From NCBI GenBank assembly GCA_030530605.1, contig JAUMUO010000005.1:1-40979 (forward strand): a stretch of 40,979 bases of DNA, given 5' to 3'. Both the position numbers and the translations under genes were made by a program. The DNA comes from Candidatus Saccharimonadota bacterium. GTDB lineage: Bacteria > Patescibacteriota > Saccharimonadia > Saccharimonadales > Saccharimonadaceae. The notes beneath the pieces were generated by a model. The model ran no database searches and was not told the DNA's origin. It saw only the letters and a program-made list of their open reading frames with translations. This document shows, one piece after another, positions 1-40,979 of the stretch. Position 1 is the stretch's first letter, and each line of letters starts with the position of its first letter.

Positions 1-1
1 G

Positions 2-430
2 CCAACTCCGGCTATGCCAGCTCCAACCGCACCGGAAGCTCCGGTTACGCCAGAAGCTCCAGCACCGGCTCCAGCCCCCGGCCCAGTGCCAACTCCGGCT
101 ATGCCAGAGGCTCCAGCTGCTCCAAGCCCGATACCAGTAGCCCCGGCAGCTTCGCCAATCGTGTCTTCGCCAGCCCCGGCTGCATCTGCTTTTGGTGCTC
201 CACCATCAGAAGCCGCTCCAGCTCCAGGTGCTGCCCCTGCTTTTGGCTCCGGCCCGATGACCCCGCCACAGATTAACACCGCCCCGGCCTTCGCTAACGA
301 GCCAGATCCAAATTCTCCGATGGGCGCTCAGCCACCAAAGAAGAAATTAAATACCACTACTTTTGTCTTGCTTGGTATTGTCGTGGCTCTCATTATCGCC
401 ATCATCGTCTTTATGATTATTAACCGCTAA
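2..430 (+). CDS. Pro/Ala-rich protein with C-terminal membrane anchor (5' truncated)
   Basis: The frame is open to the first base of the window, so the N terminus lies upstream; the ATG at 14 is internal to the repeat and is not a credible start. The visible part is about 85 residues of low-complexity Pro/Ala sequence, then a KKK cluster and one strongly hydrophobic segment (about the last 22 residues, ending IINR). A 20-base stretch at 1-20 recurs exactly at 88-107, so the low-complexity part is built on an 87-base (29-residue) unit. The layout suggests a membrane-anchored stalk, with the hydrophobic segment at the extreme C terminus as in tail-anchored proteins. I do not recognise a family, and function cannot be given from this fragment. 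Confidence 0.75.
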   Translation, partial: PTPAMPAPTAPEAPVTPEAPAPAPAPGPVPTPAMPEAPAAPSPIPVAPAASPIVSSPAPAASAFGAPPSEAAPAPGAAPAFGSGPMTPPQINTAPAFANEPDPNSPMGAQPPKKKLNTTTFVLLGIVVALIIAIIVFMIINR

Positions 431-432
431 TC

Positions 433-461
433 TTGAAAATTCCTACCACTCGTGCTAGACT
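433..461 (+). promoter_or_regulatory. Promoter of the HNH nuclease gene
   Basis: TTGAAA (433-438), a 17-base spacer and TAGACT (456-461) preceded by TGC. The start codon at 468 is 6 bases after the -10, which predicts a leaderless mRNA. Confidence 0.55.
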
Positions 462-467
462 TGGGCT

Positions 468-1184
468 ATGAAAAGTGGTAGGTATAGATTGCGTAGAGTT
501 ATAGGTGTGCTTTCTACCTTTATTCTTGTTGCTCTCTGGGTTATTACTAACCCAGAGAGTTATCAGCCTGAAAAAAGCCAGGCTTCTTCTAATGCTTCAG
601 CTGAGTCCCAGGACGCCCCGCTAGTCATCACTATTCTAGAAACCTTGCCTATTAAAGGGCGCGCCCCCAAAACTGGTTACAAAAGAACGGAATTCTATGA
701 CACTTGGCCGATTATAGATGGGTGCAGTTTAAGGCAGCGCATTATCAAGCGCGAGGTTGGCGACAGCGCTAAATTAGATGGTTGTGATGTCGTCGCGGGG
801 ACTTTCACCGAAGCCTACACTGGTGAAACCAGGGAATACAAAACCAAGGCTGAATTTTCCAAAAATATCCAAATTGATCACATCGTAGCCCTTTCTGACG
901 CTTGGCAAAAAGGCGCACAAAATCTCACCAAAGAGAAACGCTATGAATTGGCCACTGACCCGCTTAATCTAATCGCTGCCGACGGCCCTGCCAACCAACA
1001 AAAGTCAGACGGCGATGCTGCCACTTGGCTTCCTAAAAACAAAGCTTTTCGTTGTCAGTATGTCGCTCGCCAAGTCTCGGTAAAAAGTAAATATGAACTT
1101 TGGGTTACTCAGGCGGAGCACGATGCCATCGCTCGCGTGCTTACTAACTGTCCAGACGAGAAAACAGTCGGCCTAGGAAAATGA
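468..1184 (+). CDS. Secreted/membrane-anchored HNH nuclease (DUF1524/GmrSD C-terminal type)
   Basis: 238 aa. Residues 10-27 are an N-terminal signal or anchor segment after a basic start, then a Ser/Ala-rich linker to about residue 50. The C-terminal half has the DUF1524-like HNH signature: IDHIVALSDAW supplies the D-H pair, followed by DPLNLIAADGPANQQKSDGDAATWLP and a KAFRCQYVARQ block ending near a conserved Cys. This arrangement is typical of exported HNH nucleases common in Actinobacteria. It would act outside the membrane on DNA; nutrient scavenging or DNA processing for uptake are possible roles for an epibiont that cannot make nucleotides, but that is inference. The start at 468 is fixed by the promoter 6 bases upstream. 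Family assignment is firm, biological role is not. Confidence 0.85.
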   Translation: MKSGRYRLRRVIGVLSTFILVALWVITNPESYQPEKSQASSNASAESQDAPLVITILETLPIKGRAPKTGYKRTEFYDTWPIIDGCSLRQRIIKREVGDSAKLDGCDVVAGTFTEAYTGETREYKTKAEFSKNIQIDHIVALSDAWQKGAQNLTKEKRYELATDPLNLIAADGPANQQKSDGDAATWLPKNKAFRCQYVARQVSVKSKYELWVTQAEHDAIARVLTNCPDEKTVGLGK

Positions 1185-1199
1185 TGTAATTATAAAACC

Positions 1200-1228
1200 T
1201 TGTGAGGAATTTCGAAATCTGCTATTAT
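1200..1228 (+). promoter_or_regulatory. recA promoter with internal palindrome
   Basis: TTGTGA (1200-1205), 17-base spacer, TATTAT (1223-1228). The spacer contains the perfect 10-base palindrome ATTTCGAAAT (1209-1218), a possible operator for an SOS-type repressor. Start of transcription should be near 1235, leaving a 5' UTR of about 60 bases before recA, unlike the leaderless genes around it. Confidence 0.55.
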
Positions 1229-1295
1229 AGAGATAAGCCGAATTCTGTCCATGAGGCTTAGAAACAATCTAATAGAGTAAAGGAGTAAGTCTGTC

Positions 1296-2321
1296 ATGGT
1301 CAAAAAATCTTCAGACGAAAACAACAATAGTAATAAATCTGGTAAGAGCGAAGCTCTAAACCTTGCCATTGCCCAGATTACCAAAAATTTTGGCGACGGC
1401 GCCATTATGAAACTTGGCGAAACTCGGAAGATTGATGTTGAACTTCTGCCTTCCGGTTCGCTTAGCCTAGACCTCGCCCTCGGCGGCGGTTATCCGAAGG
1501 GAAGAATTATTGAAATCTATGGCCCGGAATCTTCCGGTAAAACCACCTTGGCTCTCCACGCTATCGCCGAGATGCAAAAACAGGGTGGCCAGTGTGCCTT
1601 TATTGACGCCGAGCACGCTCTCGACCCGGCCTATGCCAAGAAAATCGGCGTTGACACCGCAAACCTCTTAATCTCTCAGCCGGACAACGGCGAGCAGGCC
1701 CTCGAGATTTGTGAAACTCTCGTTCGTTCCGGCGCGGTTGATTTAATCGTCGTAGACTCTGTCGCCGCTCTCGTCCCCCAGGCCGAAATAGACGGCGACA
1801 TGGGTGATGCCCAGATGGGTCTTCAGGCCCGCTTAATGTCCCAGGCGATGCGAAAACTCACCGGTATCATCAGCAAGTCCAAGGCCACCGTCATCTTCAT
1901 CAACCAAATTCGTATGAAAATTGGTGTGATGTTTGGCAACCCCGAGACTACCACCGGCGGCAACGCCCTGAAGTTCTATGCTTCCGTCCGTATTGACATC
2001 CGCCGCATCGGCCAAATCAAAGACGGTGACAATGTTTCCGGCAATCGCACGAAGATTAAAGTCGTTAAAAACAAAATTGCCGCCCCGTTTAGAACTGCCG
2101 AGTTTGATATCATGTATAACGAAGGTATTTCAAAAACCGGCGATATTCTAGATTTAGCTGTCCAGCACGGTGTAATTGAAAAATCCGGCGCCTTCCTTAA
2201 ATATAACGGCGAAACTCTCGGCCAGGGCCGCGAAAATGTCAAAAAGCTCTTCAAAGAAAATCCGAAGTTAATGGCGGAAATTGAAAAGAAAGTCCGCGAA
2301 AAAACTATGGGGACAGAATAA
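1296..2321 (+). CDS. recA: Recombinase RecA
   Basis: 341 aa, a normal length for RecA. It forms the ATP-dependent filament on single-stranded DNA that drives homologous pairing and LexA-type co-cleavage. Visible: Walker [10 protein letters not shown] (about residues 76-84), the [11 protein letters not shown] segment, Walker [11 protein letters not shown], the loop-2 region [21 protein letters not shown], and the C-terminal domain. The start has a Shine-Dalgarno AAAGGAG about 11 bases upstream. The stop overlaps the next start as TAATG (2319-2323), so a Nudix hydrolase and recX are translationally coupled to it. RecA would also be the natural partner in any homologous recombination between the inverted DGR repeats at 25-28 kb. 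Confidence 0.97.
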
Positions 2322-2878
2322 TGCAGCACGAAGGTGAACTTTGGCAAGAATTTGATCAAGCTGGTGAGCCCATTGAAAATGGCGGGAGGGACCCTAGTTT
2401 AGGCAATCCAAAAGCTGGCGAGTCGGTTTATGTTAGTGTGGCTATTGTCTGGCTTTTTAGAAAAACTGAGAATGGCTTAGAAGTTTTATTCCAAAAGCGT
2501 TCCGAGAAAGTTGATCGTTTCCCAGGTACATGGGATATAGCTGCCGGCGGCCATATTAACTACGGTGAGCCCGTTTTAGACGCTGCCGTTCGCGAAGCCA
2601 AAGAGGAAATTGGCGCCGAAATCACCAAAGATATGCTCAGTCTCGCCGTAGTCACTCCAAGTCTGTTCGCGAATAATATCTTGCGCGAATTTATTTGTGA
2701 TTATACTGGCCGTCCCGACAATTTCCATTTTGACGATGAGGAAGTCTCTACAGTAAAATGGGTGCCGATTGAAGAATTTGATGACTTCATCATCAAAAAT
2801 GCCAAAGCTCCGCTCATAGAAGACACCGAAATCCGCTCGCTCGTAAAAAACCGCATCTTGTCCTATGGAGATAATTGA
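2321..2878 (+). CDS. Nudix hydrolase (IDI/YfcD-like)
   Basis: 185 aa. Nudix box (G-x5-E-x7-R-E-x2-E-E-x-G) is complete: GHINYG-E-PVLDAAV-REAKEEIG. The region before it (VYVSVAIVWLF...LFQKRSEKVDRFPGTWDIAAGGH) resembles the YfcD/isopentenyl-diphosphate-isomerase-like subgroup of Nudix enzymes. The reaction is hydrolysis of a nucleoside diphosphate-linked substrate; the substrate cannot be read from sequence. It sits between recA and recX, overlapping recA by 1 base (TAATG) and recX by 14 bases, so it is part of that operon; a role in clearing damaged nucleotides would fit but is inferred from position only. Confidence 0.88.
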   Translation: MQHEGELWQEFDQAGEPIENGGRDPSLGNPKAGESVYVSVAIVWLFRKTENGLEVLFQKRSEKVDRFPGTWDIAAGGHINYGEPVLDAAVREAKEEIGAEITKDMLSLAVVTPSLFANNILREFICDYTGRPDNFHFDDEEVSTVKWVPIEEFDDFIIKNAKAPLIEDTEIRSLVKNRILSYGDN

Positions 2879-3539
2879 CTTAAAAGGGCTAAACACAGCA
2901 GAAAAGTCGCGACATATATGCGAGCCCCATAGCGTAAGCGCCATTAAACCAGCCATAAAAAACGACCACCGCGTCAACATTTTCATTGACGAGAAATTCG
3001 CCTTTTCTTTAGACCTTGCTCAGGTCGTAGACTTCAAATTAAAAGTCGGAAAAACTCTCACGGAGCCGGAAATCAAGAAGTTAAAAAAAGCTTCCAATTT
3101 TGGCAAACTTTATCAGCGTACTTTAGAATGGGTGCTCTCTCGCCCTCGTTCCATCCGCGAAACTAAAGACTATTTAAGAAAGAAGCAGTTCGATAAAAAA
3201 GATTACGGCATCACCGACGAGGATATTGAAAAAGTCCTAGAAATTTTGCTTGAGAAAAAATATCTGGACGACCAAAAATTCACGGAGTATTACATTGAAA
3301 ATCGTTTCACTAAAAAGGGTATCAGTAGGAAACGCTTGAAACTAGAACTTGCTAAAAAGGGCATCAGTCCAGAAACTATCGACGGCGCGCTGGAAGCGTC
3401 CGGCCGTGATGAGACCGAAGAAATCAAAAAAGTCATTGTGAAAAAACGCACCCGCTACGATGACGAAAAACTACTCCAATATCTCGTTCGCCAGGGATTT
3501 GATTACGAGCTTTCTAAATCAATAATTAAATCACTTTAA
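2865..3539 (+). CDS. recX: RecA regulator RecX
   Basis: 224 aa. RecX binds RecA filaments and modulates recombinase activity. The central and C-terminal parts show the three-helix repeats of the family: EWVLSRPRSIRETKDYLRKK, KKYLDDQKFTEYYIENRFTKKGISRKRLKLELAKKGIS and a last repeat ending YLVRQGFDYELSKSIIKSL. The N-terminal 80 residues are an extra domain of the kind seen in longer RecX proteins. Translation is coupled to the Nudix gene by a 14-base overlap. The 3' end overlaps the convergent PRC-barrel gene by 9 bases (3531-3539). Confidence 0.9.
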   Translation: MEIIDLKGLNTAEKSRHICEPHSVSAIKPAIKNDHRVNIFIDEKFAFSLDLAQVVDFKLKVGKTLTEPEIKKLKKASNFGKLYQRTLEWVLSRPRSIRETKDYLRKKQFDKKDYGITDEDIEKVLEILLEKKYLDDQKFTEYYIENRFTKKGISRKRLKLELAKKGISPETIDGALEASGRDETEEIKKVIVKKRTRYDDEKLLQYLVRQGFDYELSKSIIKSL

Positions 3540-4136
3540 GTCTTCTGGCTCCACCGGCTCCTCGCTGAAGGAAAGTACCCCACTAGAGCGGAACGGATTT
3601 ACAAAGTTCGGCACAAAATCTTCTTTGGTGGCACGCTTTCTAATTTTGTCTTCCTCGTCTTTTACGGTCACCTTAAAATCATCCACCTCCACAATTTCAT
3701 TTCTAGAAATAATTAACTCCGGGTCAATAAAAGCCTTAAAAGTCGGTCTTTGTACCACAATCTGCATAATCTCAAAAGCGGTGGGCTCTACGGTATAATC
3801 AATTATCTTGCCGAGTTTAGTCCCTTTTTTAGTAACGCACTTTAGCCCAACGAGCTTAAACTCCAGCGACATAATCTCGTCTAGTTTTACGACGTCGCTT
3901 CTTGAAACAAACACATCCTCAGAATCTACAATCATCCCGATGTCGGAAAATTCGCGGATGGATTCCGTGCGCAAAATATCTCCAACTTCGCCACCAACTA
4001 TGCCTCCACCCACTTTGAACCCCACGATTTTCAAATCGTTTGGGTCTATAATCGGCTCCAATGTCTCAGCAATCGGTCGCCCTACATGAAGGCTAAGCAC
4101 CGGGTATCTAGTAAGCTGCGCACTGTAGACTAACAT
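3531..4136 (-). CDS. PRC-barrel domain protein
   Basis: 201 aa, no signal peptide or membrane segment. Residues about 10-75 and 85-150 look like two PRC-barrel beta domains (LHVGRPI...IVGFKVGG...LRTESIREFSDIGMIVDSED and LVGLKCVTKKGTKLGKIIDYTVEPTAFEIMQIVVQRP). PRC barrels occur in ribosome maturation factors and in small cytoplasmic stress proteins; no specific role can be assigned. Leaderless start: the -10 on the minus strand (4150-4145) lies 8 bases before the ATG and shares a palindromic box with the divergent tilS promoter. Confidence 0.75.
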   Translation of the reverse strand: MLVYSAQLTRYPVLSLHVGRPIAETLEPIIDPNDLKIVGFKVGGGIVGGEVGDILRTESIREFSDIGMIVDSEDVFVSRSDVVKLDEIMSLEFKLVGLKCVTKKGTKLGKIIDYTVEPTAFEIMQIVVQRPTFKAFIDPELIISRNEIVEVDDFKVTVKDEEDKIRKRATKEDFVPNFVNPFRSSGVLSFSEEPVEPEDLK

Positions 4137-4140
4137 ATGC

Positions 4141-4150
4141 TATAATTATA
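4141..4150. promoter_or_regulatory. Shared palindromic bidirectional -10 element
   Basis: TATAATTATA reads as TATAAT on both strands (plus 4141-4146, minus 4150-4145). Each side has an extended -10 TG dinucleotide (TGC on plus, TGG on minus). The ATGs of tilS (4156) and the PRC-barrel gene (4136) are 9 and 8 bases away, so both are predicted leaderless. Confidence 0.6.
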
Positions 4151-4155
4151 CCATC

Positions 4156-4980
4156 ATGCGGAAACTTTTGGCAATTTCTGGCGGAGTGGACTCGGTCTGT
4201 TTGCTTCATATGTATAAAGACGACCCAGAAATTTTGGTGGCCCATTTTAATCACGGCACTCGCCCCTCCAGCAAAGATGATGAAGTATTCGTCAAAAATC
4301 TCGCCGAAAAATACGGTAAAAAGTGTATCGTTGGCCACGCAAATCTTGGCTCAAATGTTTCCGAAGAAAAAGCCCGAAACGCCCGCTATGAGTTTCTAAG
4401 AAAAACCGCGAAAGAAGAAAACGCCGAGATTTACACCGCCCATCACACGGATGATTTAATAGAAACTATCGCCATCAACCTTCTGCGCGGCACCGGCTGG
4501 CGCGGGCTGGTCCCGCTTGATGCCGACGATATTGTGCGCCCGCTCATCAAGAAAAATTATGATAAAAAGAAGCTGTTACAATATGCCGCAGAAAATAATT
4601 TGTCCTTCCGCCAGGACCCGACTAATAATGAAGACAATTACTTGAGAAACCGTGTTCGCGAAAAGCTCAAAGATTTTAAGAACAAGACAGAAATCTTAGA
4701 GCTTTATAATTCTCAAAAAAATATCAAACAGGAAATTGAAACTATTTTTGAAGAAATCACTCCGAAAGACAAAACTTACCAGCGCGCCTGGTTCAAAGAC
4801 GCCGATTCAAAAACCGCCATTGAATTTTTGCGCCACATTTTGAAGTCCGAAAATCTCAGCCTCACTCGCCCTAAACTAGAAGATTTTCTTGATGCCATTA
4901 AAACCTACGCTCCGGAAAAATCTTTTAATCTCCCCGGCGACCGTCTGGTCAAAATCCACAAAACTTATTTCGTGCTATAA
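4156..4980 (+). CDS. tilS: tRNA(Ile)-lysidine synthase
   Basis: 274 aa. TilS adds lysine to C34 of tRNA-Ile(CAU) so that it reads AUA. The N-terminal PP-loop ATPase motif SGGVDS is at residues 8-13, followed by the family motifs HFNHGTRPSS, ARYEFLRK, YTAHHTDDLIETIAINLLRGTGWRGL and RPLIKK. The C-terminal substrate-binding region is short compared with the roughly 430 aa E. coli enzyme, as often seen in small-genome bacteria. The start is set by the promoter 9 bases upstream. A separate gene starts 8 bases after its stop, with its promoter inside the tilS 3' end. Confidence 0.92.
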   Translation: MRKLLAISGGVDSVCLLHMYKDDPEILVAHFNHGTRPSSKDDEVFVKNLAEKYGKKCIVGHANLGSNVSEEKARNARYEFLRKTAKEENAEIYTAHHTDDLIETIAINLLRGTGWRGLVPLDADDIVRPLIKKNYDKKKLLQYAAENNLSFRQDPTNNEDNYLRNRVREKLKDFKNKTEILELYNSQKNIKQEIETIFEEITPKDKTYQRAWFKDADSKTAIEFLRHILKSENLSLTRPKLEDFLDAIKTYAPEKSFNLPGDRLVKIHKTYFVL

Positions 4981-4988
4981 TATAGATA

Positions 4989-5729
4989 ATGAAAAAGCTC
5001 TTGGCCGCTCTATTCATATTCACTTGTTTAGCGACTTCGCGTGTAGTTTTTGCCGGTTCCATTAATCTTGAAAATAAAGACGAATTAAAAGCCAAGCTCA
5101 CCGCCGAAACTATCAACATTAAAGTTCCCGAAACTATCAGACTTTGGCCCGAAGCCACCGAAGCTCCGGAACAAATCGACGATTGTAACTATGCCGGCTT
5201 CAACGAAGGAAACACCGGCACTACAAAGGTCCGCGTTGTTAACTGTAATAAAATTATTTACTACCAGGTCTTGGTTTGGGGGAATGTCGAAGCGGACATA
5301 AATGATTTTAAGGCAAAGGTTGCCGAAACTTACAAAGACAAGCGCGGCTGGTCTCAAATCGCTACCTTCAAAGAAGTAACGGCGAATCCAGATTTCTATT
5401 TAATTTTAAGCGACGCCGCGAGCCTAGACGCTACGCCCGGCTGTTCCGGCGACCTTTCCTGTACCACTTGGTCTAACCAAGTTATCATCAATGACCTCCG
5501 TTGGCGCGAGGGTACTGAGGCTTCTAGAAACGCCGGTATGTCCACCCGCGATTATCAGCACATGGTGATTAATCATGAGACTGGTCACTGGCTTGGTCAC
5601 TATGCCCACATTGAAGGTTGCGATGCTGGCGGCCCCGCTCCGATTATGCTTCAACAGTCTACTGGGCTACGTGGTTGCGACAGTTTCAATGCTTGGCCCC
5701 TAGAATCAGAATTATGGACATTAAGGTAA
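4989..5729 (+). CDS. Secreted zinc metalloprotease (DUF3152-like)
   Basis: 246 aa. Residues 1-22 are a signal peptide (basic start, hydrophobic core, cleavage likely after VFA). The C-terminal half carries a metzincin-type zinc site H196-E-T-G-H200-W-L-G-H204, followed by an APIMLQQSTG segment that would give the Met-turn and a GCDSFNAWPL end. This order matches DUF3152 proteins, mostly from Actinobacteria. Cys residues are spaced as if disulfide-bonded, consistent with an exported enzyme. The predicted role is extracellular proteolysis; the substrate is unknown. TATAAT lies 7 bases before the ATG, so the gene is expected to be leaderless and separate from tilS. Confidence 0.82.
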   Translation: MKKLLAALFIFTCLATSRVVFAGSINLENKDELKAKLTAETINIKVPETIRLWPEATEAPEQIDDCNYAGFNEGNTGTTKVRVVNCNKIIYYQVLVWGNVEADINDFKAKVAETYKDKRGWSQIATFKEVTANPDFYLILSDAASLDATPGCSGDLSCTTWSNQVIINDLRWREGTEASRNAGMSTRDYQHMVINHETGHWLGHYAHIEGCDAGGPAPIMLQQSTGLRGCDSFNAWPLESELWTLR

Positions 5730-5738
5730 AGGAGAATT

Positions 5739-6227
5739 ATGAAAAGAATTAGAAAAATCAACTCATCAAAAACTATCCTAACTATTTTTGCTGTGGCATT
5801 TATAATCGCCGGCGGAATTTTTCTATATAAAACTGCCTATGAAAATGGCAAGGCCGACGGCCGCAAAAATTATGAGTCTGAAACTTCCGAACTCGTCAAG
5901 AATCTCGCAAACGCTATTTCCGAAAAGGTTGAAGATTTAGGGAACATTTCCGAAAACCTAAATAGTATTCCGACCGAACTTGACCAAGATTCAATTAACA
6001 CCACACTTGAATCCATCAAAAAAATCACCGTCAAAAACGAAGATGCCAAAACCATCCTAAAATCTTATGAAGATTCTTGGCAGGCCCTCAAAACTACCTA
6101 CGATACTGGCGATAATGAAAAAATCAAAAGCGAATTTGAAAATCTTAAAGCCTCCGCAGGAGAAACCACCAAAAAACTCCAAGAACTTTACGATTCTCGC
6201 ATCACCTCCGCCCTAGAAAAACTCTGA
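5739..6227 (+). CDS. Membrane-anchored coiled-coil protein, unknown function
   Basis: 162 aa, not recognised. A basic N terminus (MKRIRKINSSK) is followed by one transmembrane helix at about residues 12-30, and the remaining 130 residues are charged, Lys/Glu-rich and predicted helical or coiled-coil. This is the topology of a signal-anchored protein with an external helical domain. A good Shine-Dalgarno (AAAGGAG, 5 bases before the ATG) and a 9-base gap to the metalloprotease indicate co-transcription with it, so the two may work together at the surface. Confidence 0.7.
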   Translation: MKRIRKINSSKTILTIFAVAFIIAGGIFLYKTAYENGKADGRKNYESETSELVKNLANAISEKVEDLGNISENLNSIPTELDQDSINTTLESIKKITVKNEDAKTILKSYEDSWQALKTTYDTGDNEKIKSEFENLKASAGETTKKLQELYDSRITSALEKL

Positions 6228-6250
6228 AAAATCTGTTATAATTATCTCTA

Positions 6251-8029
6251 ATGAATCGTGATAAAATCCGCAATTTTTGTATCATCGCTCACATCGACCA
6301 CGGCAAGTCTACTCTTGCCGACCGTATGATGGAAATCACCGGCACGGTTGAAAAGCGCGAGATGAAGGCCCAGCTTTTGGATTCAATGGAACTTGAGCGT
6401 GAAAAAGGCATCACTATTAAACTCACTCCGGTCCAAATGAACTACAAGGGCTACGAGCTGAATTTGATTGACACCCCGGGCCATGTGGATTTTTCTTATG
6501 AAGTTTCGCGCAGCCTTCAGGCGGTTGAGTCGGCGATTTTGGTAGTTGATGCTACGCAGGGCATCCAGGCTCAAACTCTCGCCAATGTTTACCTTGCTTT
6601 GGAACAAGATTTGTACATTATTCCGGTCATTAATAAAATTGACCTCCCCGCCGCAGACGTTGAAAAAGTAGAAAGCCAAATCATCAATTTACTTGGCTGT
6701 AAAAAAGAAGATATTATTGGCGTCTCCGCCAAAACCGGCTTAAACGTAGAAAAGGTCCTAGACGCCATCATTGAAAAATGCCCCGCTCCGAAACCAGCCT
6801 CCGGCCAAAACTTACGGGCCTTAATCTTTGACAGTTATTTTGATGACTACCGCGGTGTAGTCCTTTATGTCCGCATTATGGATGGTACCCTTCCGAAAAA
6901 TTCGCCCATCAAAATGATGGCGACAAACACTAATGGCATCGCACTTGAAGTTGGCAAATTAAAACCCGAAATGAAACCGGAAAACGAATTAAACGAAGGC
7001 GAAATCGGCTACATTGTTACCAACCTAAAAACCACTCGCGAAGCGAAAGTTGGTGACACTGTGACTTTAGTAAAAGACCAGGCAAAGACTCCGCTCCCCG
7101 GCTACAAAAATGTTTTGCCGTTTGTGTATGCCGGCTTTTTCCCGGTTTCCAACGAAGAGTATAAAGATCTAAAAGACGCCATTGAAAAACTTGCCCTCTC
7201 CGATTCCGCACTTCAATTTGAGCCAGAAAATTCACCGGTTTTAGGTTTCGGCCTTCGCATTGGTTTTCTCGGCCTGCTTCACATGGACATTATTAAAGAA
7301 CGTTTAGAGCGCGAGTTTAATTTAGATTTGGTAGTCACAAACCCCAGCACTAATTACGAAGTGATACTCGCAAACGGCACCGAGATAGAAATTAAATCCG
7401 CCGCCGATTTGCCGGACATTAGTGAAGTTTTGGAAATTCGCGAGCCGTGGGTGAAGGGCGAAATCATCGTGCCAAAAAATATGATTGGCGGAGTTCTAAA
7501 TCTCATTGTTGAAAAACGCGGTCGTCAAACCAATTTGAGCTATATTGAAGACCGCGCTGTAATAGACTTTGAAGCGCCGATGGCAAATCTTCTCACCGAT
7601 TTTTATGACCAGCTAAAATCCACCACTTCTGGCTATGCCAGTTTCAACTATGAGCTTTCCGACTATCGCCCAGAAGATTTGGTGCGGGTAGACTTTCTCG
7701 TAGCCGGCCAAAAAATTGACGCGCTAGCCATTATGTGTCACCGTTCCGAAGCAGACGCGATCGGCCGTGAAGTGACTAAAAAATTAAAAGAAGTTATTCC
7801 GCGCCAGAGTTTTGAAGTAGCACTTCAGGCCGCTATTGGTGCTCGTATTATTGCTCGCGAAACTATTGGCGCCTATCGAAAAGACGTCACCGTGAAAATC
7901 CACACCGGCGACCGTGACCGAAAAGCCAAACTACTTGAAAAGCAGAAACGCGGCAAAGCCAGAATGAAACGCTTCGGCAAAGTTGATATCCCGTCCGAGG
8001 CCTTTACTGTAATGTTAAAGCGCGACTAG
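6251..8029 (+). CDS. lepA: Elongation factor 4 (LepA)
   Basis: 592 aa, normal length. Ribosome-associated translational GTPase related to EF-G. Visible GTPase motifs: AHIDHGKST (G1, near residue 11), REKGITIK (G2 region), DTPGHVDFSYEV (G3), NKIDLPAADV (G4) and a VSAKTGLNVE segment (G5). The LepA-specific C-terminal domain is present (ALAIMCHRSEADAIGREVTKKLKEVIPRQSFEVALQAAIGARIIARETIGAYRKDV, KAKLLEKQKRGKARMKRFG). Leaderless: TGT-TATAAT ends 8 bases before the ATG. Confidence 0.97.
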   Translation: MNRDKIRNFCIIAHIDHGKSTLADRMMEITGTVEKREMKAQLLDSMELEREKGITIKLTPVQMNYKGYELNLIDTPGHVDFSYEVSRSLQAVESAILVVDATQGIQAQTLANVYLALEQDLYIIPVINKIDLPAADVEKVESQIINLLGCKKEDIIGVSAKTGLNVEKVLDAIIEKCPAPKPASGQNLRALIFDSYFDDYRGVVLYVRIMDGTLPKNSPIKMMATNTNGIALEVGKLKPEMKPENELNEGEIGYIVTNLKTTREAKVGDTVTLVKDQAKTPLPGYKNVLPFVYAGFFPVSNEEYKDLKDAIEKLALSDSALQFEPENSPVLGFGLRIGFLGLLHMDIIKERLEREFNLDLVVTNPSTNYEVILANGTEIEIKSAADLPDISEVLEIREPWVKGEIIVPKNMIGGVLNLIVEKRGRQTNLSYIEDRAVIDFEAPMANLLTDFYDQLKSTTSGYASFNYELSDYRPEDLVRVDFLVAGQKIDALAIMCHRSEADAIGREVTKKLKEVIPRQSFEVALQAAIGARIIARETIGAYRKDVTVKIHTGDRDRKAKLLEKQKRGKARMKRFGKVDIPSEAFTVMLKRD

Positions 8030-8046
8030 CGTGTTATAATATACCT

Positions 8047-8685
8047 ATGAACGAAAAACTTCAATCAATCAAAACCTGGCTTGGCACAGGTAGTATCAAC
8101 ATTTTTGGTCTCCCGATGAGCGGTAAAGACACTGTTGGCGTTCGCCTTGCGGAAGATTTAAACGCGCGTTTTCTTTCTTCCGGCATGATTATTCGCGACA
8201 TGGAAAAAGAAACTCAAAATGATATGACAAAAAACGGGGAACTAATTCCGACCAACCTTTTCTATGAGTGGATTTTGCCATACTTTTTCCGCGACGACCT
8301 AAAAGAAAATGCTCTCATTCTTTCTTCCGTTGGGCGCTGGTCCGGCGAGGAAAACGAAGTGATGGAATCCGCCAAGACTTCTGGCCACGAAATTAAGGCC
8401 GCCGTAATCCTAGACACCGCCGAGGCCGAAGTGATGAAGCGCTGGGAAATCGTGAATAGTCTAGGTGATGAAGCCCGCACCGTTCGCGAAGATGATAAAA
8501 GCCCTGAAACTTTCAAAGTCAGAATTAAAGAATTCAATGAAAAAACTAAGCCTGTCCTAGACCATTACGAAGAACTCGGCCTGCTCATCAAAGTAGATGG
8601 TAATAAAGACCGCGAGTCCGTCTACCAAGAAATGATTGACGCAATCTACGCTTTCTCCCAAAAATTGCCTGTGGAAAACTCCTGA
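8047..8685 (+). CDS. Adenylate kinase-like nucleoside monophosphate kinase
   Basis: 212 aa. P-loop variant GLPMSGKDT at about residues 21-29 instead of the usual GxPGxGKGT. It is followed by an AMP-binding-like segment (FLSSGMIIRDMEKETQ, with GELIPTNLFYEWI) and a C-terminal RxDD-x-PETFxxRIxEFxxxTxPVxxHYxxxG block that closely matches the end of adenylate kinases. The fold call is firm, the substrate is not: the divergent P-loop and altered NMP site leave open other NMP substrates or a regulatory role. Leaderless: TATAAT ends 6 bases before the start. Confidence 0.78.
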   Translation: MNEKLQSIKTWLGTGSINIFGLPMSGKDTVGVRLAEDLNARFLSSGMIIRDMEKETQNDMTKNGELIPTNLFYEWILPYFFRDDLKENALILSSVGRWSGEENEVMESAKTSGHEIKAAVILDTAEAEVMKRWEIVNSLGDEARTVREDDKSPETFKVRIKEFNEKTKPVLDHYEELGLLIKVDGNKDRESVYQEMIDAIYAFSQKLPVENS

Positions 8686-8705
8686 AAAAATCTTCAAAAA
8701 ACCTC

Positions 8706-8734
8706 TTGAACTCGACAAAAATCCTCACTATAAT
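8706..8734 (+). promoter_or_regulatory. Promoter of 32-aa membrane peptide gene
   Basis: TTGAAC (8706-8711), 17-base spacer, TATAAT (8729-8734). Predicted start near 8741 gives a UTR of about 25 bases with GAGGAGG just before the ATG at 8766. Confidence 0.65.
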
Positions 8735-8765
8735 AAAAGTAACAGGATAATAGAGAGGAGGAAGT

Positions 8766-8864
8766 ATGGAACTATACATTATCAACCTACTAGCATTTCT
8801 CTTGTTCGCCTGCGGTGTCACTATTTTCATAATAGTGAAACAATACCGCAAATCTCTTAAATAA
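8766..8864 (+). CDS. 32-aa single-span membrane peptide
   Basis: Short ORF starting MELYIINLLAFLLF and ending KQYRKSLK. Residues 4-25 form one hydrophobic helix and the C terminus is basic (K, R, K, K), so the tail should face the cytoplasm. It is supported by a near-consensus promoter, a very strong Shine-Dalgarno (GAGGAGG, 4 bases before ATG) and an intrinsic terminator 20 bases after the stop, so it is an independent monocistronic gene. Function is unknown; candidates include a membrane-complex small subunit or a type I toxin-like peptide, with no antitoxin RNA seen. Confidence 0.65.
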   Translation: MELYIINLLAFLLFACGVTIFIIVKQYRKSLK

Positions 8865-8884
8865 CCGCGAGACCGTCCTGATGG

Positions 8885-8907
8885 AAAACGCCCGAAAGGG
8901 CGCTTTT
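8885..8907 (+). terminator. Intrinsic terminator
   Basis: Stem CGCCC/GGGCG (8889-8893 and 8898-8902) with a GAAA tetraloop, preceded by AAAA and followed by C-TTTT. It ends the small peptide transcript. Confidence 0.7.
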
Positions 8908-8910
8908 CTA

Positions 8911-8938
8911 TTGACTCTAATTTTGCTTATGCTATAAT
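8911..8938 (+). promoter_or_regulatory. Promoter of the 651-aa surface protein
   Basis: TTGACT (8911-8916), 16-base spacer, TGC-TATAAT (8933-8938). It leaves a short UTR of about 16 bases that contains AAGG before the ATG at 8961. Confidence 0.65.
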
Positions 8939-8960
8939 AAACACATAAACAAGGTCATAT

Positions 8961-10916
8961 ATGAAAAAGAAAACACATATCAAAAAGCTAATGGTAATCT
9001 TACCACTGATTTTTGGTACACTTTTTGCACCACTACTAAGTTTAACCACCAAAGCAACAACTTATGATTGTACAGTAAATGTTGCAGCTAGAAAATATTC
9101 CTGTGCTGGGGGGAGCGAAACCAGTATGAAAAGCTATTCGCTCGATAATCTGGGAACTTTCGTCACTGATCTTAGCAATAATTCTTTGTCAGCATTCTAT
9201 TTTACAGGATTCCTTTATGATGGCGAAGCCCCAATCATCAACACGGACAGTGCCATCCTTAATCCGCTCAGCATCGATGTAATTAATATCAATACCACCG
9301 GCAACATTCTAATTTCCGGCATGCCAGGAGAGAACGAGGATGCGGCCCTAGCTTTTAATACTAACAATCTCGCCGCCGATACCAATCTCTTTTTCGATAA
9401 TGTCATCATTAATTCAATGGCTAACGCTATGCCGGCAATCTATATTTATAATAAAGATCCAAATTTCAGCGCTCACAAAGTGTCGTTGAATTTTATTGAA
9501 AATCCTAGCGCCTACGTTCAGCTTAGCGGTGGTGCCATCAAGAAACACGAAGTCACCGATCCAAGCAAATGCCTTTTTGCTACCTTCCAAGATACTGACG
9601 GCAAGTATTATTACGAAGCCGGCGCCACCATTTCTTCCGATATTGACTTAACTATCAATGGCAACGGGCATCACTCTGGGTTTTCGCTTCTTGCCAAAAA
9701 GAAAACCGGTGCTATTGAGAGCAAAGGTAATTTAAACTTCAGCGGCGCAGGTAATTTCAATGTTTATGCCAAGAATGATGGTGTTAAAGCTAAAAACTTG
9801 AATGTCATTGATTCCAATCTCTTTGTAGTAGTAGACGAGAATGTCACCGCCGATGCTATCGTCGCGCAAACGGTCAACGTCAGCACCAGTAATACTGGTA
9901 GCTACAATAGCATCTATGCCATGGCAAGCTCTAAAACTGGCTCTAGAAGTTTTAACGTCGAAAACGGGGTTAACGTCGAAAACGCTGCGGACGGTAAGGG
10001 TAGCAGTATTTTCGCTATTGGCATGACGCCCGACCAAATCGAAGGCGCGAACACCAAAAACATCATGTCTATGAATTTTACCACTATTCAACCAGCTGAA
10101 ACTTTAGTCGCATTTGCGAACATCCAAGGCGTGCCACTTGTAGGCGTAAAATTTTATCGTCCATTCCAGACTCTGACTTTTGGTTCCGGTCTTCTGAGCA
10201 CTTACAAGAGTTTGAACATTTGGCAAGGCGGTACTATAGTTACTGATAACACAAAGCATGTGCCAGCTTTCACTGACCGTAAAGGTACAACTTATGAAGA
10301 CACCAAGTTCGATGTTTACACTTGGACTGCCAATCAAACATGGTCGCTTGATAACAAAATGAAGCACTCTACTTCACAACAAGACGAAAGTCCAACCCTC
10401 TTCAGTACTGCCAGCGACAAAGTCTTTAATAATGTTGAATCTTCTGGTAATACCGAGAAGAATACCAACGAAAAACCAAACGGCGAAGATGGTCCGATTG
10501 AACCGGATGATCCCGACGATCCCGACGATCCGGATGACCCAGATTACCCAGACGACCCCGACTACCCCGACGACCCGGACGATCCTAGCCCAACTCCGAC
10601 TCCAACTCCAGATGGTGGCGGCAACTCTGGCGGTAACTCTGGTTCAAGCAGCAATGGGAACTCCAGCTCAAATAATACAATTTATACAACTGATGACGAA
10701 GATGTTTATGTTCCATATACTTCCGCTTACACCACTACAACTACGGCCACCCCTTCTTACACCTATTCTCCGGATACTGGCCGTATGACCGGCGCTAAAG
10801 AAAGTGCTAAGACTGTCCCTATGACAGCTTGGGCTGTTTCTGGCTCCTCGGCCATCACTCTTACGATTTATGTTCTTATTCTCCGTAAGAAGCATGCCGT
10901 TCGCTTTCGTCGCTAA
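8961..10916 (+). CDS. Large secreted surface protein with Asp/Pro stalk and sorting-like C terminus
   Basis: 651 aa. Residues 1-32 are a signal peptide (MKKKTHIKKLMVILP..., cleavage near TKA). The long middle part (about 35-480) is Asn/Ser/Gly-rich with repeated strand-like segments such as INGNGHHSGFSLLAKKKTGAIESKGNLNFSGAGNFNVYA, suggestive of a beta-helix or beta-sandwich adhesin. Residues about 513-545 are a DDP repeat encoded by 9-base units around 10505-10595, then a Thr/Pro/Gly/Ser linker. The end has YSPDTGRMTG, a hydrophobic helix and a basic tail (RKKHAVRFRR), the layout of a sortase signal although SPDTG is not the canonical LPxTG. The family is unrecognised; it is likely a cell-surface adhesin or structural protein. 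Confidence 0.72.
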   Translation: MKKKTHIKKLMVILPLIFGTLFAPLLSLTTKATTYDCTVNVAARKYSCAGGSETSMKSYSLDNLGTFVTDLSNNSLSAFYFTGFLYDGEAPIINTDSAILNPLSIDVININTTGNILISGMPGENEDAALAFNTNNLAADTNLFFDNVIINSMANAMPAIYIYNKDPNFSAHKVSLNFIENPSAYVQLSGGAIKKHEVTDPSKCLFATFQDTDGKYYYEAGATISSDIDLTINGNGHHSGFSLLAKKKTGAIESKGNLNFSGAGNFNVYAKNDGVKAKNLNVIDSNLFVVVDENVTADAIVAQTVNVSTSNTGSYNSIYAMASSKTGSRSFNVENGVNVENAADGKGSSIFAIGMTPDQIEGANTKNIMSMNFTTIQPAETLVAFANIQGVPLVGVKFYRPFQTLTFGSGLLSTYKSLNIWQGGTIVTDNTKHVPAFTDRKGTTYEDTKFDVYTWTANQTWSLDNKMKHSTSQQDESPTLFSTASDKVFNNVESSGNTEKNTNEKPNGEDGPIEPDDPDDPDDPDDPDYPDDPDYPDDPDDPSPTPTPTPDGGGNSGGNSGSSSNGNSSSNNTIYTTDDEDVYVPYTSAYTTTTTATPSYTYSPDTGRMTGAKESAKTVPMTAWAVSGSSAITLTIYVLILRKKHAVRFRR

Positions 10917-10955
10917 TTTGACCAAAACGCACTACTTATGGTAAAATAGCTATGT

Positions 10956-12089
10956 ATGAGATTGCGTAAAAACAAGCTCAGGCTAATGATCTATCTGTGT
11001 GGAGCGGCTATCGTAACGCTTGCCGTTGCTTTTGTGGCGCACAAAATTCCAGATACTTTCGCGCAGAATACAGATGACGCCCGCCCGGATGATCACTCAA
11101 TCGCCCCTTGGGACGCGGAAGACGTGCGTAGCGCGGCTACGGGTCCTGTTGAGGAAGAAGATGAGCATTTCGTTACTATCTATGATCAAGGCAAAAAGAT
11201 TCTTGAAATTAAAACCAGCGCCCTCACCGTCCGCGAGGCTTTGGAGCGCGCTAAAATAGATTTAGCCGAGTCTGACAAAGTCGAGCCGGGCTTGTCCTCG
11301 CTAGTTGACGCTGAGAATTTCTACATTAATATCTACCGTTCTCGTCCAGTTTTAGTGATTGACGGTCTTAATCGCAAGCGCCTGATGACCGCTAGCTCTG
11401 ATCCAAAAGCTATTGCGTCTGATGCCGGTCTTACTGTTTATGACGGCGATAAAATTGAAGTCGTAGAAAATACTAACTTCCTCGAGGCTGGTGATCTCAC
11501 CACCTATAAAATCACTCGAAATGGTGGTCGTTCCGTCACTATTGAAGAAGCTATCCCGTATAAGGAAGAAACTGTCCAAGACAGTGGCCTCGCAAACGGC
11601 GAAAAAGAGGTCAGAGAACCGGGCGAAGAAGGCCGTAAAACTCTGAAATATCGCATTAACTTCGTCGATGGCGTTGAGGTCTCTCGTGTGCTAGAGTCCG
11701 AAACAATTACCAAAGAGCCTGTTAACCGTGTGGTTGCTGTCGGTGTTAAAAAATCCATCGCTCCAGAATGGGCCAAGTGTGCTGAATATGCTCGCGCCGC
11801 TGGTGTTTCCGAAAATGATATGTACGATGCGCTCACTTTGATTTATCACGAATCCGGCTGTCGGGTTGACTCGACCAATGCCTACTCTGGTGCTTATGGT
11901 ATCCCCCAAGCTCTTCCGGGTAGTAAAATGGCTAGCGAGGGTGATGACTGGAAGACCAACCCTGTCACGCAGATTAAATGGATGATTAAATACGTCAATG
12001 GTCGCTACGGTGGCTGGAAGCAGGCTCTAGAATTCTGGGGCTGTACCGGCACTTGTCGTGGCATCACCAAAACTTCAACTTGGTATTAA
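10956..12089 (+). CDS. Rpf/YabE-like protein: DUF348-DUF348-G5-lytic transglycosylase
   Basis: 377 aa. A transmembrane signal anchor is at residues 11-28. Two ubiquitin-like DUF348 modules follow (ILEIKTSALTVREALERAKIDLAESDKVEPG and RLMTASSDPKAIASDAGLTVYDGDKIEVV), then a G5 domain (YKITRNGGRSVTIEEAIPYKEET...GREP-like turns, VESETITKEPVNRVVAVG). The C terminus is a lysozyme-like/SLT domain with the catalytic-type E in LIYHESGC and the AYGIPQALPGSKMA segment. This order is that of resuscitation-promoting factors and stationary-phase YabE proteins that cleave peptidoglycan. It would act on its own wall or on the wall of a bacterial host. A TGG-TAAAAT box ends 8 bases before the ATG. rsmA follows 1 base after its stop. 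Confidence 0.85.
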   Translation: MRLRKNKLRLMIYLCGAAIVTLAVAFVAHKIPDTFAQNTDDARPDDHSIAPWDAEDVRSAATGPVEEEDEHFVTIYDQGKKILEIKTSALTVREALERAKIDLAESDKVEPGLSSLVDAENFYINIYRSRPVLVIDGLNRKRLMTASSDPKAIASDAGLTVYDGDKIEVVENTNFLEAGDLTTYKITRNGGRSVTIEEAIPYKEETVQDSGLANGEKEVREPGEEGRKTLKYRINFVDGVEVSRVLESETITKEPVNRVVAVGVKKSIAPEWAKCAEYARAAGVSENDMYDALTLIYHESGCRVDSTNAYSGAYGIPQALPGSKMASEGDDWKTNPVTQIKWMIKYVNGRYGGWKQALEFWGCTGTCRGITKTSTWY

Positions 12090-12090
12090 T

Positions 12091-12825
12091 ATGAAGAACA
12101 ACAAATCTCTCGGACAGCACTGGCTAAAGGACCGCCTCGTCCTGGACTACATCGCAAGTTGTCTAGATGAAGGAAAATTAGTTGTAGAAATTGGTCCAGG
12201 CCTCGGCACTTTAACCAGCTCGCTTTTGAAGCGCTTTGATAAAGTCATCGCTATCGAATACGACAAAAGACTGGCCGATAATTTACCAAAATCTTTCCCA
12301 GGCAAAAACCTCGAAGTCATAAATACGGACTTCCTAGATTTCAATCTTGAAGAAATCAAACAACCCTATGTGGCGGCCGGCAACATCCCTTACTACATCA
12401 CCTCGCCTATTATTATGAAACTTTTAGAAACCAAAAACCAGCCTCAAAAAATCGTCCTTCTCATCCAAAAAGAAGTAGCCGAGCGCATTGCTGCGGTAGA
12501 CGGCAAAGAATCTGTTCTTTCGCTCTCCGTCAAAAATCGTGCCGAGGTAGAACTGGGCGACGTTGTTGGCAAAGAATTTTTCACTCCACCTCCAAAGGTG
12601 GACAGCCAGGTAATTATCCTCACTCCGCACCAACCACTCGTGGACGAAAAAACTATCAAACTAATCAAACAAGGCTTCAAAGCCCCGCGCAAAAAACTTG
12701 CTAAAAATCTCGGCCTAAGTAAAGACCAAATCACAGAAATTTTCGGGAAGCTAAACATCTCGCTAGACGCTCGTCCCGCCGACCTCAGTCTCGAAACTTG
12801 GCAAAACCTCTCTCGTATTATATAA
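12091..12825 (+). CDS. rsmA: 16S rRNA dimethyladenosine transferase
   Basis: 244 aa. RsmA (KsgA) dimethylates the two adjacent adenosines in helix 45 of 16S rRNA. Visible: KSLGQHWLKD at the N terminus, SAM motif VVEIGPGLGTLTSSLL, the acidic EYDKRL, the catalytic NIPYYITSPI (the usual form is NLPYxI) and the FTPPPKVDSQVI motif. An ATG at 12058 is in frame but lies inside the upstream gene; the start at 12091 gives the conserved NKSLGQ N terminus directly and lies 1 base after the upstream TAA, which suggests termination-reinitiation. Confidence 0.93.
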   Translation: MKNNKSLGQHWLKDRLVLDYIASCLDEGKLVVEIGPGLGTLTSSLLKRFDKVIAIEYDKRLADNLPKSFPGKNLEVINTDFLDFNLEEIKQPYVAAGNIPYYITSPIIMKLLETKNQPQKIVLLIQKEVAERIAAVDGKESVLSLSVKNRAEVELGDVVGKEFFTPPPKVDSQVIILTPHQPLVDEKTIKLIKQGFKAPRKKLAKNLGLSKDQITEIFGKLNISLDARPADLSLETWQNLSRII

Positions 12826-12832
12826 TATAAAT

Positions 12833-14254
12833 ATGTCTAAAAATATCTATGTCACCACTGCTATTCCTTATGTGAATGGCGCACCGCACATCGGCCACGT
12901 TTTTGATTATCTCCTCGCCGATACTTACGCGCGGTATCAAAACAAAAAGGGAAATAAGGTCCGCTTCCAGGCCGGCACCGATGAACACGGCAACAAGATT
13001 TTCAAGAAAGCTGCCGAGAGCAATACTCCGGTCAAAGAATATGTTGATAAGAATTCTGAAAAATTCCAGGAATTCATTAAAAAACTTGGCGTAGAATATA
13101 CCGATTTTATTCGTACTACTGATGAGGACCACGAGCGTCGTGTCCAAGAAATTTGGAAAAAACTAGAAGACCATATTTATAAAGACAGCTACGAAGGTTG
13201 GTACTGCGAGGGATGCGAGCGCTTTGTCACCGACAACGAGCATAAAGAAAACGACGGCGTTTGTCCGGACCACCAAAAGCCTTACATTAAACTCGAAGAA
13301 GAAAATTACTATCTCAGAATTTCCGACTTCAAAGACGAATTAAAAGCCGCCATTTTAAGCGACACCATTAAAATCTTGCCGGATTTTCGCAAGAAAGAAA
13401 TGCTAAAACTACTTGAAGATTCGCCGGACGTTTCCATTTCTCGCCCGAAAAAGCAACTTACCTGGGGCATCCCGGTTCCTGGCGACGACAGCCAAGTAAT
13501 GTATGTTTGGCTCGACGCCCTCTCAAATTACATCACTGTGCTCGGCTATCCGGACAAAGACATCAGCGATTTTTGGCCGGCCGATTTACAAGTCGTTGGT
13601 AAAGATATTTTGAGATTCCACTCGATTATTTGGCCAGCTATTTTGCTCGGCCTCGGTCTGCCTCTGCCAAAAGTCTTGATTTCCCACGGCTTTGTCTTAA
13701 CGGGTGGTGCTAAAATGAGTAAATCTCTTGGCAATGTTGTAGAGCCTTTGGAAGTTTTGGATAAATACGGTCTGCCGGCCCTGCGTTATTATTTCCTTCG
13801 TCACGCCGATACTTTCCTAGATGCTGATTTTACCTGGGAAAAATACGATACTGCTTACAATAACGAGCTTGCGAACGACTTAGGCAATCTCGTCCAGCGC
13901 CTTGCCACGCTTTGTAAGAAAAATGAAATCGGCGGCCTGACTGAGTTCGAAGCTAAAGAATATAAAGAATATGATGCTATTATGTCCGACTTCTATTTCA
14001 GCAAAGCCTTTGATTATGCTTGGGAAAAAGTCCAAAAAATCAACAAACGCATTGACGATGAAAAGCCCTGGGCACTTGTAAAAGAAGGTAAAAACGAAGA
14101 AGCCGCAGAAGTCCTAAAAAGTCTAGTAGATGATTTGCTAAACGCAAACGAGCTCCTAGAGCCCTTCCTCCCCGACACTTCTGTTCAAATCAGAAAAATA
14201 TTTACTTCTGATTCTATCGTCCCGCCAGCAGTACCACTATTCCCAAAGAAATAG
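12833..14254 (+). CDS. metG: Methionyl-tRNA synthetase
   Basis: 473 aa. Class I synthetase charging tRNA-Met. The HIGH motif (GAPHIGHV, residues 17-24), the GTDEHG motif, a zinc-knuckle-like WYCEGCERFV...CPDHQ, and KMSKSLGN near residue 294 are all present. The short length means it lacks the C-terminal tRNA-binding (EMAP-like) appendage of E. coli MetG. The last 60 residues form the anticodon-binding helices. Leaderless, with TATAAT ending 6 bases before the ATG. Followed by a bidirectional terminator shared with the convergent aquaporin gene. Confidence 0.96.
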   Translation: MSKNIYVTTAIPYVNGAPHIGHVFDYLLADTYARYQNKKGNKVRFQAGTDEHGNKIFKKAAESNTPVKEYVDKNSEKFQEFIKKLGVEYTDFIRTTDEDHERRVQEIWKKLEDHIYKDSYEGWYCEGCERFVTDNEHKENDGVCPDHQKPYIKLEEENYYLRISDFKDELKAAILSDTIKILPDFRKKEMLKLLEDSPDVSISRPKKQLTWGIPVPGDDSQVMYVWLDALSNYITVLGYPDKDISDFWPADLQVVGKDILRFHSIIWPAILLGLGLPLPKVLISHGFVLTGGAKMSKSLGNVVEPLEVLDKYGLPALRYYFLRHADTFLDADFTWEKYDTAYNNELANDLGNLVQRLATLCKKNEIGGLTEFEAKEYKEYDAIMSDFYFSKAFDYAWEKVQKINKRIDDEKPWALVKEGKNEEAAEVLKSLVDDLLNANELLEPFLPDTSVQIRKIFTSDSIVPPAVPLFPKK

Positions 14255-14262
14255 CAACCACA

Positions 14263-14288
14263 AAAAATCCCCCAAACGGGGGATTTTT
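14263..14288. terminator. Bidirectional intrinsic terminator
   Basis: Perfect 11-bp stem AAAAATCCCCC / GGGGGATTTTT with AAAC loop. It has A and T tracts on both sides, so it serves metG on plus and the aquaporin on minus. Confidence 0.9.
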
Positions 14289-14295
14289 GTATAGA

Positions 14296-15240
14296 TTATT
14301 TCTTGCAGCACTCGCAGTCGCAGCATTGTGGTTCGCCAGAAAGTCTGCTGGTGAACTCTGCAATGTAGAAACCAATCACACCACCAACCATTGGGAAGAC
14401 GGCATAGATGGTAAGAGCTTGTAAGATTCCGCCCATAATTTCACCGAAGTTATCACCGGCAGATGGGAGAATTTGATACATCAAAGCCATAGCTGGGTTA
14501 ACCATGAAGTTGTTGGATAGGCTAAAGTAGCTTTGGGAGATGATGTAGATGTAGATAATAGTAACGGCAAGACCGGTACCAACGACGAGACCGAAGGTGA
14601 GTGGGCTCTTGCGATACTTCCAAGCGCGAGCAAAGAAGAAAGCAAGGATGATAGCACCAACGAGCTCGATGATAGCAACTTTCCAGAAGTTACCGTCGGC
14701 AACTTCGGCCATAGCTGGCATATCAATAGTGCTCTCTGCCCAACCCTTAAATCCGGAGGTCAAGGTCATACCGAGCCAAGCACCGACGATTTGTGCGAGC
14801 ACATAAAGCACACCACGAATCGCGGACATGCGGCGAGTAGCCATCATACCAACGGTGATGAGCGGGTTGAGGTTTGCGCCAGAAAGACCAAACACTGCGA
14901 TAGTGATGGCGGTCATAGCAAACCAGATGTAAAGTGGGTTTGTCATACCAAGACAAATCACGGTCATCATCAAGAGCATTGTACCGATAATTTCACCGAG
15001 AATCGCACCGTAAATCTGTGGGCGAGTGAAAATCGTAGTGATGTTTTCTGACGGATCGTACTTCTTGGAGAAGAAGCCCTTCATCAACTCTTTAAAAGTT
15101 TTGTTATTATTAGCTGCGCATTCAGCCTTTTTCTCGGCCTTGGCTTCCTTCTCTACGCGCACGGAAGCTTCTGATTTGACCTTTTCGGTCTTTGCTGCCT
15201 TAGACTTGGCAGTGGTTTTCTTGGACTTTGTAGTAGCCAT
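14296..15240 (-). CDS. Aquaporin/MIP-family channel with atypical pore motifs and Cys-rich tail
   Basis: 314 aa. The N-terminal 60 residues are a Lys/Ala/Glu-rich extension. Six transmembrane helices follow, with the two half-helix loops of the MIP family. The first loop reads SGANLNPLITVG (NPL in place of NPA). The second reads NNFMVNPAMAL (NPA kept, but the near-universal following Arg of the selectivity filter is Met). The C terminus ends EPQCCDCECCKK, a possible metal-binding or membrane-contact tail. Family membership is clear; the loss of the filter Arg argues against a classical water or glycerol channel, so its solute is unknown. Shine-Dalgarno AAGGAGG lies 3 bases before the ATG and the promoter is divergent from the next gene. 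Confidence 0.85.
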   Translation of the reverse strand: MATTKSKKTTAKSKAAKTEKVKSEASVRVEKEAKAEKKAECAANNNKTFKELMKGFFSKKYDPSENITTIFTRPQIYGAILGEIIGTMLLMMTVICLGMTNPLYIWFAMTAITIAVFGLSGANLNPLITVGMMATRRMSAIRGVLYVLAQIVGAWLGMTLTSGFKGWAESTIDMPAMAEVADGNFWKVAIIELVGAIILAFFFARAWKYRKSPLTFGLVVGTGLAVTIIYIYIISQSYFSLSNNFMVNPAMALMYQILPSAGDNFGEIMGGILQALTIYAVFPMVGGVIGFYIAEFTSRLSGEPQCCDCECCKK

Positions 15241-15264
15241 AAACCTCCTTAAATTGATAATCTG

Positions 15265-15298
15265 ATAAAATTATAGCACATATGTGATATAATTGTAA
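15265..15298. promoter_or_regulatory. Overlapping divergent promoters around a CACATATGTG palindrome
   Basis: A minus-strand TATAAT (15275-15270) and a plus-strand TATAAT (15288-15293) lie 12 bases apart with CACATATGTG (15277-15286) between them. Each -35 region falls on the other promoter's -10, so the two cannot be occupied at once. Confidence 0.5.
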
Positions 15299-15327
15299 GT
15301 AGAATTTTAGGAAGGTAATACGATTTT

Positions 15328-15549
15328 ATGGGAATAATGGTTCAGAAGAACGAAGACAATTCAAAATTAAACGATATGATTAACGCCGATCTTCGCGAGC
15401 GTGCAGAAAGGACATCAAAGGAAATGGATCCTGATTATGTAGAGGATAGTGACTACACCAAAGACCTCAAAAAAACCGGCCGGTTTGCTTGGGTTTGGGC
15501 CGTCTTGATTATCCTTGCTATCATCTCCCTGATAATTATTTTCATTTAA
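15328..15549 (+). CDS. Small tail-anchored membrane protein
   Basis: 73 aa (70 if the second ATG at 15337 is used). Charged, acidic N-terminal 48 residues, then FAWVWAVLIILAIISLIIIFI as a single C-terminal membrane helix with no residues after it, the topology of a tail-anchored protein. AGGAAGG lies about 13 bases upstream of 15328. It has its own promoter, divergent from the aquaporin. Family not recognised. Confidence 0.65.
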   Translation: MGIMVQKNEDNSKLNDMINADLRERAERTSKEMDPDYVEDSDYTKDLKKTGRFAWVWAVLIILAIISLIIIFI

Positions 15550-15577
15550 ACCTCCCTGTGCTATAATATATTATAGT

Positions 15578-16525
15578 ATGTCGAGTGTAGAGAAAATTAA
15601 ATCAGAACTTTCGGCTTTAAATGCCGAGTATGCCAAAATTAAAGATTTACCGCCGGAGGAGCGGAAGAATTTTGGTATTGAAATGAACAAGAAAAAGGCT
15701 CTTTTGGAGCAAAAACTAAAAGAGGCCGAGGAAGCAGTCGAAGACGCAGAGGTCGCGCCTGTTGACGAAACCGCCCCGTCCGCACCAAACAGCGAAATTC
15801 CGCGCTTCAAACTCGGTTCTAAACACCCTTTGATGACCGAGCTTAACAAAGTGCTCTCTATCTATGCTCATATGGGCTTTAACATTATGGAATCTCGCCA
15901 GCTTGATGATGAGTTTCATATGTTTGAATCGCTCAACTTCCCGGAAGGCCACCCAGCAAGAGATGGCTATGATACTTTCCGCACCGCTGAAAACTTTATC
16001 CCGCCCGCTCATACTTCCACTATGCAATATCGTGCTCTGCGCCGCTTTAAGGATGATTTGAAGAACGGCGGTGAAATCGCCGTGGTGATTCCGGGCCGGG
16101 TCTTCAGAAACGAAGATGCCGATGCCACCCACGAACATACTTTCTACCAGTGCGAGGGTGTGTTTGTATCAAAAGACGCCACCATGGGCCAGATGCTCGG
16201 CGTCCTCAAAAATCTTTTCGAAACTTATTACGGTCAGAAATTAAACACCAAGACCCAGCCTGGCTACTTCCCGTTCACCGAGCCGTCCCTAGAATTCCTC
16301 ATTGAAAAGCCGAAATCTCTTGGCGGCAAGGGCGACGGTTGGCTCGAGATGCTTGGTTGCGGTATGATTCACCCTAACGTCTTAAAGACCGCTGGCATCG
16401 ACCCGGAAGAATACAAGGGCTTTGCTTGGGGTGGCGGAATCGACCGTCTGGTAATGCTAAAATATGGTCTGACCGATATTCGCTATTTTGAATCTGGCAG
16501 CCTAAAATTCTTGGAGGAGTTCTAA
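15578..16525 (+). CDS. pheS: Phenylalanyl-tRNA synthetase alpha subunit
   Basis: 315 aa. Catalytic subunit of the heterotetrameric PheRS. An N-terminal coiled coil (residues 1-45) and a variable Ala/Glu/Pro linker precede the class II core: motif 1 region KHPLMTELNKV, motif 2 PGRVFRNEDADATHEHTFYQCEG, then FPFTEPSLEF and motif 3 GFAWGGGIDRLVMLKYGLTDIRYF. A promoter (TGC-TATAAT) ends 10 bases before the ATG. The pheT start follows directly after its stop. Confidence 0.96.
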   Translation: MSSVEKIKSELSALNAEYAKIKDLPPEERKNFGIEMNKKKALLEQKLKEAEEAVEDAEVAPVDETAPSAPNSEIPRFKLGSKHPLMTELNKVLSIYAHMGFNIMESRQLDDEFHMFESLNFPEGHPARDGYDTFRTAENFIPPAHTSTMQYRALRRFKDDLKNGGEIAVVIPGRVFRNEDADATHEHTFYQCEGVFVSKDATMGQMLGVLKNLFETYYGQKLNTKTQPGYFPFTEPSLEFLIEKPKSLGGKGDGWLEMLGCGMIHPNVLKTAGIDPEEYKGFAWGGGIDRLVMLKYGLTDIRYFESGSLKFLEEF

Positions 16526-18847
16526 ATGAAAATCAGTCTTAATGAAATCAAAAAATTAGTCAAGATTCCGGAAAATGTTTCGGACGAGGAGTTGATTAAA
16601 TTAATCGGCGCTCGCTTGGTAGAAGTAGAGGGTTCTGAAGATTGGAGTAAAAAATATCAGGGCATTAAAATCGTTCGTGTCGAAACTTGCGAGCCTATTC
16701 CGGATACGCATTTACATCTTTGTGAGATTAACTGTGGTAAGAAAGTTCAGGTTGTGTGTGGCGCGCCAAATGTCCACGCGGGGATGTTCGCCGCTTGGAT
16801 TGCCCCGGGCTGTATTGTGCCAGAAACTTTTGGCACCGCAGAGCCTTTTGAAATCGGTTCCAGAAAACTTCGCGGCTACGAAAGTAGCGGTATGCTCGCC
16901 GCCGCCGACGAGCTCGCCCTCGGCGAAGGCCACGAGGGAATTATCGAAATCGACCCGGAGATGCCTGGTGTAAAGCCTGGCGCTTCCTTCGCGGAAGTTT
17001 TTGATTTAAACGACATCATTTTAGACATCGAGAATAAGTCTCTCACCCACCGTCCGGACTGCTTCGGCCTCATCGGCTTCGCCCGCGAAGTCGCCGGCAT
17101 TCTCAGTGTCAAATTCAACGAGCCGGAAATAGATTTGAATTCTAATGTAAAATCAGAATTAAAAATTATTATTGAAGATGCTGACTTGTGCGCACGCTAC
17201 TCCTGCGCCGTACTAGATTTCAAGGATGAACCGCACTTCAAATACTTTACACCAGACGACGTGTTCTTAATTAAGGCTGATATGCGCCCAATCTCCAAGA
17301 TTGTAGATATTACAAATATCATTATGTTGAAAACTGGCCAGCCACTCCACGCTTTCGACTACGACAAATTCGTTGAAGTTGGCGAGGGAAAAGAGCCAAA
17401 GATTATCGTTCGTGCCGCTAAAAATGGCGAAAAATTAGAGCTTCTAGATAGCAAAACTATCGAGTGTGACGAAAATGATATTCTAATCACGAGTAATGAT
17501 GTTCCGGTTGCGCTTGCTGGCGCGATGGGCGGCAAGAATACCGAAATCGACGACAACACCGAACGCGTGATTTTGGAATCCGCCACTTTCTCGCTCTATC
17601 ATCTTAGAAAAACTCAGATGAAACACGGCATCTTCTCCGAGGCGATTACTCGCTTTACTAAGGGCCAGCCGGCCGGCCAGACTCTCGGCGTTTTGAAAGA
17701 AGCCGTAAAGGCTCTTGGCACCGAGCCAGTAGAGCTCGCCGATTGCTACGAGAACCCTGTTAAGGTCCCCGATATTGAAGTTTCCGTTTCCGAAATCAAC
17801 GGCCTTCTCGGCACCAATTACGATGAAAAATTAATTGTAAAAACTCTCGAAAATGTCGGACTCGTCTGTGACGGCAAAGAAAAATTGAAAGTTAAAATCC
17901 CCTATTGGCGCACCGATTTACATATTAAAGAAGACATTATTGAAGAGGTCGGGCGGCTTCTCGGCTTCGATAATATCCCGCTTGATTTTCCAACTCGTCC
18001 GTTCATCGGCGCCAAAGAAGACAAGATGCTAGAATTAAAAAATCGCATTAGAGACATCCTTTCAGATCGCCTAAACGCCCACGAAGTCTTGACCTACTCT
18101 TTCGTTTCCAAAGCTCTTCAAGAAAAATTTGGCGAAGAACCAAAAGATTCTTACGAAATTGTGAATAGTATTTCTCCAGAGCTCCAGTGCTTCCGCCAGT
18201 CCATCACCCCTAGCCTCTTGGAAAAATTCCAGGAGAACCAAAAGGCCGGCTACAAAGATTTTGCGCTTTACGAAATCAACCAAGTTGCCAAAAAATCAGA
18301 CGGCCTAAACAACGAAGGCGTTCCTGTTATGAAGACCAACCTTGCGCTCGTCACCTCCGGCGACTTCTACCAAGCTAAAGCCTTCGCAGTGGAGCTTCTG
18401 AAAGAATTAAATGTCCAGGCAGATGCTAAAATTCAAACTGTCAAAAACAGCACCTTGCGAAAATTCAAGCTCGAAGGCCCGGTTTCGTATTTTGAAATCA
18501 CCTTGGACGATTTCCTAGACGCCCTCGACGAGGTCAAGACTAAAACCCTGCGCTTCTCTCGCTTCCCGTCCGTCTCCCGTGATATTACTATCAAGCTGGA
18601 CAAAAACACCCCCTATGGAAATGTTGAAAACGCATTGAAAGGTGCGCTCGAAGACACCGGCCTGATTTACAAAATCGAGCCCGTCTCTATCTACGAGCCA
18701 AAAGAAAACCCCGAAAACACTAAAAATCTCAGCTTCCACATTACAATGAGCAGCAGTGTCAAAACCTTGAACGGAGACGAAATCTCTGATATAATGGACG
18801 GAATTACAAGCAAAACTATCAAAACTGTGGGCGGTGAAATAATCTAA
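16526..18847 (+). CDS. pheT: Phenylalanyl-tRNA synthetase beta subunit
   Basis: 773 aa, full length. Residues about 40-150 are the EMAP-like tRNA-binding domain (LHLCEINCGKKVQVVCGAPNVHAGMFAAW). A B3/4 editing-type domain follows (NKSLTHRPDCFGLIGFAREVAG, LKTGQPLHAFDYDK), then B5 (ISVSEINGLLG, EEVGRLLGFDNIP) and a C-terminal FDX-ACB anticodon domain (FSRFPSVSRDITIKLDKNTPY). The ATG abuts the pheS stop with GAGGAG upstream, so translation is coupled. Confidence 0.96.
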   Translation: MKISLNEIKKLVKIPENVSDEELIKLIGARLVEVEGSEDWSKKYQGIKIVRVETCEPIPDTHLHLCEINCGKKVQVVCGAPNVHAGMFAAWIAPGCIVPETFGTAEPFEIGSRKLRGYESSGMLAAADELALGEGHEGIIEIDPEMPGVKPGASFAEVFDLNDIILDIENKSLTHRPDCFGLIGFAREVAGILSVKFNEPEIDLNSNVKSELKIIIEDADLCARYSCAVLDFKDEPHFKYFTPDDVFLIKADMRPISKIVDITNIIMLKTGQPLHAFDYDKFVEVGEGKEPKIIVRAAKNGEKLELLDSKTIECDENDILITSNDVPVALAGAMGGKNTEIDDNTERVILESATFSLYHLRKTQMKHGIFSEAITRFTKGQPAGQTLGVLKEAVKALGTEPVELADCYENPVKVPDIEVSVSEINGLLGTNYDEKLIVKTLENVGLVCDGKEKLKVKIPYWRTDLHIKEDIIEEVGRLLGFDNIPLDFPTRPFIGAKEDKMLELKNRIRDILSDRLNAHEVLTYSFVSKALQEKFGEEPKDSYEIVNSISPELQCFRQSITPSLLEKFQENQKAGYKDFALYEINQVAKKSDGLNNEGVPVMKTNLALVTSGDFYQAKAFAVELLKELNVQADAKIQTVKNSTLRKFKLEGPVSYFEITLDDFLDALDEVKTKTLRFSRFPSVSRDITIKLDKNTPYGNVENALKGALEDTGLIYKIEPVSIYEPKENPENTKNLSFHITMSSSVKTLNGDEISDIMDGITSKTIKTVGGEII

Positions 18848-18855
18848 GGAGGAAT

Positions 18856-19566
18856 ATGGATCAAAAACTTTTAAAAACTAGCTGGAAACAACGCATTGTG
18901 GTTATCGTGATTGCGCTTTTAATGATTTTCTCATTTATTGCGAGCTATATTGCCATCGTGCTTTCCAATAATAAAAAATCATCAAACGATACCGCAAACA
19001 ACGAGGAAATGACCAAAATCCAAGAAGAATACCAGAAAAAATCTGAGGAAATTTCGGCCTATGCTGAAACTCTCTCAAGCAAATACTTTAATGATTTCAA
19101 GGAATACAAATCTCGCGTCAAGGCCTACAATGCCACCACCGCAAACAGCGACGGCCTCAAGACTTCCGATATTAAAGTTGGCGACGGCAAAGAGCTAAAG
19201 GCCGACGACACTGATTATCTCGCCTACTATATCGGTTGGTGTGCCGATGAATCTATCTTTGATTCTTCCCTCGATAGCACCGATAACCCCACTAAGCTCA
19301 AGACTCCGCTTTCCGCTGCGGCCGGCCTGATTGAAGGTTGGAACCAGGGCGTAATCGGTATGAAGCTCGGCGGCGTCCGCGAAATCACCATCCCAGGCGA
19401 GCTTGCCTATGGCGACACCCAGGAAATCTGTGGCGGCAAGAACTCTCCGCTCAAATTCGTCATCCTTGCCTTTTCCGATGATAAGATGAAGAAACTCTCC
19501 ACCGAGGCTGATGAAATCTACGACCGCCTCATCACCGCTTACTACGCCAGCCAGAGTAAAGAATAA
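18856..19566 (+). CDS. Membrane-anchored FKBP-type peptidyl-prolyl isomerase
   Basis: 236 aa. A signal anchor is at residues 13-35, a helical linker at 45-90, then an FKBP domain of about 110 residues: KVGDGKELKADD, YYIGWCADESIFDSS, AAAGLIEGWNQGVIGMKLGGVREITIPGELAYGD and SPLKFVILAF. The FKBP core motif E-G-W-x-Q-G-V-x-G-M-K-x-G-G is intact. It would assist folding of exported proteins at the outer face of the membrane. A strong Shine-Dalgarno (AAGGAGG) 9 bases after the pheT stop suggests co-transcription with pheST. Confidence 0.88.
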   Translation: MDQKLLKTSWKQRIVVIVIALLMIFSFIASYIAIVLSNNKKSSNDTANNEEMTKIQEEYQKKSEEISAYAETLSSKYFNDFKEYKSRVKAYNATTANSDGLKTSDIKVGDGKELKADDTDYLAYYIGWCADESIFDSSLDSTDNPTKLKTPLSAAAGLIEGWNQGVIGMKLGGVREITIPGELAYGDTQEICGGKNSPLKFVILAFSDDKMKKLSTEADEIYDRLITAYYASQSKE

Positions 19567-20931
19567 TCAATAATCAGTGCCAGCTAAGGATTGGTACCAA
19601 AGCAAGAGTTCTTCCACAATAAACGGGTCTGTTTTCCCGGAGATTTCTTCAAGCTGTTTTTCAAATGGGCCAGCCTGGCGCTTCAGGCGCTCTAGCCGAT
19701 ATCCCTCCCATTTTTTCTGCTCATCTTCGGAAAGAGTGCCGGGGAAGTTCTTGGCCTTGTAATGAAGGAGCAAAGGCTCTAGTCTGTCATCGGTGAAATC
19801 TGGGTGGAGGTCGGTCAGGGCGTTTTTATCCGCGGCGCGTACCAACCCACACAGACTGCGATCGCCGTCATCTAGAAAGCCGTCGTAGAGCGCCGATTCC
19901 GGGTCGATAGCCTCTGGAAATTCTGGGCGATTCTCGTTTTCTTCGCGGGCCTTTTCGGCGATTTCGGGATGCTTTAATAATTCTTTGAGATTCTTTTCTA
20001 TTGCCTCTTTATCAAGTCCGATTTTCTCCCAGCCACTGTCTTTATCCAGCACTCCAAGCGGCGCTACCGCCGGGCAACGATTATAATATAGTTCTTTTAT
20101 CGTCGGATAAGAAATTTCGTCACTTGGTTCTTGACGCAAATCGTAAACCAAAACATTGCCGTTCTTGCTCGGGGCGAGAGGGAAGGCGACGGTGGTTTTG
20201 TCATATTCGCCAGAATAGCGACCGCAGGTATAAACAAACGGCGCCGGGTTTTCCAAGTTCACCAACTTTTGGACCATACGCTTGTTTCGCATTTTGAAAA
20301 GAAAATCAAACAGCTCAGGTTGCTTTTCTTTAATCAATTTTGCCACGGCCACGGTAGCATAGACATCGGCGAGAGCGTCGTGAGCGTGTTCGTGCTCAAT
20401 GTTATTTAATTTCGTAATTAACTCTAGGCGGTTGGTTTTTACTTCTACCGTCTCGCCCCTAATTTCTTTCTGCTGGGTCGGCCAGTTGATACCCTCTGGA
20501 CGGAGGGCCCGAGTGAGGCGGACCAAATCTAAAATATCCCAGCGGCTACGGCCGTCCTTCCACTGCCACTCATAAGGGTCGTAAAAATTACGCCAGAAAA
20601 GGTGGCGCATAAATTCATCATCAAAACGCACGGAGTTAAAACCAAGTGCGCAAGTGCCGGGAATAAAAATTTCGTCGGTAACATAGTGGCAGAATTCGGC
20701 CTCGGTCAGACCGTCCTGCTGAGTCATCTGGGGGGTGATTTTAGTGACGGCAATCGCGCCGGGCGAAGGCAGGGTGTCATCCGGGAGTTTCAACAGGATA
20801 TTAACCGGCTCTGCTACCGGGTTCAAATCGAGGTCGGTGCGGATGCCAGCAAACTGCATAATGCGGTCTTCGCGCGGATTCAGACCCGAAGTTTCAAGGT
20901 CGTAAAAGAAAAAACATTTTGTTTCGTCCAT
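19567..20931 (-). CDS. sbcB: Exodeoxyribonuclease I
   Basis: 454 aa. 3'-5' single-strand DNA exonuclease of the DEDDh class. Acidic motifs are visible: FYDLETSGL (D-x-E), GFNSVRFDDEFMR (N-x4-D), and HDALADVYATVAVA (H-D). The SH3-like and C-terminal domains typical of ExoI follow. Leaderless: TGC-TATAAT ends 6 bases before the ATG at 20931. Its stop codon abuts that of the FKBP gene on the other strand, with no intergenic base. Confidence 0.92.
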   Translation of the reverse strand: MDETKCFFFYDLETSGLNPREDRIMQFAGIRTDLDLNPVAEPVNILLKLPDDTLPSPGAIAVTKITPQMTQQDGLTEAEFCHYVTDEIFIPGTCALGFNSVRFDDEFMRHLFWRNFYDPYEWQWKDGRSRWDILDLVRLTRALRPEGINWPTQQKEIRGETVEVKTNRLELITKLNNIEHEHAHDALADVYATVAVAKLIKEKQPELFDFLFKMRNKRMVQKLVNLENPAPFVYTCGRYSGEYDKTTVAFPLAPSKNGNVLVYDLRQEPSDEISYPTIKELYYNRCPAVAPLGVLDKDSGWEKIGLDKEAIEKNLKELLKHPEIAEKAREENENRPEFPEAIDPESALYDGFLDDGDRSLCGLVRAADKNALTDLHPDFTDDRLEPLLLHYKAKNFPGTLSEDEQKKWEGYRLERLKRQAGPFEKQLEEISGKTDPFIVEELLLWYQSLAGTDY

Positions 20932-20952
20932 ATGATTATTATAGCATAAATA

Positions 20953-20976
20953 ACCCCTGGGCGATCGCCCAGGGGT
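20953..20976. terminator. Perfect 12-bp-arm palindrome, terminator
   Basis: Self-complementary GC-rich palindrome (arms from ACCCCTGGGCGA) between sbcB and the upstream minus-strand membrane protein gene. On minus it is followed by TTATTTAT, enough for intrinsic termination upstream of the sbcB promoter. On plus it is followed by GATTTTTAG. Confidence 0.65.
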
Positions 20977-20981
20977 GATTT

Positions 20982-21425
20982 TTAGTAATACCGGTATTGA
21001 TCCTGCTGAATTCTACTCAGTCTGCGAACATGACTTAACATGTTCCTTCTCTCTATGAAGTTGCTACGTTTCAGCATCACCATTTGTGAAACCGAGTAGT
21101 AAACCAACCCCACGGCAAAGCCGAGCAGAATCGCAATTAAAATGCTTCCGAAGAAGGCGGTAAGTGGGTTTTCTACCGCGTCTTCTTCTATCAGAGTAAG
21201 ATTCCCTTTAATCCACTCGCCCAGCAAATCCGCAGTGTGAAACCCACCGACGATAACTGATAAAAATACGAAGAAGCCTTTTCCCTTACGGTATAAAACC
21301 TGCCCGGTAGATTTGGCACCGAAACAATTCCTGTATGCTAAAATCAGCATCATAATCATCCCGATGACCATCATCTGCCACTGACTACCTACGATCAGTA
21401 CCAATAAATACTTAATGTTCTCCAT
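20982..21425 (-). CDS. Small multi-span membrane protein, unknown function
   Basis: 147 aa. Three to four hydrophobic segments (about residues 5-30, 50-67 and 88-112), ending in a basic and Tyr/Gln-rich cytoplasmic-like tail (RRLSRIQQDQYRYY). No family recognised. A Shine-Dalgarno-like GGGGG lies a few bases before the ATG. Its leader region is unusually structured (see the mini-ORF at 21437-21469). Confidence 0.65.
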   Translation of the reverse strand: MENIKYLLVLIVGSQWQMMVIGMIMMLILAYRNCFGAKSTGQVLYRKGKGFFVFLSVIVGGFHTADLLGEWIKGNLTLIEEDAVENPLTAFFGSILIAILLGFAVGLVYYSVSQMVMLKRSNFIERRNMLSHVRRLSRIQQDQYRYY

Positions 21426-21436
21426 AATTTACCCCC

Positions 21437-21469
21437 TTATGGCTTGAATTTATGCTCCCCCGGAGGCAC
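21437..21469 (-). CDS. Possible 10-residue leader peptide
   Basis: GTG start preceded by AAGGAGG, ten codons, TAA. The Shine-Dalgarno can pair with the CCTCC directly after the start codon, and a second hairpin follows. It would sit in the leader of the membrane protein at 20982-21425. The evidence is only the ribosome-binding site and position. Confidence 0.25.
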   Translation of the reverse strand: MPPGEHKFKP

Positions 21470-21596
21470 TATTACCTCCTTTTTGCATATACCCATATTA
21501 TATCACACTTGCCCGAAAAAAGCAAGAGCAAAATCAAATAGCTTATGCTATAAAATCTTATTGAAAAAATGGCAAATCTGTGCTATAATCATAGCA

Positions 21597-21820
21597 TGAG
21601 TACAAAGAAGGGAACCAAGAAGTTACAAAGACCAAACCGCGCTCTTACGGCCATCACTTTTGGCTTCGTGATAGTCGCACTTCCGGTCTTCATTCTCTTG
21701 TCTTTCTATGCTTACAGCCTTGTCTTTCTTGGCACAGACGGCGCCACTATCTCGAAGGGTATCGCTATCCTAGTTTTGATGGTCGGCTCGCTCGGTTTCG
21801 TGCTTCTAAATCGCCGTTAG
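21597..21820 (+). CDS. Small two-span membrane protein
   Basis: 74 aa. A basic N terminus (MSTKKGTKKLQRPNR) is followed by a helix at about residues 20-42 and another at about 52-70, ending LNRR. An in-frame ATG exists at 21569, but the preceding 28 bases hold the TGC-TATAAT promoter, which ends 6 bases before 21597; the leaderless start at 21597 is therefore preferred. The family is not recognised. It is immediately upstream of murJ, which has its own -10. Confidence 0.65.
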
Positions 21821-21838
21821 TGTGATATAATATAGGGG

Positions 21839-23509
21839 ATGGACAAGCGTAAAATAGACCAAGAAATTCCTAAGAATGCGCCGAAAAAGCGCAATAAATT
21901 CAAGTCTGTCGTTGCGCTTGCTAATTCCCGGCTTTCAATTAAGGTCGCCGCCGTTATCTTAAGCTCGTCCACTCTCGTGTCTGCGCTGCTCGGCATCTTC
22001 CGCGACCGCCTCTTAAACTCTTATTATCTCGACACTTACCCGACCGGCATCGACGCTTACACCGCCGCCTTCACCATCCCTGATTTTATGTTCTTTATTT
22101 TGACCTCTGGCGCGCTTGCCGTCTCCTTCATCCCGGTTTTCAACGAGCGCCTAATGAAAGGCAACAAAAAATCCGCCTGGGAACTTTCCAGCAGCCTAAT
22201 TAATCTCTTCGCTCTCATCACCTTCATCGCTAGTATCTTGATGATGGTCTTTGCCGAGCCTTTGGTTCGCTATGTCGTCGGCCCAGGGCTCGACGAGCCT
22301 GGCACCATCCTCGCTATTAATATGATGCGCGTGATCGCGATTAACCCGTTCTTAATGTCCATCGCCACCGTCCTCGCCTCTATCCAACAGGCGGTTGGTC
22401 GCTTCGTTTTCTTCGCCCTCGCCCCGGCGGTTTACAACATCGGTATTTTAATCGGCATCACTTGGTTCACCGGCGGCATCAACATCTTCGGCATCCAGCT
22501 TTTCGACGGCGGCATTATGGGTGTCGCGCTCGGCGTGGTCTTTGGTGCCGTCCTTCAGGTTGTCATTTCATTGGTCGGCCTGATTGGCCTTGGCTTTGAT
22601 TATCGCTTCAAAATCTTCTGGAAAAATCACGGCTTCAAAACCGTATTGAAGCTCCTTCCGGCCCGTTCTCTTGATCAGGGGATTGATTATGTCAACGGCA
22701 TCGTCAACACCAACCTCTCCTCCCGTATGGGCGCCGGCGCACTTAGAAGTTTCCAGCAGGCCTCCTCGCTTCACCAGATGCCGGTATCATTAATTGGTGT
22801 CGCTCTCTCCACCGCCTACTTCCCACAATTAACCGAAGAAGTCGTAGAAGGGAAGGAAGATAAGTTCTACGCGACTTTTCGCCACGCCCTAAGGATGATT
22901 ATTTGGATTTCGCTTCCGGTCGCGGTAATTGCTTATTTCGCAAGAGGCTACGTCGTATCCTTCATTAAAAATGGTGGCGACGCTCTAATCGCCAGCGTTC
23001 TCGGCACGCTCATCTTGGCAATTTTCGCCCGCTCGATTTTCCATATTGCTTCCCGTGGTTTCTACGCCCGCCAAGACACCAAGACCCCGTTTATCATTTC
23101 TATTGTGGCGGTCGGGTTTTCCACTTTGCTCGCCGTGCTCTTCTCGATTTGGGGTTTTGGTCCGGAGGGCCTCGGCTGGGCCCAGTCTATCGGCGCCGTC
23201 CTTGAGGTCGGGCTCTTACTATTCCTGCTCCACAAGCGTTCCGAAAGAAAACTCTTCACCAGGGATTTCAACCGTGCTTTCTTAAAAATGCTCTTCGCCG
23301 CCGTCATCACCAGCTGCGTGGCCTACAGCTTCGCCAAGTTCTTCCCGCTCCGCTCGACCGATAATTCCATCTTCGTCACCTTGCCTAAGTTCGCCCTCAT
23401 CTCCGGCGTCTCGACCGTCGCCTATCTTGTCTCCTGCCACTTCCTTGGCCTCAAAGAAGCCGACCCAATTTTTGAAAAGCTCAAGAAAATTCTTTTCAAA
23501 AATGTCTAA
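21839..23509 (+). CDS. murJ: Lipid II flippase MurJ
   Basis: 556 aa, MviN/MurJ family of the MOP superfamily. A cytoplasmic basic N terminus is followed by about 14 transmembrane helices. Family hallmarks: LGIFRDRLLNSYY in helix 1, TIPDFMFFILTSGALAVSFIPVFNE in helix 2, DYVNGIVNTNLSSRMGAGALRSFQQASSLHQMPVSLIGVALSTAYFPQL in the middle, and RGFYARQDTKTPF. It flips the lipid-linked peptidoglycan precursor outward. It belongs to the envelope set with the HTH-MurA and the Rpf-like enzyme. TGA-TATAAT ends 7 bases before the ATG. Confidence 0.95.
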   Translation: MDKRKIDQEIPKNAPKKRNKFKSVVALANSRLSIKVAAVILSSSTLVSALLGIFRDRLLNSYYLDTYPTGIDAYTAAFTIPDFMFFILTSGALAVSFIPVFNERLMKGNKKSAWELSSSLINLFALITFIASILMMVFAEPLVRYVVGPGLDEPGTILAINMMRVIAINPFLMSIATVLASIQQAVGRFVFFALAPAVYNIGILIGITWFTGGINIFGIQLFDGGIMGVALGVVFGAVLQVVISLVGLIGLGFDYRFKIFWKNHGFKTVLKLLPARSLDQGIDYVNGIVNTNLSSRMGAGALRSFQQASSLHQMPVSLIGVALSTAYFPQLTEEVVEGKEDKFYATFRHALRMIIWISLPVAVIAYFARGYVVSFIKNGGDALIASVLGTLILAIFARSIFHIASRGFYARQDTKTPFIISIVAVGFSTLLAVLFSIWGFGPEGLGWAQSIGAVLEVGLLLFLLHKRSERKLFTRDFNRAFLKMLFAAVITSCVAYSFAKFFPLRSTDNSIFVTLPKFALISGVSTVAYLVSCHFLGLKEADPIFEKLKKILFKNV

Positions 23510-23516
23510 AAAACTC

Positions 23517-23545
23517 TTGCTTTTTAAAAGCAGGAGCGTTATAAT
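23517..23545 (+). promoter_or_regulatory. Promoter of the DGR target gene, overlapping a dyad
   Basis: TTGCTT (23517-23522), 17-base spacer, TATAAT (23540-23545). An inverted repeat of about 10 bp (CTCTTGCTTTT / AAAAGCAGGAG, one wobble) covers the -35 and spacer at about 23514-23536. It could be a murJ terminator or an operator. Transcription should start near 23552 with a GAGGT sequence upstream of the ATG. Confidence 0.5.
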
Positions 23546-23585
23546 AGGGGTATATTAAGGTCATATAAATTGAGGTTATTATTAA

Positions 23586-25331
23586 ATGCTGAACAAAAAT
23601 AAACAACGAGGAGCCCTAAAACAACTAGCCACAGGGTCTGCTGTAGCTTTTTTGGCGTTTTCTTCATTCCAAATTCTCTTTCCGTCCGTTCCGAGCAACG
23701 CCGCAACGGAGGCGACTGCCACCGCTAATCTTGAGCTTGAAGTCGAGCCGACGATTGAAGTGGCCGTAGATACCCAGAGCCTCAACCTCGCTTACAACGG
23801 TGAAACCGACATCCTCCCGACCTCAGAGGGTGTAACCGCCACCGGCGACATCAACGTCTATGTGACCACTAACGGTATCTCTGGCTACACTCTCAGTCTC
23901 TATAGCCAAAGCCCCACCAACGAAATGACCAACATCAACTCCGCCGTCACCAGCAAAATCAGCCCGACCGCCGGCGGTGCTACTCTTGCTAACAATACTT
24001 GGGGCTATCAATACAACGGTGGCAACTGGACCACCGTCTCCGACGATGCCGCTGACCCGTCTGTCATCACTAACAACGGCGTCACTCCTGGCTCTCTCTG
24101 CCCGGATCTCGCCACCAACTATCAGACTTGCTACCCGAGTAGCGCCGACAGATACACGGTTACCTTCGGTGCGAAAATCACTGACGCTCTCCCGGCCGGT
24201 AGATATACTAATGATGTGGTCTTTTCTGCTATCGCCAAATCCCCGACCGTTCAACGCTCCTATCAAATTGCTTACAATAAGAACAACTCCAGCGCTACTG
24301 GCGATGTCGCAAACGCCACCGCTCTTCTTCCGGGTAACGTCCCGGCTCTCAGCGACGGCACCGGCTTTACTCTTGAAGGTATGAAGGTTGTGGGCTGGGC
24401 CCTTACCGAAGGTGCTACCGATGTCGCTACCGTCGGGGGAAATGCTATGGAAGTTGGAGCCAGCAACATTGATGTCGCCGCCCTGATTTCCGCCGCCGCT
24501 GACGCTGGCCAAGACGTTTCTGAAGACAAGAGCGGGACGATTACGCTGTATGCGATTTGGGGCGTCGCCGCCAAGTATATGCAAGACTTTAGCTGCTCCA
24601 GCCTCAACGTTGGGGACACCGATACGCTTACCGATAAGCGTGATGGCTCTGAATATAACGTCAAGAAATTCGCCGACAACCAATGCTGGATGACCTCTAA
24701 CCTCATCCTCGGCCACGATAAGGGCTATGCTCTTACTAAAGATGACACTAACATCCCGTCAAGTGATACTAGCACTTACTATCTCCCACAGGCGGGTTAT
24801 AGAGGCAATCTCAATAGCTCCAGTACAACCGGTTCTGCCACATTTGACGGTAGCAACGACAGTCAGGCCCAGGTCCAATACCGTGCCGCTGGGCAATCTG
24901 GTGACCAAAGTAGCTCTGGCACTCTCTTCCAAAGCACTGGCTACTATAACTTCTACGCTGCTACCCTTGGCTGTTCGTATTATCAAGGTGGCTCAAGTTG
25001 TCTCTCCGGTTACGTCCAAAAAGACATCTGTCCAAAGGGTTGGCAACTTCCGACCGGTGATACTGGTACTAAATCTTGGTATTACTTTTACAATACTCTG
25101 AACGGTGCTTCCCACGCTAATATGGTAGACAGCACTAAAGCCGCGCTCGGTTATTCCGGCTACTACATCAGTTCCCAGTTGTACGGCGTCGGCTCGTACG
25201 GCTACTGGTGGTCTTCTACCGTCTACGATACCAGCAGCAGCCGCTACTTGTACCTAGATACCAGTAGTGTTTACCCGCAGAACAACTACTACAAGTGCAT
25301 CGGCTTTGCCGTTAGGTGCGTGGCCCAGTAG
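23586..25331 (+). CDS. DGR target: secreted surface protein with C-terminal variable FISUMP/C-lectin-like domain
   Basis: 581 aa. Residues 1-39 are a signal peptide. About 45-220 is an Ala/Thr/Asn-rich beta domain. About 224-328 is an InlB/Listeria-Bacteroides-like repeat (YQIAYNKN...VVGWALTEGATDVA...GTITLYAIWG). About 331-581 is a FISUMP-type C-type-lectin-like domain: TDKRDGSEYNVKKFADNQCWMTSNLIL, CPKGWQLPTGD, GYWWSST and the terminal GFAVRCVAQ. The last 64 codons and 38 bases beyond the stop are the variable repeat; residues 526-572 differ from the template only where the template has adenine. With no C-terminal anchor, the variable fold ends the protein as in other DGR ligand-binding targets. 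It is followed by the accessory and RT genes on the same strand with no terminator between. Confidence 0.9.
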   Translation: MLNKNKQRGALKQLATGSAVAFLAFSSFQILFPSVPSNAATEATATANLELEVEPTIEVAVDTQSLNLAYNGETDILPTSEGVTATGDINVYVTTNGISGYTLSLYSQSPTNEMTNINSAVTSKISPTAGGATLANNTWGYQYNGGNWTTVSDDAADPSVITNNGVTPGSLCPDLATNYQTCYPSSADRYTVTFGAKITDALPAGRYTNDVVFSAIAKSPTVQRSYQIAYNKNNSSATGDVANATALLPGNVPALSDGTGFTLEGMKVVGWALTEGATDVATVGGNAMEVGASNIDVAALISAAADAGQDVSEDKSGTITLYAIWGVAAKYMQDFSCSSLNVGDTDTLTDKRDGSEYNVKKFADNQCWMTSNLILGHDKGYALTKDDTNIPSSDTSTYYLPQAGYRGNLNSSSTTGSATFDGSNDSQAQVQYRAAGQSGDQSSSGTLFQSTGYYNFYAATLGCSYYQGGSSCLSGYVQKDICPKGWQLPTGDTGTKSWYYFYNTLNGASHANMVDSTKAALGYSGYYISSQLYGVGSYGYWWSSTVYDTSSSRYLYLDTSSVYPQNNYYKCIGFAVRCVAQ

Positions 25332-25369
25332 GGCGTCCGGGGTTAGTGAGTTCTCCCCCAGCCTTTCCA
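25139..25369 (+). repeat. DGR variable repeat (VR)
   Basis: 231 bases matching the reverse complement of 27610-27840 without gaps. Differences occur at 18 positions: 25161, 25168, 25185, 25186, 25197, 25203, 25224, 25227, 25234, 25237, 25245, 25251, 25257, 25272, 25287, 25290, 25297 and 25300. All are A in the template; 11 became T and 7 became G. The flanks are identical (22 bases on the 5' side, 69 bases on the 3' side, including the stop codon). The 3' identical GC-rich block is the place for the initiation-of-mutagenic-homing signal. Confidence 0.95.
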
Positions 25370-25393
25370 TAATTTCGCTATCCTAAAATAATT

Positions 25394-26398
25394 ATGAAGA
25401 AGCAGTCTCATCATCCAAATCAATCCAATCTTTTCGAGGGGCTTGAACAAGGTAGTCTCAAAGAAAAAAGCCCTCCTCCGAAGGAGGAGGGCGGGGCTTC
25501 GCCGCTTGCGGCGAAGCCCGTGGCGGTCCCTAGCTCAGAGACCACCACGACCCCCAAATATCGTTCCATCGGCAGCCAGAAACGTGCCGAGCGCGATATG
25601 TCTGCCCGCGAAGCTAGCAAAAGATACTACGAACGTAAGAAAATTGCTCTTGGTCTTGAAAAGAAAAACTACGACAAACTAGTCTTTGTCTACGGCAACG
25701 GTGCTCACCCCTGGTGGAAAGCCTTTAATCACTCTGCGATTATCTTTGAAAATGTAATTGCCCCGCAAATCAACGTCAGGGTGACCGCCCAGAGTGATAA
25801 AGATTTTGATCGTAAGGTTCAAGCTGAAAAGGTCGTCGCCTATCAAGACATTGAAGCCTTAAAGAGAAAACTTCGTGGTATCGATTGTCAAATTGAAGAC
25901 GTCCAGGATGAAGGCATCCAGATTTTTAAACTTAAAAAGGCCATAAGCGTAGAAGAATATAACCTTTATGCCCAGAGAGACCAAGAAATTGTAGAACGGG
26001 CCGGCAAACTTTTGATGGCGCACCTCGTAGACTCCGTGCTATACGCACGGCTTAAAACCCTATATGGTTTGGCATTAAATTCGACCCGCCGGATGAGCGG
26101 TGCCTCAAGGGAATTGGTTGGCAAAGACATAGAATTAGAGGCTAGAATGCTCATTTTAAAATATCGTCGCACCGCCAAACACGGCACCGACCCTTTAGAA
26201 TTATATGAGGAGATGTTAGATATCACCGGTGATTTAGATGGAAACCTCGCGGCGATTTTAGGCACTAGCACCGAAGACGACGCCAAAATTCTGGAAATGG
26301 CCGATAAAACAGCAGACGTCAAAGAGGAGATTTTACACCAAATTAAATTAATTAAAGTCAAACAAATCAACAAGGAGCACGGAGCCGAGGCAAAATGA
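25394..26398 (+). CDS. DGR accessory protein (MutS-like N-domain plus helical Avd-like C-terminal part, tentative)
   Basis: 334 aa between target and RT. Residues 1-60 are disordered, and 26-42 of these are encoded by two tandem perfect palindromes. Residues about 75-180 (SKRYYERKKIALGLEKKNYDKLVFVYGNG...KVVAYQDIEALKRKLRGIDCQIEDV) loosely resemble the MutS N-terminal mismatch-sensing domain, a fold reported in DGR accessory proteins called MSL. Residues about 185-330 are entirely helical and basic (YRRT, KLIKVKQINKEHG) and could be an Avd-like four-helix bundle that binds template RNA and RT. Both domain calls are by eye and uncertain. It overlaps the RT start by ATGA (26395-26398), so synthesis of the two is coupled; a role in cDNA synthesis or homing is expected. 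Confidence 0.6.
   Translation: MKKQSHHPNQSNLFEGLEQGSLKEKSPPPKEEGGASPLAAKPVAVPSSETTTTPKYRSIGSQKRAERDMSAREASKRYYERKKIALGLEKKNYDKLVFVYGNGAHPWWKAFNHSAIIFENVIAPQINVRVTAQSDKDFDRKVQAEKVVAYQDIEALKRKLRGIDCQIEDVQDEGIQIFKLKKAISVEEYNLYAQRDQEIVERAGKLLMAHLVDSVLYARLKTLYGLALNSTRRMSGASRELVGKDIELEARMLILKYRRTAKHGTDPLELYEEMLDITGDLDGNLAAILGTSTEDDAKILEMADKTADVKEEILHQIKLIKVKQINKEHGAEAK
25470..25519 (+). repeat. Two tandem perfect palindromes inside the accessory gene
   Basis: Hairpin 1: 10-bp arms 25470-25479 and 25483-25492 around GAA. Hairpin 2, one base later: 12-bp arms 25494-25505 and 25508-25519 around TT. Very GC-rich compared with the flanks, in frame, encoding a Pro/Glu/Gly/Ala linker. It resembles a palindromic mobile element inserted in a coding region. 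Confidence 0.75.
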
Positions 26399-27543
26399 TT
26401 AAGAATTATATGCCGACTTATTCTCGAAATGCCCTGAGATATATTCCCACCGGCGACGACGATCTTCCCAGGGCCTTTGACGAGTGTTTCCTGATGGCCC
26501 GACGTGGCAAAACCGATACAATGGACGAGCACCGCTTTGAGATTAATGCCACCGAGAATTTAAAGCAACTAGTTTTTGAGGTAGTTACAGAGGACTATCA
26601 TCCCACGTGTGGCAAGGCCTTTATCACCTACCATCCCGTTATTCGGGAGATTTTCGCGGCGCCGTTTCGGGACCGGGTCGTCCATCATTTTCTCTATGCA
26701 GTTAATGGTTTTTGGTGGGACGACCAATTCATCTATGATTCGTATTCCTGCCGGATGGGCAAGGGGACCTTGTTTGGTATTGAGCGGGTTCAACATTTCA
26801 TGAATAAAGCTACTCAGGGCGGCTCTAAAGAGGCTATTGTGGTGAAATTGGATATTTCTGGCTATTTTATGAGTATGCCACGCCCGATACTTTATCAAAA
26901 AGTTTTAGATGGTCTTGAAAAACAGTTTCCACATTGTGGCTATCTCTATGAGCTTTGCCGCTATCTTTGGCACGAAATCATTTTTGATGACCCCGTAGAC
27001 TGTGTCCGGTTGGCTGGGAACAAACATAATTGGGATGATTTACCGAAAAACAAGAGTCTATTTAACCAGCCAGATTTACAGGGAATCGTGATTGGTAATT
27101 TAACTTCCCAGCTACTCTCAAATATTCTCTTAAATGATTTTGATCACAAAATGCGTTTCGAATACGGTATTCCTTTTTACGGTAGGTATGTCGACGATAT
27201 GATTATGGTTATTCCAGTGAACGATTTCCCGCGGGTGTTTAAGTTAATCGAAAACGAATTTCCGACAGAACTTGCTAAAATTGGTCTAAAATTGCACCCG
27301 CATAAAATGTATATTCAGCCAGTGGTAAAAGGCGTGCCGTTTCTGGGGCAATTTGTTCATCAATATTACACCACGCCTTCCAAACGGATCAAAGGGAATT
27401 ATTATAGGACTGCTAAAGAAGTGGTGATGGGACTTAAAGACCCAGAAGCGATAATTTCCTATCACGGGATGGGTAAACATACAAAGCAAAAGAAACTAGA
27501 AGCCAAGATTTTTAAAGAAATGGGCTGGGAATATATCTGGTGA
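26395..27543 (+). CDS. DGR reverse transcriptase
   Basis: 382 aa. RT palm motifs in order: VVKLDISGYFMSM (motif A, catalytic D153), GIVIGNLTSQLLSNILLNDFDH (motif B, residues 230-251), FYGRYVDDMIMVIP (motif C, D267 and D268 of YVDD), LHPHKMYIQPVVKGVPFLGQFVH (motifs D/E). The IGNLTSQ form of motif B, in place of QGxxxSP, is a hallmark of DGR RTs and is linked to their adenine-specific infidelity. The short length and absence of maturase or endonuclease domains exclude a group II intron protein. It reads the template RNA encoded at 27840-27610 on the opposite strand. The ATG overlaps the accessory stop; an intrinsic terminator follows. Confidence 0.95.
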   Translation: MIKNYMPTYSRNALRYIPTGDDDLPRAFDECFLMARRGKTDTMDEHRFEINATENLKQLVFEVVTEDYHPTCGKAFITYHPVIREIFAAPFRDRVVHHFLYAVNGFWWDDQFIYDSYSCRMGKGTLFGIERVQHFMNKATQGGSKEAIVVKLDISGYFMSMPRPILYQKVLDGLEKQFPHCGYLYELCRYLWHEIIFDDPVDCVRLAGNKHNWDDLPKNKSLFNQPDLQGIVIGNLTSQLLSNILLNDFDHKMRFEYGIPFYGRYVDDMIMVIPVNDFPRVFKLIENEFPTELAKIGLKLHPHKMYIQPVVKGVPFLGQFVHQYYTTPSKRIKGNYYRTAKEVVMGLKDPEAIISYHGMGKHTKQKKLEAKIFKEMGWEYIW

Positions 27544-27555
27544 TTTTGTTTTGGT

Positions 27556-27586
27556 GGCCCCGGGGTCTTCAGGGAGGGCCTTTTTT
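27556..27586 (+). terminator. Intrinsic terminator of the DGR operon
   Basis: GGCCC (27556-27560) pairs with GGGCC (27576-27580), extended by inner C/G pairs, and is followed directly by TTTTTT. It ends the RT transcript before it can run antisense through the TR. Confidence 0.75.
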
Positions 27587-27609
27587 GTCTTGACGAGATG
27601 ATTTTCGCG

Positions 27610-27840
27610 TGGAAAGGCTGGGGGAGAACTCACTAACCCCGGACGCCCTACTGGGCCACGCACCTAACGGCAAAGCCGTTGTACTTGTTGTTGTTGTTCT
27701 GCGGGTTAACACTACTGGTATTTAGGTTCAAGTTGCGGCTGTTGTTGGTATTGTTGACGGTAGAAGACCACCAGTTGCCGTTCGAGCCGACGTTGTACAA
27801 CTGGGAACTGTTGTAGTTGCCGGAATAACCGAGCGCGGCT
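27610..27840 (-). repeat. DGR template repeat (TR)
   Basis: Inverted copy of the VR. Read on the minus strand it encodes an in-frame but start-less version of the target C terminus in which 18 codons are Asn (AAC or AAT); 16 of these and one Tyr codon are changed in the VR. AAY codons give wide amino-acid diversity on adenine mutation while avoiding stop codons, which is the signature of a DGR template. No similarity to the target gene continues upstream (27841 on), which excludes a simple gene duplication. Confidence 0.95.
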
Positions 27841-27971
27841 CCAAGGACAATAACACAACACCCACTAGGAACGCCCCGGGTAGTCCCGCCGAGCGCAACG
27901 AACAAGTGCATGTAAAAGAGATACTTACGGCCGCAGACGCCCCTCGGGGCGCTCGCGCCAATCTGCACAGG

Positions 27972-28008
27972 ACTTGAGTTATGAAGCACTCTGCCTCATA
28001 ACTCAAGT
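27972..28008. repeat. 13-bp perfect inverted repeat
   Basis: Arms ACTTGAGTTATGA (27972-27984) and TCATAACTCAAGT (27996-28008) around an 11-base spacer. There is no T-tract on either side, so it is not an ordinary terminator. It lies between the putative template-RNA promoter and the TR. Confidence 0.8.
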
Positions 28009-28169
28009 GTATCTCCCCTTTCCACAAAATAACCGGCCGAGCGGAAAGGTATTTTAAGTTACTCAGCGGAGGCCAGCCATCTCGCTTACTCTATTATGCC
28101 ACATCTGCTCTTTATTGTAGGGCTTAGGCTTGTTGTTGCTCTTTCGCATATGCCTAATTTTGGCAAGTC

Positions 28170-29798
28170 CTAAATCACTCTCGCCACTTCATCCAGCGTA
28201 GTTTCACCACGCAGAGCGGCGAGCACGCCCTTTTGCTCCAGGGTTAGCATCCCAGAAGCTTTGGCTGTGTCCTCAATCGTCTTAGTATTGATATCAGTAA
28301 TATCACCGCGGATAAACGAAGCGATTTCATCGGTCACCACCAGTTGTTCCATAATCACGGTGCGACCCTTATAGCCAAACGGATATTCGTCCGAAATCAC
28401 CGGTCGAGCCAAAGTAATATCAGAAAGATCGATATTATGGTCTCTTAAAACTTTTTCCGGCACGCCTTCAAACACCTTTTCAATATAACGCCGCGTCGTA
28501 TCGTCTGGGCGGTACATCTCTTTGTTATCGGCGAGTTTTCTAACTAATCTCTGCGCCACCACTAATCTAATCGAGCTGGAGAAAATCGGGTTTTGGCCAA
28601 TCATATCAATCATACGTGAGAAAGCGGCGGAAGTGGAATTGGCGTGGAAGGACGAAAGCACGAGGTGGCCAGTAATTGAGGCCTGAATCGCCGTGCGGGC
28701 GGTATCAGCATCGCGAATCTCGCCCACCATCACTACGTCCGGGTCAAGGCGAAGCACACTCCTAAGGCCGTCGGCGAACTCTTGTCCGGAAGTGGTATCA
28801 ATCGGGATTTGCGAAATGCCGGTAATACCGTATTCAATCGGGTCCTCTAATGTGATAATCTTTCGATCGGTGGAGTTTAGAGCATTCAAGATAGAATAGA
28901 GCGTGGTAGATTTACCAGAACCGGTCGGGCCAACCATCAAAACCAGCCCGCGGGGGTGAGAAATCACCTCGTCAATCTCGGCCCGCTCATCTTGAGAAAG
29001 GCCCAGCAAATCCAGGTTTAGCAAAGTTTCATCAAAGTTGAATAAACGTAGTACTGCGTCTTGGCCATACATAGTCGGGACGGTTTCAACACGGATGTTT
29101 AAGAGATGGGTCTTGCCGTCCCTCTCAATATCTTTTTGCATATGTCCAGACTGCGAAGTTTTGGCGGCGGTAGAAATCCCCGCGCGAGAAGAAAGTTCAC
29201 CCATAAAAATCCGGTAGCGGTCTTTGTCAATGTTGGCCACCGGGTGTAAAATACCGTCCACGCGCATCCGGATGCGAATTTTGTCGCGCATGTTCTCAAT
29301 GTGAATATCGGACGCACCGAGTTTATCGGCCTGGTCCAAAAGAAAATCAAAAACCTTGTCCGTGCTAACTTCGTTAAGGGTTTTAGAAACCTGCTCAATC
29401 GTTTCGGAGTCGCCCTCTTTGGCAATTTCAATATCTTCATAGACGGTTTCTTTCGGCGGGTCGTAGCGCAACATAAAAGTTTTGTAGGCGGAATTTGAAA
29501 TCAGGAAGAAATCGGCGCGCTCACCCTGCTCCTCGTAACTTCGACGCAAGTCGGCAATCACCGAGCGCGGAGTGTTGGCGGTAATCATAAACTGATAATG
29601 CTCGGCCCCACCACCTTTTTGAAGCGGCAAAATGTAATCTTTGTGCATCTGTTCTATATCAAGCAGCTCATATACTAAAGGAATTTCTTTTTCAAAACTG
29701 CGCGTATCAAGATACGGAAAGCCCAGAACTCTAGCCCGAGTGCGAGTGGACTCTTCTTCATTGTTCCGACGATTTATTTGAATTTGCGCCTCATCCAT
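28170..29798 (-). CDS. pilB: Type IV pilus assembly/secretion ATPase PilB/GspE
   Basis: 542 aa. Powers pilus extension or secretion. Walker A GPTGSGKSTT, Asp box (TLEDPIEYGITGISQ), His-box region SSFHANSTSAAFSR and Walker B region VVMVGEIRDADTARTAIQASITGH are all present, after an N-terminal domain of about 140 residues. The C-terminal tetra-Cys zinc motif found in many GspE/PilB proteins is missing: the segment after LVRKL has no Cys. An in-frame ATG at 29816 is rejected because the stretch between contains the TGC-TATAAT promoter; the -10 ends 6 bases before the ATG at 29798. Its 3' side faces the DGR template repeat. Confidence 0.93.
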   Translation of the reverse strand: MDEAQIQINRRNNEEESTRTRARVLGFPYLDTRSFEKEIPLVYELLDIEQMHKDYILPLQKGGGAEHYQFMITANTPRSVIADLRRSYEEQGERADFFLISNSAYKTFMLRYDPPKETVYEDIEIAKEGDSETIEQVSKTLNEVSTDKVFDFLLDQADKLGASDIHIENMRDKIRIRMRVDGILHPVANIDKDRYRIFMGELSSRAGISTAAKTSQSGHMQKDIERDGKTHLLNIRVETVPTMYGQDAVLRLFNFDETLLNLDLLGLSQDERAEIDEVISHPRGLVLMVGPTGSGKSTTLYSILNALNSTDRKIITLEDPIEYGITGISQIPIDTTSGQEFADGLRSVLRLDPDVVMVGEIRDADTARTAIQASITGHLVLSSFHANSTSAAFSRMIDMIGQNPIFSSSIRLVVAQRLVRKLADNKEMYRPDDTTRRYIEKVFEGVPEKVLRDHNIDLSDITLARPVISDEYPFGYKGRTVIMEQLVVTDEIASFIRGDITDINTKTIEDTAKASGMLTLEQKGVLAALRGETTLDEVARVI

Positions 29799-29819
29799 AC
29801 GGATATTATAGCACAACCT

Positions 29820-31925
29820 TTATACTTTGTTAATCACTGGAATCACAATTGGCGTATGCCCAGTAGCATCAAATAGAATATGCGAAACATCTTCCTTAAT
29901 CTCGTCTTTCAAGGTCTTTAACTCTGGGTCCACCTCGACGGACTTATCAATTTTCATCCGGAGATAATGGCGGATTTTGCCAATTAATTCCTCGGAATTA
30001 TCAAGGTAAATAAAGGCACGGGAGATAATGTCGGGGGTTTTAATCAGGCGGCCGGTCTTTTTAGAAACGGACAAAACTATCACAAAGATGCCCTCGCGGG
30101 AAATGTGGATACGGTCTTTGACCACCGCTTCGTGGACCTGTTGGTCGGCATCATCATAAAGCAAGTTGCCAGCGTGAACCCGACCGTTTTTACGGATGTG
30201 CTTATCTTTTGTAAGTTCTACAACATCACCATCATCTATCACAAGGATGCGCTCTTTCGGGATACCGATGACATTGTCGGCCATCTCGGCATTATGTTCT
30301 AGCATATAAAACTCGCCGTGATAAGGGATGTAATTGAGCGGCTTGGTGCGTTCCAAAAACTCTACGTGGTCTTCATAATAAGCGTGGCCGGAAAGGTGGA
30401 GCGGGCCGATAGAGTTAAGGTGGGTCTTGCCGTTTTGAATCACTTGTGTGCCTTCGCGGAGTAACCCGTCCACGGTGGAGACGACGTGTGGCTCGTTACC
30501 CGGAATTGGGTTTGAAGAGAACACCACTACGTCGGTCGCTTTAATCTTGATATATTTATGCGCACCAGTGACCATACGATTTAGAACGGCGTTCAATTCG
30601 CCCTGCGAACCGGTACAAATAATCGTGACTTTTTCATCCGGAAGTTTGACGATGTCTTCCATTTTGACGATGGTGTCTTTTGGCACCTTAATACACTTGG
30701 AACGAAGCGCGACTTCAACGTTGTTAATCATCGAAAAGCCGGAGAAGGCGACTTTGCGCCCACGCTTCGCGGCCTCTTGGAGAGCAAGTTCAATACGCGA
30801 AATCTGGGAGGAGAAACAGGAGATAATCACCCGGCCGTTGCCGTAATAATCCATAACTTTGCCGAAGCTTTCGCCGATTTCAAATTCGGTGTGTGGGTGA
30901 TGGCCGGGAGAGTCAATGTTAGTAGACTCGTTAAGCATCAGATCAATACCCTCATTTTTCACGATTTCGTCAATGCGCTCGTAATCGGCCTGGCGACCCA
31001 GCGGCTTAGACTCGTGGCGCCAGTCACCAGAAACGTAAATCACGCCGTTCGGAGTGCGCACTACAATGGCGGTGTTGCCAGGGATAGAGTGGAGCATATG
31101 AATAAACTCAACCGAGAAATGTTCAGAAACCTTGATGATTTCGTGTTTGAACGGGTCAACCGGAATATAATTCATCTCCGGCACATCTTCTAGCTCAGAC
31201 ATCTGCTTTTTAATCATACCGAGGGTAAAATCGGTGCCATAAATAGGAGTGGTAGGGTTGAACTGCGGGAGCAAGTGACGGCAGGCCCCGATGTGATCAA
31301 GGTGGGCGTGGGTGAAGCAAATGGCCTTAACCTTGTCGCGGTTGTCCTGGAGATATTTAATATCCGGAATCAAGTAGTTTACGCCCGGGTAATCATCACC
31401 GGCAAAGAGCACGCCCATATCAATTACCAGCATCTCGGATTTGTATTCGATGATAGTCATATTTTTACCAATACCAAATTCGCCGGTGCCACCCATCGGG
31501 ATGACACGTACCGCCTCCGGGTCGGGTCGGGCCTTTTTCAGTATCGCGTTCGTGACCTGCTGACCACCATAACCATTGTATTTAGATTTGTTGACCGGCA
31601 CACCGATGATGTGCTGAGTGGCCTGAGCGTTGACGTCTTGAGACAGCATCCGCTGGTGATGTACCATCTCGCCTTTACGAGTAGAGACAGAAAGGTTGAC
31701 TTTAAGAGGCTTCTCGGCCGGCGGGTTTTGCTTTTTGGCCTGCTTTTTAGCGGGCTTCTTGCCGGCTTTTTTAGCTTTGACCAATTTGGCATCTTTACCA
31801 CCAGGGGCGAAGTTGCTGTTGAAATTGCGATTCTGGGCTTCTTCGAAGCGCTTTCTAATATCTGGTAGACGTTCGGCACTCATTTTCATCAGGCGCTCAC
31901 GCCTTTTACTTTCTTGTTCGTTCAT
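29820..31925 (-). CDS. rnj: Ribonuclease J
   Basis: 701 aa. Metallo-beta-lactamase/beta-CASP ribonuclease with endo- and 5'-exonuclease activity in mRNA decay and rRNA maturation. The N-terminal 140 residues are an unusual Lys/Ala-rich extension (KKAGKKPAKKQAKKQ). The core has PMGGTGEFGIGKNMTIIEY, motif 2 FTHAHLDHIGA, ISGDWRH-like YVSGDWRHE, ESTNIDSPGHH and the beta-CASP HLSGHAYYEDH and IPYHGEFYM motifs. An upstream in-frame ATG at 31976 is less likely than 31925, which has AAAGGAG at ideal spacing. A TTTACA-17-TATAAT promoter (32051-32023) gives a UTR of about 90 bases. Confidence 0.92.
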   Translation of the reverse strand: MNEQESKRRERLMKMSAERLPDIRKRFEEAQNRNFNSNFAPGGKDAKLVKAKKAGKKPAKKQAKKQNPPAEKPLKVNLSVSTRKGEMVHHQRMLSQDVNAQATQHIIGVPVNKSKYNGYGGQQVTNAILKKARPDPEAVRVIPMGGTGEFGIGKNMTIIEYKSEMLVIDMGVLFAGDDYPGVNYLIPDIKYLQDNRDKVKAICFTHAHLDHIGACRHLLPQFNPTTPIYGTDFTLGMIKKQMSELEDVPEMNYIPVDPFKHEIIKVSEHFSVEFIHMLHSIPGNTAIVVRTPNGVIYVSGDWRHESKPLGRQADYERIDEIVKNEGIDLMLNESTNIDSPGHHPHTEFEIGESFGKVMDYYGNGRVIISCFSSQISRIELALQEAAKRGRKVAFSGFSMINNVEVALRSKCIKVPKDTIVKMEDIVKLPDEKVTIICTGSQGELNAVLNRMVTGAHKYIKIKATDVVVFSSNPIPGNEPHVVSTVDGLLREGTQVIQNGKTHLNSIGPLHLSGHAYYEDHVEFLERTKPLNYIPYHGEFYMLEHNAEMADNVIGIPKERILVIDDGDVVELTKDKHIRKNGRVHAGNLLYDDADQQVHEAVVKDRIHISREGIFVIVLSVSKKTGRLIKTPDIISRAFIYLDNSEELIGKIRHYLRMKIDKSVEVDPELKTLKDEIKEDVSHILFDATGHTPIVIPVINKV

Positions 31926-32022
31926 AAACTCCTTTTTCTTAATTTTTTTGCTTGCTGGCTCTAAGAACTTGAGCACGGCTCTAGCATTATCCCACGATAA
32001 TACAAGTAAATCTAGTATCTCT

Positions 32023-32064
32023 ATTATAGCAAACCGGACGGGTTTTGTAAAGATGTGTTATAAT
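32023..32064. promoter_or_regulatory. Divergent promoters of rnj (-) and tRNA-Leu (+)
   Basis: Minus: TTTACA (32051-32046), 17 bases, TATAAT (32028-32023). Plus: extended TGT-TATAAT at 32059-32064, 8 bases before the tRNA. The two regions interleave. Confidence 0.6.
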
Positions 32065-32072
32065 ATATTTAT

Positions 32073-32159
32073 CCCCGTGTGGCGGAATTGGTAGACGCGC
32101 TAGCTTCAGGTGCTAGTGTCCGCAAGGACGTGCTGGTTCGAGTCCAGTTGCGGGGACCA
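32073..32159 (+). tRNA. tRNA-Leu (CAG)
   Basis: 87 bases including the encoded CCA. Acceptor CCCCGTG pairs with TGCGGGG (two wobbles), discriminator A, D-arm GGCGGAATTGGTAGACGC, anticodon CAG at 32107-32109 in the TTCAGGT loop, long variable arm of a class II tRNA (GTGTCCGCAAGGACGT), T-loop GGTTCGAGTCC. All Leu features are present. Confidence 0.97.
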
Positions 32160-32169
32160 GTATTTTGGG

Positions 32170-32195
32170 AGGCGTGTAGCGCCTACCATTTTTTT
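32170..32195 (+). terminator. tRNA-Leu terminator
   Basis: AGGCG/CGCCT stem (32170-32174 and 32180-32184) with a 5-base loop, then a run of T starting at 32189. Confidence 0.65.
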
Positions 32196-32228
32196 CTTGA
32201 CAAAGTTTAGTATAAGCGTTATCATAAA

Positions 32229-32276
32229 AACATAGCAGGTCATATCAAACTAGGATTAGATATAACCCACTATGTT
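32229..32276 (-). terminator. Long two-part hairpin, possible terminator on minus strand
   Basis: Outer arms AACATAG/CTATGTT (7 bp), symmetric CA/CA internal loop, inner arms GGTCATATC/GATATAACC (9 bp, one wobble), 12-base loop. On minus it is followed by a T-tract (complement of 32226-32230), so it could terminate the 23-aa ORF transcript. On plus it would lie at the 5' end of any RNA from the 32197 promoter. Confidence 0.5.
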
Positions 32277-32296
32277 ATATAGGGTAGAAGCCCCGC

Positions 32297-32368
32297 TTAA
32301 CGGCGGGTCTTCTTAGTTAGGATGGTGATTTGGAATCTGCCGAAGTAAATCGTAAATCCTACTCTCAT
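32297..32368 (-). CDS. Possible 23-aa basic peptide
   Basis: ATG at 32368 preceded by GGAAGGAGG, 23 codons, TAA. The product begins MRVGFTIYFGRF and ends KKTRR: alternating hydrophobic residues suggest a beta hairpin with a basic tail. A GC hairpin overlaps the stop and the long hairpin terminator follows. A TATACT box lies upstream. No family is recognised; support is the ribosome-binding site plus terminator only. Confidence 0.4.
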   Translation of the reverse strand: MRVGFTIYFGRFQITILTKKTRR

Positions 32369-32649
32369 GTTTCCTCCTTCCGTCAGAAGAACCCAGAATA
32401 GAGCCTAGTATAATTCCCTCGCAGTCAAGTTCTTTTAAGCCCAGCCCACCTTAGGCGCCCGGACTTAGAGTTAAGCCTCTAACCCCACGTATCCAGTATA
32501 AGTCTATTTTGAAAAAACTTACAATCATAACCTTGATGATTTGGCGGAAATTACCTTAAGCTATAGAGATAAAGTTTGTGAAAATTACACACTCAAAGCG
32601 GATATGGTTCGATTAAGAAGAGAACGGGAACCTGTGTTATAATAATAAT

Positions 32650-33831
32650 ATGATAACGTTTATGGCAACCGGCCCAGACGGGCAAAATGAATTAGAAAAC
32701 ATCGACTTAAACCCGGCTAAGAAATTTGCGGAAGAACTTCGGGGCGACCCGATGGCCGGCTGGCTCACCGTGCCAGTGGACCGGGCGGAGCTTCTCAAAA
32801 TCAAGCAGACAGCCGAGGCTGTTAATCAAAATTCTGAATACTTAGTTTGTGTTGGTATCGGCGGTTCCTACCTCGGCCATAAAGCTATTATTGACGCACT
32901 TATCCCGAAATCCAAGACCAAAATTCTCTATGCCGGCAATAATTTAAGCACTCTTTCATTAAAGAAAGTTCTAGATGAAATCGATGGCAAAGATTTCTCG
33001 GTCAATGTGATTTCAAAATCCGGAACAACTTTAGAGCCGTCGCTAGCCTTCGAAGTTTTGAAAAAGAAATTGATGGAGCGCTACAAAGATGAAGACCGGG
33101 TAAAAAGTCGGATTTTTGCGACGACCGATGCGCGCTCTGGCGCTCTCCACGACGAGGCCGAAGAAAAGGGTTATACTACTTTTGTGGTGCCGGATAATAT
33201 CGGCGGCCGCTACTCTGTCCTCACCGCCGTGGGGCTGTTCCCACTTGCCGTTGCCGGGGTAGATATTGATAAATTGCTCTTTGGCGCCACCGCCGAAAAA
33301 GACGAGTTTATGACAAATCTTGCCAAAAATTCCAATGTCCCATCCGAGCTTGCGCCGCTTTCTTATGCTACCATCCGCCAAAAATATCACGGCAAATATC
33401 ACGATGTTGAAATTCTCGCCAGCTTTGAGCCCGAGCTTCAGACCTTACAGGAATGGTGGAAGCAGCTCTTTGGCGAGTCAGAAGGGAAAGACGGCAAGGG
33501 TATTTTCCCAGCCAGTGTAATTTATACAACAGACCTCCACTCGCTTGGGCAATATCTCCAGCAGGGCCGCAGAAACATTATTGAAACTTTCCTAAAAATC
33601 CCGCTAGAAGGATACAACGACATTGCTGAACGTGCCACTATCGCCGCCCACAAAGAGGGCAAAATTCCAGTTTTTGAAATTGGCGTTAAACAACTCGACG
33701 AGGAAAATCTCGGTCGGTTAATTTATTTCTTTGAGCTTTCCTGTGCCATCTCTGCTAAAATTCAAGGTGTCAATCCTTTCGACCAGCCGGGCGTAGAAAC
33801 TTATAAGAAAAACATTAAAAGTATGCTATAA
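32650..33831 (+). CDS. pgi: Glucose-6-phosphate isomerase
   Basis: 393 aa, shorter than the roughly 450 aa Bacillus-type enzyme. Interconverts glucose-6-phosphate and fructose-6-phosphate. Visible: VCVGIGGSYLGHKAIIDAL, NVISKSGTTLEPSLAFEVLKKKL (phosphate-binding SIS motif), GGRYSVLTAVGLFPLAVAG, QGRRNIIETFL and a C-terminal NPFDQPGVETYKKNIK. The reduction is mainly at the N terminus. TGT-TATAAT ends 6 bases before the ATG, so it is leaderless. gpmI follows, with its own promoter overlapping the pgi 3' end. Confidence 0.94.
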   Translation: MITFMATGPDGQNELENIDLNPAKKFAEELRGDPMAGWLTVPVDRAELLKIKQTAEAVNQNSEYLVCVGIGGSYLGHKAIIDALIPKSKTKILYAGNNLSTLSLKKVLDEIDGKDFSVNVISKSGTTLEPSLAFEVLKKKLMERYKDEDRVKSRIFATTDARSGALHDEAEEKGYTTFVVPDNIGGRYSVLTAVGLFPLAVAGVDIDKLLFGATAEKDEFMTNLAKNSNVPSELAPLSYATIRQKYHGKYHDVEILASFEPELQTLQEWWKQLFGESEGKDGKGIFPASVIYTTDLHSLGQYLQQGRRNIIETFLKIPLEGYNDIAERATIAAHKEGKIPVFEIGVKQLDEENLGRLIYFFELSCAISAKIQGVNPFDQPGVETYKKNIKSML

Positions 33832-33856
33832 TAAGCATAAGCAAAAAGGAGTGGGA

Positions 33857-35467
33857 ATGAAATTAGAATACGAAGGACCAGTTGTACTTGCCATTATGGA
33901 CGGGGTGGGGCTCCGCCGCGAGTTGGTTGGCAATGCCGTCAAACTTGCGCACACCGAATTTTTGAATCTCGCAGTTAAAAATTATCCGTCCACGGGACTG
34001 CTTGCCTCCGGCGAAGCGGTCGGTGTATTAAAGGGTGATATGGGTAATTCCGAAGTTGGCCACAATGCTATCGGCTCTGGCCAAATTATCAAGCAGGGCA
34101 TCGCAAGGGTAGAAGAGGCTTTTGAAACTGGCGCTGTCTGGAAGACTCAGGCTTGGCAAGATGTAATGGCCCGCATCCGCGAGAACCCAGATTCGACTCT
34201 CCATTTTTCCGGTATTTTCTCCGACGGCAAAGTCCACTCTTCGATTGACCACCTAAAAAGGATGATTAGCCGTGCTCATCAGGAAGGCGTTCGCCACATT
34301 CGCATCCACGCCGTTTTGGATGGCCGGGATGTCCCGCCTCAATCGGCCGAAAAATACATTAATGAAGTAGAGTACTTCATATCTTCCCTGGAGCGTGCAG
34401 AAAATGCCACTTTGGACTACAAAATCGCTTCTGGCGGTGGCCGGATGGTTTACGTTGCGGACCGCTACGAAAGCGACTGGGATATAGTAAAAAATGGTTG
34501 GGATGCTATCGTTTGGGGTCAGGCCGAGCGCAAATTCCTCTCCGCGTCCGAGGCCATCGACACTTTCCGCACCGAAGACCCCGGGCTTCAAGACCAATAT
34601 ATTCCGCCTTTTGTGATTACCGACATTGAAAATCGCCCCATCGGCACCGTTAAAGACGGCGACAGCTTCATCTATTTCGACTTCCGCGCTGACCGTGCCA
34701 TCGAAATTGCCGAGGCCTTTACCTATGAAGAATTTCCGTATTTTGACCGTGGCACCGAAAATAACCGCCGCCTGGATGTCTATTTCGTCGGTATGACCGA
34801 ATATAATTCTGACACCCACGTCCCGGAGCATCGCCTGGTTGAGCCGGTCGAGATTAAAGATACTCTAAATACTTTCCTCGGTTCCAGAAATATCTCTGAT
34901 CTCGCCGTTTCCGAAACGGTTAAATTCGGGCATATTACTTATTACTTCAACGGCAACAGTTATGAAGAAGCTCCTGGCGAGAAACACATTGAAATTCCGT
35001 CCGACACCCAGCCGTTCAACACTCGTCCCTGGATGAAGTCCGCCGAGATTACCGACGAAGTTCTAAAAGAAGCCGAGAATTTCAAATTCATCCGCTTGAA
35101 TTTCCCGGGTGGAGATATGGTCGGGCACTTCGCCGAGCTTGAGCCGACGATTACTGCGATGGAGGCCATCGATATTCAGCTTGGTCGTATCGCTAAAATG
35201 GTAGATGATTTAGGCGGCGTGCTTATCATTACCGCAGACCACGGCAACGCCGAAGAGCTCACCGACGAAAACGGTGTCCCGAAAACCGCCCATTCCACTA
35301 GCCCCGTTCCGTTCATTGTTTATGATAATTCCAAAAACCGTGACAAATATGAACTCAAAAGAGTTGAGAACGCCGGCCTCTCTAATATCGCCGCCACTTT
35401 AGCTCTGTTCCTCGGGCAGGAAGACTACCCTTCCGTCTGGCGTGAACCGTTGATAAAATTACTCTAG
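33857..35467 (+). CDS. gpmI: 2,3-bisphosphoglycerate-independent phosphoglycerate mutase
   Basis: 536 aa. Metal-dependent alkaline-phosphatase-superfamily mutase converting 3- to 2-phosphoglycerate. Visible: AIMDGVGLR (first metal Asp), MGNSEVGHNAIGSG with the catalytic Ser, HIRIHAVLDGRDVPPQSA, FRADRAIEIAEAF, NFPGGDMVGHFAELEPTITAMEAID, ITADHGNAEEL and KTAHSTSPVPFI. A GTG at 33851 is in frame but is part of the Shine-Dalgarno AAAGGAG, so the ATG at 33857 is the better start. A TGC-TATAAT promoter at about 33826-33831 overlaps the pgi stop. Confidence 0.95.
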   Translation: MKLEYEGPVVLAIMDGVGLRRELVGNAVKLAHTEFLNLAVKNYPSTGLLASGEAVGVLKGDMGNSEVGHNAIGSGQIIKQGIARVEEAFETGAVWKTQAWQDVMARIRENPDSTLHFSGIFSDGKVHSSIDHLKRMISRAHQEGVRHIRIHAVLDGRDVPPQSAEKYINEVEYFISSLERAENATLDYKIASGGGRMVYVADRYESDWDIVKNGWDAIVWGQAERKFLSASEAIDTFRTEDPGLQDQYIPPFVITDIENRPIGTVKDGDSFIYFDFRADRAIEIAEAFTYEEFPYFDRGTENNRRLDVYFVGMTEYNSDTHVPEHRLVEPVEIKDTLNTFLGSRNISDLAVSETVKFGHITYYFNGNSYEEAPGEKHIEIPSDTQPFNTRPWMKSAEITDEVLKEAENFKFIRLNFPGGDMVGHFAELEPTITAMEAIDIQLGRIAKMVDDLGGVLIITADHGNAEELTDENGVPKTAHSTSPVPFIVYDNSKNRDKYELKRVENAGLSNIAATLALFLGQEDYPSVWREPLIKLL

Positions 35468-35499
35468 TCAAACTTGAAAATTAGTGCTATTATAGCGAT

Positions 35500-36342
35500 A
35501 TGGAAAAGATTACAAAGGCTATTATCCCTGTTGCCGGTTGGGGCACCAGACGTTTGCCTATCACCAAGATTATTGAAAAATCAATGTTACCAGTGGGGAA
35601 TCGCCCGCTCGTAGATTACTCCGTTCAGGAGCTGATCAAAGCTGGCGTTAAAGATATTTATATGATTGTTTCTAACGTTGAACCTTGTCAGGTGCGGGCT
35701 TATTACCGAGATAATTTGGCCCTAAACCTCTATCTCAAAGAACGTGGTAAGGCAGACCGTCTCGAAAAGGCTAAGACGATTGCCGACGACGTAAAGATTC
35801 ATTATATTACGCAAGATCCGTCCGGTAAATACGGCACGGCCATCCCGATCGCTCTGGCAGTAGAAGAATATAATTTGAATGAGCCGATTTTGTATTACAT
35901 GGGCGACGATTTTATCTGGAACCCGGACGGCCCTTCGGCCACGGATTTGCTGACCGGCGCCGTAAAAGACCGAACCGAAAGCGCGATTTATGGTTTGGAG
36001 CTTTCCCCCGAGGAAACTACGAAATTTGCGGCTCTCACCTCTGACAAAGATGGTTTTCTGACCGGCATTGTTGAAAAACCGCCGGTTGAAGAGGCTAGCG
36101 GCAAACTCTCAAGTGTCGGGAAATATATTTTGAGCCCGGAGCTCTTAAAAGAAATTGTAAAATATGTTCAGGAAAACGACTTCGGCCCAGAAGACCAAGA
36201 ATACATGATTACCGACCCGATTGAAACTTATATCAAATCTGGCGGCAAAATGCGCGTTGTAAAGGGCGAAGGTGAACAGCTAGACGGCGGCACCCTCGAG
36301 GGTTGGGTCCACGCCAACAACGTTGTCTGCGGCGGAAAATAG
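35500..36342 (+). CDS. galU: UTP-glucose-1-phosphate uridylyltransferase
   Basis: 280 aa. Nucleotidyltransferase making UDP-glucose for envelope sugars. Signature AIIPVAGWGTRRLPITKIIEKSMLPVGNRPLVDYSVQEL with the nucleotide-binding loop and catalytic Lys, then ITQDPSGKYGTAIPIALA, YYMGDDFIW and VGKYILSPELL. The usual GAGLGTR is GWGTRR here, a small variation. Leaderless: TGC-TATTAT ends 6 bases before the ATG. The next gene is the HTH-MurA fusion, so the two belong to envelope precursor supply. Confidence 0.9.
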   Translation: MEKITKAIIPVAGWGTRRLPITKIIEKSMLPVGNRPLVDYSVQELIKAGVKDIYMIVSNVEPCQVRAYYRDNLALNLYLKERGKADRLEKAKTIADDVKIHYITQDPSGKYGTAIPIALAVEEYNLNEPILYYMGDDFIWNPDGPSATDLLTGAVKDRTESAIYGLELSPEETTKFAALTSDKDGFLTGIVEKPPVEEASGKLSSVGKYILSPELLKEIVKYVQENDFGPEDQEYMITDPIETYIKSGGKMRVVKGEGEQLDGGTLEGWVHANNVVCGGK

Positions 36343-36379
36343 TCTTGCTTAATTATTCATCCTGTGATATAATTTTGCT

Positions 36380-37924
36380 ATGAGTAAACAGCAAAGATAT
36401 CAGGAGGCGATTGGCTCCGTCATTTCTCGGATGCGCCTTGATAAAGGCCTGACCCAGACTGAGCTCGCCGAGGCGGTTGGCACTTCCCAGTCAGCTATTC
36501 ACCGCATTGAAAAAGGCGGCCAAAACATTTCTCTAGAGATGATTAATAAGCTCTCGAAGTTTTTTGGTTCTTCAATTCTCTCTATTAACACTTCCACCAC
36601 TCAATCTCTCCAGATTAACGGCGGTAAAGAACTTTCCGGCGAAATCACTACATACACCTCTAAAAACGCTGCCGTTGGTCTACTCTGTGCTTCGCTCGTC
36701 AACTCCGGCAAGACCACTTTTCATCATCTTGCCCGCATCGAGGAAGTTTTTCGTATTGTAGAAGTTTTGGAAAGTATTGGTGTTAAATGCCGCTGGATTA
36801 ACCGCAAGCGCGACCTCGAAATTATATCACCAAAAGAATTAAAACTTGAAGAAATGGATATTGAAGCTGCTAGAAAAACCCGCTCCATTATTATGTTTAT
36901 GGGCCCGCTCCTACATCGCTACGAAAAATTCCGCCTGCCCTATGCTGGTGGTTGTTCACTTGGCACCCGCACCGTTGAGCCGCACCTAAAGGCGCTAGAT
37001 GCTTTCGGCCTTAATGTTGATGCCGAAAGAAACAGTGGCTTCTATGAAATCACCGTTAAAAAACCGGCCGGCAGCCCGGACCGCAAAATCGTCCTTACCG
37101 AGCGTGGTGACACTGTGACCGAAAATATCTTGATGGCCGCTGCTCTCTATCCTGGTAAGACCACCATCATCGGCGCTTCGCCAAACTATATGGTTCAAGA
37201 CGTTTGTTTCTATCTCAAAAAACTTGGCGTGAAGATTTCTGGCATCGGCACCACCACTCTTAGAATTGAGGGCAAAGAGGAAATCGATGTCGATGTTGAT
37301 TATTCTCCGTCCGAAGACCCGATTGAGGCTATGTCCTTCATCGCTGCCGCTCTGGCTACTCACTCTGAAATTACTATCACCCGCGCGCCAATTGAATTTC
37401 TAGAATATGAGCTAGAAGTCTTAAAGGATATGCACGCCAAAATTGAAGTTTCCGAGGAATATCTTTCGCATAACGGCTACACTCGCTTGGCCGACATCAC
37501 CATTAAAAAATCCGATTTAGTTGCGCCGGTTGATAAAATTCACCCCCTCCCGTTCCCGGGTCTAAACATCGATAACCTCCCGTTCTTCTCCGTCATCGCC
37601 GCCACCGCCGAGGGCCGCACCTTGATTCACGACTGGGTTTTTGAAAACCGCGCGATTTACAGCACTGAACTTGCGAACTTAAACGCCAAGGTTGAACTTC
37701 TTGACGCCCACCGCATTTATGTGGAAGGACCTACTAATTGGCGTCCAGCCGAGTTAGTTGCGCCGCCGGCCCTGCGTCCGTCCGTGGTAATTCTTATCGC
37801 GATGCTGGCTGCTCCCGGCACTTCTATTCTTCGTAATGTCTACCCGATTAACCGCGGCTACCAAGATTTCGCCGCTAGGCTTCGCCACCTCGGCGCCGAC
37901 GTCCATCCATTAACTGGTATCTAA
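36380..37924 (+). CDS. HTH (XRE)-UDP-GlcNAc 1-carboxyvinyltransferase (MurA) fusion
   Basis: 514 aa. Residues 1-65 are a Cro/CI-type helix-turn-helix: ISRMRLDKGLTQTELAEAVGTSQSAIHRIEKGGQNISLEMINKLSKFFG. Residues about 75-514 are an EPT-fold enolpyruvyl transferase. MurA catalytic elements are kept: the SKNAA pair (equivalent of K22/N23) and GGCSLGTRTVEPHL with the PEP-binding Cys (equivalent of C115). The usual FPTDMQ segment reads FPGLNIDNLPFF. Because catalytic residues are present it may be an active MurA that also binds DNA, a trigger enzyme sensing UDP-GlcNAc. Leaderless start 6 bases after TGA-TATAAT. It overlaps the convergent uvrD by 4 bases. Confidence 0.88.
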   Translation: MSKQQRYQEAIGSVISRMRLDKGLTQTELAEAVGTSQSAIHRIEKGGQNISLEMINKLSKFFGSSILSINTSTTQSLQINGGKELSGEITTYTSKNAAVGLLCASLVNSGKTTFHHLARIEEVFRIVEVLESIGVKCRWINRKRDLEIISPKELKLEEMDIEAARKTRSIIMFMGPLLHRYEKFRLPYAGGCSLGTRTVEPHLKALDAFGLNVDAERNSGFYEITVKKPAGSPDRKIVLTERGDTVTENILMAAALYPGKTTIIGASPNYMVQDVCFYLKKLGVKISGIGTTTLRIEGKEEIDVDVDYSPSEDPIEAMSFIAAALATHSEITITRAPIEFLEYELEVLKDMHAKIEVSEEYLSHNGYTRLADITIKKSDLVAPVDKIHPLPFPGLNIDNLPFFSVIAATAEGRTLIHDWVFENRAIYSTELANLNAKVELLDAHRIYVEGPTNWRPAELVAPPALRPSVVILIAMLAAPGTSILRNVYPINRGYQDFAARLRHLGADVHPLTGI

Positions 37925-39921
37925 TTATAAACCGGCAAATCGTCAGGGAAGGGGTCTGTGTCCCAGTCGTCCGGGAAATCATTATCCGTGATTTCATCTG
38001 AGGACCCGTAAGGGTTGTAACCTAATTCGCCGAGGAACCGCGACGGCTCAGTATAATTTCTGGTGCCAAAAGTAAACCGCGACTTCGCATAAGTAAGATA
38101 CAATTTTTCTTTTGCGCGCGTCATCCCGACATAGGCCAACCGCCGTTCTTCCTCCAGACTCATATTGTCATCATAACTTCTCGAACTTGGAAACAAGCCT
38201 TCTTCCATCCCCACCAAGAACACGACCGGAAATTCCAGCCCCTTCGCCGCGTGAAGGGTCATCAGAGTCACCGAATTTTTAGAGGATTCTTCGTCCGCCG
38301 AGGACATCAAAGTCGCGTCCGCCAAAAATTCTTCCAGATTTTCATAAGGCGCCGCGTTGGAAGCTAGGACCGAAAGGTTCTCTAACCGCTCTTCGCCGCT
38401 CGGCGTACCATCGGAAAGTAGCTCAGCAAAATTAAAATAGGAAACCGCATAATTAATAATTTCCATTGGCGACTTTTTCTCGGCGAGAGTTTTAGCAATA
38501 AATGCTTGAAACTTGGCAAAAGAATTTCTGGCCTTCGGCGCCAAGCCTTCCAAAATTTCGTCTGAGAGCAGGGGATTACTAATATCGGCTAAAAGTTCTA
38601 GCTCTAAAAGTCTGGCTGTAATTTTATTTAGGCTGGCCGTGCCAATACCCGGCAGCACATTATTTATCACTCTTTCTAGCGAAACTCGGTCCAGAGGATT
38701 AACCAGAACTTTTAAAATTGCCAGTACGTCTTTTACTTCCTTACGGTCATAAAAACGCACGCCACCCACAATCTTGTACGGAATTTTCGCGGCGATAAAG
38801 GCCTTTTCAAAAGTGTAGGACTGAGCGTTGGTACGATATAACACTGCGAAATCGGAAAAATCTCGTGGGTGCTCTTTAATTTTCATCGCCACATAGGCGG
38901 CTTCCTGGGTTTCGTCCATCAGACTTTCAATTTCTACCGGCTCGCCGTCTTTGGCCTCGGTGAATAATTCTTTGTCGGTGCGAGTTTTATTATTAGTAAT
39001 GATTTTTTGCGACGCCTTCAAAATGTTGCCGGTAGAGCGATAATTCTGCTCTAGTTTCACCACTTTCGCACCCGGAAAATCGCGTTCAAAATTCAAAATG
39101 TTGGTAAAATCTGCTCCGCGCCAAGAGTAAATCGACTGCCAGTCGTCGCCCACCACACAAATGTTGCGTTCCTCATTTACCAGCGATTTAATTAATTGGT
39201 ACTGGATATGGTTTGTATCTTGGTACTCGTCTATTAAAATATGCTTAAATTTTTCCTGCCACTTTTTCCGGACTTCCGGATTTTTCTTGAACAGCCGCGC
39301 GGTTTCTAAAAGCAAGTCGTCAAAATCCAGTGCCCCCGCCGTCTGCTTTTCTTTTTCATAACGCGCATAAATCTTGGCCGTTTGTTTTTGGTTTGGATAA
39401 TAGCAAGTCGCCTCATAATCGGACGGACTCATCCCATCATTTTTTGAGCTCGAAATCACCGACTGGACCAGCTTTGGTTTCAAAGTTTTGACATCAATTT
39501 TCAGATCTTTAGCGACCCGTTTAATTAAAGCCAACTGGTCCTCAGTATCATAAATTGTAAAATTCGGATTTAAGCCCGCCGCCTCGTGCTCGATATGTAA
39601 AATCTTTACACAAATGCCGTGGAAAGTACCCATATACGGCATAAAGTAGCGCGGTGCCGAAAGCCCGTCCGCCTTTTCCGGCTCCAAGATTTTGTATAGC
39701 CGGTTGCGCATTTCCTTTGCGGCTTTATTGGTAAAAGTCACCGCCAGAATATTCTGCGGATTAACGCCGTGCGCGATTAAGTTAGCGATGCGGTGAGTGA
39801 GAGTTTTAGTTTTGCCAGAACCAGCGCCCGCCAAAATCAACACCGGCCCTGAAAGCGTGCTAGCCGCATCGGCCTGGGCGGGGTTTAATCCTGCTAAAAT
39901 CGGGTTTTCTCCACTCTTCAT
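37921..39921 (-). CDS. uvrD: UvrD/PcrA-type DNA helicase
   Basis: 666 aa. SF1A 3'-5' helicase for excision repair and removal of RecA filaments. Motifs: LNPAQADAA (Q), ILAGAGSGKTKTLTHRIA (I), LAVTFTNKAAKEMRNRL (Ia), ILIDEYQDTN (II), CVVGDDWQSIYSWRGAD (III), LEQNYRSTGNIL (IV), VTLMTLHAAKGLEFPVVFL (V), EEERRLAYVGMTRAKEKLYL (VI). It lacks most of the C-terminal extension of E. coli UvrD. An in-frame ATG at 39939 is rejected because TGT-TATAAT lies between it and the ATG at 39921, 6 bases upstream. Confidence 0.94.
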   Translation of the reverse strand: MKSGENPILAGLNPAQADAASTLSGPVLILAGAGSGKTKTLTHRIANLIAHGVNPQNILAVTFTNKAAKEMRNRLYKILEPEKADGLSAPRYFMPYMGTFHGICVKILHIEHEAAGLNPNFTIYDTEDQLALIKRVAKDLKIDVKTLKPKLVQSVISSSKNDGMSPSDYEATCYYPNQKQTAKIYARYEKEKQTAGALDFDDLLLETARLFKKNPEVRKKWQEKFKHILIDEYQDTNHIQYQLIKSLVNEERNICVVGDDWQSIYSWRGADFTNILNFERDFPGAKVVKLEQNYRSTGNILKASQKIITNNKTRTDKELFTEAKDGEPVEIESLMDETQEAAYVAMKIKEHPRDFSDFAVLYRTNAQSYTFEKAFIAAKIPYKIVGGVRFYDRKEVKDVLAILKVLVNPLDRVSLERVINNVLPGIGTASLNKITARLLELELLADISNPLLSDEILEGLAPKARNSFAKFQAFIAKTLAEKKSPMEIINYAVSYFNFAELLSDGTPSGEERLENLSVLASNAAPYENLEEFLADATLMSSADEESSKNSVTLMTLHAAKGLEFPVVFLVGMEEGLFPSSRSYDDNMSLEEERRLAYVGMTRAKEKLYLTYAKSRFTFGTRNYTEPSRFLGELGYNPYGSSDEITDNDFPDDWDTDPFPDDLPVYN

Positions 39922-39939
39922 TATTCCATTATAACACAT

Positions 39940-39966
39940 CTGGCACTCTTGATATTAAACTGCCAA
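39940..39966 (+). promoter_or_regulatory. CIRCE-like HrcA operator
   Basis: Inverted repeat CTGGCACTC (39940-39948), 9-base spacer, AACTGCCAA (39958-39966). It matches CIRCE (TTAGCACTC-N9-GAGTGCTAA) at 7 of 9 and 6 of 9 positions with the exact spacing. It overlaps the hrcA -35. Confidence 0.7.
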
Positions 39967-39977
39967 AGTAGTATAAT
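39949..39977 (+). promoter_or_regulatory. hrcA promoter
   Basis: TTGATA (39949-39954, within the CIRCE spacer), 17 bases, TATAAT (39972-39977), ATG 6 bases later at 39984. HrcA bound to the CIRCE-like site would block it. Confidence 0.7.
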
Positions 39978-39983
39978 AAAATT

Positions 39984-40742
39984 ATGAATTTAACCGAACG
40001 TCAAAAAGAAATTCTCTTTGCCATTATTGAGGAGTATTCGGAGATGGCCGCCCCTGTTGGCAGTGTCACTCTGGCCAAACTTTTTGATGTGTCGTCTGCT
40101 ACTATTCGTGCTGAAATGGCGAAGCTTGAAAGCCTCGGTCTAATTGCCCAGCCTCACACTTCCGCTGGTCGCATCCCGACCGATGCCGGCTATCGTCTTT
40201 ATGTCAACTCCATGACCGAAGAAGTAGACCGTAAAATCGACGAGGATTTTTATGCTTCTCCCCTTCAAAATCGCATCAGCCAGCCGTCTTTAGATCGCTC
40301 GGCTCACGCTTTGGAACTTCGGGTGGTTTCTCAAACTCGCGCAGACCACGCTATCCGTGGCGCGGTAGATTCCCTAGTTGAACTCACCGGAAACCTTGGC
40401 CTTGCTACAATCGGGGACCAGCTTTATCTCGCCGGCATTTCCCGTCTTTTTACCCAGCCGGAATTTAGCGATAGCGCCCGTGTCCAGGCCGTGGCTAAAT
40501 TATTAGACAACCTTGAGCCGTGGCTTCGCGAGGCTTCGCCTGGCGACCCGCTAAACATTTTCATCGGCCAAGAAAATCCAATCGGCAAAAGTTCAGAAGT
40601 TTCGCTCATTATTAGCAAGTTCCGCTCGCCTTACTCGGATAATAGTTATATTGGTGTGCTTGGCCCCACTCGCCAGAATTACAGTCGGGTGATGTCTTTG
40701 GTTCGCCACGCTGGTAATACTTTGGAGGAAATTTTACTATGA
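39984..40742 (+). CDS. hrcA: Heat-inducible transcription repressor HrcA
   Basis: 252 aa versus about 340 in Bacillus. The N-terminal winged helix is complete (LTERQKEILFAIIEEYSEMAAPVGS...SSATIRAEMAKLESLGLIAQPHTSAGRIPTDAGYRLYV). The middle GAF-like region is reduced, while the C-terminal block (SLIISKFRSPYSDNSYIGVLGPTRQNYSRVMSLV) is kept. It represses heat-shock operons through CIRCE; the CIRCE-like site just upstream indicates autoregulation. It overlaps grpE by ATGA. Confidence 0.93.
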   Translation: MNLTERQKEILFAIIEEYSEMAAPVGSVTLAKLFDVSSATIRAEMAKLESLGLIAQPHTSAGRIPTDAGYRLYVNSMTEEVDRKIDEDFYASPLQNRISQPSLDRSAHALELRVVSQTRADHAIRGAVDSLVELTGNLGLATIGDQLYLAGISRLFTQPEFSDSARVQAVAKLLDNLEPWLREASPGDPLNIFIGQENPIGKSSEVSLIISKFRSPYSDNSYIGVLGPTRQNYSRVMSLVRHAGNTLEEILL

Positions 40743-40979
40743 AAAAAGATGCTACAAAAAGCGCAGTAGATAACGCCGCAAATGACGCCCTAAACGACAA
40801 AATCGCCGAGCTTACGAGTGACCTTCAGCGCACCCGCGCCGATTTTGAAAATTACCGCAAACAAATGGATGCCCAAAAAGCCTCCGTGATTAATCTAGCA
40901 AAACTCGACACCGTCTCAAAAGTCTTGCCGCTTCTTGATGATATAGACCGCGCGATTGCTGCCACGCCGGAATTAAAGC
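40739..40979 (+). CDS. grpE: Nucleotide exchange factor GrpE (3' truncated by window end)
   Basis: First 80 codons: charged start MKKDATKSAVDNAA, long helix KIAELTSDLQRTRADFENYRKQMDAQ (the GrpE coiled coil with the ADFENYRK hallmark), then KVLPLLDDIDRAI. GrpE releases ADP from DnaK. The ATGA overlap with hrcA (40739-40742) shows translational coupling; dnaK is expected further downstream but is outside the window. Confidence 0.93.
   Translation, partial: MKKDATKSAVDNAANDALNDKIAELTSDLQRTRADFENYRKQMDAQKASVINLAKLDTVSKVLPLLDDIDRAIAATPELK

Follow-up and report, generated by a model that had tools for sequence, protein, structure and literature searches.

A diversity-generating retroelement with an inverted template repeat and a predicted structured RNA leader in a Saccharibacteria genome

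The cassette and its genome setting

The window analysed here, a 40,979-nt stretch of a Saccharibacteria genome, carries what is very probably an intact chromosomal diversity-generating retroelement (DGR). Through mutagenic retrohoming, the element would diversify a FISUMP (C-type-lectin-like) domain at the C-terminus of a protein that is secreted or anchored at the surface. The locus is real and of an ordinary kind, a CPR DGR, and its architecture is a variant: the template repeat (TR) lies on the strand opposite to the reverse transcriptase (RT). A preliminary description had proposed a complete DGR, with a secreted FISUMP protein as its target, in a genome of the CPR, and every part tested was found to be present. 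From the identity of the repeats, we infer that the DGR is active.

The source genome (678 kb) contains three intact DGRs, of which the present cassette is one. It belongs to the genus of Ca. Nanosyncoccus alces, which comprises Saccharibacteria with small genomes, found mostly in ruminant guts. Genomes of many members of the genus hold between one and four copies of the RT, and each cassette has a FISUMP-type surface protein as its target. The source bacterium is itself tiny and probably host-dependent. The orientation of TR relative to RT and the variable repeat (VR), the presence of three cassettes in the genome and a structured RNA leader are observations beyond the preliminary description.

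Protein-coding components

The target gene (23586..25331, plus strand) encodes 581 residues comprising an N-terminal hydrophobic signal/anchor segment (residues ~14-35, with a hydrophobic 19-mer from residue 14), a middle region and a C-terminal FISUMP domain ending in VR. This domain (residues 347-580) matches TIGR02145 (E 1.4e-12) and PF09603 (E 3e-9), each passing its cut-off. Together with a VR that runs through the stop codon, these features bear out the proposal of a secreted FISUMP protein with a C-terminal VR. Because the AF2 model of the target is too poor for use (pLDDT 54.5, with no fold match), the putative lectin fold is drawn from the FISUMP family match. Contact of the variable face with a host cell is plausible and a reasonable guess. 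Assignment of the target as a Pam pilin was rejected, the NF058581 match reaching 15.8 bits where the cut-off is 55 and not recurring in nine other targets.

The RT gene (26395..27543, plus strand, 382 aa) encodes an intact RVT_1 protein in which the catalytic Asp in KLDISGYFMS, VIGNLTSQ and YVDD are all present; the core residues of these motifs (IGN-SQ, YVDD) are invariant across 12 aligned relatives. DGR-class RTs are defined by [ILV]GxxxSQ replacing QGxxxSP together with a YxDD active site, which correspond here to IGNLTSQ and YVDD. The best PDB match is a DGR RT from a Bordetella phage (8ub7_A, 2e-37; next 1e-13), confirming the earlier assignment of a DGR-type RT with these two motifs. 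A terminator-like hairpin with a T-run lies 3′ of the gene (27556..27590, plus strand).

DGRs carry an accessory protein of the Avd or HRDC kind, or one like these. An accessory gene had also been proposed, and is indeed present with an Avd-like predicted fold, but it is doubtful that it starts at 25394. Its nearest homologues begin to align at about residue 55 and are mostly 260-290 aa long; therefore the Avd-type gene, whose ORF is open from 25394, likely occupies 25598..26398 (plus strand). Family profile searches gave no sequence-level match for the protein. Its AF2 model (pLDDT 92.9) comprises an N-terminal alpha/beta domain and a C-terminal Avd-like helix bundle, and Foldseek aligned it with Avd (4dwl/8ub7; prob 0.99-1.00, TMt 0.73-0.78) and with the S23/IVP-type protein 2gsc (TMt 0.86), so that an Avd-fold protein is predicted from the model. 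The C-terminal part thus resembles the bAvd/S23 intervening-sequence helix-bundle proteins (4dwl, 8ub7, 2gsc, 2rld) in predicted fold, whereas the absence of a sequence-level family match and the additional alpha/beta domain of ~110 residues set the accessory apart from them. This extra N-terminal domain also distinguishes it from BPP-1 Avd. Resemblance of the domain to MutS_I is weak at most (1/47 members, E 0.041), and identification as a MutS domain I protein was dropped, a family search of genomes yielding nothing above cut-off.

The TR/VR pair

VR (25139..25369, plus strand) consists of the last 63 target codons, the stop codon and 38 nt of 3′ UTR. TR, located by repeat search and alignment at 27610..27840 on the minus strand, is convergent to RT and lies between RT and the next gene, outside the genes of the cassette. 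Alignment of VR with the reverse complement of 27610-27840 reproduced the earlier coordinates exactly, with 231 bases, 18 substitutions and no gaps, and identity breaks off abruptly at either end. As had been claimed, all 18 substitutions fall at TR adenines. Of these, 11 are A>T and 7 are A>G, with none in the A>C class; a non-A substitution, named beforehand as a refuter, is absent. TR contains 60 adenines, and its other 171 bases show zero changes in VR. Were mismatches random over bases, 18/18 at A would have a probability of ~(60/231)^18, or ~3e-11, and TR/VR pairs are assigned to DGRs when at least 75% of mismatches are at TR adenines. The paralogous cassettes of the same genome have 19/19 and 25/25 mismatches at TR A, and each VR is accounted for by its own TR.

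The mismatches alter 17 target codons, all nonsynonymously. The statement that the element diversifies 17 codons is thus correct as a count of present differences but not as a capacity, since the 63 codons of the coding part of TR hold 54 adenines and include 18 AAY codons. The missing A>C class was considered as a special trait of the present VR and dropped, because A>C pooled over the related loci is 12%, likewise 12% in IMG/VR relatives, and 0/18 has p ~0.1. As the changed bases are A on the minus strand only, the template is a minus-strand RNA, and transcription of TR from the plus-strand RT operon was rejected.

Both repeats share an IMH-like 3′ end (25329..25369, plus strand) that is pyrimidine/GC-rich, identical in VR and TR and ends in TTCTCCCCCAGCCTTTCCA; its CCCCCAGC core is common to all three cassettes of the genome. 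A perfect 10-bp GC-rich hairpin (25470..25492, plus strand) lies 100 nt after VR and is a candidate DNA hairpin/cruciform for target recognition. Its counterparts in the paralogues lie 94 and 82 nt after VR, and such hairpins follow VR in 40% of loci compared with 0.2% in shuffles. Hairpins of phage DGRs are found 4-34 bp from VR (PMC3240598). A role as target-gene terminators was rejected because a sense-strand T-tract occurs neither at the present hairpin nor at any strong hairpin (0/26). The minus strand of the 25470-25492 hairpin is a terminator-like site.

A predicted structured RNA leader 5′ of TR

A predicted RNA leader (27914..28019, minus strand) lies 73 nt 5′ of TR and folds into a P1-P2-P3 junction with CCYT and AAG joints. 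P1 pairs 28009-28019 with 27914-27924, and the P2 and P3 hairpins, on the same strand, occupy 27972-28008 and 27929-27959, respectively. The 180 nt 5′ of the present TR have a folding z of -3.5. In an alignment fitted to the covariance model, 90.7% of cells are paired, compensatory cells number 52 compared with 16.9 +/- 3.0 in shuffles, and covariation is 0.609 compared with 0.237. The match at the present locus (27917-28016) is to one of the seed sequences of the model. The best non-seed matches are at loci L085, L062 and L058 and at L130, L143, L123 and L174; these out-of-sample matches lie 0-209 nt 5′ of TR on the TR strand, while 773 kb of phage-type loci gave 0 matches. The model picks out only ~1/3 of loci, the element being divergent or unrecognisable in the rest. 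Enrichment of a simple leader descriptor is modest (score 44; 53% of loci against 21% in shuffles) and becomes strong when flanking sequence motifs, first noticed on the same loci, are added (19% against 0.2%). An Rfam search returned nothing relevant, and as far as the consulted DGR literature goes the leader looks new.

A candidate -10 box, CATAAT, is found at 28093..28098 (minus strand), 258 nt 5′ of TR. The paralogues have TATAAT 259 and 265 nt 5′ of TR, and this hexamer occurs in 36/64 TR leaders compared with 8.3 in shuffles. A strict sigma-70 scan 5′ of TR passed no promoter and gave no excess over shuffles. From a promoter near 28093, the minus strand would yield a TR-RNA of its own, which RT and the accessory would copy with errors opposite A. 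The cDNA would then replace VR, aided by the common CCCCCAGC-type 3′ end and the DNA hairpin downstream of VR.

BPP-1 recruits bRT-Avd through a structured spacer RNA located 3′ of TR (PMC12875486), whereas the conserved fold here is 5′ of TR. The leader is tentatively posited to do the job of that spacer, as an RT-accessory docking or control element. If so, comparison with the BPP-1 spacer would make recruitment of RT to its template directly testable, and the template would be a compact unit separate from the RT operon. A broader and rather unlikely proposal is that the template RNA is a minus-strand ncRNA in its own right, whose 5′ leader took over RT/Avd docking and cDNA control from the 3′ spacer, TR and leader being able to move as one unit independently of the RT operon, so that one small genome could run three hypermutation systems. 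There is an appreciable, though less than even, chance that the DGR is intact and the leader acts in transcription or stability only (as an attenuator, a 5′ cap against RNases, or a shield that keeps the RNA from pairing with the mRNA of the convergent RT), with RT and accessory recruited elsewhere, for example 3′ of TR as in BPP-1. The position of the leader near the candidate start site, like that of many 5′ UTR stabilisers, fits such a role, as does the slightly better folding of the 180 nt 3′ of TRs relative to shuffles (mean z -0.91). However, the hairpin of the RT terminator falls within this 3′ signal, and inspection by eye of the 110 nt that follow TRs showed no common structural motif. 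At L143, where TR is on the RT strand, the leader is flipped along with it, and at L062 it accompanies a TR upstream of RT; the leader therefore belongs to the TR unit, whatever its function.

Activity and orientation across relatives

Recent inactivation of the DGR, with VR differences frozen in place, would agree with the existence of related loci that have no recognisable VR or only short matches, but is very improbable here. All ORFs are intact, and an RT-inactivating mutation, which the preliminary description had named, together with a VR invariant across related strains, as a refuter, was not found. Moreover, the three cassettes of the genome show 0 changes at 529 non-A sites, a pattern that neutral drift would erode and that implies recent homing.

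The inverted TR is common to nearly all relatives, unlike in better-known phage DGRs: in 62/65 related loci with a TR/VR pair, TR and RT converge from opposite strands, while in 65/65 IMG/VR relatives with such a pair TR precedes RT on the same strand. MAGs and draft genomes are open to assembly errors, and recombination can flip inverted repeats; nevertheless, an artefact or one-off rearrangement is highly improbable and is refuted for the clade by the shared orientation in dozens of independent genomes and by an RT tree with only 3 orientation changes over 89 rows. Clade-wide, the canonical same-strand VR-TR-RT order is thus not needed. Many routes lead to repeats, but ordinary gene conversion or duplication of the 231-bp inverted repeat without reverse transcription is excluded by a mismatch pattern that is adenine-only at the present locus and almost adenine-only at 64 others (over the 65 loci, 1394 A changes at a rate of 0.367 against 72 non-A changes at 0.0067), beside a DGR-class RT.

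Comparison with known DGRs

The present locus resembles the Bordetella phage BPP-1 DGR (mtd-avd-TR-brt) in its DGR-class RT, Avd-fold accessory, A-specific TR-to-VR changes and VR at the target 3′ end, as well as in the GC hairpin downstream of VR (PMC3240598) and the context-dependent adenine mutagenesis with an AAC hot motif (PMC12875486). It departs from the BPP-1-type order, VR-Avd-TR-RT with TR upstream of RT on a single strand: the TR of BPP-1 is flanked by avd and brt and shares their strand, whereas here TR follows RT on the opposite strand. TR opposite to RT also characterises the 'inverted' Group 4 DGRs described by Schillinger et al. (2012) in three gammaproteobacteria, Shewanella, Vibrio and Photobacterium (PMC3521204), and in both cases this arrangement entails two transcription units. 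In Group 4, however, TR shares its strand with VR and target while RT lies on the other, whereas here TR alone is opposite, and target/VR, accessory and RT are co-stranded; TR and target are together opposite to RT in only a minority of the present clade (12/62). Placement of TR and VR on opposite strands has been called a theoretical possibility, exemplified by the distant VRs of Pseudogulbenkiania (PMC3521204).

The consulted text of Roux et al. (2021) does not treat TR orientation (PMC8144416). The clade 2 DGRs of CPR/Patescibacteria that it describes are, like the present one, cellular and chromosomal, in CPR hosts and biased to adenine. According to that text, clade 2 targets are typically without recognisable transmembrane or other conserved domains (PMC8144416), whereas the present target combines FISUMP with a signal segment.

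An intact retroelement and its genomic setting

The diversity-generating retroelement (DGR) consists of a target gene, an accessory ORF and a reverse transcriptase (RT) gene on one common strand, and of a template repeat (TR) on the opposite strand. The target (23586-25331, +) encodes a protein of 581 aa whose N-terminus is hydrophobic and whose C-terminus holds a FISUMP domain; the final 63 codons and the stop of the gene lie within the variable repeat (VR; 25139-25369, +). A repeat search returns exactly the inverted repeat of the preliminary description, the VR pairing with 27610-27840 (-) over 231 nt without gaps. The same description had held that only template adenines are altered and that 17 codons are diversified. 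The first claim stands, and the second does as a count of present differences, though not of capacity: aligned with the TR, the VR has 18/18 mismatches at TR adenines (A>T 11, A>G 7) and 171/171 non-adenine positions unchanged, and 17 target codons differ, every one nonsynonymously. The DGR-type RT motifs that it had reported, IGNLTSQ and YVDD, are both intact (RT, 26395-27543, +), and the RT profile finds the Bordetella phage DGR RT (8ub7, 2e-37) as its best match among solved structures, the next RT scoring 1e-13.

The N-terminal region of the target (residues 79-217; 23820-24236) is weakly similar to NF058581, which models the C-domain of the CPR Pam pilin; at E 0.011 the match stays far under the cut-off, and nine other targets lack it. 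In many loci the post-stop 3′ end of TR and VR, which is IMH-like (the 3′ end common to both repeats), is pyrimidine-rich and adenine-poor; such a composition would let it escape mutagenesis.

The contig is the fifth of a genome of 677,640 bases (96% complete). From their sequences we take the upstream neighbour of the DGR to be a MurJ-like flippase, and the downstream neighbours to be a PilB/GspE-type ATPase and an RNase J-like protein. Because these are chromosomal genes, the element seems not to belong to a prophage. Two more full-length RTs are encoded in the same genome, each accompanied by an accessory, a TR, a VR and a FISUMP target of its own; every VR of the three cassettes is accounted for by its own TR, with 0/529 non-adenine sites changed. 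RT matches, including a few fragments, occur in 61 of 150 related genomes, mostly of the same genus, at 1-4 per genome. The named relatives are mostly Saccharibacteria, many from ruminant guts.

Inversion of the template repeat

A survey of the clade covered 69 RT loci, 65 of which have a TR/VR pair; a second, short pair in one locus brings the orientation tally to 66. In 62 pairs the TR comes just after the 3′ end of the RT and is read from the other strand. In 50 of these 62, as in the present locus, the target precedes the RT and shares its strand, and in 12 it lies past the TR on the TR strand. The exceptions are three TRs on the RT strand and one upstream of the RT. By contrast, all 65 IMG/VR relatives, phage-type loci with roughly 31-40% RT identity, carry the TR upstream of the RT on the same strand. 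A quick tree search on 89 RT rows requires 3 orientation changes, and it places the RT studied here with both of its paralogues from the genome and with two congeners in one fully supported group. With 62 inverted against 65 same-strand loci and three changes on the tree, the TR appears to have been inverted and relocated early, close to the root of the clade, and to have reverted a few times since. In L143 (3763-4124) and L097 (5404-5706), two related loci, the TR has returned to the RT strand within the mostly inverted clade.

Inverted DGRs have been described before: TR, VR and target all lie opposite the RT in three gammaproteobacteria reported in 2012 (PMC3521204), and a 2019 survey also contains inverted patterns (PMC6642488). 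The accessible literature gave no instance of a clade in which, as a norm, the TR alone is opposite and has a 5′ leader that covaries, so an earlier description is possible.

Only on the minus strand do the altered bases read as adenines, so minus-strand RNA must serve as the template. This TR-RNA would be produced separately from the RT mRNA, and by analogy the remaining homing steps would follow the scheme of the Bordetella phage BPP-1. Across the 65 loci, 1394 adenine changes (rate 0.367) accompany 72 non-adenine changes (rate 0.0067). The adenine rate depends on the next base (AA 62%, AC 31%, AT 25%, AG 3%), a context that agrees with that of the phage-type relatives. Over 65 clade and 65 IMG/VR pairs, adenines are changed in 3% of cases before G and in 57-62% before A. 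A>C makes up only 12% of changes in clade pairs, and likewise in IMG/VR pairs.

A structured RNA leader

Folding of the 180 nt that precede the TR on its 5′ side is stronger than in dinucleotide shuffles, with a mean z of -1.29 (n=61) against -0.13 for the TR itself. Here the predicted leader (27914-28019, -) is closed by a helix, P1, pairing 28009-28019 with 27914-27924 around two hairpins. A descriptor of this shape matches 53% of loci against 21% of shuffles; with two flanking motifs that were not part of the descriptor search, CYT after P1 and AAG before its 3′ strand, the figures are 19% and 0.2%. The top non-seed matches of a covariance model seeded with 18 loci, searched on 590 kb, are L085, L062 and L058, all on the TR strand and ≤210 nt 5′ of the TR. 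Searching 80 named loci, which overlap partly with the genomes already scanned, adds L130, L143, L123 and L174, 15-81 nt 5′ of their TRs. L117 also matches, at a locus with no recognised TR. The element travels with its template, flipped along with the TR in L143 and moved with it ahead of the RT in L062. The model has 0 matches in 773 kb of phage-type loci, and an Rfam search returned nothing resembling the leader. Double changes occur in 7/7 P1 pairs; both helices together hold 52 compensatory cells, where shuffles give 16.9 +/- 3.0, in an alignment fitted to the model and so biased towards structure.

In BPP-1 a folded spacer recruits the RT-accessory complex bRT-Avd; that spacer lies 3′ of the TR (PMC12875486), whereas the conserved fold here lies 5′. 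A role for the leader in docking or control is about as likely as plain stability. TATAAT occurs in 36/64 TR leaders against 8.3 in shuffles. In the genome's own paralogues it precedes the TR by 259 and 265 nt; its counterpart here is CATAAT, at 258 nt. In L123 two model matches (2534-2604 and 3088-3158) flank one TR 5′ and 3′ on the same strand, possibly a duplicated element.

Accessory protein

Family searches gave no match for the accessory protein (25598-26398, +, likely start). Its AF2 model (pLDDT 92.9) resembles BPP-1 Avd (4dwl, 8ub7) with probability 0.99-1.00, although the E-values are no better than about 0.1-0.4; it also resembles bundles of the S23 type (2gsc, rmsd 1.4). These matches span about 110 residues, which must fall in the C-terminal helical part, behind an N-terminal alpha/beta domain. 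In eight loci (L057, L068, L071, L072, L074, L077, L083 and L091) the accessory ORF begins with what we take to be a Cro/Xre-type helix-turn-helix, e.g. ILRVKKWKQKDLAGKLGVSEKTMSFWLNDKKRP, which suggests a DNA-binding or self-regulating Avd fusion.

Hairpin downstream of the variable repeat

A strong GC hairpin stands 3′ of the VR in 40% of loci against 0.2% of shuffles, and none of 26 such hairpins has a sense T-tract. BPP-1 requires a DNA hairpin downstream of its VR (PMC3240598), and by analogy the T-tract-free hairpins fit this type. They lie 82-100 nt from the VR in this genome's cassettes, a distance that is shorter in phages. Read on the minus strand, the hairpin at 25492-25470 (-) is terminator-like, its stem being followed by TTTTTTCTTT; a TR transcript that met no earlier stop could reach it antisense through RT and accessory.
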